Shown here: piece by piece, positions 1-64,000 of the stretch
Layout: each line of letters begins with the position of its first letter
Numbering within the stretch: the stretch's first letter is position 1
Assembly: GCF_000018405.1 (NCBI RefSeq)
Contig: NC_009943.1
Coordinates: 2,235,001 to 2,299,000 of the forward strand
Direction of reading: 5' to 3'
DNA: 64,000 nucleotides
Source: Desulfosudis oleivorans Hxd3
Lineage (GTDB): Bacteria > Desulfobacterota > Desulfobacteria > Desulfobacterales > Desulfosudaceae
Program-made: the position numbers and the translations under genes
Notes under the pieces: generated by a model
The model's input: only the letters and a program-made list of their open reading frames with translations
Told to the model about the DNA's origin: nothing
The model's database searches: none

Positions 1-1
1 T

Positions 2-163
2 GCCCGCACCGTCACCGGCCGGCGGGCCGGCGACGTGGCCGAATACTATGCCGACCCTTCCCGGGCGGAAAAGGAGCTGGGCTGGAAGGCGCGGCGCACC
101 CTTGACGACATGGCGGCCGACACCTGGCGCTGGCAGTCCGGAAACCCGGAGGGGTACAGGTAA
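2..163 (+). CDS. galE: UDP-glucose 4-epimerase-like C-terminus (5' partial)
   Basis: The open frame enters from the left edge and ends at TAA 161-163, leaving 53 residues. The tail reads like the end of an NAD-dependent sugar epimerase of the extended SDR type: a GDVAEYYADPSRAEKELGW stretch, where the epimerase family has its nucleotide-sugar-binding region (D-P-x-K/R-A-x-x-x-L-G-W), followed by a helix ending in WRWQSGNPEGY. In GalE this is the last part of the substrate domain. The enzyme would interconvert UDP-glucose and UDP-galactose in the cytoplasm, but other epimerases share the tail, so the exact substrate is inferred. The neighbour pgi (glucose-6-phosphate isomerase) fits a sugar-interconversion locus. 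A heptamer repeat starts directly at the stop codon. Confidence 0.6.
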   Translation, partial: ARTVTGRRAGDVAEYYADPSRAEKELGWKARRTLDDMAADTWRWQSGNPEGYR

Positions 164-190
164 ATGATGAATGATGAATGATGAATGATG
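161..190 (+). repeat. Heptamer tandem repeat (AATGATG)n
   Basis: About four copies of a 7-bp unit AATGATG begin in the stop codon of the galE-like gene. The same unit recurs at the stop codon of pgi (1970-2007), and a degenerate reverse-complement run lies at 4680-4716. No coding role is visible. Confidence 0.85.
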
Positions 191-204
191 GAAAACGGCA
201 TAAG

Positions 205-247
205 TTATTGGGGTAATCCAGCGTAAAATTGATCTGGTTCTTTATCC
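205..247. repeat. Fragment of dispersed intergenic repeat family A
   Basis: GGTAATCCAGCGTAAAATTG followed by ATCTGGTTCTTTAT matches the right half of the palindromic repeat found in full at 2095-2190, 4376-4600, 12955-13350, 17686-17757 and 19206-19345. It lies in the pgi leader. Confidence 0.75.
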
Positions 248-340
248 GTCAGTATCCCTGCTGCGTTTTCCGATTGAAAAACCACTCTGTTCCCGTTAAT
301 CTTGTGCTGTTTGTCACTCTGTAGCACAAGGAGGATTCCC

Positions 341-2007
<1,667 letters not shown>

Positions 2008-2009
2008 AC

Positions 2010-2184
2010 GTAATCGTCCTTGCCGGGCTTGATTCAGCTTGGCTTCCCTGGCCTGCCCGGCTGCAATGCCCTTACGGGCACACTACAAACGGGCATACCG
2101 ACTCCCACCACCGTCATTTCCGGGTCCCGGATCGGAGTCCGAGATGACGGACCCGGCAATCCAGTATAAAATTGATCTGGTTCC
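2010..2184. repeat. Dispersed repeat family A block between pgi and fabH
   Basis: Contains the palindromic GTCATTTCCGGGTCCCGGATC and GGAGTCCGAGATGACGG arms and the trailing CCCGGCAATCCAG plus TATAAAATTGATCTGGTTCC segment shared with other intergenic blocks of this window. Convergent genes pgi and fabH end on either side, so the hairpins may also act as terminators; that is inference. Confidence 0.7.
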
Positions 2185-3198
2185 TTACGCGTGCCGGTAA
2201 AGGTTGGCGCCCCAGGTCACGCCCGCGCCAAGGCCCAGGAACAGGGCGGTATCGCCCTTTTTGAACCGGCCCTGCTCAATCACCTCGTCTAAGGCCAGGG
2301 GAATGGTGGCGGCCGTGGTGTTGCCGTATTTCTGAATGTTGTTGTAGATCTTGCCCTCCGGAAGCTTCAGTGTCTCCTGGTAAAACTGGTTGATGCGAAG
2401 ATTGGCCTGGTGCGGAATAATCAGGTCGATTTCATCAAAAGAGGTGAGCCCTGCCTTTTCCATGATCTGAAGGGTCAGTTCCGGCAGACGCGTCACCGCC
2501 AGCTTGAAAATCAGCTTGCCGTTCATCTTGGGATAGTGGCGGCCTTCATCCAGCATCTCGTGGGTGATGCGCTCCGGTGACATGCGCGAGGCAGGGGCCT
2601 CCAGCATCAGGCTGGCCGCGTGTTTTCCTTCGGCGAAAAGAAGCGATGCCAGCACCCCCACCGGCTCTTCGGTTTCCACTGCTTCCAGGCATACGGCGGC
2701 GGCGCCGTCGCCGAAAATAACGGCCACGTCCCTGCCCCGGGTGGTTACATCCAGGCCGGTACTGTGGACCTCGGACCCCACCACCAGCACCCGGCGGGCC
2801 ATGCCGCTGCGAATATAGGCGTCAGCGGTGGCCAGGCCGTATATAAAGCCCGTGCACTGCTGGCGGATGTCTAAGGCCGGGGTGGAAGAGAGGCCCAGCT
2901 TGTGCTGCAACAGGCACCCTGATCCCGGGAAAAAGATGTCCGGGCTCAATGTGGCAAAAATGATAAAATCCAGATCCTCCGGTGTCCAGCCGGCCCGTTC
3001 CAGGGCGATTTTTGAGGCTTCCAGGCCCAGGTCGGAGGCCCCGGTCTCACCGCCTTCAGGCACCCAGTAGCGCTGCTCTATACCGGTGCGCTGACGGATC
3101 CATTCGTCGGACGTCTCCATTTTTTTTGAAAGCTCATCGTTGGTCACCAGCCGCTCCGGAACATACCGCCCTGTACCGCGAATCAAGGTTCGAATCAT
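2185..3198 (-). CDS. fabH: 3-oxoacyl-ACP synthase III (KAS III, FabH-like)
   Basis: Thiolase-fold condensing enzyme that in FabH joins an acyl-CoA primer to malonyl-ACP to start fatty acid synthesis. The catalytic triad is readable: Cys115 in DIRQQCTGFIYG, His263 in IIPHQANLRI and Asn293 in YGNTTAATIP. The GLGAGVTWGANLYR tail is typical. At 337 residues it is a little longer than classic FabH (about 320). The RQQC context differs from the common AAC context, as in FabH-like paralogues that use unusual primers, so a specialised condensing role cannot be excluded. ATG 3198 follows GGGAGCGG. A terminator (3276-3314) separates it from the FecR gene upstream, so it has its own transcript. Confidence 0.9.
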   Translation of the reverse strand: MIRTLIRGTGRYVPERLVTNDELSKKMETSDEWIRQRTGIEQRYWVPEGGETGASDLGLEASKIALERAGWTPEDLDFIIFATLSPDIFFPGSGCLLQHKLGLSSTPALDIRQQCTGFIYGLATADAYIRSGMARRVLVVGSEVHSTGLDVTTRGRDVAVIFGDGAAAVCLEAVETEEPVGVLASLLFAEGKHAASLMLEAPASRMSPERITHEMLDEGRHYPKMNGKLIFKLAVTRLPELTLQIMEKAGLTSFDEIDLIIPHQANLRINQFYQETLKLPEGKIYNNIQKYGNTTAATIPLALDEVIEQGRFKKGDTALFLGLGAGVTWGANLYRHA

Positions 3199-3270
3199 CT
3201 GTGCCGCTCCCTTTTGTTTTTTTGCTTACACCTTTCCGCCCGATCCGGCCGGCCGGCAAGCCTGGGTGAA

Positions 3271-3314
3271 AATAAAATCCCGGTCCCTTTTTGGTGTTTC
3301 CCGGGACCGGGATT
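3271..3314 (-). terminator. Intrinsic terminator after FecR-domain gene
   Basis: Perfect 12-bp stem, AATCCCGGTCCC at 3276-3287 pairing with GGGACCGGGATT at 3303-3314. On the minus strand it is followed by a TTTTATTTT tract. It lies 30 bases beyond the stop of the minus-strand FecR gene. Confidence 0.85.
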
Positions 3315-3343
3315 CTGATTATATACGCTTTACTGTCTCAATC

Positions 3344-4324
3344 TTAGAGTGAAGGATGATTCGGCATGTCCGGCAGAGGCTCGGTAACTTCATCCTGAAT
3401 AACATTTTTCTCTATATCCTCAATAATTCCAGGTAGATCATCCAAAGGATATCCATCGTCACCCCACGCTCCCTCTCCTTCCGGATTTTCCAGAAGATCG
3501 GGATTCAGAAGCGGGTCACCTTCTCCATCATCGTCATCATCACCTTCTTCGTCACCATCTCCTGTACCACTGTCGCCATCATTATCATCGTCATCATCGT
3601 CACCGGAAAGGCCAAGATCCTTCACCAGTTTTTTAAGTTCTTCCGGTGAAACGTCGATGGGGTTTCCCGGCAACTGACCGATGGCAGCAACCAGTTGCTG
3701 GAAGGATTCGACAATGACCGGTTCGTCCAGAGGGAAGTCGGGGTTGAAGACCTCCAGCACGGTATTGTCCAGACAGGAGATAATGATTTTGTCCCCGACC
3801 TGCTCAATGATAAAATCCGAACCGCGGACCCCCACAACAGAGGAGCCGGTCTTGACATTGAACCGGGAATGCCGGTAGTCGGAGAGCTTGGTCACCAGAA
3901 ACCGGGCCTTTCCGGCCAGCATGCTCACAAAAGACATTCTGCTTTTGCCGGCGGGATCGTAAATACTCTTGTTGATCACAAGGCTCGTGTCAGCGGCCAG
4001 GGCCATTTTGCTGTTATCCTTGAGCACGATGGTCATGGCGCCGGGGCTTCGGGTAAAAAGGGTGTCGCCGTTATAGAGCGGCAACCCCTTTTTCGCCTCA
4101 TACCCGTATTTTCTGTCGGTATGCATGATAAAGGCCTGGCCCCTGGCGGTTTCCACGCTGCCCACGGATTCCCCCATGCCCTGGCGATAGTGCTTCTGGA
4201 TCACCAGGTTGTCCGGAATATCGGCCGCGGCAAAAACCGTCGCGCTGCTCATACAGCAAAGCAGCGTCACTCCCAGCAACACCGACCACAAACCCGTTGT
4301 TCTGTTTCCCATCAGTCGTTTCAT
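3344..4324 (-). CDS. Secreted FecR-domain protein with Asp-rich tail (paralogue 1)
   Basis: 326 residues with a Sec-type signal peptide (basic start, hydrophobic residues 11-28, then FAAAD). Residues about 55-190 form a FecR-type beta domain: the region GQAFIMHTDRK, the DTLFTRSPGAMTIVLKDNSK segment and SSVVGVRGSDFIIEQ are its hallmarks. Residues about 235-275 are an extreme Asp/Gly/Glu stretch, then a proline-rich end. It is clearly paralogous to the gene at 4745-5593 (shared VRGSDFII, FPL-EPV and GQLPG-PI segments). Unlike iron-signalling FecR there is no cytoplasmic N-terminus or sigma factor nearby, so an envelope or structural role is more likely than ferric citrate signalling. The acidic tail could bind calcium; this is inference. 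Confidence 0.8.
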   Translation of the reverse strand: MKRLMGNRTTGLWSVLLGVTLLCCMSSATVFAAADIPDNLVIQKHYRQGMGESVGSVETARGQAFIMHTDRKYGYEAKKGLPLYNGDTLFTRSPGAMTIVLKDNSKMALAADTSLVINKSIYDPAGKSRMSFVSMLAGKARFLVTKLSDYRHSRFNVKTGSSVVGVRGSDFIIEQVGDKIIISCLDNTVLEVFNPDFPLDEPVIVESFQQLVAAIGQLPGNPIDVSPEELKKLVKDLGLSGDDDDDDNDGDSGTGDGDEEGDDDDDGEGDPLLNPDLLENPEGEGAWGDDGYPLDDLPGIIEDIEKNVIQDEVTEPLPDMPNHPSL

Positions 4325-4375
4325 ATGGCGCCTACATGTTTTTGATGGTTGCTATGATTGATGGCTTCGTAAAAA

Positions 4376-4675
4376 GCCCGATTTCCGCATACAAATAAGG
4401 AACCGAATCAATTTTACACTGGATTACCCGGTCAAGCCGGGTAATGACAACTACGTGTGCCGTCACCCTCGGGCTTGACCCGGGGGTCCAGAATGAGATT
4501 GGTCCAGTTCCGTATGAATAAGGAAGAAAATCAATCTTACTCTGGATTACCCGGTCAAGCCGGGTAATGACGATTCGGAACCAGATCAATTTTACGTTGG
4601 ATCACCAGGAAGCGACGAAGCAATCTCCTTCGCATCTGTTCAAGATTGCTTCGCTTCGCTCGCAATGACGCCTAC
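4376..4675. repeat. Repeat block: families A and B between the two FecR genes
   Basis: The 420-base gap between the FecR genes holds several copies of family A in inverted orientation (GGATTACCCGGTCAAGCCGG units at about 4420-4445 and 4544-4569). It also holds one family B hairpin (arms GCGACGAAGCAATC at 4612-4625 and GATTGCTTCGCTTCGCTCGC at 4646-4665). A degenerate run of the ATCATTC heptamer follows at 4680-4716. No gene is seen here. Confidence 0.8.
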
Positions 4676-4744
4676 CCCTTTCATCATTCATCGTTCATCA
4701 CTCATCATTCATCTTTCCCCATAAAAATAGCCCATACCGCAAGA

Positions 4745-5593
4745 TTAAGGTGTATACGGCGACACCGGACGTGTGGGCTCTGGAAAGCTCGGTGGTTCCG
4801 GCGGAACACCGGTCATGCCGGTATCATCATCGTCATCATCATCGTCGGCGCCCCCCCCGGTTCCCGGACCGCCCGTGGGAATACCCAAAGACTCCAGAAT
4901 TGCCTGAATCTCTTCCGGTGTCACCTGGATCGGGCTGCCCGGCAGCTGGCCCAGTGTAACAATCAGTTGTTCAAAGGAGTTCACCACTACCGGTTCGGCC
5001 AGCGGAAAATTGGGGTTGGAGACCTCCAGCACGGTCTGGCCAAGGGTGGTGATGATGGTCTTGTCTCCCACCTGCTGAATGATAAAATCCGAGCCCCGCA
5101 CCGCTGCCACTGATGTGGCGGTACGCACCTTAAAGGTGGAGTTTCTCAGGGCCGCGAACTTTTTTACAAAAAAACGGGCCTTGCCTGTCAGCAGGTTGAC
5201 CAGCACCGATCTGTTGCTCGCACCGGGATCGAAAACGCTCTGGTCCAGCACCATTTCAGTTTCGGGACCCAGAGTCAGAACGCTGTCATCGTTGAGCACC
5301 AGAACGATCCGCCCTCCTTTTTTCGTGACCAGGGTATCATCCTGGTAAACGGCAAGCCCCGCCGTTACCGGGTAAACCGCCTGGCGGTCCGCGTGCATGA
5401 TAAAGGCCTTTCCGTGCACCGTGCGGATTTTTCCCACCGGTACACCGGCACCCGGTGCATAACCGGATTGAATCATCAACCCGCCTGGAATGGCGCCGGC
5501 AATTGCCGGGCCTGGCGTCATGCAGCCCAACAACAGCACAACAGCCATGAAAATCGTTCCTTTGATAAAAACGTTTTTGCGGTCGTTTTTCAT
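4745..5593 (-). CDS. FecR-domain lipoprotein with poly-Asp tail (paralogue 2)
   Basis: 282 residues. ATG 5593 is chosen because AAAAGGGG lies 7-10 bases upstream; the longer reading uses a TTG with no ribosome site. The N-terminus carries a lipobox-like LLLGC (Cys about 24), so the protein may be lipidated. The FecR domain spans residues about 45-185 (GKAFIMHADRQ, DDTLVTKKGGRIVLVLNDDS, VAAVRGSDFIIQQ). A GGPGTGGG linker and a run of eight Asp residues follow. It sits 27 bases after the TPR/barrel protein gene (5621-7141), which suggests co-transcription. FecR-domain proteins next to TPR-barrel proteins recur in Desulfobacterota, but their joint role is not established. Confidence 0.8.
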   Translation of the reverse strand: MKNDRKNVFIKGTIFMAVVLLLGCMTPGPAIAGAIPGGLMIQSGYAPGAGVPVGKIRTVHGKAFIMHADRQAVYPVTAGLAVYQDDTLVTKKGGRIVLVLNDDSVLTLGPETEMVLDQSVFDPGASNRSVLVNLLTGKARFFVKKFAALRNSTFKVRTATSVAAVRGSDFIIQQVGDKTIITTLGQTVLEVSNPNFPLAEPVVVNSFEQLIVTLGQLPGSPIQVTPEEIQAILESLGIPTGGPGTGGGADDDDDDDDTGMTGVPPEPPSFPEPTRPVSPYTP

Positions 5594-5620
5594 GGAAACA
5601 CCCCTTTTGTTCAAATAGGT

Positions 5621-7141
5621 TTAAATCCGCGCGCTCAGAAACAGCCTGAACTCGTGGCTTCGGTATTTATAATTGGCAATATTGGAATCATTGTCCGTAT
5701 ACATGTAGCCGGCGCCCGCGGAAATGATATCCCGGTAGAGGTCCTTCTCAACGCCCAGGGACCCCCTGTAACGGGTATCGTCGCGCACCACGCCATAAAT
5801 GGAATCGGTGTGATCATGTTCCCTGAACCGGCACTCACCGGACAGTATCAGGCGCGATTGCCAGGGAAGATACAGCCGCGCCGCCACCTCTGTTTTGATC
5901 ATGTCATAATCATAGTCGTTGTGGCTTGCCGAATTGACCAAATACCCCAGGCCCGCCATCAGGTCCCCCCGATTGTCGGGCATGCTATAAATCATTCTGG
6001 CCAGCATTTCGTTGATATGGCCGTCCCGGCCGTTATCCAGCATGTCGTTGTCCCGCTTATACGCATAGGTCAAAGAGGCCATCAGGTTATCGCGAAGTTT
6101 GGCGGTGACCGACGGCCGGATTTCATGGCGCATGAGGTAACTTTCTTCGTTCATCCAGAAATACGCGGGCCGGTAAGAGAGGGACGCCAGCACGTCACCT
6201 TTCCGGTAACGGGCATAAATATCAAAAAGGCTGCCGGTCAGGTCATACTGGCCCAGGTCGGCGTACCAGGACTGGTAATGGGTATATCCCGCGCCCACGG
6301 TGATCTCGTTTGCCCTTACCACATCATAACTGCCGGACAGGATACCGGTAAACGCCCAGTCCGACTCATCGTTGAAAAGGGCCTCGTTGTCCACCGGCTC
6401 CAGCAGCACGTTGTTGTTGTATTTGGTCTCCAACCGGGCCATCAACGTGTAAGGTTTGGCCTGCCGCTGTTGCCGGGAGAGGGCGGAAAGCTGGCTGGCT
6501 GCCGCATTGCGGGTTTCCCGGTCGGTGGCATTTTCCGCCGCATAGGCCAGGCTCTCCATTGCGGCACCGGTGTCGCCCAGCTGCTTGTGGCACATGCCGA
6601 TATAGAAGGCGGCATTGGGTTTGACCGAACGGTTCATGGCGCCGGCTTCCTGCAGCAGGGCAATGGCATCTTCGTACGCGTACAGTTGATACTGGGAAAT
6701 TCCCGCGTAGTAACGGGAAAGGGCATTGTTCGGCTCGGCCGCTGAAACCCTGTCGAAAAGCCGGCCGGCCGTGGCATAATCTGCCAGGCGATAGTGGACC
6801 ATGGCCCAGTCAAAATCCAGGCCCGGAATCTTCTGGTCCGATGACCGGGCCCGGTCAAGATGGACAACCGCCTTGGCGTACTCCTGTTGTTCCATGTACA
6901 CCCTGGCCAGGTAGTAATTGTAATACGGGTTGGCGCCGTCGGTTGCAATCGCCTGACGAAACCGCTCTCCGGCTTTGTCAAAATCGCCTGATTCGTAAAG
7001 AAAGACACCCGTGTCAAAAGCCATCCTGCCCCTTTGAATCTCCGCGGCGTCCGGCGCGGCCCAGACAGGCAGGTGCAGCATCGCGACAATCAGCAGGCCG
7101 GCACCGGCCCTCAGCAGAACAGTTCCCATGCCCCCATCCAT
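5621..7141 (-). CDS. TPR-repeat protein with C-terminal outer-membrane beta-barrel
   Basis: About 506 residues from ATG 7141 (ATG 7129 is an equally possible start). A signal peptide (LLRAGAGLLIVAMLHLPVWA) is followed by 5-6 tetratricopeptide-like repeats over residues about 30-230 (ANPYYNYYLARVYMEQQEYA and similar). The C-terminal half, about 260-506, has the alternating aromatic pattern of outer-membrane strands and ends in FRLFLSARI. The layout resembles surface-lipoprotein assembly modifier-like porins (TPR plainly periplasmic, barrel in the outer membrane). ATG 7141 lies 4 bases after the purB stop and the FecR lipoprotein gene follows at 27 bases, so the three look co-transcribed. Exporting or displaying the FecR proteins is a reasonable but untested idea. 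Confidence 0.75.
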   Translation of the reverse strand: MDGGMGTVLLRAGAGLLIVAMLHLPVWAAPDAAEIQRGRMAFDTGVFLYESGDFDKAGERFRQAIATDGANPYYNYYLARVYMEQQEYAKAVVHLDRARSSDQKIPGLDFDWAMVHYRLADYATAGRLFDRVSAAEPNNALSRYYAGISQYQLYAYEDAIALLQEAGAMNRSVKPNAAFYIGMCHKQLGDTGAAMESLAYAAENATDRETRNAAASQLSALSRQQRQAKPYTLMARLETKYNNNVLLEPVDNEALFNDESDWAFTGILSGSYDVVRANEITVGAGYTHYQSWYADLGQYDLTGSLFDIYARYRKGDVLASLSYRPAYFWMNEESYLMRHEIRPSVTAKLRDNLMASLTYAYKRDNDMLDNGRDGHINEMLARMIYSMPDNRGDLMAGLGYLVNSASHNDYDYDMIKTEVAARLYLPWQSRLILSGECRFREHDHTDSIYGVVRDDTRYRGSLGVEKDLYRDIISAGAGYMYTDNDSNIANYKYRSHEFRLFLSARI

Positions 7142-7145
7142 TATT

Positions 7146-8510
7146 TTAGGTTGTTTTGAAATAAGCATCCACCAGCCGTTCGGCCATTCCCGTATAGGCA
7201 TCACAGGAAAGCCGTTTCATTCTCTGTTTGTGGGCCTCCGGTACTTTAGACAGGTCGCTGATCATGCCGGCAAAGTCCCCGGATGTAACCTTTTTCCCCC
7301 GTGTGAGAGATTTGAGCCTTTCATAGGGATTGTCCTCCCCGAAAACCCGCATAACGGTCTGCAGGGGTTCTGCCAACAGCTCCGGCGTGGCGGCAAGGTC
7401 CCCTGAAATCTGTTCTTCGTTTATATCAATTTTATGCAGTCCCTTCAAACAGTTTTTCATGCCGATGACAAAGTAGCCGAACACGGCCCCGAGGTTGCGC
7501 AGCACGGTGCTGTCCGACAGGTCCCGCTGAAAACGGGACTGAAGCAGTTTGACGGACAGGTGTTCCATCATGCCGATGGCCACGCCCATGTTGCCCTCGC
7601 TGTTTTCAAAGTCAATGGGATTGACCTTGTGCGGCATGGTGGAAGACCCCACCTCCCCTTCTTTTACCTTCTGGCGAAAATAGCCCAGGGAGATGTATCC
7701 CCACATGTCCCTGTCCAGGTCGATCAAAACGGCGGCGATCCGGATCATGGCGTGAAGGATCTCGGCAATGTAGTTGTAGGGGTTGATCTGGGTGGTAAAG
7801 AGAAGCGGCTCCACCTTGAGCGACTGGGAAAGAAACCGCCGGGAGGCGTCGATCCAGTCGATTTCCGGAAACACGAAGGCGTGGGCGTTGAAATTGCCGG
7901 AAGCGCCGTTGAACTTGGCCTCAACAGGGGCATGAAGGAACCGGTCCTGCTCCCGCCGCAGGCGCCAGGCGAAATTGACCATCTCCTTGCCCACGGTGGT
8001 GGGGGTGGCGGGCTGTCCATGGGTACGGGACATCATGGGCACGGACCGGTATTGCCGGGCCATGGACTCGATGGTTTCCAGGACCAGGCCAAACGTTTCG
8101 GCCGCCTGCTGCCGGCCCGCCCGAAGCATCAGGGCATAGGCGGTGTTGTTGATGTCCTCGGAGGTGCAGGCAAAATGGGTCCACTCCCGAATGGCGGAAA
8201 GCCCGGCCCGGTCCAGCTGCTCCTTGATGTAATACTCCACGGCCTTGACATCGTGGTTGGTGGTCTTTTCTATCTCCTTGATCCGGCGGGCGCCCTGTAC
8301 GTCAAAGCCTGAGGAGATACCGGCAACAGCCTCGGCCTGCTGGCCGTTCAGGTCGAACAGGCCCAGGTCCCGGCCCAGAAAAACAAGCCAGCAGGTTTCC
8401 ACATGCACCCGGTGACGAATCAGGCCGTATTCGGAAAAGATATCGCCCAGCTCGCCCACCAGTTTCGCGTATCGCCCGTCCAACACCGACAGGGCCGTCA
8501 GTTGCTCCAT
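7146..8510 (-). CDS. purB: Adenylosuccinate lyase
   Basis: Fumarase/aspartase superfamily enzyme acting twice in purine synthesis, cleaving SAICAR to AICAR and adenylosuccinate to AMP. The 454-residue length equals E. coli-type PurB. The superfamily signature GSSTMPHKVNPIDFENSEGN carries the flexible catalytic-Ser loop. MSRTHGQPATPTTVG holds the general-acid His, and TSEDINNTAYAL is conserved too. ATG 8510 follows GGAGGAAAC. It lies 16 bases downstream of the prepilin peptidase gene and 4 bases before the TPR-barrel gene, an odd grouping of purine synthesis with envelope functions. Confidence 0.95.
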   Translation of the reverse strand: MEQLTALSVLDGRYAKLVGELGDIFSEYGLIRHRVHVETCWLVFLGRDLGLFDLNGQQAEAVAGISSGFDVQGARRIKEIEKTTNHDVKAVEYYIKEQLDRAGLSAIREWTHFACTSEDINNTAYALMLRAGRQQAAETFGLVLETIESMARQYRSVPMMSRTHGQPATPTTVGKEMVNFAWRLRREQDRFLHAPVEAKFNGASGNFNAHAFVFPEIDWIDASRRFLSQSLKVEPLLFTTQINPYNYIAEILHAMIRIAAVLIDLDRDMWGYISLGYFRQKVKEGEVGSSTMPHKVNPIDFENSEGNMGVAIGMMEHLSVKLLQSRFQRDLSDSTVLRNLGAVFGYFVIGMKNCLKGLHKIDINEEQISGDLAATPELLAEPLQTVMRVFGEDNPYERLKSLTRGKKVTSGDFAGMISDLSKVPEAHKQRMKRLSCDAYTGMAERLVDAYFKTT

Positions 8511-8526
8511 GTTTCCTCCGAATCGA

Positions 8527-9306
8527 CTATGACCGTAACATATTCAGATACCAGGCCACCAGCTCCGGCCCGAAAAACAGATAGACAATGGCGCCCATGG
8601 ACAGAAACGGGCCGAACGGCAGGGCCAGTTTCATGTTCTTTTTCTGCATCGCCATGATAACCATGCCCACAACCGTGCCGGCAAGAGAACTGGTAAAGAT
8701 GGTAAACAGCACCCCCTGCCAGCCGCACAGCGCCCCGATCATGGCCAGCAGCTTGATGTCTCCCCCGCCCATGCCCTCCTTGCCGGTGATCAGTCGATAG
8801 ATCACGGCCACGGCCAGCAGGCTGCCGCCGCCGGCCAGGATGCCCAGAAGCGAATCGGTTACCGTGGCGCGGACGATAAAGACCGATGCCAGAAAAAAAA
8901 TGGGAATTCCGGGCAGGGAGATCACATCCGGAATGATCTGGTAATCAATGTCGATAAAGATTACAACGATAAGGGACGCGATAAAAACAAAATAGACAAG
9001 GCTCTCCGCGGTTAACCCGAAGTTGATGTATACGGCCACGGCACTTAAGCCGGTGATCAGTTCCACCAGGGGATAGCGCATGGAAATAGGCATGCGGCAG
9101 TGCCGGCACCGGCCCAGCAGAACCAGGTAGCTGATAATGGGAATGTTGTCCCAGGCCGCAATGGGCCGTTTGCACTGGGTGCAGGCCGATGGGGGGAACA
9201 CGATGGACAGGGAGAGGGGGAGCCGGTAGATACAGACATTTAAAAAACTGCCGATGCACGCGCCAAAAACAAACAGCACCGCGCCGATAAGGGTTTCCGG
9301 TATCAT
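8527..9306 (-). CDS. pilD: Prepilin peptidase / N-methyltransferase (A24 family)
   Basis: Inner-membrane aspartyl protease that cleaves and N-methylates type IV prepilins or type II pseudopilins. The 259-residue product has the DiS_P_DiS N-terminal domain with two zinc-type pairs (CTQCKRP and CRHCRMP), several membrane helices, and the two catalytic Asp motifs: the first in FIDIDYQIIPD and the second in GMGGGDIKLL (GxGD). ATG 9306 is chosen because GCAGGACG precedes it; the longer frame would start in repeat DNA with no hydrophobic start. No pilin genes lie nearby. purB follows 16 bases later. Confidence 0.93.
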   Translation of the reverse strand: MIPETLIGAVLFVFGACIGSFLNVCIYRLPLSLSIVFPPSACTQCKRPIAAWDNIPIISYLVLLGRCRHCRMPISMRYPLVELITGLSAVAVYINFGLTAESLVYFVFIASLIVVIFIDIDYQIIPDVISLPGIPIFFLASVFIVRATVTDSLLGILAGGGSLLAVAVIYRLITGKEGMGGGDIKLLAMIGALCGWQGVLFTIFTSSLAGTVVGMVIMAMQKKNMKLALPFGPFLSMGAIVYLFFGPELVAWYLNMLRS

Positions 9307-9369
9307 CGTCCTGCTTCCTGTAGCGATATGAACACGATTGCTTCGCCTTCGGCTCAATGAAGCCGGCGT

Positions 9370-9680
9370 ATGCCGGCCTTTCGTTTCCGGTCATTGCGAA
9401 GGAGCGGGGGCCTTCCCCGTCATTGCAATAAGCGAAGCCTTCCCCGTCATTGCGAGAAGCGAAGCCTTCCCCGTCATTGCGAGAAGCGAAGCGACGAAGC
9501 AATCTCCTTCGCATATGGCCAAGATTGCTTCGCTTCGCTCGCAATGACACTCTGGCGTGGCCAAGATTGCTTCGCTTCGCTCGCAATGACACTCTGGCGT
9601 GGCCAAGATTGCTTCGCTTCGCTCGCAATGACACTCTGGCGTGGCCAAGATTGCTTCGCTGGCGCTCGCAATGACGTTGA
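9370..9680. repeat. Family B repeat array, two tandem periodicities
   Basis: The first part (about 9405-9485) repeats a unit CCTTCCCCGTCATTGCGAGA plus AGCGAAG three times. The second part (9511-9675) repeats a 42-bp unit (starts of GCAATGAC at 9541, 9583, 9625, 9668) containing CTCTGGCGTGGCCAAGATTG and CTTCGCTTCGCTC. All units are built from the family B arm (CATTGCGAG...GAAGCAATC) also seen at 4612-4668, 52355-52445, 58106-58197 and 62622-62785. The array fills most of the divergent gap between the prepilin peptidase gene and lon; no real gene is seen. Confidence 0.85.
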
Positions 9681-9749
9681 TGAATCTCATTGTTTTGCTG
9701 TTTTGCCCATGAATCTTACGGTCTTTGCCGCCAAAAAGCAATAATGGCG

Positions 9750-9777
9750 TTGTAAAAAGGCAAATCTGCATTATAAT
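9750..9777 (+). promoter_or_regulatory. Candidate sigma-70 promoter of lon
   Basis: TTGTAA (9750-9755), 16-base spacer and a perfect TATAAT (9772-9777), 34 bases before the lon ATG. No clear heat-shock-type promoter was recognised. Confidence 0.6.
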
Positions 9778-9811
9778 ACGCCCTTGTTATAAGCCAAATA
9801 AGGAGAAAACA

Positions 9812-12270
<2,459 letters not shown>

Positions 12271-12274
<4 letters not shown>

Positions 12275-12954
12275 AGCTGCTTGCCGTTGACACCGCCACC
12301 ACCAGCTGCGGGGTTGCCGTGGCCGATGGCCGGACCATTGTCGACCGACACGCCGTGATCAGCCGGGTGACCCACTCCCGCCACCTGCTGTCTATCATTG
12401 ATGATCTGCTTCGACGCAACCGCCTGGCCGTCTCTGACATGGACGGGTTTGCCGTCACACGGGGACCGGGCAGTTTTACCGGTCTGCGCATCGGCATCAG
12501 CACAATCAAAGGGCTTGCCGCCGCCACAGACAGGCCCGTGGCCGGTATCTCCAGCCTTGAGGCCCTGGCCTGGCATTTTCACGAAAGCCCGGTGATGGTC
12601 TGCCCGCTGATCGATGCCCGCAAGGGCGAGGTCTACACCTGCCGTTACCGGTTCGACAACGGCAGGATCACGGCCCTCTGCGCTGAGGCGGTGCTTCCCC
12701 CGGACCAGGCCGTGGCCGGCATCGACCAGCCCTGTGTTTTCGCTGGCACCGGCGTGGAGGTCTGTGGCCCGGCCATCACCGCCATGGCCGGGGAAAACGC
12801 CCGGCTGGCACCGCCCGGCCAGAACGCCATTGACCCGGCCGTTGTGGCTCTCCTGGGCATTGAGCGACTGGAACAGGGCCTGGCTGAAAACCTGGACACC
12901 TTTGCGCCGGTCTACCTTCGCAAACCCGACGCCGTGGTTCAGCAGCAAAAATAG
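12271..12954 (+). CDS. tsaB: tRNA threonylcarbamoyladenosine biosynthesis protein TsaB
   Basis: ASKHA-fold partner of TsaD and TsaE in making t6A37 on ANN-decoding tRNAs. The 227-residue product starts with the diagnostic KLLAVDTATTSCGVAV, followed by RVTHSRHLLSIIDDLL and VTRGPGSFTGLRIG, all typical of TsaB. GTG 12271 overlaps the lon stop in GTGA, so translation is probably coupled. A TsaC/YciO-type gene occurs at 54261, but no tsaD or tsaE is in the window. Confidence 0.93.
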
Positions 12955-13350
12955 GCGTCATTACCCGGCTTGCCGCCCACGCACCCGTCATTACCCGGCT
13001 TGACCGGGTAATCCAATGTAAAATTGACCAGATTCCTTATCCATTCGGTATGAAACCAATTTGATTCTGGACCCCCGGGTCAAGCCCGAGGGTGACGGCA
13101 TCAAGAATGATGAATACGTAGGCGTTATTGCCGGGCTTAGTTCGGCCTGGCTCCTCTGGCCTGTCCGGCCGCATACCGAATCGTCATTGCCGGGCTTGAC
13201 CCGGCAATCCAGTGTAAAATTGATCTGGTTCCTTATTGATGCGGAATTGGATCAATCTTGGTCTGGACCCCCGGGTCAAGCCCGAGGGTGACGGCCCACG
13301 TACCCGTCATTACCTGATTTACCGCCCACGCACCCGTCATTACCCGTCCA
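12955..13350. repeat. Large block of family A palindromic repeats
   Basis: At least five partial or complete copies of CGTCATTACCCGGCTTGACC / GGGTAATCCA and their variants (for example CATTGCCGGGCTTGACCCGG and CCCCCGGGTCAAGCCCGAGG) are strung together. An intact copy of the sequence into which the IS element at 17760 inserted is present at 12986-13013. No gene is supported; short frames here are read-through of the repeats. Confidence 0.85.
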
Positions 13351-13443
13351 TTTCAACAGTAATTGCGAGGCTTCACGGCTTTTCTTCCGCCACCCCCTGC
13401 TTTTCTCCTTGACAACCGTTTTCCCCTTGGCTAAAAATCAAAA

Positions 13444-13622
13444 TGGTTCTGTTCAGGTTCTTGTGTGAAGATGAAAAGGGAACCCCGTGAAAATCGGGGA
13501 CGGGCCCGCCGCTGTGATCGGGTACGAAATCCGCAACATGTCACTGTTCCGGCATAAGGGAATGGGAAGGCGCGGAGATTAGGTCAATCCGAGAGTCAGA
13601 AGACCTGCCTGAGCAACAGCCT
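13444..13622 (+). ncRNA. Cobalamin (adenosylcobalamin-type) riboswitch
   Basis: The leader holds the conserved cobalamin-riboswitch blocks in order: GAAAAGGGAA, the GTGAAAATC segment, GGGCCCGCCGCTGTGATCGG, GGCATAAGGGAATGGGAAGG and the B12 box AGTCAGAAGACCTGCCT (13594-13610). The closing stem is formed by CAGG near 13454 with CCTG near 13608. It is followed by a strong terminator at 13674-13715, so B12 binding should stop transcription of the 86-aa protein and BtuB-like receptor genes. Confidence 0.95.
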
Positions 13623-13673
13623 GCCCTTGCGTGGCAACGGGGCACGTGCGATCGTTCGCGGATAAAAAAGGGA

Positions 13674-13715
13674 AATCCCGGATCGAAACAACTTGTTTTG
13701 GTCCGGGATTTTTTT
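13674..13715 (+). terminator. Riboswitch-controlled intrinsic terminator
   Basis: AAATCCCGGA pairs perfectly with TCCGGGATTT, followed by a run of T. It lies between the riboswitch aptamer and the first gene, so it is probably the expression platform. Confidence 0.88.
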
Positions 13716-13751
13716 TTGCCCGGACCCCAAATGAAAAGGAGGTGATGTCAT

Positions 13752-14012
13752 TTGAGGACCGGGGTTATTGTATACCTGATGGGGGAGAACCCAGACCCGG
13801 ACAACGAGCCGGCCATCATTGCCGCGGTGAAAAAATCCCACAATGCCGACCAGGTGGAGGTGGTCTCCCAGGGCCAGAAACATTTTGACGTGATGGATGC
13901 CTGGTGGAAACTGACCGCCCGGGGCATGCAGCGGTTTATCTGCCTGCTGGCTGTGGATAAACCCACTACCACAAAGGTTTTACCCAGACCATGTTTGAGA
14001 ATCATTAAATAA
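13752..14012 (+). CDS. Small uncharacterised protein in the B12-riboswitch operon
   Basis: 86 residues with start TTG 13752, chosen because an almost perfect AGGAGGTGAT ribosome site lies 5 bases upstream and no in-frame ATG is near. The sequence (VIVYLMGENPDPDNEPAIIA, VEVVSQGQKHFDVMDAWWKL) has no signal peptide or membrane segment and looks like a compact cytoplasmic alpha/beta protein. I do not recognise the family. Its place between a cobalamin riboswitch and a TonB receptor, 13 bases before the latter, implies a role in corrinoid uptake or handling. Confidence 0.7.
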   Translation: MRTGVIVYLMGENPDPDNEPAIIAAVKKSHNADQVEVVSQGQKHFDVMDAWWKLTARGMQRFICLLAVDKPTTTKVLPRPCLRIIK

Positions 14013-14025
14013 CCAAGGAGGAGAA

Positions 14026-16086
14026 ATGAAACTTGCAATTCGTACCCTGCTTTTGACGGGTTGTATAATTTACTGTGGTGCCGCCGTGGCTGTTCAGGCG
14101 GATGAACAAAAGGCCCAGGCCACGGCCATGCTGGATGAGATCGTGGTGACGGCCACCAAGACCGAGGAGACCCGGAAAGATGTACCGAATGCCGTAATCG
14201 TTATCGACCAGGCCGCTATTGAAGCCTCCACCGCCGACACGGTGGGGGAGCTGCTGGCCAATGAGCCGGGCGTTGATTTCCGGACCCGGGGCGACTACGG
14301 CGGCGCGGCCCAGTCCCTTAACATCCGGGGCATGAGCGACACAGAGGTCCAGGTCATGGTCAACGGCGTTTCCGCCAACTCCCCTTCCCTGGGATCGGCG
14401 GATATCGGCACCATTCCTTTGAGCAGCATCGAGAGAATCGAGATCGTAAAGGGATCAGGCTCCATGCTGCACGGTTCCGGGGCCATGGCCGGGGCGGTCA
14501 ACATTATCACCAAGCGGCCGAAACGGGATCGCATGGACGCAAAGGCCTCGGCCGGTTACGGCACGGACAACACCTACCAGCTTGCCGCCGAGCACGGGCA
14601 GTACATCGGCGACTTCGGCTACTATCTTACTGCCGGGCAGCAGGAGACCGACGGCCGGCGGGACAACGGCGACATGGAGCAGCAGGACGCCTCCCTGGCC
14701 CTGGTTTTAGACAGGGATGACCTTCTGAATGTCACCCTGAACGGCAGCGTGGTGGACCGGGAGTTCGGCGTGCCGGGCGTCAAGCCGCCGGCCGGCACCG
14801 GCACCCATTACGTGGGCGGCGTGGCGTTTTACAACGCGGATTCGGCCAGCCTGGTGGATAACGGCAGCGACACCACCTACCAGGCATCCCTGGAGATTAA
14901 AAGCCGGCCGACCGACTGGCTGGCCGTCAACCTGAAGCCTTTTTACAGTGACCTGGAGAACTACCACTCTACCCGGTACAACGACACCTCCTGGGGCCAC
15001 CTGGCCGGCGAGGGGTACAAAACCTGGGTTTACAACACGGTAAAAGGAATTGACGGTCATGTGGCCCTGGATCCGGTCGACGGCCTCACCCTGCTGCTGG
15101 GCGGTGACTACAAAGATTATGAGTGGGAGACCGAGCAGTCTTTTCTGGATGTCAGCGGCGCGTTCAACCCTGCCATTCCCGTGGCCACCAACGATGCCAA
15201 GCTCTTTACCAAAAGCTGTTTCGGAGAGGTGCAGTACCGGCCCAGCCAGTATGTCAAGTTGCTGGCCGGTGTGCGGGAGGAGAACCACTCCACCTTTGGC
15301 CGGGAAACCCTGCCCCGCTATGGCCTGGTGTTCAACCCCACCGGCAGCACCGCGGTCAAGTTCAGCCACGGCAAGCATTTCAAGGCTCCCACGCCCAATG
15401 ACCTGTTCTGGCCGGAAGATGATTTTACCCGGGGCAACCCCACCCTCAAACCCCAGACCGGGTGGCACACCGACGTGACCATTGAACAGGGCCTTTGCCA
15501 AAACGCCCTGCTGGTGACTGCCTCGGCCTTTACCTGGGACATTGACGACAAGATCGACTGGGCACCCAACCCGGCATTTCCCGGCCCCTATGGTGACAAG
15601 TGGACCCCCACCAACGTGAACTCCAGCCGGGGACACGGCTGGGAGGCGGGCCTTCGGATTCAGCCGGAGGAGCACTGGGCCGCCGACATCAGCTACACCT
15701 ACACCTCGGCCACAGACACGCTTCAGTTTGTGGAGCGGACGGCCCAGTACCTGGCAAACCACCGGGCCAAAATCGGCGGGTCTTACCGGTTCGGCTTCGG
15801 CCTGACCACGGCCCTGACCTGCCGGTACGTGGGCACCCGGGATTTTTACCGCAGCAGCTACGACAGCCTGCCCACCGACCGGCTTGACTCCTATATCACG
15901 GTGGACCTGAAAGCCGAGCAGCGGCTGGCCGGCCACTGGATTCTCACCCTGCGGGCCGACAACCTGATCGACGAGGAATATGACACCTATGTGGGCACCT
16001 TTACCGACAGCGCCGGCGCCATGCAGTACGGCCGGTTCCCCGGCGGCGGCAGCTCATATTTTGCCAGCGTTGGATATGAATATTAA
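14026..16086 (+). CDS. btuB: TonB-dependent outer-membrane receptor, probable corrinoid transporter
   Basis: 686 residues with a signal peptide (about 1-26) followed by a TonB box-like DEIVVTATKTEETR. The plug domain runs to about residue 165 (LANEPGVDFRTRG, LNIRGMSDTEVQVMVNG, IERIEIVKGSGSMLHGSGAMAGAVNIITK). The remainder is a 22-strand-type barrel ending in an aromatic-rich YFASVGYEY. Upstream control by a cobalamin riboswitch makes vitamin B12 or another corrinoid the likely substrate. ATG 14026 follows AAGGAGGAG. No BtuCDF genes are adjacent, and the transcript ends at the hairpin near 16148. Confidence 0.9.
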   Translation: MKLAIRTLLLTGCIIYCGAAVAVQADEQKAQATAMLDEIVVTATKTEETRKDVPNAVIVIDQAAIEASTADTVGELLANEPGVDFRTRGDYGGAAQSLNIRGMSDTEVQVMVNGVSANSPSLGSADIGTIPLSSIERIEIVKGSGSMLHGSGAMAGAVNIITKRPKRDRMDAKASAGYGTDNTYQLAAEHGQYIGDFGYYLTAGQQETDGRRDNGDMEQQDASLALVLDRDDLLNVTLNGSVVDREFGVPGVKPPAGTGTHYVGGVAFYNADSASLVDNGSDTTYQASLEIKSRPTDWLAVNLKPFYSDLENYHSTRYNDTSWGHLAGEGYKTWVYNTVKGIDGHVALDPVDGLTLLLGGDYKDYEWETEQSFLDVSGAFNPAIPVATNDAKLFTKSCFGEVQYRPSQYVKLLAGVREENHSTFGRETLPRYGLVFNPTGSTAVKFSHGKHFKAPTPNDLFWPEDDFTRGNPTLKPQTGWHTDVTIEQGLCQNALLVTASAFTWDIDDKIDWAPNPAFPGPYGDKWTPTNVNSSRGHGWEAGLRIQPEEHWAADISYTYTSATDTLQFVERTAQYLANHRAKIGGSYRFGFGLTTALTCRYVGTRDFYRSSYDSLPTDRLDSYITVDLKAEQRLAGHWILTLRADNLIDEEYDTYVGTFTDSAGAMQYGRFPGGGSSYFASVGYEY

Positions 16087-16147
16087 CCCGGGTTAGTTCC
16101 TCCCCACGCCTTTTTAGCGAAGGGGCTCTTTTGTAAAGGCCACCTCT

Positions 16148-16190
16148 AAAAGGAAAGGCCCGCATGGTGCGGGCCTTTTCCTTTCTTTTT
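16148..16190 (+). terminator. Intrinsic terminator after btuB-like gene
   Basis: AAAGGAAAGGCCCGCA pairs with TGCGGGCCTTTTCCTTT across a 2-base loop, followed by CTTTTT. It is symmetrical and could work on both strands. Confidence 0.9.
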
Positions 16191-16204
16191 CCCCATCCAA
16201 ATCG

Positions 16205-16285
16205 CTGGTGGAATCAGAATCGGCGACGCTCTTGTTCGATACCGATTTCGATCCCGATCCCGATCCCGATCCCGATTTCGATTTA
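16205..16285. repeat. (CGATCC)n-type hexamer repeat tract
   Basis: Five consecutive CCCGAT hexamers flanked by degenerate units (CCGATTTCGAT). Related tracts form the ends of the MITE-like element at 34711-34927. Confidence 0.75.
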
Positions 16286-16302
16286 ATCTGGCGACTTTTT
16301 TC

Positions 16303-16331
16303 TTGACAGACATGAGCATTGTTCATAATGT
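16303..16331 (+). promoter_or_regulatory. Strong promoter of acyl-CoA dehydrogenase gene with overlapping operator-like palindromes
   Basis: TTGACA (16303-16308), exactly 17 bases, TAATGT (16326-16331). The spacer holds the imperfect palindrome TGAGCATTGTTCA (16313-16325), and just downstream is GAGCAAAGCTC (16333-16343). Such spaced palindromes over a promoter are typical of TetR-family operators; the TetR gene at 19410 is an obvious candidate but this is inference. Confidence 0.7.
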
Positions 16332-16399
16332 AGAGCAAAGCTCATATCCGGTTGTTACAACCTTTTTAATTTTCGGGCACCCTGCCCGAAGGAGGCGCC

Positions 16400-17671
16400 A
16401 TGTACGACTTTCTGCTGACCCCGGAAGAACGGGAACTTAAAAAAGAGGCCAGGGCCTTTGTGCGCGAAGAGATCTCCAGCGATTTTCTGCGCGCCATGGA
16501 CAAAAATGAAATCACCTACCCCCGGGAGTTTGTGGAAAAGCTGGCCGAACGGAATCTCATCGGGGTCAGGTTTCCCAAGGCGTACGGGGGCCGGGGCCTG
16601 GGATGGACCGCCGAGATCGCGGTGCTTGAAGAGATCGGGTGCCTGGGCATTGCCCTGGGGTGCGCCTACTCCATGCCCTCCATCGTGGGCGAGGCCCTTC
16701 ACGTGTTCGGTACCGAAGAGCAGAAGCAGAAATACCTGGTGCCCTACCTCCAGGGAAAATTGATTGCGGCAGAGGCCCTGACCGAGCCCAGGGGCGGGTC
16801 CGACTTTTTCGGCGCCATGACCCGGGCCGACCTGGAAGGGGACCACTTTATTTTAAACGGCCAGAAACGCTTTGTGGTGGGGGCCGAAGGGGCCGACTTT
16901 TTTATTGTCTACTGCCGTACCAACTTTGATGCCAATGCCCACAAATATGGCCGCCTCTCCCTGCTGATCGTGGACAAGGGGCCCGGTGTCGAGGTGGAAT
17001 ATCTCTACGGCCTGATGGGATGCCGGGGCGGCGGCACCGGCCGGCTGGTGTTTCGCGACGTCAAGGTGCCCAAAGAGAACCTGATCGGCGAGCTTCACAG
17101 CGGGGCCCTGTGCTTTCACCAGATGATGATTCCCGAACGCATGACCTCGGCCGGCGGCAGCCTCTGCGCCTGGGCGGGTTTAGACCTTGCCGTTCGCTAC
17201 TCCAACCGGCGCCGGGCATTCGGCAAGGAGATTCGCAAATACCAGGCGGTCAACTTCCTGGTGGCCGACTCCATCATGCAGCTGGACGCGGCCCGGGGCC
17301 TCTGCTACATCGCGGCAAAAGCGGTGGACAACAATTACCCCAACCTGCGCCGGCTGGTAAGCGAGGCCAAGCGGTTTGCCACGGAATCGGCCTGGAAAAT
17401 CGTCAACAACGCCATGCAGATCATGGGCGGCATCGGCTACACCGATGTCTACCCCATTGAGCGGGCCCTGCGGGACACCCGGCTGGCCATGATCTGGACC
17501 GGCACCAACGAGATCATGAACCTGCTGATTCAGCATGAATACTACAACGAGGTGCTGGACCCGGCCTATGACCGGCGAATGATGGAAAACGACGCCACCA
17601 ACCCGGACGAGGCCGAGCGGTGCTTCTCCGATGAAGACATGATGCGGGTCCACGAGGCCGGGGGGAAATAG
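16400..17671 (+). CDS. Acyl-CoA dehydrogenase
   Basis: 423-residue FAD flavoenzyme oxidising acyl-CoA to enoyl-CoA, passing electrons to ETF. Family signatures are present: ALTEPRGGSD (residues 126-134) and the C-terminal QIMGGIGYTDVYPIERALRD. The usual catalytic Glu position of MCAD/SCAD in (Y)EGT is Thr here (IWTGTNEIM). Glu246 in PERMTSAGG occupies the alternative position used by isovaleryl- and long-chain acyl-CoA dehydrogenases, so the base has probably moved there. That points to branched or long acyl substrates. ATG 16400 follows GAAGGAGGCG. A strong promoter lies upstream and a TetR gene originally followed before the IS insertion. Confidence 0.92.
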   Translation: MYDFLLTPEERELKKEARAFVREEISSDFLRAMDKNEITYPREFVEKLAERNLIGVRFPKAYGGRGLGWTAEIAVLEEIGCLGIALGCAYSMPSIVGEALHVFGTEEQKQKYLVPYLQGKLIAAEALTEPRGGSDFFGAMTRADLEGDHFILNGQKRFVVGAEGADFFIVYCRTNFDANAHKYGRLSLLIVDKGPGVEVEYLYGLMGCRGGGTGRLVFRDVKVPKENLIGELHSGALCFHQMMIPERMTSAGGSLCAWAGLDLAVRYSNRRRAFGKEIRKYQAVNFLVADSIMQLDAARGLCYIAAKAVDNNYPNLRRLVSEAKRFATESAWKIVNNAMQIMGGIGYTDVYPIERALRDTRLAMIWTGTNEIMNLLIQHEYYNEVLDPAYDRRMMENDATNPDEAERCFSDEDMMRVHEAGGK

Positions 17672-17685
17672 GATGACAAACTACC

Positions 17686-17759
17686 CTGTCCGTCATTACC
17701 CGGCTTGACCGGGTAATCCAGTGTGAAATTGATTTGGCTTCCGCACCCGTCATTACCCG
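17686..17759. repeat. Family A repeats; second copy interrupted by IS element
   Basis: One intact copy (CGTCATTACCCGGCTTGACC, GGGTAATCCAG) at 17691-17721 is followed by CGTCATTACCCG at 17748-17759, where the IS begins. The missing half GCTTGACCGGGTAATCCAG resumes at 19208. Confidence 0.9.
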
Positions 17760-17852
17760 ATAAAATGAGAAAGATGGTCTCCTTTGAGGCGGCAGCCTCA
17801 ATATGTTAGTGATAATGCTTTCCACAGACAAACACTAACAAGAAAGGAGACC

Positions 17853-18851
17853 ATGATGGACGATACCATTTACAACCATTACATTGCAATAGACTGGGCA
17901 GCCAGCAATATGGCCATTGCGCGAATGACGAAAAAATCAAACAAAATAACTGTGATCGACGTACCATCGGACATTGAGGAATTGAAGCTTTATTTAGACC
18001 GGTTAAAGGGGACCAAGGTTCTGACCTTGGAGGAGACGACGACTTCTCAATGGTTGTACACGGAACTGAAGGAGAAGGTGGATAAGATCGTAGTGTGTGA
18101 TCCTCACAGAAATAAGTTGTTAAACGATGGTCCTAAAAACGACAAAATTGATGCGTCAAAGTTGGTGCAATTATTGAGGGCCGGCCTCCTGAAGGAGATT
18201 TTTCATACCAACGATAATTTTTTACTTCTTCGCCGTCTCGTCAGCGGTTATGAAGATTTGGTTAAAGCGGGGGTGCGATTGAAAAATCAGCGGTACTCGT
18301 TGCTCAAAGCCTGCGGCAATCAGGAAGTTGTTGGTGAAAATGCTTTTGTGTTGGGCTGTTTAAACCGGCAGATTGGGCTTTATGAGGAAGAAAAGTCCGC
18401 TTATGAAAAAGAGTTTTTGCGTCTGGCCAAAAAATACCCGGCGATAAGGCACCAGAAGAGTTTACCGGGGATTGGGGATATTAATGCCGTCAAGGTTGTA
18501 GCACGTGTAGTATCGCCATTCCGGTTTGCGGACAAGGGGCACTACTGTAGCTACGCGGGTCTGATCAAGCATGAGAAGATAAGCGGGAAAAAGAGTTATG
18601 GTAAACGCACGCCTCGATATTGTCGTCAATTAAAAGATGTGTATAAGACCGGTGTAAGTGCGGCCATTGGCGGGAATAATCCGATTAATGATTATTATGA
18701 ATATTTGGTAGCTGGGGGCGAACCCGAATATGACGCCCGACACAAAGCCTGTCGCAGGTTAGCGACGTTAAGCTTGGGGGTTTTTAAAAGCGGGGAAAAA
18801 TATCAGCCTTATAAAAGGAGTCGCCAAACAGATAACGTGACCGTGAAATAA
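17853..18851 (+). CDS. IS110/IS1111-family DEDD transposase (RNA-guided recombinase)
   Basis: 332 residues. The N-terminal RuvC-like DEDD domain shows Asp14 in IAIDWAAS, Glu60/61 in LTLEETTT, and Asp97/Asp100 in KNDKIDASKL. A helical linker precedes the C-terminal Tnp20 (IS116/IS110/IS902) domain with LPGIGDINAVKVVARV and CSYAGLIKHEKISGKKSYG, whose Ser244 is the likely catalytic serine. ATG 17853 follows AAAGGAGA. Family members recombine DNA using a bridge RNA (seekRNA) encoded in the element; a good candidate lies directly downstream. Full length with no frameshift, so probably active. Confidence 0.94.
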   Translation: MMDDTIYNHYIAIDWAASNMAIARMTKKSNKITVIDVPSDIEELKLYLDRLKGTKVLTLEETTTSQWLYTELKEKVDKIVVCDPHRNKLLNDGPKNDKIDASKLVQLLRAGLLKEIFHTNDNFLLLRRLVSGYEDLVKAGVRLKNQRYSLLKACGNQEVVGENAFVLGCLNRQIGLYEEEKSAYEKEFLRLAKKYPAIRHQKSLPGIGDINAVKVVARVVSPFRFADKGHYCSYAGLIKHEKISGKKSYGKRTPRYCRQLKDVYKTGVSAAIGGNNPINDYYEYLVAGGEPEYDARHKACRRLATLSLGVFKSGEKYQPYKRSRQTDNVTVK

Positions 18852-18879
18852 CCAGGCCTGTAGACCTCTCTTGAGCCGA

Positions 18880-19070
18880 TGGTTTCATCATACTGGATGA
18901 TGGTCTGTGCAGGTGAGGGGAAAGAGCTCAAGTCAAGCCGTAAGACATCTGCTTAAGCGGATGATGCTTTGTTTACCCGATTAGCCTCCCCTCTATTCCT
19001 GGAATTTATCGTAACCCATTCTCTGCAAGCAGAGATAGAGAGTTCAGATAGGCGGATAAGGAATACTGGA
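18880..19070 (+). ncRNA. Candidate bridge RNA (seekRNA) of the IS1111-like element
   Basis: The 3' non-coding region folds by eye into three parts. A 5' hairpin CATCAT-ACTGG-ATGATG (18886-18902). A target loop closed by GAGGGGA (18915-18921) with TCCCCTC (18987-18993), capped by CATCTGC-TTAA-GCGGATG (18946-18963). A second loop with ATTCC (18995-18999)/GGAAT (19060-19064), capped by TCTCTG-CAAG-CAGAGA (near 19020-19035). In the target loop GTCAAGCCG (18932-18940) is complementary to CGGCTTGAC right of the insertion point and TTACCCG (18973-18979) equals the sequence left of it. In the second loop TTTATCG (19005-19011) is complementary to CGATAAA at the left end, and ATAGGCG (19048-19054) equals the right end plus CG. 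The length resembles known bridge RNAs. Confidence 0.8.
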
Positions 19071-19205
19071 TAAAGCAAGACCGGAAAAACCGCGTTACGT
19101 TACCTCGGCGAAAAGACGATGGTTTAAAGGCAAGGCGGAGACCGTGAGCAAAAAACGATTTTTGTTAAGGGAGAAGTGTTTTTTGTTGACTCACTTTCTC
19201 ATAGG

Positions 19206-19345
19206 CGGCTTGACCGGGTAATCCAGTGTGAAATTGATTTGATTCCTTATTAATTCGGTATGGGGCCAATCCTGGTCTGGATCGCCCAATCAAGTTGGGC
19301 GATGACGGGGACGGTTGGGCGATGACGGAGAGATGAGATTTGGCG
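19206..19345. repeat. Continuation of family A repeats right of the IS
   Basis: Begins with the second half of the interrupted palindrome and continues with GTGTGAAATTGATTTGATTCC and a variant palindrome GCCCAATCAAGTTGGGCGAT repeated in part. No gene seen up to the TetR start at 19410. Confidence 0.85.
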
Positions 19346-19409
19346 ATAACGCGGGGCAAGAACGGGCCATGCCGAGGGAGAGAGAGCGGACCGGAATGGA
19401 GATGAAAAC

Positions 19410-20027
19410 ATGACCACATCGACGTTGCGGGGCCTGGCGGCCCTGCGGGAAAACGAACGGGATGCCCGGCGTACACTGATCATGGATGCCGCGTGCAGCC
19501 TTTTTGCGAAAAAAGACTTCAAGCAGGTCACGGTGCGGGAGATCGCCAAACAGGCCGGGGTCGGGGTGGGCACCATCTATAACTACTACGCCAGCCTGGA
19601 CGAACTTTTTTTTGATATTTTTCTAAAGCACGCCAGTGATATTCAGCAGCGCCTGTATTCACAAGCACAGCAAAAAAACGCTACCCTGCACGACCTGTGT
19701 GCTCTTTATGTCGAATATCTTTGCACCCACATCCCTTTTTACCAGATCATGAGCCACTTCATGCTGGGCGGTGACCTGATGCCTGCCGCCACTGAAAAGC
19801 TCAACCACATCATGCGGCAACTGATGGACCACCTGGAAGACACCCTGAAAAAAACCGGGCCGTGCGAGGATTCAAGAATCACGGCCCACGCCCTGTTTGC
19901 CGCGTTAAACGGCATCATGATCAGCTATGCCCGGTATCCCGGCCGCAACGACGACGAAATCCTCGCCCACACCCGGCGCCTGGCCCTTCGGATGGCCGAC
20001 ATTTTTGCAAAAGCCCCTGCCGGCTGA
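19410..20027 (+). CDS. TetR/AcrR-family transcriptional regulator
   Basis: 205 residues. The N-terminal HTH spans residues about 20-68: RRTLIMDAACSLFAKKDF, VTVREIAKQAGVGVGTIYNY and a YYASLDELFFDIF helix. The C-terminal ligand domain is helical and unrelated by eye to a specific subfamily. ATG 19410 is preceded by GGAGATG. It lies downstream of the acyl-CoA dehydrogenase gene on the same strand, with only the IS and repeats between, so it may control that gene and sense an acyl-CoA or fatty acid; the palindromes at 16313-16343 are candidate sites. Convergent with the selenoprotein gene at 20039. Confidence 0.88.
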   Translation: MTTSTLRGLAALRENERDARRTLIMDAACSLFAKKDFKQVTVREIAKQAGVGVGTIYNYYASLDELFFDIFLKHASDIQQRLYSQAQQKNATLHDLCALYVEYLCTHIPFYQIMSHFMLGGDLMPAATEKLNHIMRQLMDHLEDTLKKTGPCEDSRITAHALFAALNGIMISYARYPGRNDDEILAHTRRLALRMADIFAKAPAG

Positions 20028-20038
20028 CCCGCCCTGCC

Positions 20039-20620
20039 CTATTTGTTGATGGTGCTTGCCAGCATGTTGAAAAAAAGCATCAGTTTGAAAACCGCAAAAA
20101 TGTCCACCCGCTCGGTGGATGCGTACAGACCCTCAAAATCAGTATTCAGGACCGGGTCCGGCATGGTGCCTTCATACAGCAGGTAGGTCTTCACCCATTG
20201 CAGGGCCACCTGCTCCCGGCGGGCAAACCGGTCCGGCGACAAAGCCACCAGGTCTTTCATCTCTTTGTCAGACAATCCCGCGATTCGACCGAACCGCTGA
20301 TGGGCACCCACTCAGTGCCGGCAGTTGTTGGTCCGGGCCGTGACCAGCATGATCTTTTCTCGAAAGCCCGGCGCAAGGGACCGGAAAACATACACCCGCA
20401 CCAGCGGGTAACTGTAGCGCAGGGTGTCCCACAGCCGGTAGATCACATGACCCAGACCCCGGTACCGCCGTTGAACGGCAACACCCGGCTTTCCGCACCG
20501 GTCCTTTTCGTAAAACAAAAAGTCATACCGTCTGCCCCCGGCAGTCTCGACAAAAGACCACACCAGTAAAATCACCGTCACCAGCAACAGTAAAACCAGA
20601 AATCCGATAATAATCTGCAT
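20039..20620 (-). CDS. AhpD/carboxymuconolactone decarboxylase-like selenoprotein (TGA = Sec)
   Basis: Read through TGA 20314-20312 the frame gives 193 residues: one N-terminal membrane helix (about 3-22), then a CMD/AhpD-type domain with PGFREKIMLVTARTNNCRH-U-VGAH. The family's redox motif is C-x-x-C followed by x-x-x-H; here it would be Cys100-x-x-Sec103 with a downstream His, so the TGA falls exactly on the resolving or attacking Cys. The downstream frame continues in family style (LSDKEMKDL, REQVALQWVKTYL). A SECIS-like hairpin lies 14 bases after the TGA. ATG 20620 follows AAAGGG; a GTG at 20626 is less likely. Probable membrane-anchored thiol/selenol peroxidase or oxidoreductase, last gene of an operon with the PEP-binding and Usp genes. 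Confidence 0.85.
20280..20314 (-). promoter_or_regulatory. Sec codon and SECIS-like hairpin of the AhpD-like gene
   Basis: On the minus strand TGA (20314-20312) is followed after 14 bases by GCGGTTC (20297-20291), loop GGTC, GAATCGC (20286-20280), a 7-bp stem with one G-U pair. A GGU in the apical loop at this distance matches the bacterial SECIS pattern known from E. coli fdhF. Confidence 0.75.
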
Positions 20621-20650
20621 TTGCACCCTTTTTGCGTCTGGAAAAAATTC

Positions 20651-23251
20651 TTACCCGGCCTTTGGTGCCAGGTAGCAGGCAGCCACCTGAGTGACCATGT
20701 CGGACTGAAGCACAAGGCCGGTGCCAACGGTGTCAACCACGTTGACCACATGGGAAAAGCGGGCCGCCTCCGGCACCAGGGCAGGCAGCTGATTGGGCAG
20801 GGCGTATATCCACTCCGGGTTGAACACCACCTCCGGGTCTTCCGGATAGACGGCCAGGTAAAAAATGCCGGTTTCAATCAGGTCGTGAAAAAAGTGAGTG
20901 CCAAAGGAGAGGTCGGGAATCAGGCTGCCGCTCTGGTAGCTGATCTCGGCAATGGCGGACACCTGGTTGATCTCGGCAAAGCTCACCGGCACGCCCATGG
21001 CCGGTGAATGGGTGCCCCACCGGCCCGGTCCCATCAACAGGGTGGCCTGGGCCTCCCGGTCCTTGATCAGCCGGTTGAGTTTGCCCACCAGCCGGGCCAC
21101 GCTGTATTTCTCCGACATGGAAAGCGCGACATAGGGCTCCGGGTCCACCAGAATGATCCGGGAAATGGGCCGCCACACGGCTCCGCCCATAAAATTGCCG
21201 GCCACGCGAAGCACTGTGTCGCGCCGGTCAATGGTTTCGGGAATACGCCTGCCGACTGAATCGTCCAAGCCCTGGAATGGACGGCACTGGACCAGGTTGA
21301 CCTGCATGGCCTGGTTTTCGGCAAAGTTGACGGTAAACTCCACGTCCACCGGGCTTTCGTAAACCGTTTCCAGCCGGGAGAGCAGCCGCCGCATGGTTGT
21401 GACAAACGGGGTCTGGGAAAGAAAGGGGTCAAAGGTCAGTATCCAGTGCGCCTTTTCCGGCCGGCCCATCTCCCGAAGCCGCTGGGCCGCCTCGGTGTCC
21501 CGAACGCCGACCAGGTCGATGCGTCCGGGCACCTCCTTTTCCAGCAGGCCTTCCAGTGAAACGGTTTCAAGCCGGTTTTCCTCCAGGTTCAGCAGGTCCA
21601 CAAACCGCTGGGAAAACCGGCGAATGTCTTCGGTGCCGGCCAGGGGTTTGACCAGGGGATCGTCCATGGCCACGATTCGGGGATAATCGTTTTCCACCCG
21701 GTTTACGGCCCTTGTACCCAGGCCGAACACCAGGCGGGCCATACCGGCCCCGGGGTCCATCCCCTTCTTCCAGACAAAGGGGTTCCGGGAAAGCCCGACC
21801 CCTGCCAATTCCGGGAAAAAATAGGACTTGTGATAAGCGCCTGATACCCGCTGCACCAGAAGGGCCATCTGCTCGTCGGACCGGTCCAGGCCCCTCTGCC
21901 GCCGGTAGGCCAGGGCGTCTTCGCCCATGGTGCTTTCAAAAACGCGCAGCATCGCGCCTTCAAACTCCCTGTACCGCTTTTCCGGGGAGCCCTGGTTGAC
22001 GCAGAAAAAACTGTCATACTTGCCGGCAAAGGCGCTACCGAAGGCGTCCTCCAGCAGGCTGCTGGAACGAACGATAATGGGGGACTGGCCAAAATACTCC
22101 AGCATCAGGGTGAGCCGTTCCACGATCTCGTCCGGAAAACTGCCGTGGGGAATTTTTTCTTTGAGTTCTTTTGCCCTGTCAAAATATCCTTCCCCGGTCT
22201 TGTGGGCCATAAAGGTCTGCCACCAGCCGTTCTGAACAATAAACGAGTAGAACACGTCCGACCCGATATAAAAAGAGTCGTGGTGCTCCAGAACACCTTG
22301 CCAGTCAAACCCCTCTTCCCGTGCCAGAATATTGCGGGCCAGCAGCATGCCCACCGACTTGCCGCCGATAAAGCCCGTGCCGATCATACGCTCCTTGATC
22401 TGCAACAGGTCCTCCAGCGAAAAATACTCCCGGATCAGGGCCAGCATCCGCTTGTTGCGAGTGAGCATCAGCCGGCTCAGTTGCTGCACCATGTCCTGCC
22501 GCTCCGCTGGACCGGCATCGGACTCCAGCAGGGTACGGGCCTCCATGAACAGTCGGTCCCAGTAGTCCAGATGGCGCTGGGCACCGGCCGTACTGCTGCG
22601 GGAAAGATGGGAAAACAGCCGGGTGGCCTCCACGCTGTTGATCACCGGTGCCAGGGCATCCTTTTCCTTTATATGAGGGAAAAACATGGTGGGCGAATAA
22701 CGGTGTTCCACCTTGATGGGATGAACGCAGATCTGGCCCTTGTAATTATGGACATCGATCAGCACCTGGGTGGTTTCCCGAATACGGGCAATGGACTTGT
22801 AGGAGTGATGATTTCGCAGCAGGGCGAAATAGGCGATGGTATTAAGCTGAAACAGGTAGGGACAGGTGACAAAGAAAAAATCGCCGATCATCCGGTCCGT
22901 GGCCCAGAGGTGGAGCAGGTCGGAAAGGGAGTCAAACACATAGCACACATCCCGGCCTTCACGGGTGATGATGTTGTGCACCTGGACGGAAAAGGACTCA
23001 AAGCTGTTTTCCGTCTGCAGGTGGTAAACCGCCAGGTCAGGGCGCTCTTCCACAAGGGCCGTGTGGCGGCCGAACCGCATGTAGACCACCCGGTCGTTGC
23101 GGGCCAGAGCCGCGTTGACAAAGGGAGTGACCACCCGCTGGTAGTCGTCGATGCTGTCCACCTGCCACACCACGTTATCACCGGTGCGCAGGTGGTCGAT
23201 GATGGCGTCCAGGCTTTCCCAGCCGGTGCTTACATGGGAAGAATAGGCCAT
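20651..23251 (-). CDS. KaiC-like / PEP-pyruvate-binding (PPDK N-type) fusion protein
   Basis: 866 residues. Residues 1 to about 230 resemble a KaiC/RecA-type module (STGWESLDAIIDHLRTGDNV), but the Walker A segment is lost, so ATP use there is doubtful. Residues about 280-620 are the nucleotide-binding domain of PEP synthase/pyruvate phosphate dikinase (TGFIGGKSVGMLLARN, IIVRSSSLLEDAFGSAFAGK). The phosphohistidine swivel domain (TCHA-type) and the PEP-binding barrel are absent, so it cannot run the normal PEP synthase reaction alone. It may phosphorylate or sense a partner. It starts 18 bases after the Usp gene and ends 24 bases before the selenoprotein gene, so the three form one operon. Enzymatic role unknown. 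Confidence 0.8.
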   Translation of the reverse strand: MAYSSHVSTGWESLDAIIDHLRTGDNVVWQVDSIDDYQRVVTPFVNAALARNDRVVYMRFGRHTALVEERPDLAVYHLQTENSFESFSVQVHNIITREGRDVCYVFDSLSDLLHLWATDRMIGDFFFVTCPYLFQLNTIAYFALLRNHHSYKSIARIRETTQVLIDVHNYKGQICVHPIKVEHRYSPTMFFPHIKEKDALAPVINSVEATRLFSHLSRSSTAGAQRHLDYWDRLFMEARTLLESDAGPAERQDMVQQLSRLMLTRNKRMLALIREYFSLEDLLQIKERMIGTGFIGGKSVGMLLARNILAREEGFDWQGVLEHHDSFYIGSDVFYSFIVQNGWWQTFMAHKTGEGYFDRAKELKEKIPHGSFPDEIVERLTLMLEYFGQSPIIVRSSSLLEDAFGSAFAGKYDSFFCVNQGSPEKRYREFEGAMLRVFESTMGEDALAYRRQRGLDRSDEQMALLVQRVSGAYHKSYFFPELAGVGLSRNPFVWKKGMDPGAGMARLVFGLGTRAVNRVENDYPRIVAMDDPLVKPLAGTEDIRRFSQRFVDLLNLEENRLETVSLEGLLEKEVPGRIDLVGVRDTEAAQRLREMGRPEKAHWILTFDPFLSQTPFVTTMRRLLSRLETVYESPVDVEFTVNFAENQAMQVNLVQCRPFQGLDDSVGRRIPETIDRRDTVLRVAGNFMGGAVWRPISRIILVDPEPYVALSMSEKYSVARLVGKLNRLIKDREAQATLLMGPGRWGTHSPAMGVPVSFAEINQVSAIAEISYQSGSLIPDLSFGTHFFHDLIETGIFYLAVYPEDPEVVFNPEWIYALPNQLPALVPEAARFSHVVNVVDTVGTGLVLQSDMVTQVAACYLAPKAG

Positions 23252-23269
23252 GGCGGCATTCTTTCTGTA

Positions 23270-24202
23270 TTAAGGAACAACCCAAACCGCGGCATTGGAA
23301 AGTTTCTGCGTGATATGGCCGGCCACCTTGCCCAGGGTGCGGCTGTTTCCCGTGCCGGTCTTGCCCACCGCCACGGTACCGAAACCGTCTTTCTTCAACT
23401 CATCCAGAATGGCCCGGCCGGCGAAAAACCGGGACTGGACGGTTTTGAACGTCACCCGGTCTTTTTCAATACCGGCCTTTGCCAGCATGGCGGCGGCCTT
23501 TTCCATGAACCCGGCCACATACTGCTGGTTTGCCGTAAGCACCGCCGCTTCCAGTTCAGCGGCCTCCAGCAGAGAGGGATCGATTTCGGTAAAATCGCCC
23601 AGCCGGGGCTCCACGTTTAAAAAGGTCAGTCGCGCGTCCGGCGCATCGGAAAAAATATGGGCCACGTGGTCCACCACCCGCAGGGACTGGGTGGAGCCGT
23701 CAATGGCAACGGCCATGTTTTGCGATTCAACCGGTCCGTCCACTATCCACACGGGAATCACCCGGGAGCCGGCCAGCAGGCCGGCGGTGACGCTGCCCAG
23801 AAACATCTCCTGAAGGCCGCCGATGCCCCGGCGGCCCACCAGAACGGCGTCATAAGACCCTTCCTGGGCCGTATTGACAATGTCTTCCGCAATACCGGAA
23901 ATCCGGGGCATGGTTTTCACCTCAACCGCCCCCACAGGCACACCGGCATCGATTATGTATTGTCTGCACGCTTCCAGCAGGGCCAGGGCCGCTTCACGGT
24001 TCTTCCGGACCAGCTTGTCCAGTTCGGCCCTTGCCTGGGGCCGTTTCATGGCCTCATCCACCAGGTAGGACGAAACCGTGGGCTGCACATGAAACAGCAC
24101 GAAATCGACCTCGCGAATCTCTTCCGCCAGCCGGGCCGCATACTGCATGGCATACCGGGAACAGACCGACGGGTCCACCGCCACCAGGATTTTCTTACGC
24201 AT
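23270..24202 (-). CDS. Tandem universal stress protein (UspA x2)
   Basis: 310 residues with two Usp domains: the first about 1-145 (KKILVAVDPSVCSRYAMQYA, VLVGRRGIGGLQEMFLGSVT) and the second about 150-310 (NMAVAIDGSTQSLRVVDHVA, VAVGKTGTGNSRTLGKVAGH). The G-2x-G-9x-G(S/T) nucleotide-binding pattern is present in domain 1 and looser in domain 2. ATG 24202 follows CGGAGGTATTTC; the frame further upstream has no ribosome site. First gene of the Usp - PEP-binding fusion - AhpD-like selenoprotein operon, suggesting a joint stress or energy-starvation function. Confidence 0.9.
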   Translation of the reverse strand: MRKKILVAVDPSVCSRYAMQYAARLAEEIREVDFVLFHVQPTVSSYLVDEAMKRPQARAELDKLVRKNREAALALLEACRQYIIDAGVPVGAVEVKTMPRISGIAEDIVNTAQEGSYDAVLVGRRGIGGLQEMFLGSVTAGLLAGSRVIPVWIVDGPVESQNMAVAIDGSTQSLRVVDHVAHIFSDAPDARLTFLNVEPRLGDFTEIDPSLLEAAELEAAVLTANQQYVAGFMEKAAAMLAKAGIEKDRVTFKTVQSRFFAGRAILDELKKDGFGTVAVGKTGTGNSRTLGKVAGHITQKLSNAAVWVVP

Positions 24203-24386
24203 GAAATACCTCCGAAAGTTACAGCTTTTTATAACAAGTCGCCTATGGCCTGTCAAACCCGGTAATTCATGGCGAACGGCACGGACCGTCTGCTTTTTTT
24301 GCCTTTGCACTCAAGACCTGCCATAGTATAAATCTATTTGACCCGGCGAAACCGGGGAAACCGACAGATGGGACCTTATTGACCAA

Positions 24387-24650
24387 ATGGCGCCAGCAAT
24401 GATTTCAACAGAGATAAAAACTGAAGGTGTGGCAGAAAAAGAACGCATTGAACGGCGCCAACGCCGCCGCCGGACCCGGGACCGGGAGTGCCACTGCTGC
24501 GGCAGAACCACACCTTTTTCCTGGACCTGCCGGTGCGGGTTTGCCATCTGCCAGGAGTGCATGAATGAAAACGTCTGGGGCCTTTCCTGCAACGGGATCA
24601 CCTGGCACTGCCCGGAGTGCGGCCAACAGAACGGGTTCGGCAACCAGTAA
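24387..24650 (+). CDS. Small zinc-ribbon protein
   Basis: 87 residues, basic N-terminal half (RIERRQRRRRTRDRE) and four Cys pairs: CHCC, CRC, CQEC and CPEC, suggesting two zinc sites. No family recognised. ATG 24387 is the first start; ATG 24402 is possible as no strong ribosome site marks either. The stop lies 11 bases before the glycosyltransferase gene, so both may be co-transcribed. A regulatory or nucleic-acid-binding role is plausible but unproven. Confidence 0.65.
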   Translation: MAPAMISTEIKTEGVAEKERIERRQRRRRTRDRECHCCGRTTPFSWTCRCGFAICQECMNENVWGLSCNGITWHCPECGQQNGFGNQ

Positions 24651-24661
24651 AGAGGCTCTTC

Positions 24662-26824
24662 ATGTCTGACCTGTGGGTTCTTGCACCGGTTTATAACGAA
24701 GAAAAAAACCTTAGCGACTTTGTTGAAGAGTGGCTCGCGGTTCTGCGCAAGACCATGGGAGCGGACTTTACCTTCTGCCTGATCAACGATGGTTCCACCG
24801 ACGGGTCACCGGACATATTAAACCGGCTTGCCGCAACCCACCCTGAACTTAAAATTATTGACAAACCGCACTCTGGCCATGGTCCGACCTGCCGAATGGG
24901 ATATGAACTGGCACTGCAGGCGGAAGCCCAATGGATTTTTCAAATTGACTCTGACGGTCAGTGCGACCCGGCGTTTTTTGAGACCTTCTGGGGTTCGAGA
25001 TCGCACGGGCCGGTCCATTACGGTGTTCGCCGCGCAAGGGAAGACGGCTGGATCCGCCGTTTTATCTCACGGGCACTGACGGTACTCATCTTTCTATTAA
25101 GTTTCCGGTGGGTCAGGGACGCCAATGTGCCGTACCGGCTGATGCGTCGCGATGCCCTGGAGGCAGCCCTGCGGCAGATGCCGAAAAATTTCAGAATGGT
25201 CAACGCACTGTTGGCATTGATCCAGCAGAGGCACCCGGGAATACAATGGCATGTTATCCCCTTCCACCGGAGGACGGGCCGCCAGCTTCCGGTCGACCTT
25301 CCATTTTTCCTGGGCCAGGCCGGCGCTTTCATCATCGACTATCTCTTTTGGCGCCGTCACAGAGAAAAAAAATCCCTGAAAAGAAAAGTGCTCACCGCCG
25401 GCCGGGTGTTACTGACCCTCTGGGTCGCTTATTATATTATTGCCTTTGTTGCCATTGCCCTGATCAGGGATTTCGTACTGGTAGAATACAACTGGCTGGA
25501 AGGGTTTCACATGGCGCAGGTGCATTGGCTGCTTGCGGGGAACCCTCTTTATACAGAGCCCTCACTTGAGTATGTCCCTATTCTTTATGGCCCGCTCTAC
25601 GCCTATGTGTCTTCCGCCTTTGTTTTCATCTTCGGTGAGCATTACGGAACGCTTCGGCTGGTTTCCCTGCTGGCGACCCTGGGCACACAGATCATTCTTG
25701 GGTGGATGGTCTGGCGAAAAACCCGTTCCCTTCTGGGGGCGTTTGTGGCCGCGGGACTATACGCGGGCATGTATGGGGCCACCGGCTTTTATTATGACAT
25801 GGCCCGGATCGACGCCCTGTATGTTTTTTTGACAACCGCGGCGGCCTGCGCCATCTGGATTGCCGCTGAAAAAGGCGGGACGGCGACATTTGCCGCGGCA
25901 GTGGCGGCCACCGGTGCCGTGCTTACAAAACAGACCGCCCTGCTTCCCGTTATCGCCCTTTGCCTGTGGAGCCTTGCCCGCCACACTCGGCAAGGACGTT
26001 TAACCGCCCTGCTCTGCCTGGGAGCCATAGGTGTAAGCCAGCTGGTGCCCGCACTGACAGGAAACTCATGGTTTTTCTATTATCTTTACAAGGTACCCTC
26101 ATCACATCCACTGTCACTGGAAAATTTTTATGATTTTCTGTTTGAAACCGGAAGATATTTGAGTATCGGCCTTGTCCTGACCGGTGTTGGACTCTATCTG
26201 CTCTTTCAAAAACCCGGCAAGAAGCAGGACGCGTGGTTTTTACTTATTTTTACGTCCGCCATGTTTTTTGCGGGTCTTTTGCCGCGGTTGAAAACCGGCG
26301 GCGCTGTCAACAACCTTATGCCTGTCGCAGCAGCCATCGCTTTGTGCTGCGGTTTGACAGCGGGTATGGTCCGGTATTACAGGAACAAGGCCACGCTTGT
26401 TATTTTTTCTTTGTTGCTCTGCTTCAGTGCCCAACTGTTTTACCACCCCCAAAAAGCTCTTTTTTCTTCGGAAATCGAGTTGGGAACACAGGCAGCCATT
26501 AATGCGTTTCGCCGCCTGGAAGGTCCCGTCTTTGCACCCTGTCACCCCTACTTACCCCTGTTGGCAGGAAAAACCGGGTCCGCCTTCTGGATGCCGATCT
26601 ATGACCTCTCTCAGACACAAGACGCAGCCTGGGAGATTCTGCAGGCAAAACTTTTCAACGCGCTAAGCGAGAAACGATTTCGCGCCATTGTCTTTCCAAA
26701 AACTTTTTCCGGGCAAAGTTCTTTTCCTTACCTGCTGGAAAACTATCGGCCGGCAAATTCCGATGGCGTAAACGGCATCCAGGAAGCAATCGGCAATCTT
26801 TCCATATACATGCCACGAGAGTGA
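24662..26824 (+). CDS. GT2 glycosyltransferase fused to a polytopic ArnT/PMT-like membrane domain
   Basis: 720 residues. Residues 1 to about 230 are a GT-A family 2 domain of dolichol-phosphate mannosyltransferase type (VLAPVYNEEKNLSDFVEEW, INDGSTDGSPDIL, IFQIDSDGQCDP). From about 255 on there are about ten membrane helices with an EYNWLEGFHMAQVHWL first loop, like lipid-linked-sugar glycosyltransferases of the ArnT/PMT clan. The protein could make a polyprenyl-phosphate sugar and use it at the membrane. ATG 24662 follows AAGAGGC. The membrane half is near-identical over about 600 bp to the next gene (26964-28439), a tandem duplicate lacking the GT2 part. Confidence 0.83.
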   Translation: MSDLWVLAPVYNEEKNLSDFVEEWLAVLRKTMGADFTFCLINDGSTDGSPDILNRLAATHPELKIIDKPHSGHGPTCRMGYELALQAEAQWIFQIDSDGQCDPAFFETFWGSRSHGPVHYGVRRAREDGWIRRFISRALTVLIFLLSFRWVRDANVPYRLMRRDALEAALRQMPKNFRMVNALLALIQQRHPGIQWHVIPFHRRTGRQLPVDLPFFLGQAGAFIIDYLFWRRHREKKSLKRKVLTAGRVLLTLWVAYYIIAFVAIALIRDFVLVEYNWLEGFHMAQVHWLLAGNPLYTEPSLEYVPILYGPLYAYVSSAFVFIFGEHYGTLRLVSLLATLGTQIILGWMVWRKTRSLLGAFVAAGLYAGMYGATGFYYDMARIDALYVFLTTAAACAIWIAAEKGGTATFAAAVAATGAVLTKQTALLPVIALCLWSLARHTRQGRLTALLCLGAIGVSQLVPALTGNSWFFYYLYKVPSSHPLSLENFYDFLFETGRYLSIGLVLTGVGLYLLFQKPGKKQDAWFLLIFTSAMFFAGLLPRLKTGGAVNNLMPVAAAIALCCGLTAGMVRYYRNKATLVIFSLLLCFSAQLFYHPQKALFSSEIELGTQAAINAFRRLEGPVFAPCHPYLPLLAGKTGSAFWMPIYDLSQTQDAAWEILQAKLFNALSEKRFRAIVFPKTFSGQSSFPYLLENYRPANSDGVNGIQEAIGNLSIYMPRE

Positions 26825-26900
26825 ACCTGAATCTGAAAAATCAAATCACCAAAACGCCCATACAAAAGGAGTTCCCATGCGAACAACAATTTCGGCACCC
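26822..26900 (+). pseudogene. Vestigial 5' end of the sulfatase gene left by tandem duplication
   Basis: From the stop of the first glycosyltransferase, GAACCTGAATCTGAAAAATC and the following leader with AAGGAGTTCCC and ATGCGAACAACAA (ATG at 26878) match 28437-28504, the true leader and start of the alkylsulfatase-like gene, almost base for base. After about 13 coding bases the match stops. This is the junction remnant of a duplication. Confidence 0.85.
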
Positions 26901-26963
26901 TGTCTGGCACCTTGCATTTTTCCTTCGATGCGACTCGTGAAACATCCGGAGTAAAGGTCTCTC

Positions 26964-28439
26964 GTGTCAAGTTTGGATTTGATTAGAAAAGATTACACCA
27001 AATGGCAACGCTTGGCTAACGTGCTGATGGCACTTTGTGCCGCCTATTATATTGTCGCATTTGTTGTTCTTGCATCAATACGAGCGTTTACTCTGTTTGA
27101 GTACAATGGGATAGAAGGGTTTCACTTGGCGCAGGTGCATTGGCTGCTTGCGGGGAACCCTCTTTATACAGAGCCCTCACTTGAGTATGTCCCTATTCTT
27201 TATGGCCCGCTCTACGCCTATGTGTCTTCCGCCTTTGTTTTCATCCTGGGCGAGCATTACGGGACGCTTCGGCTGGTTTCCCTGCTGGCGACCCTGGGCA
27301 CACAGATCATTCTTGGGTGGATGGTCTGGCGAAAAACCCGTTCCCTGCTAGGGGCGTTTGTTGCGGCAGGACTATACGCTGGCATGTATGGGGCCACCGG
27401 CTTTTATTATGACATGGCCCGGGTCGACGCCCTGTATGTTTTTTTGACAACCGCGGCTGCCTGCGCCATCTGGGTTGCCTCTGAAAAAGGCGGGACGGCG
27501 ACATTTATCGCGGCAGTGGCGGCCACCGGCGCCGTGCTTACAAAACAGACGGCCCTGCTTCCCGTTGTCGTCCTCTGCCTGTGGAGCCTTATCCTCAACA
27601 CAAAAAAGACAAGGGCAACAGCCCTTCTGTGCCTAGGAAGTGTCCTGGCAAGCCAGACAATTCCAGCCTTTATGGGAAACTCGTGGTTCTACTATTATCT
27701 TTACAAGGTGCCATCCACCCACCCGCTTTTCATGAGCAATTTTTTTTCTTTTATTGATGAGTCTACACGATATCTGAGTATCGGCCTGATTCTGACCGGT
27801 GTTGTGCTGTTTCTGCTGTTAAAAAAAACAGATGGAAAGAAAAATGCATTCTTCTTTCTGCTTCTTACTCTCGCTATGCTGGTTGCGGGGCTTGTGCCCT
27901 ACCTGAAAGTCGGCGGCGAAATCAATAACCTGATGCCCCTGGCGGTTGTCATTGCCCTCTGCTGTGGGCTGACGGTGGGGATGACCCGAAAATCCAAAAG
28001 TCGGTATTCACTTTTTGTCGTTTTCGCGCTACTTTGTTTTAATATTCAGATTTTTTACTTGCCATGCAAGGCTCTCCCCGCTCCAGGGGCATTAGCACAA
28101 ACAAAAACAGCCATTAAGGTGTTTCGTCGACTGGAAGCCCCCATCTTTGCGCCTTTTCAGGCATATCTTCCCTTGCTGGCTGGAAAAAACGGGTCTGCCT
28201 TCTGGATGCCGACAACTGACATCTTACGCGCAAAAGACGAACTTGGGAATCTTCTGGAAGAAAAACTTCGCAGGGCATTTAAAGAAAAACGGTTTCGTTT
28301 CGTTGTTTTACCAAACAACATCCCGAGAAAAAAAGACTTTCCTTACCTGCTGAAAAACTATCGGCCAGCAAATTCCGATGGCGTAAACGGCATTCAGGAA
28401 GCAATCGGCAATCTCTCCATATATGTGCCACGAGAGTGA
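26964..28439 (+). CDS. Polytopic ArnT/PMT-like membrane glycosyltransferase (duplicate)
   Basis: 491 residues, about ten membrane helices and the same EYNGIEGFHLAQVHWLLAGN loop as the preceding fused protein, but without a GT2 domain. GTG 26964 is taken as start (AAAGG 5 bases before); ATG 27027 is the alternative. Identity to the first copy is very high between about 27098 and 27600, falls in the C-terminal half, and is very high again over the last about 80 bases, which suggests gene conversion or uneven selection. It probably transfers a sugar from a polyprenyl-phosphate donor on the periplasmic side; acceptor unknown. Confidence 0.8.
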   Translation: MSSLDLIRKDYTKWQRLANVLMALCAAYYIVAFVVLASIRAFTLFEYNGIEGFHLAQVHWLLAGNPLYTEPSLEYVPILYGPLYAYVSSAFVFILGEHYGTLRLVSLLATLGTQIILGWMVWRKTRSLLGAFVAAGLYAGMYGATGFYYDMARVDALYVFLTTAAACAIWVASEKGGTATFIAAVAATGAVLTKQTALLPVVVLCLWSLILNTKKTRATALLCLGSVLASQTIPAFMGNSWFYYYLYKVPSTHPLFMSNFFSFIDESTRYLSIGLILTGVVLFLLLKKTDGKKNAFFFLLLTLAMLVAGLVPYLKVGGEINNLMPLAVVIALCCGLTVGMTRKSKSRYSLFVVFALLCFNIQIFYLPCKALPAPGALAQTKTAIKVFRRLEAPIFAPFQAYLPLLAGKNGSAFWMPTTDILRAKDELGNLLEEKLRRAFKEKRFRFVVLPNNIPRKKDFPYLLKNYRPANSDGVNGIQEAIGNLSIYVPRE

Positions 28440-28491
28440 ACCTGAATCTGAAAAATCAAATCACCAGAACGCCCATACAAAAGGAGCTCCC

Positions 28492-30267
28492 ATGCGAACA
28501 ACAACTTTCGTTTTTGCGCTTCTTGTTTTCCTGTTCCTGCTGACAGGATGCCCGTCTTCGCCCGACCCTCAAACCGGGCAGTCGCTGAAAGCCGATATTC
28601 AAGCTGACGCGTCACTTGAAGCGCATTCCGGCATCTTTAAAAAAGGCGTGGAGCAGGTCACGGAAAACGTTTTTTCCGCCATCGGCTACGGCCTGGCCAA
28701 CTCCATCATGATCGAGGGCGACGACGGCCTGATCATCGTGGACACCATGGAGACCCGGGAACAGGCCCGGCTGGTGCTGGCCGAGTTTCGAAAAATATCG
28801 GCCAAACCGGTCAAGGCCATCATCTACACACATAATCACACGGACCATATTTTCGGGGCCGACGTGTTTGCCGGGGGGGGGAGTCCGGCTGTATACGCCC
28901 ATCAGACCACCCACGATCTTGTCAACCGGGTGGTAGGCGAACTGCGGCCCGCCACCAACACCCGGGGCATGCGCATGTTCGGCACCTTCCTGGATGCCGA
29001 CGGCCTGGTCAACGCCGGCATCGGGGCTTTTCTGGGGGTGGGCCGGGAGGCGGTCACTCTTGGATACATGCCGCCCACCGTCACATTCTCCGACCGGCTG
29101 GAGGCCACCGTGGCCGGGGTCCGCTTTGAGCTGATCCACGCGCCGGGCGAAACCGACGACCAGATCTATGTGTGGCTGCCGGACCAGCGGCTGCTGATCT
29201 GCGGGGACAACTTCTACTGGACCTTCCCCAACCTCTACACCATTCGGGGCACCCTGTTCCGCAGCCTGAAACAGTGGTACCGCAGCGTCGACATCATCCG
29301 GAACCTGCGGCCCGATCACCTGGTGCCGTGCCACACCCGGCCCCTTCACGGCGCGGACCGCATTTACGAAATTCTCACCGACTACCGTGACGCCATCCAG
29401 TTTATTCACGACCAGTCTATACGGGGCATCAACATGGGACTGACCCCGGACCAGATGGTGGAGGTCGTGACCCTGCCGCCCCACCTGGCGGATAAGCCCT
29501 ATCTGCAACCCTTTTACGGCACTGTGGCATGGTCTGTGCGGGCGGTTTTCGCCGGTAACATGGGATGGTTTGACGGAGACTCGGCCAATCTGGAACCGCT
29601 TCCTCCGAAAGCCCAGGCCCGGCTCATGGCCGACCTGGCCGGTGGTGAAGCAAACCTGTGGCAGCATGCCCGGACACTGCTCAAAAACCATGAATACCAG
29701 GCGGCCCTTCAACTGTCCGGCCACCTCCTGCAACTGTCACCGGACAACACGGATTACAAAGGGCTGCGCGTCTCTGCCCTCACGGCCCTGGGAGAAAAGG
29801 CCCAGAATCCCAATGCCCGTCACTATTACCTGACCGAGGCCCTGGAAATCCGGGACGGATTCGTGGCCTTCTCCCCGGTCAAGGCCGACCCGGAAATGAT
29901 CGCCCGCCTGCCGTTGGCCAACTTTTTTGAGGCTTTGGGCGTTTCACTGGACGCAAAGGCAAGCGGCGATAAAAATGTCCGTGCGGTTATAAAGTTTGCC
30001 GACGCCGGCCAGGCGTTTGAAATCCATGTTCGCCTTGGCGTGGCAGAAATTAACCAGCGGCCCATTGAGACGATAAACAACGACGATGCCGACATCATCG
30101 TGTCGGCGGACGCACAGAAGTGGAAGGAGATGCTGGCCCAGGTCCGCAGCCCGCTGTTGACCCTGCCCACGTTTGACTATGAAAAAGGCGGGTTGGTCGC
30201 TTTTGCGAAATTCATGAAGCTGTTCGAGCCGCAACCGGCCAAGTTGCCCTACGAACCCGTTCGATAG
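28492..30267 (+). CDS. Alkylsulfatase-like metallo-beta-lactamase-fold lipoprotein
   Basis: 591 residues. A lipoprotein signal (FALLVFLFLLTGC, Cys about 20) is followed by a metallo-beta-lactamase domain with the zinc motif YTHNHTDHIFGADVF, then a His in ELIHAPGETDDQ and CGDNFYW, and an SCP2-like C-terminal domain (about 470-590). This is the domain order of SdsA1-type secondary or primary alkylsulfatases with the central helical dimerisation region. The enzyme would hydrolyse alkyl sulfate esters in the periplasm, a useful sulfate source for a sulfate reducer; substrate inferred. ATG 28492 follows AAGGAGCTCCC. A terminator follows at 30293. Confidence 0.85.
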   Translation: MRTTTFVFALLVFLFLLTGCPSSPDPQTGQSLKADIQADASLEAHSGIFKKGVEQVTENVFSAIGYGLANSIMIEGDDGLIIVDTMETREQARLVLAEFRKISAKPVKAIIYTHNHTDHIFGADVFAGGGSPAVYAHQTTHDLVNRVVGELRPATNTRGMRMFGTFLDADGLVNAGIGAFLGVGREAVTLGYMPPTVTFSDRLEATVAGVRFELIHAPGETDDQIYVWLPDQRLLICGDNFYWTFPNLYTIRGTLFRSLKQWYRSVDIIRNLRPDHLVPCHTRPLHGADRIYEILTDYRDAIQFIHDQSIRGINMGLTPDQMVEVVTLPPHLADKPYLQPFYGTVAWSVRAVFAGNMGWFDGDSANLEPLPPKAQARLMADLAGGEANLWQHARTLLKNHEYQAALQLSGHLLQLSPDNTDYKGLRVSALTALGEKAQNPNARHYYLTEALEIRDGFVAFSPVKADPEMIARLPLANFFEALGVSLDAKASGDKNVRAVIKFADAGQAFEIHVRLGVAEINQRPIETINNDDADIIVSADAQKWKEMLAQVRSPLLTLPTFDYEKGGLVAFAKFMKLFEPQPAKLPYEPVR

Positions 30268-30290
30268 ACGGTTTCCCGGCCGGAAAAAAA

Positions 30291-30347
30291 TCAAAGGACA
30301 GGAAGTCTGGGCCCAGACCGGAGCCGCTTCGTGTCCTTTTGTTTTTT
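30291..30347 (+). terminator. Intrinsic terminator after alkylsulfatase-like gene
   Basis: AAAGGACA (30293-30300) pairs with TGTCCTTT (30332-30339), with an inner GTCTGGGCCCAGAC palindrome, followed by TGTTTTTTG. A degenerate copy of the inner part recurs near 32380-32415. Confidence 0.8.
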
Positions 30348-30395
30348 GAGATACCAACCCGGATGGATCACAAGGTAATTTAAGATGAACGCATT

Positions 30396-31271
30396 TTATT
30401 TCCCAATCAACCAGGGCACTTGGGTACCGTTCCAATGAAGCAGATTCGCCTCAGGCGCATCCTGACGTAATTGTTCCAATATGTCAGGATCCCAGTGGTA
30501 CGGTGGTGTAAAGAGATAAGGCTTTTTAAACGCTGCGGTATGTTTGACGCATAGATTCCATTCTGTTGATGACATTACCCTGTCTTCCATGCCCGCATTC
30601 TGCACCGCCCAGATCAAAGCACCTTGATCATGCCAGGAAATCGCTTCTCGAATACGTTCGTTAACGAGAAAGCCCTGGTTAATCGGGTATTGATAGAATT
30701 CCAAAAGATTACGATCACGCTTTAAATCCCAACCGGAAACACCGCCATTTAATGTCGGCAGCAAAGGATCAAAGTCACGTTCAATGGGTAGGAGTTGATA
30801 GAGTTCGGAAGAGTTGGGGGTTTTGTGCGGGGCATTATTTTCCGGAGTAAAAACCGGGCCATCTTCCAGCATAGAAAATAACTCATTCAAACGACGCAAA
30901 ACCACAATGTCACAGTCTAGCCAAAATACTTTCTGAAAAGGCGACTCAGCAATCAAATGTGGACAAATCCATAGGGGCCATTGCCGCTTACCTACTTTTC
31001 GTAAAGGACCGTTGTCCGCTTTTGCCCGAATGGTGCGAATAATCGGTATATCCGGTATGGGACGAATGATTAAATGAGGCAAATGCTTTTCAGCCCACTG
31101 GCATTGTTCCGCACTTATACCTAAATTAAAGCAAACCATGGGAAGTGGATAAACTTCCTGTATAGAATGATATAACAGTAACAGCCCGGGAAAATAATGC
31201 GCGTCGGCCAAAGTAACGATGCCTTGTCGAGGCAGTGGCAATGGGGTCAACAATGTCAACAATGGGGTCAA
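30396..31271 (-). CDS. GT8-like glycosyltransferase, start disturbed by repeat
   Basis: About 291 residues. A GT-A fold retaining-transferase pattern is visible: VTLADAHYFPGLLLLYHSI, the metal-binding FWLDCDIVVL (DxD), NGGVSGWD, and a C-terminal LLHWNGTQVPW with the His of the HxxGxxKPW-like motif. The lower GC and codon use differ from the neighbours, suggesting transfer. No ATG exists at the 5' end; only TTG codons within short TTGTTGAC repeats, directly against the RAYT repeat at 31263, so the natural start may have been lost or replaced. Sugar and acceptor unknown. Confidence 0.7.
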   Translation of the reverse strand: MTPLLTLLTPLPLPRQGIVTLADAHYFPGLLLLYHSIQEVYPLPMVCFNLGISAEQCQWAEKHLPHLIIRPIPDIPIIRTIRAKADNGPLRKVGKRQWPLWICPHLIAESPFQKVFWLDCDIVVLRRLNELFSMLEDGPVFTPENNAPHKTPNSSELYQLLPIERDFDPLLPTLNGGVSGWDLKRDRNLLEFYQYPINQGFLVNERIREAISWHDQGALIWAVQNAGMEDRVMSSTEWNLCVKHTAAFKKPYLFTPPYHWDPDILEQLRQDAPEANLLHWNGTQVPWLIGK

Positions 31272-31281
31272 GTCCGCTCTT
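31263..31281. repeat. Left REP-like repeat of the RAYT gene
   Basis: GGGGTCAAGTCCGCTCTTA overlaps the RAYT stop codon and is the inverse of the two copies at 32281-32332, placing inverted REP-like repeats on both sides of the RAYT gene. Confidence 0.85.
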
Positions 31282-32248
31282 AGCTCTTTTTGATCAATTC
31301 CGCTATTCTATCTACCCGGCTGGAAAAATTACGATCCTCTGCCCTCTTTTTTTTCATCCGCTCCATGATGCTGCTTACCGTACTGTCATTGTCGATATGA
31401 AATTGTTTTCCGATATCTTTCAATGTGTCACGCCTCAACTTTCTGGTAAGATATATGGCCACATTGCGGGCATTATTTCTTTTTCCCCGCCGCATCCGCA
31501 GTATCTCCGACGCCGTCGTATCGTATGCCTTGCAAACTTCTTCCAAAATACGATCCCTATCCGGCAATAATTCGCGGCTGGAAGGCACCTCCCTGTTTAT
31601 TTTTTCTTTTCCATACCTCTCCTTGATCGTATCGATAAACGCTTGCGGGCCTAAGCAAACCGGCCATTTTTTCCCATTTATTGCTTCGCTGACCTCGTCT
31701 GTCTCCTCAACCGACACCCAGTTTTTATAGTACCTCAGCCAGTTTTTTCTATTTTGCGAAAGCATGGCCAGAACAGGCGTCTTGTACAGCCAGTCCCATT
31801 TTGGGGCGATGGAAAGATACCCCTTGTGGCTGCTCCATTTGTAAGTATCAAGCGTGTCCGTCAATCCGGCGCGTATAGGGTTTCTATGAATATATCGAAC
31901 GGCCTGCAACAGGTAACTGTCCGTATCGATAAGGATGGATTTATAACGCCCCCGAAAAAGCTGGCCGTCGCAATGGTGACGACTGTTGTATCTCTGAGTA
32001 TAGACGCCGTTTATATGCCGCATGCTCCTTGAAATGTTTGCCTCAGGGGTCTGGACAAGCATGTGGTAATGGTTCGGCATAAGGCAGTAAGCAGCTACCC
32101 GGATGTCCCACATCTCCGAAGTCTCCTTCAACAACTCCGTAAAGGCGAGATAATCCTTATCATCCGCAAAGATTGCCTCTCCACGCCTGCCGCGATTCAT
32201 CACATGGTACCATGCATACGGATATTCTATGCGAAGGGGACGTGCCAT
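31280..32248 (-). CDS. REP-associated tyrosine transposase (RAYT, Y1 HUH family) with DnaA-like C-terminus
   Basis: 322 residues. The N-terminal Y1 domain has the HUH motif in LMPNHYHMLVQ and the likely catalytic Tyr in AVRYIHRNPI. Residues about 230-310 resemble DnaA domain IV (ILEEVCKAYDTTASEILRMR, ARNVAIYLTRKL, IGKQFHIDNDSTVSSIM), a known fusion in this transposase group. Flanking inverted copies of GTCAAGAGCGGACTTGAC are REP-like palindromes, the expected substrate. Start ATG 32248. Unlike IS200/IS605 it probably mobilises the short repeats rather than itself. Confidence 0.93.
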   Translation of the reverse strand: MARPLRIEYPYAWYHVMNRGRRGEAIFADDKDYLAFTELLKETSEMWDIRVAAYCLMPNHYHMLVQTPEANISRSMRHINGVYTQRYNSRHHCDGQLFRGRYKSILIDTDSYLLQAVRYIHRNPIRAGLTDTLDTYKWSSHKGYLSIAPKWDWLYKTPVLAMLSQNRKNWLRYYKNWVSVEETDEVSEAINGKKWPVCLGPQAFIDTIKERYGKEKINREVPSSRELLPDRDRILEEVCKAYDTTASEILRMRRGKRNNARNVAIYLTRKLRRDTLKDIGKQFHIDNDSTVSSIMERMKKKRAEDRNFSSRVDRIAELIKKS

Positions 32249-32280
32249 AATGTTGCTCTCATATCAAAACATTAAAATCA

Positions 32281-32345
32281 GGTCAAGAGCGGACTTGACC
32301 CCTTCCGCAGGTCAAGAGCGGACTTGACCCCTTCCGAGCTTGACC
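32281..32345. repeat. Right REP-like repeats of the RAYT gene, two full copies plus a fragment
   Basis: Two direct copies of GGTCAAGAGCGGACTTGACC (32281 and 32310) and a partial third (CGAGCTTGACCCC). Each contains the palindrome GTCAAG-AGCGGA-CTTGAC. Confidence 0.9.
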
Positions 32346-32441
32346 CCTTCCCTTCCCCGACTTCCGACTTCCCAAACTATGGGCCCAGACCGGGTCCCCT
32401 TCGTGTGCTTTTTGTTTTACGCGTTAAATCTTTTTGGAATC

Positions 32442-34535
32442 TCAGACGACAATTCCGGCTGCCGCAGGCTCTTTCACACCGCCCGTCACCGGTGTCTCGT
32501 GAATACCCTTGCCATGGCGCCGGATAAACGCGTCGGCCATCTTTTGCGCCACCGCTTTTGACCGGGAGCTGTTCATTTGATCGTACATGTTGAAAACCGC
32601 CTGGTACTTACGGTGAATGGCCGTGTCCGGCGGCGTGTACCGGCCCACCTGGTCAAACAGGGTTGCCAGGCGGTTTAAAAACGTGTCCGAACATTTTGTA
32701 AAAACCCGGTCATTGAAAGCAAAGGAGGCCAGCATCACCCGCTGAATGTTGCGCCTGACCATCCAGTAATTGAAGGTGGCGGCCCGGACCTCGGCGTCGT
32801 TCTCCGAGTCTTTCAGGTTCATAAACCCCTGCCACATCACCAGCAGCGACGACAGGGCCACCGGGCCGTTCTCCCGGTAAAACCCTTCCCGCATCATCTC
32901 GTCAATCTCTTCCAGCCGCCGGCCGTCAATATGGGACTCGTTGTACCCGGGAATAAACTTGTGGCCGAACTGATAATCCGAGAACCGGAACATGTGTTTG
33001 TGCAGGCCCACGATGCCGGTGATGCTGTGGGACATCACCTGCCGGGCCCCGGTGCGCAGGCTTTTCCACCACTCAAAATCCTCCCAGATATTGAGCCGGT
33101 CGTACCGGCCGCTTTTTTCGCGCTCTTTTTTCAGTTCGCTAAAAACCGACTCAACCTCTTCGGGCGTCAGGTCCGCCGATTGTCGAATCTCCTCTTTTAC
33201 GAGCCCTTCGTCGGCAAACATCTGAGTGGGGCCTTCCGTGTGGTAGGGCAGGCCCGGAATAAAAGAACCGATCACCACGACACCCAGGCTCTGCAACTCG
33301 TCCACAATGCTTTTGACCATTTCCGGGGTGGCGCCGCCCCGCTTGTCAAACACGTCGCCGTGGGATTCAATGCCGATCCAGATCGAGGTGAGGCCGCCGC
33401 GCACCAGGGACTTGAAGTCACCGTCCTTTTCCCGCACATTGACCAGGCTTCGGGTATCGGAAAAGGTGCCGAAGTGAATGTTCTTGCCCGACTGCTCGAT
33501 ATAGCCGCAAAGCTCTTTGGCCGTATCCAGAAAATTGATCATGCCGCAGGCGGACATGACCTTTTCATCTTTCATGAAGTTTTCGTCCATCAGAAAAAAG
33601 GTGGCCTCCGGCGGATAGTCGGGCCGGGCCGCGTTTCTGTCGTACACGGTCTCCATGGGCACGAATATCTTTGCAGCGTCCTTGTACAGGTAGGTCTTTT
33701 CCCGGTTGAACATCTTGCTGGTGTTGCAGAACCCGCACTTGTTGGAGCATCCGATGGCGCTGACCAGCTTGTGGGAGTCCTTGGGCATGGTCACAAATCC
33801 CAGCCGGCCCTTGACCCACTGTTTCCATCCGGTCGACGACGTGCTGCCCGAATCGGCAATGGCCTCGGAAACCAGGGGGGTGTTGGGGTCACCGGCATCA
33901 ATACCGGCCACGTCACGCAGCCAGAGGCGAATGTCATGAACCCCCTCTCCTTTGTAAAAATCAAGGCCCTTTTTCTTTTTTTCCTCCCGCTCTTCCTCCG
34001 AATCCCACAGCACGGTGCCGTCTGCCGGTGTCAGCACGCCCAGCTTTTTGCCGGACGAGGCCCCGTAGCTGCCCAGGATGATTTTGATGTCCGGCCGGGC
34101 CTTCCGTATTTCCGCGCAAAGCTTCTTGGCCTGGTAGACCCGGTTTTCGCAGCCGATGCCCATGCCCACAATGGCAATATCTGAATTCTTTTTCAGATGT
34201 TTTACGATCCACCGGTTGCTTTTCGGATACTCCATCAGAGAGATATCAAGCGTGTCGCGCAGGTTGTACTCGATCAGGCGCATCCCCATGTACGGGGTCT
34301 TGCGTGAGGGATTGAAAAGATTTTCCAGCTTCAGGGCCAGGCGAATGCGGCGCCGGTTGGTGGAAGACATATCCAGGGCGTCGAACAGCCACTCCAGAAA
34401 ATGGAGGCGTGGGCCCTGGGGCAGCTGGGCGATGTTCATTTCGTAAAAGCTGGAGTCGGCTCCGGGCATGCCCACCAGCAGCATGCGGGGTTTTTTTGAA
34501 AGGGTCGGGGTTGCGGCTGTTGCTGAATCTTTCAT
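32442..34535 (-). CDS. Radical SAM protein with B12-binding-like N-terminus
   Basis: 697 residues. The N-terminal part (about 15-200) starts with RMLLVGMPGAD and contains IAIVGMGIGCEN, like the Rossmann-type cobalamin-binding region of B12-radical SAM enzymes, though no DxHxxG motif is seen. The radical SAM cluster is C-x3-C-x2-C in AIGCSNKCGFCNTS (about residue 270). GLTSIWIGIESHGD and VVVIGSFIPGLPYHTEG fit the barrel. The reaction is unknown; such proteins often modify lipids, hopanoids or natural products. ATG 34535 follows AAAAGGATATC. It stands alone, divergent from the ferredoxin-type gene. Confidence 0.85.
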   Translation of the reverse strand: MKDSATAATPTLSKKPRMLLVGMPGADSSFYEMNIAQLPQGPRLHFLEWLFDALDMSSTNRRRIRLALKLENLFNPSRKTPYMGMRLIEYNLRDTLDISLMEYPKSNRWIVKHLKKNSDIAIVGMGIGCENRVYQAKKLCAEIRKARPDIKIILGSYGASSGKKLGVLTPADGTVLWDSEEEREEKKKKGLDFYKGEGVHDIRLWLRDVAGIDAGDPNTPLVSEAIADSGSTSSTGWKQWVKGRLGFVTMPKDSHKLVSAIGCSNKCGFCNTSKMFNREKTYLYKDAAKIFVPMETVYDRNAARPDYPPEATFFLMDENFMKDEKVMSACGMINFLDTAKELCGYIEQSGKNIHFGTFSDTRSLVNVREKDGDFKSLVRGGLTSIWIGIESHGDVFDKRGGATPEMVKSIVDELQSLGVVVIGSFIPGLPYHTEGPTQMFADEGLVKEEIRQSADLTPEEVESVFSELKKEREKSGRYDRLNIWEDFEWWKSLRTGARQVMSHSITGIVGLHKHMFRFSDYQFGHKFIPGYNESHIDGRRLEEIDEMMREGFYRENGPVALSSLLVMWQGFMNLKDSENDAEVRAATFNYWMVRRNIQRVMLASFAFNDRVFTKCSDTFLNRLATLFDQVGRYTPPDTAIHRKYQAVFNMYDQMNSSRSKAVAQKMADAFIRRHGKGIHETPVTGGVKEPAAAGIVV

Positions 34536-34710
34536 TGTGATATCCTTTTCCCGGTCCAGAAGAGTGCCCGAAGGGTACGGGCCATTATCAGGCGTCAAAC
34601 GTGTGCTCCGCCTGCCGTGACAAGTGCCTGAACCTATGAAAATCGGCGGGTTGTGTCAACGGTAATGCCGGGGGTTACAAATATTTTACAAACAGCCGCC
34701 GCCTCAATCA

Positions 34711-34927
34711 AAATCGGGATCGCTATCGGGATCGGGATCGGAATCGGAATCGACAAAGTGCGGCATTAACTTTTCCTTGATCTTCGTGCGCTTCGTTACC
34801 TTCGTGGTCTTCGTGTTAAAAACCGACCGGCCGATTGGATCGGCAGGGTGCTTCAACACGAAGGGAGGGCACGGAAACAACGTCGGGGGTACATTTTCGA
34901 TCCCGATCCCGATAGCGATCCCGATTT
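34711..34927. repeat. MITE-like element with 30-bp perfect inverted ends
   Basis: 34711-34740 and 34898-34927 are exact reverse complements (30 bp built of ATCGGG units). The 157-bp interior contains a CACGAAG-rich segment (about 34755-34867) that recurs inverted at 37985-38120. No coding capacity; it fills the 420-base gap between the two divergent genes. Confidence 0.85.
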
Positions 34928-34957
34928 CGATGACACGGAACAGTGAAAGGAATCCAT

Positions 34958-36046
34958 ATGGCAGACGACATTTACCAACAACTCGGCGAGCGGCTCAACA
35001 AAAACTTCATGCGCCTGCCCCTGGGCGAACCGGTGCTGGCGTTTCTTAAAAAGGCCTTTACCCCGGCCCAGGCCGAAATCGGGGCCGCCTTTCCCATGGG
35101 CGCTCACCCTCTGGAGGATCTGGCGAAGGCCTTAAACCGGGATCCTGACGAACTGTTTGCCGCCCTGGATGCCATGGCAGACGAAGGACTGATCTTTATT
35201 CACAGAGACGAGGCCGGCCAGAACCACTACTCCCTGCCTCCCTTTTTCCCCGGCATTGTAGAATTTCAGACCATGCGCGGGGCTGAAAACCAGCGGGAAA
35301 AAGAGATGGCGCATGCCGTCAAAAACATGATGGACTACCTGGACGAGGTGGGAAAAGAGCTGTTTGAAAAACCGGAGGTGGCCAACAAGGTGCTGCCCGC
35401 GGCCCTGCGCACTTTGCCCGTGGAAACACAGATATCTACCGATCCCACGGTGATGCCCTTTGAGCAGGTCAGCGCCATGATCGACGGTGAGACCTCCTTT
35501 GCCGCGGTCTTCTGCCACTGCCGGCAGCAGGCCAAGCTCACAGGCAATCCCTGTAAAATAGAAAACGTGCCGGAGCGCACCTGCTTTTATTTCGGAGCCG
35601 TGGCCGACTTCATGGTGGAGCGGCGCTTTGCCCGGCGCGTGTCAAAAGAGGAGTGCCTCGAGATTCTAAAACAATGCGAGGCCGCCGGCCTGGTGCACAA
35701 CATCAACAACTACCTGGGCCGGTCCCTGGTGCTGTGCAACTGCTGTTCCTGCTGCTGTGATTTTCTGGCACGAATGAAAAAATACCGGGGCCTGCAAAGC
35801 GTGGCCCGGTCCAACTTTGTGGCGCGCGTAAACCCGGACAACTGCACCGGGTGCGGCACCTGCGTGGAGCATTGCCAGATGGAGGCCCTGACCCTGGATA
35901 ACGACATGGTTGTGCTTCAGGAAAGCTGGTGCATTGGATGCGGCAACTGCGCGGGGGCCTGCCCTTCGGAAGCCCTGGTCATGGTCCGCCACTCGACCAC
36001 GAAACCCATCGAGTTTAACTTCCCCTTCCCCGGCCTGGGGCTGTAG
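34958..36046 (+). CDS. 4Fe-4S ferredoxin-type protein with N-terminal winged-helix-like region and extra Cys cluster
   Basis: 362 residues. Residues 1-80 look like a small winged-helix (LEDLAKALNRDPDELFAALD). A middle segment has Cys pairs (FCHCRQQAKLTGNPC, RTCFYFG) and the dense CNCCSCCCDF motif at about 262-271. Two bacterial ferredoxin clusters follow: CTGCGTCVEHC and CIGCGNCAGACP. The layout resembles 4Fe-4S proteins of unknown role in sulfate reducers that are often tied to electron transfer. ATG 34958 follows AAAGGAATCC. No adjacent redox partner identifies the reaction. Confidence 0.85.
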   Translation: MADDIYQQLGERLNKNFMRLPLGEPVLAFLKKAFTPAQAEIGAAFPMGAHPLEDLAKALNRDPDELFAALDAMADEGLIFIHRDEAGQNHYSLPPFFPGIVEFQTMRGAENQREKEMAHAVKNMMDYLDEVGKELFEKPEVANKVLPAALRTLPVETQISTDPTVMPFEQVSAMIDGETSFAAVFCHCRQQAKLTGNPCKIENVPERTCFYFGAVADFMVERRFARRVSKEECLEILKQCEAAGLVHNINNYLGRSLVLCNCCSCCCDFLARMKKYRGLQSVARSNFVARVNPDNCTGCGTCVEHCQMEALTLDNDMVVLQESWCIGCGNCAGACPSEALVMVRHSTTKPIEFNFPFPGLGL

Positions 36047-36057
36047 CGACAGGATCT

Positions 36058-36085
36058 GTACTTTTCTTGACGGCAAGAAAAGTAC
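36058..36085. repeat. Perfect 12-bp stem palindrome
   Basis: GTACTTTTCTTG-ACGG-CAAGAAAAGTAC just after the ferredoxin-type gene. Probably part of a composite intergenic element with the following hairpin; could also act as a terminator. Confidence 0.85.
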
Positions 36086-36132
36086 CAAAAGAACCGGCCC
36101 TGCGGCTTGGCCTTTGGCTCCCCTCGCGCAAA

Positions 36133-36209
36133 CGGTTTTTTCAGCGCGGGCAGGAACTCGTTCGCCTACGGCGAACTCAAACAGCCTGCCCGCTTCATCT
36201 GAAAAAACC
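36133..36209. repeat. Long imperfect inverted repeat
   Basis: Arms GGTTTTTTCAG...CGCGGGCAGG and CCTGCCCGC...CTGAAAAAACC surround a TTCGCC-TAC-GGCGAA apex. It looks like a small palindromic element; nothing coding. Confidence 0.85.
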
Positions 36210-36323
36210 GCCCTCGCTCGGCTGCGCCGCAACGGGCAAGAGGGTCGGCCATTAATCTTCCAGCGGGACGTACCTGTTCAGGCTTCCGCTACACGGGCCC
36301 GAAGAAGAGCGTTCGGCAGCATT

Positions 36324-37847
36324 TTATCCGTCCTGCAACGCGGAGAGAAAACACCCTCCCCCGCCACCACCACCTGCGGCAACGGCGGCGGCACCAGACT
36401 CATAGGCGCCCATGTCAACGGTCCTGTTGACGATGCGGGGATTGCCGTCCAGATCAGTCGATACAAGCCCCGGTGCCTCGTTATCCCCCGCGTCCACGCA
36501 GGGAGAATCGGCCTGAAGGTGAAGATCACCCAGATCATCATCCTCTGTGTGCCACGCTTCGTCCGGTCCTGGATCAGGGGGCTGGACAAACAGAGGGGCT
36601 TCAGCGATATTACCACCCTTATCAACGCCAAAGGAATCGTCCCAGACGCCATTGTCGTCAAACGCGCCCTGGATATTGGAGTAACTTATCAGGGCAGTGG
36701 AGTCATCGTCATTAGTTATCCCTGACCAGAATATACAATTCACCAGTGTCGGCGATGATCCAATAAAGTTAAACATTTCACTAGAACAACCCACTGTACA
36801 GTTCGTAAAAACAGGATTGGAACCCATCCAATTAGCTATTGCTCCCCCGCCAGGGCCATATGAAGGAAGTATAATAAAAAAAGGTCTTGTTCTGTCGTGG
36901 TTAAAAATACAGTTCACCAGTTGCGGCGAACTTTTATTGTTTGCAATCCCTCCACCAGAATAAGCCGCCCAATTACCTGTAAAAATGCAATTGATAATTC
37001 GCGGAGAAGAATTTTCGTTATTACACAGACCGCCACCGGAACCCATGGGTATATAAGGGATATCGCTAATCATTTCTCCGGCAACATTACGTTCAAAAAT
37101 ACAAGCATCCAAAATCGGAGAGGCTTCCTCATTATCCATCGCGCCACCCCAGAAAATAGCAATATTCTCATAAAATGTGCATTTTAAAAAAATGGGAGAA
37201 GACGACTGGTTGCATACAGCACCACCATAGTATGCATGATTCATTGTAAATACGCAGTTTGTTATTTTTGGTGATGATGCATGATTGTACATACCGCCGC
37301 CAGAGTTGTGATTCTTAGGATCTGATGTATATGATGTGTATGCAAATCCTCCGGTAACCCGAAAACCATCCAGGACGGCTGTTTTATTCAAGTGAAGTCT
37401 TTCAGGATGGTAAAACACATGGAAACAGTTATGTAATGAGTTCTGCCCATCGGTTTCACCACTCAATATGGTCTCATTCTTCTCCCAGTCCCGCTCATCC
37501 AAAGTCTTCTCACCCCCGGCAAACCCGCCGTAAAGGGCCACGTTGTTTTTCAAAGAAAAATGGTTGTAACGGCGCGCATCTTCCTCCGGGTCCATTTCGT
37601 CATCGGCGATATTGGGATGGGCCGAGGGTTTATAGGTGCCGGCCGCCACCCAGATTTCATCACCGGCGACGGCGGCTTCCAGGGCCGGGTCCAGGAAGGT
37701 GTATGCATTCTCCCACGAGGCGCCGTTATTTTTTCCTGTGGCATCGGCATCCACGTAAAGAACATCAGCAAAAGCACTTCCTGTAAACAGCACAGCCATT
37801 ACAACAGACAACCAGACAACAGCAAGCAGCGTGCGGAGCGTTTTCAT
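36324..37847 (-). CDS. Secreted right-handed parallel beta-helix protein
   Basis: 507 residues with a clear signal peptide (about 1-27, ending GSAFA). VLYVDADATGKNNGASWENAY opens the pectate-lyase-like fold. Repeated units of the type (S)SPKITNCVFTMNHAYYGGAV, SSPRIINCIFTGN and SSPQLVNCIFNHD give about nine coils. The C-terminus has a run of seven Gly then CFLSALQDG, reminiscent of Gly-rich C-F-I anchor tails seen in this phylum but cut short. Probably a cell-surface or polysaccharide-binding protein; no catalytic residues can be named. ATG 37847 follows GAGGGA. Lower GC in the middle suggests a different history. Confidence 0.82.
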   Translation of the reverse strand: MKTLRTLLAVVWLSVVMAVLFTGSAFADVLYVDADATGKNNGASWENAYTFLDPALEAAVAGDEIWVAAGTYKPSAHPNIADDEMDPEEDARRYNHFSLKNNVALYGGFAGGEKTLDERDWEKNETILSGETDGQNSLHNCFHVFYHPERLHLNKTAVLDGFRVTGGFAYTSYTSDPKNHNSGGGMYNHASSPKITNCVFTMNHAYYGGAVCNQSSSPIFLKCTFYENIAIFWGGAMDNEEASPILDACIFERNVAGEMISDIPYIPMGSGGGLCNNENSSPRIINCIFTGNWAAYSGGGIANNKSSPQLVNCIFNHDRTRPFFIILPSYGPGGGAIANWMGSNPVFTNCTVGCSSEMFNFIGSSPTLVNCIFWSGITNDDDSTALISYSNIQGAFDDNGVWDDSFGVDKGGNIAEAPLFVQPPDPGPDEAWHTEDDDLGDLHLQADSPCVDAGDNEAPGLVSTDLDGNPRIVNRTVDMGAYESGAAAVAAGGGGGGGCFLSALQDG

Positions 37848-37984
37848 CGCGCAGTCCCTCGTTCTGAATGTAAATGGGTCTGGAAATTTTTATCGAAGAT
37901 AGCACAAAAAAGAAAAAGCCGAAATAAGCATCTGTTTTTCTGTACACTGTCTGGGAAAAGTATCAGCGGCCGGGAATGTTTTAA

Positions 37985-38120
37985 TGCTCCTTCGTGTTCT
38001 TCCAAATCTTCGCGACCTTTGTGTTGAAGCACCCTGTCGACCCAATCGGCCGGCCGGTTTTTAACACAAAGACCACGAAGGAAACGAAGCGCGCGAAGAT
38101 CAAAGAAGGTTAATGCCGCA
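37985..38120. repeat. Inverted copy of the CACGAAG-rich repeat
   Basis: Reverse complement of about 34755-34867 with few differences (GTGCGGCATTAAC, TTCGTGGTCTTYGTGTTAAA, GGGTGCTTCAACAC), with internal self-complementarity. A third, diverged relative flanks 47275-47570. Between the beta-helix and copA genes; no gene here. Confidence 0.82.
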
Positions 38121-38247
38121 CTTTATCGATACCGAGTACGAGGAAAAGTAAAAAAGATGATACATGACGTTTTTAAACGGGCGTTCTGGTGAAATGGAAT
38201 TGAAGCCGGACAAAGGCTTCATTTGCAGGTTGCGCGGCGAGTTTTGT

Positions 38248-40494
38248 CTACATCCGCATCCGCTGTTTATAAAGCCGCAGGCTGTTGGAGACCACGGAGA
38301 TACTGCTGGCCGCCATGGCCAGGGCCGCCAGCATGGGATGCAGCTGCCGCAGCAGACCGGGAAGGGATTCAAAGGGATACAGCACGCCGGCAGCCACGGG
38401 AATCAGGATCACGTTGTAGCCAAAGGCCCAGAACAGGTTCTGCCGGATGGTGCGCAGGGTCTGCCGGCCAATGGACAGGGCCCGGCCCACCCCCTCCAGG
38501 TTGCCGGAGGAAAGAACAATATCGGCGGTTTCAATGGCCACGTCCGTGCCGGTGCCGATGGCAATGCCCACATCCGCTTTTGCCAGTGCCGGCGCGTCAT
38601 TGATGCCGTCCCCCACCATGGCCACGCGGCTTCCTTTCTTCTGAAGGTCTGCAATGGCCGTTGCTTTTTCTTCAGGTTTTACGTCGGCCATCACCTGATC
38701 AATGCCGGCCTGAGCCGCGATTTTTTCAGCGGTTTCCCGGTTGTCGCCGGTGAGCATCACCACGTGCATGCCCATCTCCTTAAGCTGCTGCACCGCGCCG
38801 GCCGATTCAGTTTTGAGTCTGTCGGCCACGCCGATCAGCCCCATGGGACGGTCATCAATAAACACCGCCATCACGGTCTTGCCCTGTGACCTTAATTTTT
38901 CCATGTCGGATTTAAGGCCACCCAGGTCCATACCCAGGCCTTCAAACCACCCGGGCTTGCCCACCTTCACGTTCCGGCCCTCCACCCGGGCAGACACCCC
39001 CATGCCGCTGACCGACTGAAAGTCCTTCATTTCCGGCAACTCCAGAAACCGGTCCCGGGCCGCGGAGACCACGGCCTTTCCCACCGGATGTTCTGACCCG
39101 GTCTCCACGGCCGCGGCCAAGGCAAGAAACCGGTTTTCGGTATCGCAACAGGTCTTGTTGAAAAGGACGTCCACCACCACGGGCCGGCCTTCGGTCAGGG
39201 TGCCGGTCTTGTCCAGCACCACGGTGTCGAGGCGTGCCGATGTTTCAATGGCCTCGCCCCGGCGAAAGAGAATGCCGGTTTCCGCGGCCCGGCCGGTGCC
39301 GGCCATGATGGCCGTGGGCGTGGCAAGACCCAGGGCGCAGGGGCAGGCAATCACCAGCACCGCCACCAGCCGGATCATGGCAGGCACGAACTCGCCTGTC
39401 GTGGCCCACCAGACGCCAAAGGTCACAAACGCGATCCCTATTACCGCCGGCACAAACACCGCCGCCACCCGGTCGGCCATGGCCTGAATGGGGGCCCGTC
39501 CGGCCTGGGCCTCCTGGACCACGCGAATGATCTGGGCCAGCACGGTCCGGCTTCCCACGGCTGTTGCCTCAAAGTGAAGCACACCGTCGTTGTTGATGGT
39601 GCCGCCCACCACCTTGTTGCCCGGCGCTTTTTCCACGGGAATGGGTTCGCCGGTGAGCATGGACTCGTCCACCGAAGATCGTCCATCCCTGACCACGCCG
39701 TCGGCCGGAATGCGTTCGCCCGGCCGCACCACCACCAGGTCTCCGACGACCACGTCCCCGATATCAACAGGGGTTTCGACCCCGTTTTTGAGCACAATGG
39801 CGGTTCTGGGCCGCAGGCCGATCAGTTTTTTAATGGCGCCGCTGGTGCGGCCCTTGGTCCGGACCTCCAGCAGTTTTCCCAGTTTGATCAGGGTGATAAT
39901 CACGGCCGCGGTTTCAAAATAGACATGGTCCCCCAGTACCGGAAAAATAAGCAGTGCTGTGGAATAAAAATAGGCCACCGACGATCCCATGGCCACCAGC
40001 ACATCCATGTTGGCGCTTCTGTTCTTCAGGCTTTTCAGCCCGCCGGTGTAATAATCCCACCCGGTGTAAAACTGGACCGGCGTGGCCAGGGCCAGAAAGA
40101 GCCAGTTCATCAGGGGATGGTGGCTCCAGGCGCCCAGCAGGCCGAAATCCCGGCCCATGGAAAGCACAAACAGAGGGATGGTGAAAATCGCGCCCACCAC
40201 CAGGTGCCGGGTCTGAAGTGCGATGGCCGCCTCCCGTGCCGCCTGTTCCCGGTCGTCTCCCTCCTCGCCTTCGGTGACCGGCAGGGCCCCGTAGCCGGCC
40301 TTTTCGATGGCGGCCACAATTCCCTCCAGAGAAAGGACGTCCGGATCGTAGGTCACCGCAACCCGCTCGGTGGCAAAATTCACCGACGCGCTGGCCACGC
40401 CGGCGGTCTTTTTGTTCAAGGCCCGTTCAATGTTGGCCGCGCAGTTGGCGCAGGTCATGCCGGTGACGGCAAGGGTGGTGGTTTTTTCGGTCAT
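38248..40494 (-). CDS. copA: Copper-exporting P1B-type ATPase
   Basis: 748 residues. One N-terminal HMA metal domain ([15 protein letters not shown], CxxC at about 14-17), membrane helices, the metal-site CPC in [14 protein letters not shown], phosphorylation motif DKTGTLT, HP motif [11 protein letters not shown], and the [10 protein letters not shown] hinge. It pumps Cu(I) out of the cytoplasm at the cost of ATP. It lies 28 bases after copZ, itself 13 bases after the 56-aa Sec-containing gene, forming one copper operon. No copper-sensing regulator (CsoR/CueR) is adjacent. Confidence 0.95.
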
Positions 40495-40522
40495 GGGTCT
40501 TTTCCGGTTCCCGGAATCCGGC

Positions 40523-40726
40523 TCACGCGGCCGGGTAGTTGATCTCTTTCAGCACGGCCCTTATTCCATCCAGGGTGGCGGGCGGGGCCCAGTCAACGGT
40601 AATGGTCTTTGCCTCCGGGTCGCCCTGAACCCGGGCAACGCCTTCGATCTCACCCAGCTCACGGCTGATGGTCATCACGCAGTGGCCGCAGGTAATATTG
40701 GGAATGTTTAATGTTGTTGTTTCCAT
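40523..40726 (-). CDS. copZ: Copper chaperone, HMA domain protein
   Basis: 67 residues, a single ferredoxin-like HMA domain with the metal motif [10 protein letters not shown] (CxxC) and the expected length of CopZ. ATG 40726 follows ACGGAGG by 7 bases; the longer frame upstream overlaps the previous gene's end and lacks a site. It would carry Cu(I) to CopA encoded next. Confidence 0.9.
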
Positions 40727-40739
40727 AACAGCACCTCCG

Positions 40740-40910
40740 TTATTTTTCAACGGCCTGTTCGGTCTTCTCGATCTGGCCGGCTTCCACTTTTTTGTCTGTC
40801 ACCTGACAGGCATTTCGCATTCAGGTGGAAATGCCCATTTTGGGCAAAATCACCAGCTGCATGAGAAAATAAACAGCGATAATGCCTCCAAAAATCAATA
40901 TCTCTTTCAT
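40740..40910 (-). CDS. Small membrane selenoprotein heading the copper operon (TGA = Sec)
   Basis: The frame from ATG 40910 (AAGGAGCAG before it) gives 29 residues with one membrane helix (ILIFGGIIAVYFLMQLVILP), then in-frame TGA at 40823-40821, then 26 more residues to TAA 40742-40740, just 13 bases before copZ. Read through, the product is 56 aa: ...PKMGIST-U-MRNACQV... with Sec30 and Cys35 forming a U-x4-C pair outside the membrane, and a charged tail. A hairpin with a GGU loop follows the TGA. The tail makes sense as coding sequence up to the ribosome site of copZ. Role unknown; a metal-binding or redox partner of copper export is likely. Alternative: two unrelated peptides with restart at the ATG next to TGA. 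Confidence 0.72.
40796..40823 (-). promoter_or_regulatory. Sec codon and SECIS-like hairpin of the copper-operon gene
   Basis: TGA (40823-40821), 11 bases, then CTGTC (40809-40805), loop AGGT, GACAG (40800-40796). Stem and GGU loop position agree with the bacterial SECIS pattern and with the hairpin of the other TGA gene at 20280-20314. Confidence 0.68.
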
Positions 40911-41221
40911 CTCTGCTCCTTTTTTATGTGTGTTCATCCGGTTGTCGGTTATAAAAAGATAAGATCAGTTTAACATAAAGCAACTGTTTACAAAAACAGG
41001 GGAAGCCGGCCCTCTTTTTTTTACCCTCTCCGAACCGTCCCTGCCGCCATGGTTCAATCCACCCCTCGTCTTCGCCAGCCTCCTCGTCATCGCCCGGCTT
41101 GCCGGAGAATGACGGGTACGGAATAAATGACGAAAAAGCAAATCACACGTTGCTTTTTGAGACCGTTTTTTTTATTTTATGGTAATGTTTTTGACACTCT
41201 ATCGGGAACAAAGGGGGCACT
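40911..41221. other. Intergenic region between divergent copper operon and CNBD gene
   Basis: 310 bases. It holds an AT-rich stretch with the imperfect palindrome CAACTGTTTACAAAAACAGG (40981-41000) that may be promoter or operator for the copper operon. A degenerate family A fragment (CGTCATCGCCCGGCTTGCC, 41083-41101) lies further right. No gene seen. Confidence 0.5.
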
Positions 41222-42049
41222 ATGGACGATGGTCGCAACGAAAAAAATTCAGAAGAACGCTTGAAAATGGAAAACGAGGACCTGGGCCGGCCTGATCCTG
41301 AGCTGGAGCTTGCTCCGGAGGACATTGTGCCTGTTGCGAATGAAAGCGCGGGGCCGTCCGAAACGACGGATGGTTTTCTGTTGGACCAGTCCGATTTTAT
41401 CGGTATGGACGGCACCCCGGACCCGCCATCCCTGTTTGACGGTCCCGTACCGGCGTCTGGCGGCAGCAAAACCGAAAATGATGGGCCCGCGCATATCATT
41501 GACCAGTCCGACCTGATCACTATGGAGGAAAAAGAGGACCATTCCTCCCTGCCCGGCGGGTTTGCCACCCGATCATTTGAGCCGGGTGATGTGATTTTCA
41601 GGGAAGGCGACCCCGGCGACGCGGCCTACCTTATTCTAAGCGGACTGGTAAAAATCACCCGGCAGCAAAAAAAAACGCGACTGGTGCTCAACCAGTTGGG
41701 CGCGGACCAGATTTTCGGAGAGATGGCAATGATTACCGGCGAGCCCAGGACAGCCACGGCAACCGCCCTGGAGCCTACCGAAGTCTTCGTGATTACAGAA
41801 GAGCGGTTGAACGAAAACTTAAGTCAACATCTGGCCATTGTAAAAAACCTGATTGACCAGTTGATTGAGCGGATGAAACAGTTGCTCCAGCACCAGTCAG
41901 CCATGATGGAAAAAATGGCCCGGTCCGCTGCCGGGGCAAAACGGATGGAAAAGCTCAAGGCCCTGGCCGCACAGTATGAAAAGACGGTGCCGCCGGAAAA
42001 GCTGGACAAGGGGCTAAAGGCTCTGCTGAAAATGGTTCAGGAGATCTGA
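41222..42049 (+). CDS. Cyclic nucleotide-binding domain protein without DNA-binding domain
   Basis: 275 residues. Residues about 115-235 form a cNMP-binding beta-roll (FEPGDVIFREGDPGDAAYLI, LGADQIFGEMAMITGEPRTATATA). The phosphate-binding cassette FGEMAMITGEPRTATA lacks nothing obvious but is not the strict cAMP consensus. No Crp HTH follows; instead a helical, possibly coiled-coil tail. The acidic N-terminal 110 residues contain a duplicated motif, DQSDFIGMD (55-63) and DQSDLITME (94-102), perhaps a docking peptide. ATG 41222 follows AAAGGGGG. Probably a cytoplasmic signalling adaptor. Confidence 0.8.
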   Translation: MDDGRNEKNSEERLKMENEDLGRPDPELELAPEDIVPVANESAGPSETTDGFLLDQSDFIGMDGTPDPPSLFDGPVPASGGSKTENDGPAHIIDQSDLITMEEKEDHSSLPGGFATRSFEPGDVIFREGDPGDAAYLILSGLVKITRQQKKTRLVLNQLGADQIFGEMAMITGEPRTATATALEPTEVFVITEERLNENLSQHLAIVKNLIDQLIERMKQLLQHQSAMMEKMARSAAGAKRMEKLKALAAQYEKTVPPEKLDKGLKALLKMVQEI

Positions 42050-42059
42050 AGCGGACATT

Positions 42060-43751
42060 TCATGACATATCCGGATTGAGGATCTTTTCCAGGATAATCT
42101 GGGTGATCAGGTAGGTGGGCTTGATGCCCTCTTTCCCCATGCTTCCCGAGGCCAGGGTCTGGCCGCTTTCCAATGGATTGTCCGACGCGTAATAGGCGTA
42201 CCGCACCTTGACGGTGCGCGGAATGTGCTCGCGAATCATGGCCGAGCCGATGGCCTTCTGGTAGTGGCTGCCCTCCATCTCAAGGCCCACGGCTTTCCAT
42301 GAGGAAGACTGGAACCGCTGCAGCAGGTCCCTGTTCTGAAGGCTGGTGCCCACCACCGTGACCATGGGGCCCACGTCAACGGGAATATCGGATTTAAAGT
42401 CTTCCCGGGTCAAATCGTTTTCAAAAATATAGTTGCCGGAGGTGCCCTCCATGACATGGGCCGTGGCCAGCATGATGTCGCCTTTTTTGCCGTTGAGGGT
42501 ACCGGCCTTGCCCATGACCGAGATGGACCGGATGTCGAACCGGACCTCGCGGCCCCTCTCCTCATAAGGTTCCAGCAGTTCGTCCATGGTTTCAAAGGCC
42601 TGAATGCCGAAGGCGTAATCCATTACAAAGATCACCGGGGCCCGGCCGTCCGGCCATTGGGTATTAAAGTGCAGATCCGGGTGAAAGGTCAGGTCGCCGA
42701 TTTTGGCGGTGTCGATGATCTGGCAGTCGATATGGGTGCCGGACTGGTCGGGCAGCTCGTAAAACCCGCGGGACAGGGCAAACTCCCTGATCCTGGGGTT
42801 GTCGTCCCTTGATGCTGCAATGTGTTCGAACACGTTCATGCACTGGCGATCCGAAGATGTGCCGCACAGGGCCGCGTACCCGTAAATCAGGTTGCGAATG
42901 CTGTGCAGGTTGGCGCTGATAATGTGAAGGGGCCGTGTTTCAAAACCCAGTTCGATCAACCGGCGCTTGATGTCGCCGGCCCATTTGCGGCTGTAAATCT
43001 GGTTGCCCAGAATCTCCTGAAGCGACGGAGTAAAGGTGACCAGCAGTTCGTCTTCCTGGGATGACTGCTCCTCGGCCACCCTTCTGCCCAGGCTCAGCAC
43101 GATGTTGAAAAAGACCAGCTTCCTGTCTGCCGTGGCATAGCGTTCCAGGTATTCATGTGTCTCCTTGGTTTCATGCATGGTTCGGCCCAGAATAATGCTG
43201 AGGTTCCACAGGGCCTTGTCCAGATCCGCCGGGGAAAGATCGCGATTTTCGGCAACCGTTGCTTCCAGCCGCTTCCACTCCAGAGTGATCTCCCCATTGC
43301 GGTCGTGCATTTGCCGGAAAAGTTTTTCCGCCTCGTTGTTTAAAAAAGTGATGTGGGTTAGAAGATCGTAGATTTCGCTGTAGCCACGGGTGATGACAAA
43401 ACACATCTCCTTGTCACCGATGCGGTAGCAGGCCCGCCGTCGCTTGGGCGGCACAATCAACTCAAAGGAGGTGTCAACGAACTCCTCCTGGGCCGTGAGA
43501 ATAATGCGGTTGCACACCTCCACGCCCATGGGCAGTCGGTCGAGCACATATTCCAGGCCTTTTAGTTCGATGATCCGGGGATCGGTCATGGAGCCGTAAA
43601 TTTCCGGGCTCAGTATACGCAGCGCTTCGGTCAGGGTCCGGCCCGAATCGCCCAGGGGCTTGTAATAGCCCCGAAGGGCCAGGGCATCAATGATGGTTTT
43701 TATGGCCCGGACCGCGTTGCGGGCTTTTTGTGACTTGGTCAGGTTCTCCAT
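42060..43751 (-). CDS. Uncharacterised protein with nucleoside-phosphorylase-like C-terminus
   Basis: 563 residues, no signal peptide or membrane segment. I do not recognise the N-terminal about 330 residues, which look mostly helical. Residues about 340-550 contain VIFVMDYAFGIQAFET, ISVMGKAGTLNGKKGDIML and WKAVGLEMEGSHYQKAI, resembling the purine nucleoside phosphorylase/uridine phosphorylase fold with its MEG ribose-binding segment. A large cytosolic protein acting on a nucleoside or nucleotide signal is a reasonable guess only. ATG 43751 has weak ribosome-site similarity (GGGGACAACC). Convergent with the CNBD gene at 42049. Confidence 0.75.
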   Translation of the reverse strand: MENLTKSQKARNAVRAIKTIIDALALRGYYKPLGDSGRTLTEALRILSPEIYGSMTDPRIIELKGLEYVLDRLPMGVEVCNRIILTAQEEFVDTSFELIVPPKRRRACYRIGDKEMCFVITRGYSEIYDLLTHITFLNNEAEKLFRQMHDRNGEITLEWKRLEATVAENRDLSPADLDKALWNLSIILGRTMHETKETHEYLERYATADRKLVFFNIVLSLGRRVAEEQSSQEDELLVTFTPSLQEILGNQIYSRKWAGDIKRRLIELGFETRPLHIISANLHSIRNLIYGYAALCGTSSDRQCMNVFEHIAASRDDNPRIREFALSRGFYELPDQSGTHIDCQIIDTAKIGDLTFHPDLHFNTQWPDGRAPVIFVMDYAFGIQAFETMDELLEPYEERGREVRFDIRSISVMGKAGTLNGKKGDIMLATAHVMEGTSGNYIFENDLTREDFKSDIPVDVGPMVTVVGTSLQNRDLLQRFQSSSWKAVGLEMEGSHYQKAIGSAMIREHIPRTVKVRYAYYASDNPLESGQTLASGSMGKEGIKPTYLITQIILEKILNPDMS

Positions 43752-43857
43752 GGTTGTCCCCGAAAAGGTTTATTTTTTTGAAGGTTCCTTGAATTCCAGT
43801 TCCAGAGGGTACAGTCTATCCCGCTGAAATGCAAGAAAGAGCAAAAACCGGTTTGCC

Positions 43858-44709
43858 CTATTTCGCCCCTTTTATCATACCGTAAAGCAACTTGATCTCC
43901 TGTTCCCAGATGGTGGCGTCTTTTGTCTCCAGGATCAGGGGCATGTTCTCAAACCGTCTGTCGTTCATGATCCGGCGAAACACGTCAAGCCCTAAGGCGC
44001 CCTGCCCCAGGCTCTGGTGTCGGTCCACCCGGGAGGCCAAACCTTTTATGGAGTCGTTCAGGTGAACGGCCCGCAGGTATTTAAGCCCCACCACCCGGTC
44101 AAAGGCCTTCAGTGTGGCCTCATAGGTGGACGCCGTGCGCAGGTCGTAGCCGGCGGCAAAGGTGTGGCAGGTGTCCAGGCACACGCCAACCCGGGTCTTG
44201 TCTTCTACCTGATCGATGACGCGGGCCAGGTGCTCGAACCGGTGGCCCAGGTTGGTGCCCTGGCCGGCGGTGTTTTCAATGACCGCGCACACGCTGGCTG
44301 TCCGGTCCAGGGCCATGTTGACGGATTCGGCGATACGGGAAAGACAGGCGTCTTCGGAAATTTTTCCCAGGTGGCTGCCGGGATGAAAATTTAAAAACTT
44401 CAGGCCCAGTTGCTCGCACCGCTTCATTTCATCAAAAAAGGCGGTTCGCGATTTTTTAAGGTTATCGGCCTCGGGGTGGCCCAGGTTTATAAGGTAGCTG
44501 TCGTGGGGCAGGATGTGATCCGGACGGTAGCCGTGGTCGGCGCAGTTGCGTTTGAACGCGGTAATACTCTCTTCTTTAAGAGGGGCGGCCCGCCACTGGC
44601 GCTGGTTTTTGGTAAACAGGGCAAAGGCCCTGGCCCTGATCCGGGCCGCGGCAAGGGGGGCGTTTTCAACTCCGCCCGCGGCACTGACGTGGGCGCCCAC
44701 ATATTTCAC
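43858..44709 (-). CDS. nfo: Endonuclease IV (AP endonuclease)
   Basis: 283 residues of the TIM-barrel xylose isomerase-like family that nicks DNA 5' of abasic sites using three zinc ions. Family signatures: [11 protein letters not shown] at the start, [37 protein letters not shown] and [13 protein letters not shown], carrying most zinc ligands (His, Glu, Asp). Length matches E. coli Nfo (285). The start ATG 44709 has GGAGACC upstream. Confidence 0.95.
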
Positions 44710-44889
44710 GGCATGGTCTCCTTTTCAAAAAAATGCTGCCCGCACATCTTAATTTATGTGGGCATCGACTTTCAACCGGGAAACACCGGCGCGGAATGAA
44801 TGTTGACAATAGATTGTACAGCCGTATAGACTCCTCTGGCAGATACGGCAGGAACCGATTTTTCAAACCTTTACCGGGGGAAAACCACC

Positions 44890-45630
44890 ATGACGCCTGT
44901 GCTCAACGCCTTTAAAATCGTATGGCTGTTCTTCTGGCTTATCTTCTTCACGCTGCTGCTCTTCATTCCGATAATTACGGCCGCCATGCTGGGGAAAACC
45001 GGCAACACAGCCTTTTCCATCACCCGGCTGTGGGCCATGGGCATTCTGGCGGTGACCGGCACGCGCACCACCGCGCGGGGAAAGGAAAACATCGACAAAA
45101 GTCGTTCTTATATTATCATCTCAAACCATCAGTCCCATTTCGATATTCTGGCCATTGTGGTACGGCTGGGCCTTCAGTACCGGTGGATCATCAAAAAGGA
45201 GATTCGCAAAGTCCCGCTGTTCGGCTACGCCCTTCATGCCTCCCGGAATATTTTTATCGACCGGTCCAACAGGCAAAGCGCCATTTCCTCCATCAATGAC
45301 GGGGTGGACCGCCTGCCGCCGGGAGTGGGCGTGCTCTTTTTTGCCGAAGGCACCCGGTCTCCGGACGGCGCCATTCAGGAATTTAAAAAAGGGGGGTTTG
45401 TCACGGCGGTGGAAAAGGGGCTGCCCATTCTGCCGGTGACGGTCAACGGCAGCCGAAAGGTGCTGCCCAAGCACCGGCTGGTCTACCGGTCCGGCAAAAT
45501 CGAGGTGGTTGTGGCAAAGCCTATTGAAACCACGGACTACACACCGGAAACCATCGACGCGCTGATCAAAAAAACCCGGGATACGATTATCTCCAATTTT
45601 GACCCGGGCTATCCGCGAAAAAGCGGATAA
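44890..45630 (+). CDS. plsC: 1-acyl-sn-glycerol-3-phosphate acyltransferase
   Basis: 246 residues. An N-terminal membrane helix (IVWLFFWLIFFTLLLFIPII) precedes the acyltransferase domain with block I NHQSHFDI (HX4D), block II NIFIDRSNRQSA, block III FAEGTRSPDG and block IV LPILPVTVNG. It converts lysophosphatidate to phosphatidate in phospholipid synthesis at the inner membrane. ATG 44890 follows a GGGGGAAAA site. Confidence 0.92.
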   Translation: MTPVLNAFKIVWLFFWLIFFTLLLFIPIITAAMLGKTGNTAFSITRLWAMGILAVTGTRTTARGKENIDKSRSYIIISNHQSHFDILAIVVRLGLQYRWIIKKEIRKVPLFGYALHASRNIFIDRSNRQSAISSINDGVDRLPPGVGVLFFAEGTRSPDGAIQEFKKGGFVTAVEKGLPILPVTVNGSRKVLPKHRLVYRSGKIEVVVAKPIETTDYTPETIDALIKKTRDTIISNFDPGYPRKSG

Positions 45631-45649
45631 GAAGGGCGCAAAGGTGAGA

Positions 45650-46057
45650 TCAGGGCGCCAGGTCCACGGCATACTCGTCGATAAACCGCTCGAGCGCAAG
45701 CTTCTGAATGGGGTTGAGCTGGTTGAAGCTCACGCACAGGGTACGAATCCGCTTGGCGCCGGAGAGATGCCCCACCTCAAAATCCATCACGGTTTGAAAA
45801 GGAATGCGCTCCACCTTGATGCCATGACCGGGCACCATGATGGATATCTCCTTGACATTGCTTAACAGGTTCTTTTTTTCAACATACTGAACCGCCAGAC
45901 CCTTCATGCCGATATCCTTGATGGGCCCCAGCTTGACGTGGACCGGCCTGCCCAGTCGCCAGAAAGATGGCTTCACCGCCAGGGCCAGGGCCCCGTCTTT
46001 CAAGGCAAACCGTTTCCACCGGCGCTTGTTTTCCGTGCGTTCAGATTTTTTTGCCAT
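45650..46057 (-). CDS. PilZ-domain protein
   Basis: 135 residues. The c-di-GMP-binding signature is visible: basic RRWKRF near the start (RxxxR-type) and, about 30 residues on, KDIGMKGLAV (D/N-x-S/G-x-x-G). The rest fits the six-strand barrel with a C-terminal helix (LNPIQKLALERFIDEYA). ATG 46057 after GGATGCGG is preferred to a longer frame. Probably a small c-di-GMP effector. Convergent with plsC, 19 bases apart. Confidence 0.82.
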   Translation of the reverse strand: MAKKSERTENKRRWKRFALKDGALALAVKPSFWRLGRPVHVKLGPIKDIGMKGLAVQYVEKKNLLSNVKEISIMVPGHGIKVERIPFQTVMDFEVGHLSGAKRIRTLCVSFNQLNPIQKLALERFIDEYAVDLAP

Positions 46058-46319
46058 GGTACCGCATCCTTCACACAAAAACGTTTCGGTTTCGGCCGGG
46101 TCCTCCAACCCCCTGATTGTGTTTCACAAAGATGAGAGACAAAATAGCACGGGCAAACACCCGTGTCAATCATCCTTTATTTGCCGGGCTGACAGACAGG
46201 GCCGGCATGAACCGTTTGTTTAAAATCGTTTTTGAACATTTACCGGCCGTGTTATAAATAATACATTCCGTTCCACTTTTGGGATGGTTAAATTTGCTTT
46301 ATTCAAGGAAAACCGCCTT

Positions 46320-47210
46320 ATGAAACCATCTTTTGCAGTTGTGGGCGGCGGCCGGGTGGGCACGGCCCTTGGCGCCAACCTGGTGCGTGCCGGTTACCCA
46401 TGTGTCGGTGTGGCCTGCACCACTCGGGCATCGGCGCAAAAGGCGGCAGCCCTTATCGGAGAAGGCGTCGCTTCGGTCACGCCATGGGAAATCACGCCCA
46501 CCGCGGATATTGTGTTTATCACCACGCCGGACAGTGCCATTGCCCATGTATGCGAACAGATCGACGCGCACAAGGGGTTCGCACCGGAGGCTGTGGTGCT
46601 TCATTGCAGCGGCGCCCTGCCCTCCACCATTTTAAGAATCACTTCCGGCGAAAAGGCTGTAACCGGTTCTCTTCACCCACTGCAGAGTATTGCCGAAAAC
46701 GATCCGGACCGCAATCCGTTTGCGGGCATCGTGATGGCCGTGGAGGGTGCGCCCAGGGCCGTTGACACGGCCACCACCATCGGCGCCGACCTGGGCGCCA
46801 CCTGCTTTACCATTCACACCGAAGCCAAGATGCTTTACCACGCCGGTGCCGTGGTGGCCTCCAACTACCTGGTTACCCTGTGCGACGCGGTTTTTTCCTT
46901 GCTTGAGGCCGCCGGCATCAACCGGGACCAGGCCTTTGATATCCTGGGCCCCCTGCTTTCCGGCACGCTTGAAAACATTAAAACCGTTGGCATTCCCCAG
47001 GCTCTGACCGGGCCTGTGGCCCGGGGAGACGCCCCGATTATCAAGGCCCACCTTCAGGAGATAAAAACCCGGAAACCTGATCTGCTGCCGGTTTACCGGG
47101 TAATGGGGCTTCATACCATCAACGTGGCAATGGCCAAAGGCACCATCACCGAGGCCCAGGCAAAAACCCTGCGTAAAGTATTTGACGCAAACGGCGGGTC
47201 CGGGGAATAG
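46320..47210 (+). CDS. Rossmann-fold / DUF2520 oxidoreductase-like protein
   Basis: 296 residues. FAVVGGGRVGTALGANLVRAG is a dinucleotide-binding GxGxxG fold; HCSGALPSTIL and GSLHPLQSIAENDP follow, and the helical C-terminal half has the DUF2520 pattern (YHAGAVVASNYLVTLCDAV). The family resembles ketopantoate or 6-phosphogluconate dehydrogenases, but the substrate is not known. ATG 46320 follows CAAGGAAAACC. A monocistronic gene; repeat DNA follows. Confidence 0.85.
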   Translation: MKPSFAVVGGGRVGTALGANLVRAGYPCVGVACTTRASAQKAAALIGEGVASVTPWEITPTADIVFITTPDSAIAHVCEQIDAHKGFAPEAVVLHCSGALPSTILRITSGEKAVTGSLHPLQSIAENDPDRNPFAGIVMAVEGAPRAVDTATTIGADLGATCFTIHTEAKMLYHAGAVVASNYLVTLCDAVFSLLEAAGINRDQAFDILGPLLSGTLENIKTVGIPQALTGPVARGDAPIIKAHLQEIKTRKPDLLPVYRVMGLHTINVAMAKGTITEAQAKTLRKVFDANGGSGE

Positions 47211-47574
47211 GCCGGCCGCGGCAGCGGCCGGGAGGGGATTTCCGTGGTCCTGCTCAAACAACATTACATCATGTTCGTGATCTTCGCGTCCTTTGTGTTG
47301 GGTTCGGCTATCTCACCGGGAAGACCGGGCGTTTATTAGTTTCCATCCATAAATGGCCTTTTTCCGCAATCTCTGCGTCAAACTGCGGGCTTCCTTGTGC
47401 GGCGTACAATAAGTACGCCTCCTCGTCAGCCCTTGTTTTCCTTGATCTTGCGAAATCCCGCCATGGCGGGACTGAATTGGAAACCTTTTTCGTGTCCTCA
47501 CAAAAGATGGATGGACACTTATTAACACGAAGAACAGGAAGCGCACAAAGATCACGAAGAGAGCATCGCTCCAC
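47211..47574. repeat. Nested intergenic repeats
   Basis: Outer arms GTGATCTTCGCGTCCTTTGTGTT (from about 47277, read in two overlapping parts) and AACACGAAGAACAGG...CACAAAGATCACGAAG (47524-47562) are inverted relatives of the CACGAAG repeat. Inside (about 47345-47500) is another element with GCAATCTCTGCGTCAAACTG, a GTACGCC/GGCGTAC hairpin and CCTTGATCTTGCG. No gene supported. Confidence 0.7.
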
Positions 47575-48717
47575 TTACTCCTGCTTATAAAACGCCGCGA
47601 TGGACTCCACCACATAGGCCAGTTGATCCTGGGAAAGCTCGGGATAGATGGGCAGGGCCAGGGTGTGGGCCGCGGCATGCTCGGACACCGGGAAGTCACC
47701 TTCCTGGTAACCCAGATAGGCAAAACATTTCTGCAAATGAAGGGGCACCGGGTAGTAGATTTCAACGCCGACCTCTTGCTCCCTTAAAAAGGCCACCAGG
47801 TCGTCCCGCCGTTCGGGCACGGATATCACAAACTGGTTATAGATGTGGCGGGACATGACATCCGCCGGCAGCCGGACCTGTTCGGTGAGGCCGGCGGCCT
47901 CAAACAGTTTGCGGTAGGTACCCGCGTTTTGCCGCCGCTTTTCGGTCCATGCATCCAGGTGTTTCAATTTAATGGAAACAATGGCCGCCTGAAGGGCGTC
48001 CAGCCGAAAATTGCCGCCGATAAAAGAGTGGTAATACTTGGGATGGGAGCCGTGGACCCGAAGGATCTGGACCCTTTCGTACCGCTCTTTGGACTGGACC
48101 GTGACCATTCCGCCGTCGCCAAAGGCCCCCAGGTTCTTGGACGGGAAAAAGGAGAAACATCCGAAGTCACCCATGGCGCCGGCCCGGCGGTCTTTATATT
48201 CAGAACCGATGGCCTGGGCCGCGTCTTCGATCACCACCAGGTTGTGCTGTCCGGCCAGTTCAAGCAAAGGGTCCATGTCGGCGCACTGGCCGTAAAGGTG
48301 CACGGGAATAACCGCCTTGCACTGGGCGCGGGCCGCCTTCGGCAGTTCATCAATGGTTTTGGCAAGGGCCGCCATGTCCATGTTGAAGGTGTCCGGTTCA
48401 ATGTCCACAAACACGGGAATGGCACCCACGCGGGCAATGACGCCGGCAGTGGCAAAAAAAGTGTAGGGCGTGGTCAGGACCCGGTGGCCGGGTTCGATAC
48501 CGGCGGCCATCAGCGAGACGAGCAGGGCGTCGGTGCCGGAAGAGACCCCCACGGCATAACGGCTCTGCGTGTACCGGGCAATCTCCTGTTCCAGGGTTTC
48601 CACGTGGGGCCCCAGAATAAACATCTGGCTGTCGTAAATTTCGGACGTCACCCTCAGGGCCTCGTCGCGGATGGTCGCGTACTGGCCTTTCAAATCAAGC
48701 AGCGGCACCTTCATCAT
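47575..48717 (-). CDS. DegT/DnrJ/EryC1/StrS-family aminotransferase
   Basis: 380 residues, PLP-dependent, normally aminating a keto-sugar nucleotide for surface polysaccharide. Family features: VGVSSGTDALLVSLMAAGI (phosphate contact), VVIEDAAQAIGSEY (PLP Asp), and the Schiff-base Lys in FSFFPSKNLGAFGDGG. SFIGGNFRLDALQAAI is typical. ATG 48717 overlaps the dnaE stop (ATGA), so translation is coupled to dnaE, an unusual partner. The sugar is not identifiable. Confidence 0.93.
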   Translation of the reverse strand: MMKVPLLDLKGQYATIRDEALRVTSEIYDSQMFILGPHVETLEQEIARYTQSRYAVGVSSGTDALLVSLMAAGIEPGHRVLTTPYTFFATAGVIARVGAIPVFVDIEPDTFNMDMAALAKTIDELPKAARAQCKAVIPVHLYGQCADMDPLLELAGQHNLVVIEDAAQAIGSEYKDRRAGAMGDFGCFSFFPSKNLGAFGDGGMVTVQSKERYERVQILRVHGSHPKYYHSFIGGNFRLDALQAAIVSIKLKHLDAWTEKRRQNAGTYRKLFEAAGLTEQVRLPADVMSRHIYNQFVISVPERRDDLVAFLREQEVGVEIYYPVPLHLQKCFAYLGYQEGDFPVSEHAAAHTLALPIYPELSQDQLAYVVESIAAFYKQE

Positions 48718-51700
48718 GGGGTCCTTTTTCTATAGTATGTTCCATTAAAATTCTTTCTTTTCGGGGCACTCCACTTTTCCGCGCCGGGCATCAGCTTACA
48801 GGAGACCTGGACCGCGCTGTAACCCAAAAGGTCGTTGACCTTGTCGAAGAGCGCGGCATCTGAGTCCAGCTTCATGGTGTCGGGCAGCGCAATCAGGGTG
48901 CCCGCCTTTCCGGGCGGCGCCGTAATGTGAAGAAAGGCACTGTAGGCGCCGGCATGCTGTTTGAACACCTCGTGCAGCTTTCGCAGGGTCTGTTTGTCGG
49001 TTTTCACGGGATCGATGGTGCAGTGTACGCTGGGGAGCCAGACATCTTCGGCCCGGTCCAGGGGCACCACCCGCTCGGCCTGAATAGCGGTGGACACTTC
49101 ACTGGATTCAAGCTTTCCCTGAACAAACACCAGGGCGTCTTCGGCCAAAAACCCCCGCACCACCTCGAACAGGTCGGGAAACACCACCACCTCAACGGTG
49201 CCGTACATGTCTTCGATGGTCACGATCGCCATCTGGTCGCCCCTTTTCGTGGTCTTTCGGTTCACCACGGTAATGCCGCCGCCGATGATCACGTTGCTCT
49301 GGTCCGCTATTTCCTTTAAGGTCAGGGCGTCGGTATTGGCGTATTTGCGCAGCACATCCCGGTAGGCGGCCAGGGGATGACCGCTGACGTAAAACCCCAG
49401 GACCTCTTTTTCAAAAGCCAGCCGCTGGCGGTCAGACCACTCCGGCATGTCCGGCAGGGTTGGCGCGTTGAGGGCCGCGTCGGCGCCCGGCATGTCGAAC
49501 AGGCTCATCTGGCTGTCGTTTTTTTCCCGCTGAACCGTCTGGCCGTGGGCCAGGGCGTCTTCCAGAACCGCCGTCATCTGGGCACGGCCCGCGCCGGTGG
49601 AGTCCAGTGCCCCGCACTTGACCAGGCTCTCCAGCACCTTCTTGTTGACCTTGGTCAGGGGGACCCGTTCGCACAGATCAAAAATCGAGACAAACCGGCC
49701 GTTGGCCCGCCGCTCCTCCACAATGGCTTCGATGGCCCCCTCGCCCACGTTCTTGACCGCCAGCAGGCCAAAACGAAGCCTGTCGCCCACCACGGAAAAA
49801 GCCACTTCGCTTTCATTGATGTCCGGCGGCAGCACCTCGATGTCCAGAGCCCGGCACTCGGCGATAAACTTGACCACATCAATGGTCTTGTTCGTGGAAC
49901 TGGTAAGAAGGGCCGCCATCAGTTCGACGGGAAAATGGGCCTTGAGATAGGCGGTCTGAAAGGCCACCAGGGCGTAGGCGGCGCTGTGGGACTTGTTAAA
50001 CCCGTACTCGCCGAAAAACTTGATCTGTTCGTAAAGGGTTTCAGCCTTGGCCTTGTCGATGCCCCGGGCCAGGGCCCCTTCGATAAAAGTGGCCTGATGC
50101 TCGGCCATTTTGGCGGCGATCTTCTTGCCCATGGCCTTGCGCAGGTCATCGGCGGTGCCCATGGTGTACCCGGCCACGGCCTGGGCGATCTGCATGACCT
50201 GTTCCTGGTAAACGATAACGCCGTAGGTCTCTTTTAGAATCGGCTCCAGTTCGGGAATCAGGTATTCCACCCGCTTGCGGCCGTGGCGGCACTCCACGAA
50301 ATCGACCAGCATGCCGCTGCCCATGGGGCCGGGCCGGTAAAGGGCCACCAGGGCCGTGATATCGGCAAAGGTGGTGGGCTTCAGTTTCAGGAGCAGCTCC
50401 TTCATTCCCGTACTTTCCAGCTGGAACACGCCGGTGGTTTTACCCGCGCAGAGCAGCTGGTAGGTCTTTTCATCGGCCAGGTCCAGGTGAGACATGTCCG
50501 GAACCTGCCGGCCCTGCTGCTGAAGAATTTTCAAGGTGTCCGCGATCACCGTGAGGTTGCGCAGGCCCAGCAGGTCCAGCTTGACCAGGCCGATGGCCTC
50601 CACGCACTTCATGTCGTACTGGGTGAGGGCCTCGTTTTCCTTGACCGCGTAAAGAGGAAGGTATTCGGTAAGGGGCTTGTCGCCGATCACCACGCCGGCG
50701 GCGTGGGTGGAGGCGTGGCGGGGCATCCCTTCCAGCGCCCGGCCCGCGGCTACGAGTTCGGCAAAGTCGGGCCGGGAGTCCACCAGTTTTTTCAGGTCCG
50801 GCTCTTCGGCCAGGGCCTCGTCAAGGCTTTTGTTCATGGGAATCAGCTTGGCGATCCGGTCCACGTCGGACAGGGGAATGCCCATCACCCGGCCCACGTC
50901 CCGGATCACGGCCCGGCTTTTCATGGAGCCAAAGGTGATGATCTGGGCCACGTAGTCGCTGCCGCCGTATTTTTCCACCAGGTAATGATAAACCCGCTCC
51001 CGGCCGATGATGCAGATATCCACGTCAATATCCGGCATGCTCTTGCGTTCGGGATTTAAAAACCGCTCAAACAGCAGGCCGTGCTCAATGGGGTCCAGGT
51101 CGGTGATCCCCATGGCGTAAGAGACGATGCTGCCGGCCGCCGACCCGCGCCCCGGGCCGATGGGAATACCGTTTTCCTTGGCATGGGCGATAAAATCGGC
51201 CACGATGAGAAAATAGCTGGGAAAGCCCATGTCCGTAATCACCGAAAGTTCAAACTCCAGTCGCCGGTCGTAGGCCTCCCGGTCAAAGTCCGGGTTTTTC
51301 CGGGCCACGGCCTTCAGGCGCCGGGCAAAACCTTCCCGCACCGTTTCCTCAAACAGCTGGTCCACGGTCTTGCCCGGGGGGGTTGCAAACACGGGGAAAT
51401 GCAGGGTCTTGAAATCAAGCTCCACGTTACACCGGTCGGCAATGGCCACGGTGTTGGTGGCCGCATTCGGAAACGGTTCCAGAAAGGTACACATCTCGTG
51501 TTTGGGCTTGAAATTCAACTGATCGGTTTCGAACCGGAACCGGTCGGCGTCGTGGATGGTCTTGCCGGTCTGAAGGCAGAGGGAGAGGTCATGAATGTTG
51601 TGGTCTTCCCGGTCCAGGTAGTGGCAGTCATTGGTGCCCACCAGGGGAATGGAGAGCCGGTCGCTCATCTCCCGCAGGGCCGCGTTGAGCCTTGTCTGCT

Positions 51701-52262
51701 CGGGGATACCGTTGTTCTGGACCTCCAGGAAAAAGCTGTTTTCACCCAGCGCCTCCTGATAAAAACGGGCCGCCCGGTCAGCGGCCTCGGTGTTGCCCTC
51801 CAGAAGGCGCTGGGCCACCTCCCCCTTGAGGCAGGCGGACAGCCCGATCAGGCCGTTACCGTACTGTTTCAGCAACTCTTTGTCGATGCGGGGCTTATGA
51901 TAAAACCCCTTAAGAGAGGCGATGCTGGCCAGGTGGCACAGGTTGCGGTATCCCTCCATGGTTTCGGCCAGCAGCACCAGGTGGGACAGGCCGTCGTGAT
52001 CCATTGGGGTTCTGTCGGTGATGGAGCGGGGCGCCACGTAACACTCGCACCCGATGACCGGCTTGATACCGGCTTTGACCGCCTCCTTGTAAAAGGAGAC
52101 CACACCGAACATGGTGCCGTGATCAGTGATGGCAACGGCGCCCATGCCGTATTCAACGGCCCGCTTCATCAAGGCCTCGATGCGAATGATGCCGTCCAAA
52201 AGGCTGTAGGCGGTATGAACGTGCAGATGGACAAAATCAGGACCGGTCACCGGGGCGATCAT
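48714..52262 (-). CDS. dnaE: DNA polymerase III alpha subunit
   Basis: 1182 residues, the replicative polymerase of the C family. The N-terminal PHP domain (FVHLHVHTAYSLLDG, AITDHGTMFG) is followed by the palm with catalytic Asp residues in SMPDIDVDIC and GPGRGSAAGS, the thumb/fingers (FGEYGFNKSHSAAYAL), an HhH region and an OB domain (VIIGGGITVVNRKTTKRGDQ). Length agrees with bacterial DnaE1. Start ATG 52262. A family B hairpin lies between its start and guaB. Confidence 0.97.
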   Translation of the reverse strand: MIAPVTGPDFVHLHVHTAYSLLDGIIRIEALMKRAVEYGMGAVAITDHGTMFGVVSFYKEAVKAGIKPVIGCECYVAPRSITDRTPMDHDGLSHLVLLAETMEGYRNLCHLASIASLKGFYHKPRIDKELLKQYGNGLIGLSACLKGEVAQRLLEGNTEAADRAARFYQEALGENSFFLEVQNNGIPEQTRLNAALREMSDRLSIPLVGTNDCHYLDREDHNIHDLSLCLQTGKTIHDADRFRFETDQLNFKPKHEMCTFLEPFPNAATNTVAIADRCNVELDFKTLHFPVFATPPGKTVDQLFEETVREGFARRLKAVARKNPDFDREAYDRRLEFELSVITDMGFPSYFLIVADFIAHAKENGIPIGPGRGSAAGSIVSYAMGITDLDPIEHGLLFERFLNPERKSMPDIDVDICIIGRERVYHYLVEKYGGSDYVAQIITFGSMKSRAVIRDVGRVMGIPLSDVDRIAKLIPMNKSLDEALAEEPDLKKLVDSRPDFAELVAAGRALEGMPRHASTHAAGVVIGDKPLTEYLPLYAVKENEALTQYDMKCVEAIGLVKLDLLGLRNLTVIADTLKILQQQGRQVPDMSHLDLADEKTYQLLCAGKTTGVFQLESTGMKELLLKLKPTTFADITALVALYRPGPMGSGMLVDFVECRHGRKRVEYLIPELEPILKETYGVIVYQEQVMQIAQAVAGYTMGTADDLRKAMGKKIAAKMAEHQATFIEGALARGIDKAKAETLYEQIKFFGEYGFNKSHSAAYALVAFQTAYLKAHFPVELMAALLTSSTNKTIDVVKFIAECRALDIEVLPPDINESEVAFSVVGDRLRFGLLAVKNVGEGAIEAIVEERRANGRFVSIFDLCERVPLTKVNKKVLESLVKCGALDSTGAGRAQMTAVLEDALAHGQTVQREKNDSQMSLFDMPGADAALNAPTLPDMPEWSDRQRLAFEKEVLGFYVSGHPLAAYRDVLRKYANTDALTLKEIADQSNVIIGGGITVVNRKTTKRGDQMAIVTIEDMYGTVEVVVFPDLFEVVRGFLAEDALVFVQGKLESSEVSTAIQAERVVPLDRAEDVWLPSVHCTIDPVKTDKQTLRKLHEVFKQHAGAYSAFLHITAPPGKAGTLIALPDTMKLDSDAALFDKVNDLLGYSAVQVSCKLMPGAEKWSAPKRKNFNGTYYRKRTP

Positions 52263-52354
52263 ATTCTACCTTTTTCAGGCTGCAGGGGCCGGGCCAGTGA
52301 AACCGGACCGGGCCTGACCATTTATATTTAAACCGTTGCTTCGAGACGATAAAA

Positions 52355-52445
52355 CGTCATTGCGAGCGAAGCGAAGCAATCTTAAACGCCTTTGGACGCC
52401 TCTGGCGGCGGGGATTGCTTCGTCGCGACGCTCCTCGCAATGACG
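52355..52445. repeat. Family B hairpin
   Basis: GTCATTGCGAGCGAAGCGAA GCAATC and the inverse GATTGCTTCGTCGCGACGCT CCTCGCAATGAC enclose a unique 36-base spacer. It lies after guaB and may serve as its terminator. Confidence 0.85.
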
Positions 52446-52471
52446 GAAATCGCTTTGCTCCCAAGTACGAA

Positions 52472-53929
52472 TCAATCCACGCGGTAGTTGGGGGCTTCCT
52501 TGGTGATGATCACGTCATGCACATGGCTCTCCCGAAGGCCGGCGGCACTGATCTTCACAAACCGCCCCCGCTCGCGCAATTCGTCCACGTTCCGGCACCC
52601 CAGGTAGCCCATGCCGGCCTTGAGCCCGCCCACCAGCTGGGTGATGTTGCCGGACACGGTACCGCGGTAGGGAATCCGGCCCACAATGCCTTCGGGCACC
52701 AGCTGGCTGTCCTCCACCTCGTTGGTCTGGTAGTAACGGTCCTTGCTGCCCTGTTTCATGGCCTCCACCGATCCCATGCCGCGATAGACCTTGTAGCTTC
52801 TGCCCTGGAAGAGGATGGTTTCGCCGGGACTCTCTTCGGTGCCGGCCAGAAGCCCGCCCAACATCACGGTGTGAGCACCGGCGGCCAGGGCCTTGGTGAT
52901 ATCGCCGGAGTACTTGATGCCGCCGTCGGCGATCAGGGGAACACCGGTTTTGTTGGACACCGACCGGCAGTTGAGAATGGCGGTGAGCTGGGGCATGCCC
53001 ACACCGGCAACGATTCGGGTGGTGCAGATGGAGCCCGGGCCCACACCGATCTTGACCCCGTCCACACCGGCCTCGATCAGGGCTTCAGCCCCCTTGGCCG
53101 TGCACACGTTGCCGGCGATCACCTGAATCGGCTTAAAGGTCTGCTTGAGGGTCTTGACCGTGTCGATCACGTTCTGAGAATGGCCGTGGGACGTATCGAT
53201 AACAATCACATCAGCCCCGGCCTTGAGCAGGGCCTCGGCCCGCTCCATGGCCTCCTTGCCCACGCCGATGGCGGCCCCCACCCGAAGCCGGCCCAGCTCG
53301 TCCTTGCAGGAATTGGGATATTTCTTGAGCTTTTCAATGTCCTTCATGGTGATCATACCGGCCAGGCGGCCCTTTTTATCCACCACCAGCAGTTTTTCGA
53401 TCTTATGGCGGTGCAGCAACTCCTTGGATTCCTCCAGGGTGATGCCCTCGGGAACCGTGATCAGCTTGCTGGTCATCACTTCCGAGACCTTTCTGTCCAG
53501 GTCGCCTTCAAACCGCAGGTCCCGGTTGGTGACAATACCCACCAGCTTGTCACCCTGGACCACGGGCACGCCGGAGATGTTGTACTCCTTCATCAGGCTG
53601 AGCACCGCGCTGATGGGCTCGTTGGGACCGGTGGTCACCGGGTCCACGATCATGCCGCTTTCTGATTTTTTGACCTTGCCCACTTCGATGGCCTGGGCCT
53701 CTATGCTCATGTTGCGGTGAATAAAGCCAAGGCCCCCTGCTCTGGCCATGCTGATGGCGGTGGCCGATTCGGTGACCGTGTCCATGGCGGCGCTGACAAT
53801 GGGAATATTCACCGACAGTTCAACGGTCAGACGCGTGGTGGTGTTCACGTCATCGGGCAACACATCGGAATAGTTTGGAATCAATAATACATCGTCAAAC
53901 GAATAGGTTTCCTCCGGGGTGATCTTCAT
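52472..53929 (-). CDS. guaB: IMP dehydrogenase
   Basis: 485 residues. NAD-dependent oxidation of IMP to XMP, the first step to GMP. TIM barrel with two CBS domains inserted at about 95-205 ([19 protein letters not shown] and [20 protein letters not shown]). Catalytic Cys302 in [11 protein letters not shown], and the flap with [13 protein letters not shown] 53929 has weak GTAGCGT upstream. Separate transcript with AT-rich DNA upstream. Confidence 0.97.
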
Positions 53930-54260
53930 ACGCTACAGGCCTCCCAACCATGCCTTTAGAAATTACAAATATCTGTTATTGAAGGATAAACGAACAGCAG
54001 AAAAAGACTGCGCCATTCTTTTGAAAATAAGAGTTCCAATAGCACAAAAGCAGGGTGCCGTACAATCTTTTATTTTTGATGACAGTACGGTAAAAAACGT
54101 GTATCTGCGTTTTTCTCCTCCGTAAACCGCTTTCTGGACGATTTTTTTAGGACTGCAACGGCCGAGGACGGTTTTACTGTTTTTCCGGTAAACTCTTGAT
54201 TTGACAATACGCACCAATAAGGGTAAATGTTTTTTTAAACTCAAAATCCTGAGGTGTGCC
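53930..54260 (+). promoter_or_regulatory. AT-rich divergent intergenic region with candidate promoter
   Basis: 330 bases between guaB and the YciO-like gene, clearly lower in GC than the surroundings. A promoter for the right-hand gene is suggested by TTGACA (54201-54206), 17 bases and TAAATG (54224-54229). No repeats of families A or B and no open gene were found here. Confidence 0.55.
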
Positions 54261-54869
54261 ATGCTGTTGAAAATCAATCCCCAGAACCCACAGGAGCGGC
54301 TGATTGCCAAGGTGGTGGACAGCCTTCGCCAGGGAGGTATTGTCGCTTTTCCCACCGACACTTTTTACGCCATCGGCTGCGACATCATGCAGAAAAAAAG
54401 CGTGGAAAAGATTTACCAGATCAAGCAGCGCCACAAAAGCAAGCCTTTCAGCTTTATCTGCTGCGATCTCAAGGACATCAGTGAATACGCCAAGGTCACG
54501 GATTATGCCTACCGCACCATGAAGCGGCTTTTGCCCGGGCCGTATACCTTTATTCTGGAGGGGTCCCGTCCCCTGCCCAAGACCATGGTGTCCAAGCGCA
54601 AAACCGCCGGTATCCGCGTGCCGGACAACGCCATCTGCATGGCCATTGTCCGTGCCCTGGGCAACCCGGTCATCTCCACTACGGCCAAGCTGCCGGACAA
54701 GGGGGTGTTTACCGACCCGGAGCTGATTCACGACCACTTCGGCAAGCTGCTCGATATCGTGGTCGACGGCGGACCGGTGCCGTGCCAGCCTTCCAGCATT
54801 CTCTCCTTTGTTGATGAAGAGCCTGAAATCATTAGAAGAGGTCTGGGACCGCTGGATATTTTCGAATAA
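54261..54869 (+). CDS. Sua5/YciO/YrdC-family protein
   Basis: 202 residues. The YrdC fold is plain: GGIVAFPTDTFYAIGCDIM, KRHKSKPFSFICCDL (the RxxxKPxxxL segment), LLPGPYTFIL and KTAGIRVPDNAICMAIV. It may be TsaC, which makes threonylcarbamoyl-AMP for t6A, or the close paralogue YciO; the length and FSFICCD wording lean to YciO. ATG 54261 follows GAGGTGT. The acyl-CoA carboxyltransferase gene follows after 24 bases. Confidence 0.88.
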   Translation: MLLKINPQNPQERLIAKVVDSLRQGGIVAFPTDTFYAIGCDIMQKKSVEKIYQIKQRHKSKPFSFICCDLKDISEYAKVTDYAYRTMKRLLPGPYTFILEGSRPLPKTMVSKRKTAGIRVPDNAICMAIVRALGNPVISTTAKLPDKGVFTDPELIHDHFGKLLDIVVDGGPVPCQPSSILSFVDEEPEIIRRGLGPLDIFE

Positions 54870-54893
54870 CCTCCCTACAGAGACTATCGCCAA

Positions 54894-56504
54894 ATGAACA
54901 GCGAAGAAGAAAAAAACGGGACAGGTTCGGAGAAGACCGCTTCCGTGCGTCCTGAACTGGCCGAGATGAGAGAGCGCCATGGTTTCCTGCTGGACGAAAA
55001 CCGGCCGGATGCGGTGGCCCGTCGTCAACAGAAGAACCAGCAGACCGCCCGGGCCAATGTCACCGCGCTTTGCGATACCGACAGTTTCATTGAATACGGC
55101 GGCCTGGCCGTGGCGGCCCAGCGCGGCAGGCGGTCGGCGGAAGACCTGATCGCCAAGACCCCGGCCGACGGCCTGATCGCCGGCATCGGCACGGTCAACA
55201 ACGACCTGATCGGCGAGGAAAAATCCCGCTGTATGGTCATGGCCTATGACTACACCGTGCTGGCCGGCACCCAGGGATATTTCAACCACAAAAAAATGGA
55301 CCGCATGCTCAAGCTGGCCCATGAGCAGCGCCTGCCCCTGGTCCTGTTTGCCGAAGGCGGGGGGGGACGGCCGGGGGATGTGGACGCCATCGGCGTGATG
55401 ACCGCCGGCCTGGACCTCTCCACGTTTGCCGCGTTTGCCGGTTTAAGCGGCCGGGTGCCGCTGGTCGGTGTGGTGTCCGGTCCCTGTTTTGCGGGCAACG
55501 CGGCCCTGCTGGGTTGCTGCGATGTGATTATCGCCACGAAAAATTCCAATATCGGCATGGGCGGCCCGGTGATGATCGAGGGCGGCGGCCTGGGTGTGTT
55601 CAAGCCCGAAGAGATCGGCCCCATCGACGTGCAGACGAAAAACGGCGTGGTGGATATTGAAGTGGCCGATGACGCGGCCGCGGTAAACACTGCCCGGCAA
55701 TACCTCTCCTATTTTCAGGGGAGAGCGCCCCAGTGGGAAGCCGATGACCAGGACCTGCTGCGCGACCTGATTCCGGAAAACAAAAAGCAGCCCTATGACG
55801 TGCGCGCGGTCATTCAAGCCATGGCCGACAGGAATTCATTTCTGGAGCTGCGCCCGAAGTTCGGACCGGGCATGGTCACGGGCTTTGTCCGCGTGGAAGG
55901 CCGGCCATTCGGCGTGATCGCCAATAACTGCATGCACATGGCCGGCGCCATTGAGGCGGAAGGCGCGGACAAGGCGGCCCGCATGATGCAGCTCTGCCAG
56001 GCCCACGGCCTGCCCGTTCTGTCATTGTGCGACACCCCCGGCTTCATGGTGGGCCCGGAAATGGAAAAACGGGCCCAGGTGCGCCACGTGTGCCGAATGT
56101 TTGTGGTGGGCTCCCACCTCACCGTGCCCTACTTCACGGTGGTGCTGCGCCGGGGATACGGCCTGGGCGTCATGGCCATGGCCAAAGGCGGGTTTCACGA
56201 GTCCTTTTTCACGGCTGCCTGGCCCACCGGCGAGTTCGGCGCCATGGGCATTGAGGGCGCCATCAAAGCCGGGTTTAAAAAGGAACTGGCCGCCATTGAA
56301 GACCCCGGGGCCCGGGACCAGTTTTACAACCAGATGGTAAATGAGCTCTACCAGCGGGGCAAGGCCATTAACATCGCCTCCTACCTGGAGCTGGATGCCG
56401 TCATCGACCCGGCCGACACCCGCCAGTGGATCATGCGCGGCATTAAATCCGCACCACCCTCAAAACCTGATACCCCCGGCCACGCCTTTGTCGATCCCTG
56501 GTAA
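54894..56504 (+). CDS. Acyl-CoA carboxylase carboxyltransferase subunit
   Basis: 536 residues of the crotonase-like carboxyltransferase family (propionyl-, acetyl- or methylcrotonyl-CoA carboxylase beta). Both halves are present: N-terminal YDYTVLAGTQGYFNHKKMDR, oxyanion glycines in FAEGGGGRPGDVD and GPCFAGNAALLGCCDVI; C-terminal LSLCDTPGFMVGPEMEKR and YFTVVLRRGYGLGVMAM. It moves carboxyl from biotin to an acyl-CoA. No biotin carboxylase or BCCP gene is adjacent, so the acceptor cannot be named. A polar N-terminal extension of about 20 residues is odd. Confidence 0.9.
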   Translation: MNSEEEKNGTGSEKTASVRPELAEMRERHGFLLDENRPDAVARRQQKNQQTARANVTALCDTDSFIEYGGLAVAAQRGRRSAEDLIAKTPADGLIAGIGTVNNDLIGEEKSRCMVMAYDYTVLAGTQGYFNHKKMDRMLKLAHEQRLPLVLFAEGGGGRPGDVDAIGVMTAGLDLSTFAAFAGLSGRVPLVGVVSGPCFAGNAALLGCCDVIIATKNSNIGMGGPVMIEGGGLGVFKPEEIGPIDVQTKNGVVDIEVADDAAAVNTARQYLSYFQGRAPQWEADDQDLLRDLIPENKKQPYDVRAVIQAMADRNSFLELRPKFGPGMVTGFVRVEGRPFGVIANNCMHMAGAIEAEGADKAARMMQLCQAHGLPVLSLCDTPGFMVGPEMEKRAQVRHVCRMFVVGSHLTVPYFTVVLRRGYGLGVMAMAKGGFHESFFTAAWPTGEFGAMGIEGAIKAGFKKELAAIEDPGARDQFYNQMVNELYQRGKAINIASYLELDAVIDPADTRQWIMRGIKSAPPSKPDTPGHAFVDPW

Positions 56505-56736
56505 TCAGTTGTTGAAGCAAAGGGCACGGGGGGAAGTATATCTATTTCTTTTTCTCCAAACCTGCTGACCATACTTCTGGCATTCCGGCACAAACAGATA
56601 AAGGTTTTAACGGGTTTGCAGGTGGCTGGTGTTTCGTGAAAAGACAGCAGCAGAAAACCCCGTTGCATCATCTGACCTGCATTGATTAAGATGGCGCACA
56701 TGATTTGAATGCGGCACGGTTTGAAAGGACTTTGGA

Positions 56737-58059
56737 GTGGAGAAAAAGCGGCGAAAACGGGCGGCCGGCTCCGGCAAACGGCACACGGCCCCCCGGCTGG
56801 TGGTCAGCGACGGTCACGGCCGGGTGTTTGAGATTCCGGAGCTGGAGATGGCGGGCCGGCAGCGCGAAATTTTAAAACGGCCCGCAAAACCGGAGTTGAT
56901 CCCCCTGCCCCACGGCAGCAGCCTGTTTGAGCTGCCCGGCCGGGTGCCGGTGGGATATGATCCCGCGCAAAAACGCTTTGTGCCGGTGACCCATTATCAG
57001 GGGGAGCCGGTGATCGCTGTGGCGGCCTTTATGGCACCGGCCTACTCCCAGCTTTTGCTGTCCGCCTGCCAGGTGAAAGACCCAAAGGCCCGGCTGCCCC
57101 TGTTTGCCTATACCGCCGTGGGCTGGAACGCCGACCGGTTTGTTGTTGCCGCCTGCCGGGTGGATGCCGACATCCGCCAGGACCTTGACCAGATGGATGA
57201 ACGGACGATCGAGGCCGGCGCCGTCAAAACCCTGAAACGTTATCCGGGCAACCGGCTGGTGGAGCACCTGGTCCAGAACTGCGTGCGCCGCTACCACTGC
57301 CCGGCGGCCCAGAATTTTGTCCAGGACCGGTGGGAGTGCCCGGTGCCCACCAGCATCTCCTGCAACGCCCGGTGCCTGGGCTGCATCTCCTGGCAGCCAA
57401 AAACCAGCGGCGTGCCCGTAACCCAGGACCGGCTCGCGTTTGTGCCCACGCCGGAAGAGATTGTGGAATTCACGGTTCCGCATCTTGACAATGCCCCCCG
57501 GCCGGTCATCAGCTTCGGCCAGGGATGCGAGGGAGAGCCCCTGCTTCAGGGAGACGTGATCGAGGCGGCCATCTTGAAAATCCGGAACCGCACATCCGCC
57601 GGCACCATCAACCTCAACTCCAACGCCAGCCTTCCCCGGGTGGTGGAACGGCTCTGTGCCGCCGGGCTGGACAGCATTCGGGTCAGCCTGAGCAGCGCGC
57701 AGAAGGCCCTTTACCTTGCCTACTACTCGCCGCGCGGCTACGCATTTGAAGATGTTTTGGAATCCATGAACGTGATGCGGCGCCACGGCAGGTGGATATC
57801 CCTCAACTACTTTATCTTTCCCGGCCTGACCGATGATCCGGAAGAGACGGCGGCCCTGATTGACCTGGTCCGGCGGTTCCGCGTGGACTACATCCAGATG
57901 CGGAACCTCAACATCGATCCGGACTGGTACATGGAGAAGATGGGACTTGCCGGTTTGTCCTCCCGGCCCATGGGCCTTCTTGCGTGGCAGAAAAAAGTAA
58001 AACAGGCGGCGCCGTGGGTGAGGTTCGGGTACTTTAATCCGCCGAAGCAAGCCTGGTAA
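56737..58059 (+). CDS. Radical SAM protein of unknown reaction
   Basis: 440 residues. A basic N-terminus and about 190 unrecognised residues precede the 4Fe-4S motif C-x3-C-x2-C in ISCNARCLGCISW (about residue 208-215). Then SFGQGCEGEPLLQ, TINLNSNASLPRVV and LDSIRVSLSSAQKALYLAYY fit the half-barrel of an activase-like radical SAM protein. GTG 56737 is taken as start with AAAGG upstream. Flanked by unrelated genes; a 230-base gap before it holds nothing recognisable. Confidence 0.85.
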   Translation: MEKKRRKRAAGSGKRHTAPRLVVSDGHGRVFEIPELEMAGRQREILKRPAKPELIPLPHGSSLFELPGRVPVGYDPAQKRFVPVTHYQGEPVIAVAAFMAPAYSQLLLSACQVKDPKARLPLFAYTAVGWNADRFVVAACRVDADIRQDLDQMDERTIEAGAVKTLKRYPGNRLVEHLVQNCVRRYHCPAAQNFVQDRWECPVPTSISCNARCLGCISWQPKTSGVPVTQDRLAFVPTPEEIVEFTVPHLDNAPRPVISFGQGCEGEPLLQGDVIEAAILKIRNRTSAGTINLNSNASLPRVVERLCAAGLDSIRVSLSSAQKALYLAYYSPRGYAFEDVLESMNVMRRHGRWISLNYFIFPGLTDDPEETAALIDLVRRFRVDYIQMRNLNIDPDWYMEKMGLAGLSSRPMGLLAWQKKVKQAAPWVRFGYFNPPKQAW

Positions 58060-58105
58060 AATCAGGGGATCGAAAACGCCGTGGGGGCAGCGACGAAGCC
58101 GTTTC

Positions 58106-58197
58106 ATGTCATTGCGAGGAGCGTCAGCGACGAAGCAATCTCAATCTCCGGGGGGATTCAAGTGCGCTTAAGATTGCTTCGCTGCGCTCGCAATGAC
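58106..58197. repeat. Family B hairpin
   Basis: GTCATTGCGAGGAGCGTCAG CGACGAAGCAATC pairs with GATTGCTTCGCTGCGCTCGC AATGAC around a unique 33-base spacer, placed between two convergent genes where it may terminate transcription. Confidence 0.87.
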
Positions 58198-58206
58198 CCA
58201 GGGAGG

Positions 58207-59754
58207 TCAGGCGGCCGGGGTCAGCTTTTTTTCAAAAACAACCTTGCCGTCTTCCGGGCCGTAGAATTCCGGCAGCCCGGCCACCCGGACATACCCGCAC
58301 CGCTCGTAGAAACGCCGGGTGGGCGCATACTGGGGCCGGTCTGAAGTGTCCGCGTAAACCTGCGTGCCGCCGGCCCGGGCGATGAGCCGCTCGGCCTCGG
58401 CCATCAGGACCCGTCCCAGGCCGTTCTTCTGGAAATCCGGGTGCACGGCAATCCAGTAAAGATCATAGCTGGACCGGGTGCAGGGAACCGGGCCGAAACA
58501 GGCATACCCCAGCAGCCGGCCGTTTTCATCTTCGCGAAACACAAACGCGTAGCCGCTGGCCGGCCCCCTGGCCAGGCGTTCTCCCACCAGTTCCACGGCT
58601 ATTTCAATCTCCTCAGGGGAGAAGAACCCGGTGGCTGACGCAAGCAGGCGCACCTCGGCCGGGTCGTCGTCGGTCACTTCGTACCGGAACCCCTGGCTGT
58701 CGCGTTCCGGCGGCGGGGCTGTTCCAGCAGGCGTTGCTGTTGCGGGCCTGGCCGGCGTGGCCCGGACAATGGCGTCAATGGCCTGGACATAAGAGATGCC
58801 GGCCTGTTCCATGGCCGCGGCAAACCCGGCATCCGGCGAGAGGCAGGGGTTGGCGTTGACCTCCAGCACCCAGGGGTTGCCGCAGTCATCCACGCGAAAG
58901 TCCACCCGGGCATATCCTTTTAAATGGAACAGGTCCCAGCAGTGACGGGCAATGGAAGTCACCCCCTCCAGCAGGGGGCCGTCCGAATCAGGAAATTCAA
59001 AGCTCCGGACCGTGTTGAGACACTCAAAGGAGCCGGGCTCCCATTTTGCCCGGTAACAGACAATGGCGGGCTTCTCTCCTTCATAATTCTCAAACCGGAT
59101 TTCAGCCACCGGCAGCACCCGGGGCTTGCCCGCCTCTTCTATCAGGGCCACATTGAACTCCCGGCCGGGAATGTAGTGCTCGGCAAAACAGTCCCCGCCC
59201 AGGGCCGGGGATCGCTGTTTCAGCGTGTTCAGGATATCGCCCAGGGTATCCGGGCAGACCACGGCATTCTCGTCCAGGCCGAAGGAGGCGTGTTCCCACA
59301 CCGACTTGATGATCCAGGACTGGTTGGGCAGGCGCTCCGCGGGGTTGACACGGGTCCGCTGAATCCGAAGCAGCGAGGCCGGACCGATCCAGGAGGGAGT
59401 GGCCACGCCCCACTGGCTCATGTGGTCCTTGGCCGCCGTCTTGTTGGAGGTGCGGTAGATCACATAGGCCGATGATCCGGTATAGGGAATGCCCATGGCT
59501 TCCAGCAGAATGGGCGCGAGATGGATCAGCCGGCCCTGGCCGTTTAAGGACTCCACCAGGTTAAAGACAAGGTCCGGGCAGAGGGAAACCAGGTCCCGGC
59601 GCAACGCCTCCAGGTCCAGGTCGCAGGCCAGGGGAACGGGTTCGTAGCCCAGGTCTGACAGGGCGCCGGACACGGCCTCGACCTGGGACAGCACATCCAG
59701 GGCGTCCGGTGCCTTCTGATCGGTGACACTGTTGTAGAGGACAAGAATGCGCAT
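58207..59754 (-). CDS. ATP-grasp (D-Ala-D-Ala ligase-like) / GNAT acetyltransferase fusion
   Basis: 515 residues. Residues 1 to about 340 follow the D-Ala-D-Ala ligase pattern: N-terminal ILVLYNSV, VFNLVESLNGQGR, MGIPYTGSSAYVI, TSNKTAAKD, and the metal-binding VLEVNANPCLSPDAGF. A Pro/Ala linker leads to a GNAT domain (about 370-510) with the acetyl-CoA loop VHPDFQKNGLGRVLMAEAE. It therefore should both ligate (via an acyl phosphate) and acetylate an amine. It ends a three-gene operon with a YkgJ protein and lysine 2,3-aminomutase, so beta-lysine is an attractive substrate for the GNAT part; this is inference. ATG 59754 has no strong ribosome site. Confidence 0.85.
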   Translation of the reverse strand: MRILVLYNSVTDQKAPDALDVLSQVEAVSGALSDLGYEPVPLACDLDLEALRRDLVSLCPDLVFNLVESLNGQGRLIHLAPILLEAMGIPYTGSSAYVIYRTSNKTAAKDHMSQWGVATPSWIGPASLLRIQRTRVNPAERLPNQSWIIKSVWEHASFGLDENAVVCPDTLGDILNTLKQRSPALGGDCFAEHYIPGREFNVALIEEAGKPRVLPVAEIRFENYEGEKPAIVCYRAKWEPGSFECLNTVRSFEFPDSDGPLLEGVTSIARHCWDLFHLKGYARVDFRVDDCGNPWVLEVNANPCLSPDAGFAAAMEQAGISYVQAIDAIVRATPARPATATPAGTAPPPERDSQGFRYEVTDDDPAEVRLLASATGFFSPEEIEIAVELVGERLARGPASGYAFVFREDENGRLLGYACFGPVPCTRSSYDLYWIAVHPDFQKNGLGRVLMAEAERLIARAGGTQVYADTSDRPQYAPTRRFYERCGYVRVAGLPEFYGPEDGKVVFEKKLTPAA

Positions 59755-59814
59755 ACCGGTTATTAAAGCACAAACCGCCGAATTGGCCAAGCATTTCCAT
59801 CACCCTGGATGGGT

Positions 59815-60324
59815 TCAGGCCGTCACTGCCGCGTCCGCCTGTTCAATGAGCAGTTCCTCATAGAGGGCCTGGTGCCAGCGCAGAATATCGGGTGTGGCTA
59901 TTTGCAGGCACTGGCCCAGGGTCCGGTCCGGGGGCACCAGGTGGACGGGGCACCCGGCGGCAAATGCCTGGTGAAGGCCCACGGCATCATAATCGTAGGG
60001 ATAAAGCCGGCAGACCAGGGGCCGGATATGCATGGGCAGGGCGCAGCCGTCAGCCTTCAGAAACAGGCAGTCGGCCCCGTTCTTTTTCAGCACCCGGCGG
60101 GTGCCGTCGACCCGGAAGACAACGGCCTGCCACACCGGGTCGTTGCTGTTGTCCAGGTAATCCGGATCGGCCGGGGGCCGGAATTCATAAAAGTCGTCAC
60201 GGCCCTGGTAAGCAGCGATCCGCTCCAGGTCGCCCTTTGTAATATAGATGTCCCGAAGGCCGCCCTGGCAACAGGTCGGTCCCGCGGATGCGCACAGCCG
60301 GCACAGCACAATTCCTTCGCTCAT
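59815..60324 (-). CDS. YkgJ-family cysteine-cluster protein
   Basis: 169 residues. Cys pattern LCRLCASAGPTCCQGG at the start, then DCLFLKADGCALPMHIRPLVCRLYPYDY and a further Cys (GCPVH), the usual zinc- or iron-binding set of the YkgJ/CxxCxxCC family. Start 2 bases after the kamA stop and 60 bases before the ATP-grasp gene start, so it is in the same operon. Function of the family is not settled; metal-site maturation has been suggested for relatives. Confidence 0.82.
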   Translation of the reverse strand: MSEGIVLCRLCASAGPTCCQGGLRDIYITKGDLERIAAYQGRDDFYEFRPPADPDYLDNSNDPVWQAVVFRVDGTRRVLKKNGADCLFLKADGCALPMHIRPLVCRLYPYDYDAVGLHQAFAAGCPVHLVPPDRTLGQCLQIATPDILRWHQALYEELLIEQADAAVTA

Positions 60325-60326
60325 TT

Positions 60327-61691
60327 TCAGATATACCCTTCAACTCCGTTATCCGAACCGCACCCCCCGTCCGGACAGCCCACCGGGTTGGGATAGGTAA
60401 ACAGCCGGTTCTCATAGTTTTCCAGCACCACTCCGGCGTCGCTGGACGATACCACGTAGTTGGGCAGCAGCGGAATCTTGCCGCCGCCGCCGGGGGCGTC
60501 GATCACGTAGGTGGGAACGGCATACCCCGACGTGTGGCCCCGCAGCCCCCGAATGATCTCCAGTCCCCTGGCCACCGACGTCCGGAAATGGCCTGACCCG
60601 GCCACCGGGTCGCACTGGTACAGGTAATAAGGTTTGACCCGCATGCGCATCATCTGGTGCATCAGGGCCTTCATGGTGGCCACGTCGTCGTTGATGCCCT
60701 TGAGCAGCACGGTCTGGGAGCCCAGGGGGATACCGGCGTCGGCCAGCATGGCGCAGGCGTCATAGGCCTCGGGCGTACACTCCTCCGGGTGGGTGAAGTG
60801 AAGGCTCATCCATAGCGGGTGATACTTGCGCAGCACGCGCACCAGTTCCGGTGTAACGCGCTGGGGCAGCACCGCCGGCACCTTGGTGCCGATGCGAATG
60901 ATCTCCACGTGGGGGATTTCCCGGATCCTGCCCAGGATCCAGTCCAGCTTGGCGTCGCTGAGGGTCAGCGGATCCCCGCCGGAAAGCAGCACGTCCCGGA
61001 TGGTGGGCGTGTTCCGAATGTAGTCGATGGCCTTTTCCAGCCGGGACCGGGACGGGTATATTTTCCCCCGGCCCACCAGGCGGGAGCGGGTGCAGTAACG
61101 GCAGTAGGTGGAACAGAAGCCGGATACCAGCAGCAGCACACGGTCCGGATAGCGGTGCACCAGGCCGGGCATCTGGGTATGGCCCTCTTCACCCAGGGGG
61201 TCATTTTCCTCCCCGGGCAGCTTGAAAAACTCATGGACCGTGGGCACCACCGTCCGGCGCAACGGATGGCCGGGCGCGCTGCCGTGCAGCAGGCTCATGT
61301 AGTAGGGGGTAACACCCAGGGGCAGCTTGGTCTTCAGCTCGGCAAACACCCCCATCTCTTCAAGGGAAAGGTCCAGAAACCGGGAAAGCGCGGTGGGGGT
61401 ACAGATACGATTCTGAAGCTGCCAGTGCCAGCTGTTCCACCGGGCATCCGGCAGGCCGGGATAAAACCGGTGTCGAAAATCCTGGGTTTTTGAGTTACAC
61501 AGGGACGGTAAAACGGCCTGGCAGGAGGCCTCGGCCGAAAGGGCCGAAACATGGAAAGAGGAATGCGTGGAAAGGCAGGTCAGCGACGGACTGGGAGGTT
61601 CGTCGTCCTGCCGCGGGTCAGGAGGTTCGTCGTCGGTTTCGTGCTCCTGCACGAAAGAGCGGATTGTCTGGCTGTCCATGGGTAAGTACAT
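60327..61691 (-). CDS. kamA: Lysine 2,3-aminomutase family radical SAM enzyme
   Basis: 454 residues. AdoMet- and PLP-dependent conversion of L-lysine to L-beta-lysine. The cluster motif C-x3-C-x2-C is GFCSTYCRYCTRSR (about residue 165), GDPLTLSDAKLDWIL follows, and the PLP Lys lies in APGGGGKIPL. The ending VGCPDGGCG carries extra Cys. Residues 1-75 are an unusual acidic/Pro and Ser/Cys-rich extension (DDEPP repeated twice) before the normal start of the family. ATG 61691 follows AAAGGGGGAAA. Glutamate- or arginine-acting relatives exist, so lysine is likely but not certain. Confidence 0.9.
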   Translation of the reverse strand: MYLPMDSQTIRSFVQEHETDDEPPDPRQDDEPPSPSLTCLSTHSSFHVSALSAEASCQAVLPSLCNSKTQDFRHRFYPGLPDARWNSWHWQLQNRICTPTALSRFLDLSLEEMGVFAELKTKLPLGVTPYYMSLLHGSAPGHPLRRTVVPTVHEFFKLPGEENDPLGEEGHTQMPGLVHRYPDRVLLLVSGFCSTYCRYCTRSRLVGRGKIYPSRSRLEKAIDYIRNTPTIRDVLLSGGDPLTLSDAKLDWILGRIREIPHVEIIRIGTKVPAVLPQRVTPELVRVLRKYHPLWMSLHFTHPEECTPEAYDACAMLADAGIPLGSQTVLLKGINDDVATMKALMHQMMRMRVKPYYLYQCDPVAGSGHFRTSVARGLEIIRGLRGHTSGYAVPTYVIDAPGGGGKIPLLPNYVVSSSDAGVVLENYENRLFTYPNPVGCPDGGCGSDNGVEGYI

Positions 61692-61906
61692 TGATTTTCC
61701 CCCTTTGCATCAAGTTGATTATGATGACTTACTTGGGGACAATTATGGACCTGAAAAAAAGAAAGTAAAGATATTTTTTTACTTTTTCAAAAAAATTTTA
61801 GCGATGGGGGGTTGGCTTTTTTCTTTTAATTTTCAAATGCCTATGGAGGGTTGAAAAATATGATTTTACTACCTTACCTCCCCGCCGTCAGGCGCAAAAT
61901 GACTTA

Positions 61907-62596
61907 TCAGAACCGGTTTAAGTCATCAAGGATCGGTGCCAGCCGTTCTTTGTCCTCCGGCCCGGCCAGAAGCGCGACCGTCAAGGTGTTGGCGGGGAAG
62001 TTTTCACGTAAATCCTTTGTGACAAGGGATTTACAGGCATCCCTGGCATGCCGGGGGCGCAGGCAGAGCAGCAGGTCCGTCAGGTTGCCGGAGACGCCGG
62101 CCCGGTCAATGTGCTCGATATACTGGTGCATCACCGTTCCCACGGTCACGGTAAAAGAAGAGACCGCAGCCGAACCGGCGGCATCGCAGGCGGTCTGAGA
62201 CACCATGCACCGGCAGGCAAAGGGCCGAACCTCGTAAACCGGGCAGGACCCGTCCGCCATCAGCAGCGGGCAGGGCCCCCATGCCGGGTCAGGCGTTTCT
62301 TCTTCCGGCGGTTCCACCCCGTCGGCATAATACCGGGCGGTCTGGTTGAAGGTTGATTGGGGGCAAAACCGCCGGGACTCACTGGCCGCCACAACCCTGT
62401 CCCACAGCCGGTCCCCCCGGGGCAGCGCGTCCAGTTGATCGGCAATGGCGCAGGCCTCCAGGGAGGTCAGGGTCACGTTGATGGTGCAGCAGGTGGCGCA
62501 CCCCTTTTTGCAGGCCAGGTCAAGGGTCCGGACATACCGGTCGTAGACCTCGCGAATGTGGGCATAGGCGGCCCGCTGTTTTTCATACATGTTCAT
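61907..62596 (-). CDS. YkgJ-type cysteine-cluster protein
   Basis: 229 residues (227 if the second ATG is used). Starts with a helical YEKQRAAYAHIREVYDRYVR segment; cysteine set CKKGCATCCTINVTL, then CPLLMADGSCPVYEVRPFACRCM, as in YkgJ/Fe-S oxidoreductase-like proteins. Distinct from the smaller YkgJ protein at 59815. It sits alone between the kamA promoter region and a repeat array. Function unknown. Confidence 0.78.
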   Translation of the reverse strand: MNMYEKQRAAYAHIREVYDRYVRTLDLACKKGCATCCTINVTLTSLEACAIADQLDALPRGDRLWDRVVAASESRRFCPQSTFNQTARYYADGVEPPEEETPDPAWGPCPLLMADGSCPVYEVRPFACRCMVSQTACDAAGSAAVSSFTVTVGTVMHQYIEHIDRAGVSGNLTDLLLCLRPRHARDACKSLVTKDLRENFPANTLTVALLAGPEDKERLAPILDDLNRF

Positions 62597-62621
62597 TTTT
62601 CAGCCTGAAAGTAGGTATTTA

Positions 62622-62785
62622 ACCGTCATTGCGAGCGCAGCGAAGCAATCCTGGGCTCATCCGTGTCATTGCGAGCGCAGCGAAGCAATCCTGGGCTCAT
62701 CCGTGTCATTGCGAGCGCAGCGAAGCAATCCTGTTCAGATGCGAATAAGATTGCGTCGTCACTGACGCTCCTCGCAATGACGCTG
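62622..62785. repeat. Family B array with 40-bp period plus inverse arm
   Basis: Three direct units (GCGAGCGCAG at 62631, 62671, 62711) of GTCATTGCGAGCGCAGCGAA GCAATCC with spacer TGGGCTCATCCGT, closed by an inverse arm GATTGCGTCGTCACTGACGC TCCTCGCAATGAC. No gene in it. Confidence 0.87.
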
Positions 62786-62978
62786 TACGCGGCCGGGTCA
62801 TTTTTTGCCATCATCAGTCACGGGCCGGTCTGGTGTCAACACAAATTCCACGGAAATCCGTGCGCCATATCAGGTCTTGACAGGTATCGGCCTTTTTTAG
62901 CATACTGGCACATTGCACGGCGGCACGGAGACCCAGCGGGCCGCTTTTCCCTGAAACCAGCCGATGAAAGACGGTAAT

Positions 62979-64000
62979 ATGCCGACCCAGTACGACAAAA
63001 AAGCGGTTCATGCCATTTTAAAGGCCCGGCCTGAATTGTCTCCAGACCTGGCCGCCTGCATTCATGTCTCCCGCCTGCTGGGCGGCGACCCGGCCATGGT
63101 GCTCCACGGCGGCGGCAACACCTCGGTCAAGCTGGTGGAAAAAGACCTTTTCGGCAAGGAGCTGCGGGTTCTTTGTATAAAAGGCAGCGGCGTGGACATG
63201 GCCCATATTGAGCCGGAGGGGTTTGCCGCCATGGACCTGGCGGCCCTTGAGCCAATACAGGGCATCAGGGCCTTAAGTGACGAAGAGATGGAAAACCAGC
63301 TCTCCCGTCACCGGCTGAATGTCAGGGCCCCTGCCCCTTCGGTGGAAACCTTTCTGCACGCCTTTCTGCCCCACCGGTTTGTCAATCACACCCATGCCGA
63401 TGCCGTGCTCGGCCTGACCAACCGCAGGCAGGCAAAAACCGTGGTCCGCCAGGTCCTCGGCCCGGACGTCTGCGTGGTGGCCTATGAGAAGTCAGGCCTG
63501 CCCCTGGCCCGGCACGTGGCCGCGGCATGGGAAAAGCAGCCGGCTGCCGACACCGTGGTGGTGCTGAATCACGGCATCTTCACCTTTTCCGATGACGCGA
63601 AAACCGCCTGCAACCGAATGTTGGAACATGTCCGCAAGGCCGAAGCATGGCTGGCGGCCCATCAGCCAACGGCCGTGCCCGAGACCATGGCGGCCCCGCC
63701 GGGCGCCGTTTGCGCCCGCGTGGTCCAGGTGATCCGCGGTGCCTGCGCCCATGTGGACAGGCAGGGGAAACCCACCCGGCTTCTGGCCGATCTTCGCACC
63801 GATACCGACCTGGTGGCCATCTCCCTGGACAGGTCGGCCCAAAAAATCTGCGCTTCCGGCGTGCTGACACCGGACCATGCCATTCGAACCAAAAACCGGA
63901 TCGCCTACCTGCCGTCAATTCCCGACAGCGACGAGGTTTTAAAGGCCCTGGTCGACAAAACCGTGGCCGCCTATGCCAAAGAGTACCGCCGCTACGTGGC
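62979..64000 (+). CDS. Class II aldolase/adducin-domain protein (3' partial)
   Basis: 340 residues are seen before the window ends. DPAMVLHGGGNTSVKL, HRFVNHTHADAVLGLTN (metal-binding HxH) and VVVLNHGIFTF (third His) give the zinc site of class II aldolases. Proteins with this start are usually bifunctional aldolase plus short-chain dehydrogenase (rhamnulose-phosphate aldolase type), but the second half lies outside. ATG 62979 is taken as start (AAAGACGG before it); ATG 62964 is in frame too. Confidence 0.88.
   Translation, partial: MPTQYDKKAVHAILKARPELSPDLAACIHVSRLLGGDPAMVLHGGGNTSVKLVEKDLFGKELRVLCIKGSGVDMAHIEPEGFAAMDLAALEPIQGIRALSDEEMENQLSRHRLNVRAPAPSVETFLHAFLPHRFVNHTHADAVLGLTNRRQAKTVVRQVLGPDVCVVAYEKSGLPLARHVAAAWEKQPAADTVVVLNHGIFTFSDDAKTACNRMLEHVRKAEAWLAAHQPTAVPETMAAPPGAVCARVVQVIRGACAHVDRQGKPTRLLADLRTDTDLVAISLDRSAQKICASGVLTPDHAIRTKNRIAYLPSIPDSDEVLKALVDKTVAAYAKEYRRYV

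Follow-up and report, generated by a model that had tools for sequence, protein, structure and literature searches.

The window analysed here, a 64-kb stretch (64,000 nucleotides) of the genome of Desulfosudis oleivorans Hxd3, contains a small gene with an in-frame TGA, which precedes a copZ-like gene and copA and which we consider to encode a selenocysteine (Sec)-containing membrane protein. The features of the locus are as follows.

40740..40910, minus strand: gene for the predicted 56-aa membrane selenoprotein (ATG 40908-40910, TAA 40740-40742; relatives with matching TGA)
40916..40921, minus strand: Shine-Dalgarno-like AAGGAG, 5 nt upstream of the ATG, by direct reading
40836..40904, minus strand: predicted transmembrane helix, residues 3-25 (modelled as helical by AlphaFold2; mean pLDDT 94 for the first block of ten residues and 87 for the second)
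40821..40823, minus strand: TGA, predicted Sec codon, residue 30 (TGA in 139/139 loci, in 88/88 loci that were the best among the matches listed, and in 22 further loci)
40806..40808, minus strand: Cys35 codon, second half of the Sec-x4-Cys pair (four-residue Sec-Cys spacing in 197/218 loci)
40796..40809, minus strand: SECIS-like hairpin CUGUC-AGGU-GACAG, starting 11 nt 3' of the TGA (family-wide controls below)
40523..40726, minus strand: copZ-like HMA protein (Pfam HMA, 1e-12)
38248..40494, minus strand: copA, copper-translocating P-type ATPase (TIGR01511, 7.6e-185)

The predicted product, MKEILIFGGIIAVYFLMQLVILPKMGISTUMRNACQVTDKKVEAGQIEKTEQAVEK, has 56 residues including U30 and C35. Its first 29 codons specify a single membrane helix, with LPKMGIST as their last residues, and 26 codons lie between the TGA and the terminal TAA; copZ starts at 40726, 13 bases past this stop, giving the order selenoprotein-copZ-copA. 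A sequence-only reading of the window had proposed this layout for a membrane selenoprotein assisting copper export, and its structural particulars were borne out, namely, the in-frame TGA behind a membrane helix, the 26 codons and 13-base gap to copZ, the Sec-x4-Cys pair (U30/C35 in the translated minus-strand frame), and a hairpin, with a GGU loop, whose start lies 11 nt past the TGA.

Relatives were searched for by using the protein with Cys substituted at the TGA as the query, a choice that favours relatives with Cys at this position. The aligned column was TGA in all 139 first-round loci, whose letters were read, and in all 88 second-round loci from the order of Hxd3, these being the best among the matches listed. 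A set of 26 rows, taken from the low end of the profile matches with some higher-scoring ones added, had TGA at the site or one codon beside it in 25 rows, from which L191, L195, and L196 were subtracted as repeats of earlier genomes, leaving 22 new loci. One match, L209, was a permease falsely taken for a family member and was dropped; another locus, L208, has a TAG three codons past the TGA and looks broken. Neither TGT, TGC, TAA, nor TAG was seen at the Sec site in the 139, the 88 best listed, and the 22 loci, which come from sulfate reducers and bacteria related to them. By comparison, the final stops of 138 first-round loci (L128 among them being mis-framed) were mixed, with 53 TAA, 48 TGA, and 37 TAG, and TGA at the internal site is thus conserved beyond chance. 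The sequence-only reading had named a sequencing error as a possible refutation; this is not the case, because the Hxd3 genome is a single contig (3,944,167 bases) and relatives share the identical TGA.

Standard annotation reads such a TGA as a stop, and deposited gene calls would end there, as expected if a short membrane peptide terminated at the TGA and the remainder were non-coding. The site, however, is always TGA and never TAA or TAG, and conserved residues follow it, with the Cys after Sec present in 132/138 members. Of the motif residues that precede Sec, P and G are present in 138/138 members and T in 135/138. In a larger set of 218 loci, consisting of 130 first-round and 88 second-round loci (the latter again the best among the matches listed; L048-L056 were excluded, as some may repeat other genomes), the U-x4-C spacing was found in 197, and 5 had no Cys after Sec. 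Sec was kept and every downstream Cys lost in L096, L122, L123, L127, and L131. A separate variant occurs in the genus g155 (L197, L200, L203, and L204), with two in-frame TGAs, a hairpin after each, conserved residues past the second TGA, and a conserved DGPSC-like end; judged from these sequences, it is a probable double selenoprotein.

The post-TGA tails also carry an RNA signal. Of 139 tails, 133 had a best hairpin with G within the two opening bases of its loop, compared with 40.1 ± 5.2 in codon-shuffled tails, and GG/GU loops were found in 121 of 139 tails versus 15.1 ± 3.1. With a second control, in which amino acids were fixed and codons were redrawn from the own usage of each locus, the hairpin score of the 218 tails was 15.8 versus 8.3 for the synonymous recodings, with p<=0.05 in 71%. 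Among 40 tails of one geometry, which were picked for hairpin presence so that the pairing percentage is favoured and double changes less so, pairing was found in 97.5% of cells versus 72.4% after shuffling, and double-sided changes in 76 cells versus 21.8; the covariation of the same tails was 0.777, compared with 0.260 ± 0.025 when shuffled and <=0.204 when slid. No Rfam SECIS family gave a match in the 64-kb window, the matches in the region being at chance level (best E 0.054).

Hxd3 was also found to possess the machinery for Sec incorporation: selA (597 bits; cut-off 268), selB (373.7 bits; cut-off 242), and two tRNA-Sec genes (75.1 and 54.7 bits; cut-off 47), both called by ARAGORN as well, so that selA, selB, and selC, for which the sequence-only reading had suggested a search, are all represented. 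The tRNA-Sec genes are located at 2690342-2690435 and 3561047-3561140 of the Hxd3 contig. In the phylum sample, the selenoprotein gene was present in 162 of 353 selB-positive and 8 of 42 selB-negative genomes (hand count; Fisher p 8e-4). The eight selB-negative carriers are draft or incomplete assemblies (40-530 contigs, 76-98% completeness), and missing sequence explains them only partly, as one is rated 98% complete. In-frame UGA, a G-loop hairpin 16-24 nt downstream, and selA/selB/tRNA-Sec are features that the family has in common with bacterial selenoproteins. The phylum-wide invariant TGA, the covarying SECIS-like hairpin, and tRNA-Sec, selA, and selB in the genome therefore give strong support to the proposed membrane selenoprotein, and the 56-aa protein is almost certainly one, as judged at the level of sequence. 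Together with the conserved residues, the hairpin excess over controls and the Sec machinery make an ordinary stop highly improbable.

Matches in the protein search were obtained in 129 of 395 Desulfobacterota genomes and, within the order, in 225 of 291 genomes; a profile of 138 members found relatives in 170 of the 395. Family members are bitopic proteins of 43-75 aa with the motif W-x2-L-[QN]-x2-[IVL]-[LF]-P-[KR]-x-G-[VI]-x-T-U-x4-C, followed by a lysine-rich tail. No relative was found in viral contigs, plasmids, or phages, where plasmid and phage matches reached only E~7, and PHROGs gave a single weak match, to the Hxd3 protein only (phrog_26573, E 0.0022). The Hxd3 protein matched no Pfam and no NCBIfam family at E<=1 and has no HMA domain with CxxC; for the 138 members, the best matches in NCBIfam (E 0.002) and Pfam (E 0.0085) were unrelated membrane families below the family cut-off. 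Searches of the Desulfobacterota samples revealed no Cys form. The sequence-only reading had regarded a lack of Cys homologues as a refutation, and none was indeed seen, yet the selenoprotein itself is not refuted, the Sec form being conserved in hundreds of genomes. With no Cys form seen, Sec appears to be irreplaceable in the family, within the scope of the Desulfobacterota.

In this regard, the family differs from known selenoproteins, all of which seem to have Cys homologues according to the available part of the deep-Sep paper (PMC12013277), where it is also stated that the method may drop selenoproteins lacking them; Desulfosarcina ovata oXyS1 (7,630,248 bases) is included there, with no new selenoprotein reported in that part. 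Earlier surveys, as far as their available portions go, used ORFs >=90 residues (80 for one case; PMC1242214) or included no such small protein among those listed (PMC1914089). Table 1 of PMC13188914 (2026), in the form available, has 119 prokaryotic selenoprotein families/subfamilies, and, when compared by description, no entry there can be recognised as an LPxxGxxTU protein of 43-75 aa with a single helix. We found no paper on this family in the open-access literature. On sequence criteria, the Hxd3 protein apparently belongs to a family of very small bitopic membrane selenoproteins that had not been recognised before.

Whether copper export is the context of the family was evaluated from neighbouring genes, identified by Pfam and NCBIfam checks; flanks were 1.5 to 3 kb, so that neighbour counts are lower bounds, and GTDB families were counted by hand. 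In the first-round loci, copA adjoined the gene in 1 of 139, Hxd3 only; the number rose with more loci from the order, to at least 9 of the 218 loci with copA close and co-directional (five GTDB families, one order) and at least 11 with copA at any distance or strand. The genome G454 (L212) resembles Hxd3, with the selenoprotein first, copZ at +8, and copA at +258, and copA lies upstream of the selenoprotein in L159, L178, L179, L226, and L230, with L179, L226, and L230 having a row of copA, selenoprotein, sigma, and anti-sigma. In L157, copA gives fragmented and incomplete matches, which may reflect faulty assembly or decay of the gene. Because Cu ATPase matches number only 0-3 per genome (10 genomes, at the threshold used), corresponding to ~0.1 chance cases by hand estimate, copA adjacency is above chance. 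This adjacency, along with the gene order of Hxd3 and G454 and the upstream copA of the five other loci, is what would be expected of a protein dedicated to copper handling, in which Cys and the selenolate would bind Cu(I) for transfer between CopZ and CopA, and for which the remaining neighbours would be coincidental. We consider such dedication unlikely, however, given that copA occurs in at least 11 of the 218 loci (at least 9 close and co-directional) whereas FmdB, thioredoxin, and sigma genes are more frequent neighbours, and that the protein is devoid of HMA or a known copper motif. The proposed role as a copper-export partner therefore holds in part: copA/copZ adjacency exceeds chance, but most loci are flanked by FmdB, thioredoxin, or ECF sigma/anti-sigma genes. 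On this comparison of loci, the copper link is real yet local, and copper would be one setting among several for a wider redox/thiol function.

The commoner neighbours point to thiol and zinc-thiolate proteins. A co-directional FmdB zinc ribbon lies within 600 bases in at least 39 of the 218 loci (12 GTDB families), compared with ~0.3 chance cases per 218 by a hand estimate from the 4-12 FmdB-type ribbons in each of 20 FmdB-flanked genomes; thioredoxin is co-directional within 600 bases in at least 14 loci and present at any position in at least 24. An ECF sigma factor is encoded directly downstream in at least 30 loci, its start overlapping the selenoprotein gene, and is followed by a zinc-finger anti-sigma factor in at least 29 (13 GTDB families). 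RsrA (TIGR03988) was the best model for these anti-sigma factors, with a score below the cut-off; none was found in the Hxd3 genome, an empty result that carries little weight. RsrA/ChrR-type zinc anti-sigma factors and their ECF sigma factors constitute zinc-thiolate redox/metal sensing pairs. In many loci the selenoprotein gene directly shares its operon with a pair of this type (TIGR03988 below cut-off), to which the selenoprotein is an extra component and itself no anti-sigma factor. Two other small proteins adjoin the gene: one of 143 aa directly downstream (L037:993-1421, minus strand, and 10 similar loci), with no Pfam/NCBIfam match in the one tested, and a Cys-rich one of 70 aa and no known family (L059:3158-3367, plus strand, and related loci). 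Neighbours differ by lineage, and co-location is no proof of interaction.

In all 22 loci inspected, the sigma frame has a start within the post-TGA tail, just 3' of the SECIS-like hairpin and 14-59 nt ahead of the selenoprotein stop (L165, L230, L242, and 19 others). A stop codon closes the sigma frame shortly before this start, and the 60 bases past the selenoprotein stop contain no ATG in that frame. Since the sigma start is embedded in the tail, Sec decoding would carry the ribosome across it. The gene might accordingly be viewed as a leader, in which UGA decoding and SelB on the hairpin control whether the gene that follows (ECF sigma, copZ) is translated and the peptide is secondary; that the only sigma ATG starts possible lie inside the tail in 22/22 loci, earlier starts being excluded by in-frame stops, is in keeping with this. 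A leader role is nevertheless doubtful, because the residues around Sec are conserved phylum-wide, even where no sigma gene follows, and the overlap, seen in at least 30 of 218 loci, may be ordinary translational coupling.

The AlphaFold2 model consists of one helix and a low-confidence tail (pLDDT 50-60). In the 218 loci, the residues ahead of the helix have a mean net charge of -0.15 and those behind it +2.5, and by the positive-inside rule, with charge as the basis, the C-terminal part containing Sec is probably cytosolic, like thioredoxin, FmdB, and the sigma pair. Given the 5 of 218 loci without a Cys after Sec, the family as a whole cannot depend on an internal Se-S bond, and the better retention of Sec than of its Cys partner among the 218 loci makes bonding to other proteins or to a metal more likely than a switch that is purely internal. 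The function we prefer, with roughly even chances as judged from sequence, is that of a membrane-tethered selenol relay for redox/metal stress. In such a relay, a selenolate held at the cytosolic face of the membrane, a few residues beyond the helix, would react with or be re-reduced by soluble thiol/zinc-thiolate proteins, with thioredoxin, FmdB-type zinc ribbons, RsrA-like zinc anti-sigma factors, and the metal-binding thiols of CopZ/CopA as candidate partners. Oxidised or metallated Sec would bond with the nearby Cys or a partner thiol and thereby hand on the signal or metal, and thioredoxin would reset it. In Hxd3, the selenoprotein would be co-expressed with copZ-copA, and the stress is probably copper on account of this shared expression. 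A bolder version, a Sec-only membrane selenol sensor that tolerates no Cys form and whose UGA/SECIS also gates the overlapping ECF sigma in response to selenium or readthrough, seems improbable.

SELENOK and SELENOS are small single-helix membrane selenoproteins of eukaryotes, with Sec on a cytosolic tail. The likeness is an analogy of working only, as these proteins belong to another domain of life with another SECIS system. NF041115 (UxxU metal-binding) and NF045683 (MerT/CopZ fusion) likewise are selenoproteins in heavy-metal contexts, but have HMA or MerT folds, and no aligned family member matched either at E<=0.1.

These results add a common, apparently undescribed selenoprotein family, present by profile in 170 of 395 Desulfobacterota genomes. 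Sec was never replaced by Cys in all data searched, which is at odds with the statement in the available part of PMC12013277, and such a Sec-only case, if true, lets one ask what selenium does that sulfur cannot. A blind spot is also indicated, as methods requiring long ORFs or Cys homologues miss tiny Sec-only genes. The operon with ECF sigma and zinc anti-sigma factors represents a testable selenium-redox regulatory circuit, and if the UGA gate is true, selenium decoding itself would govern a redox/metal-stress regulon.
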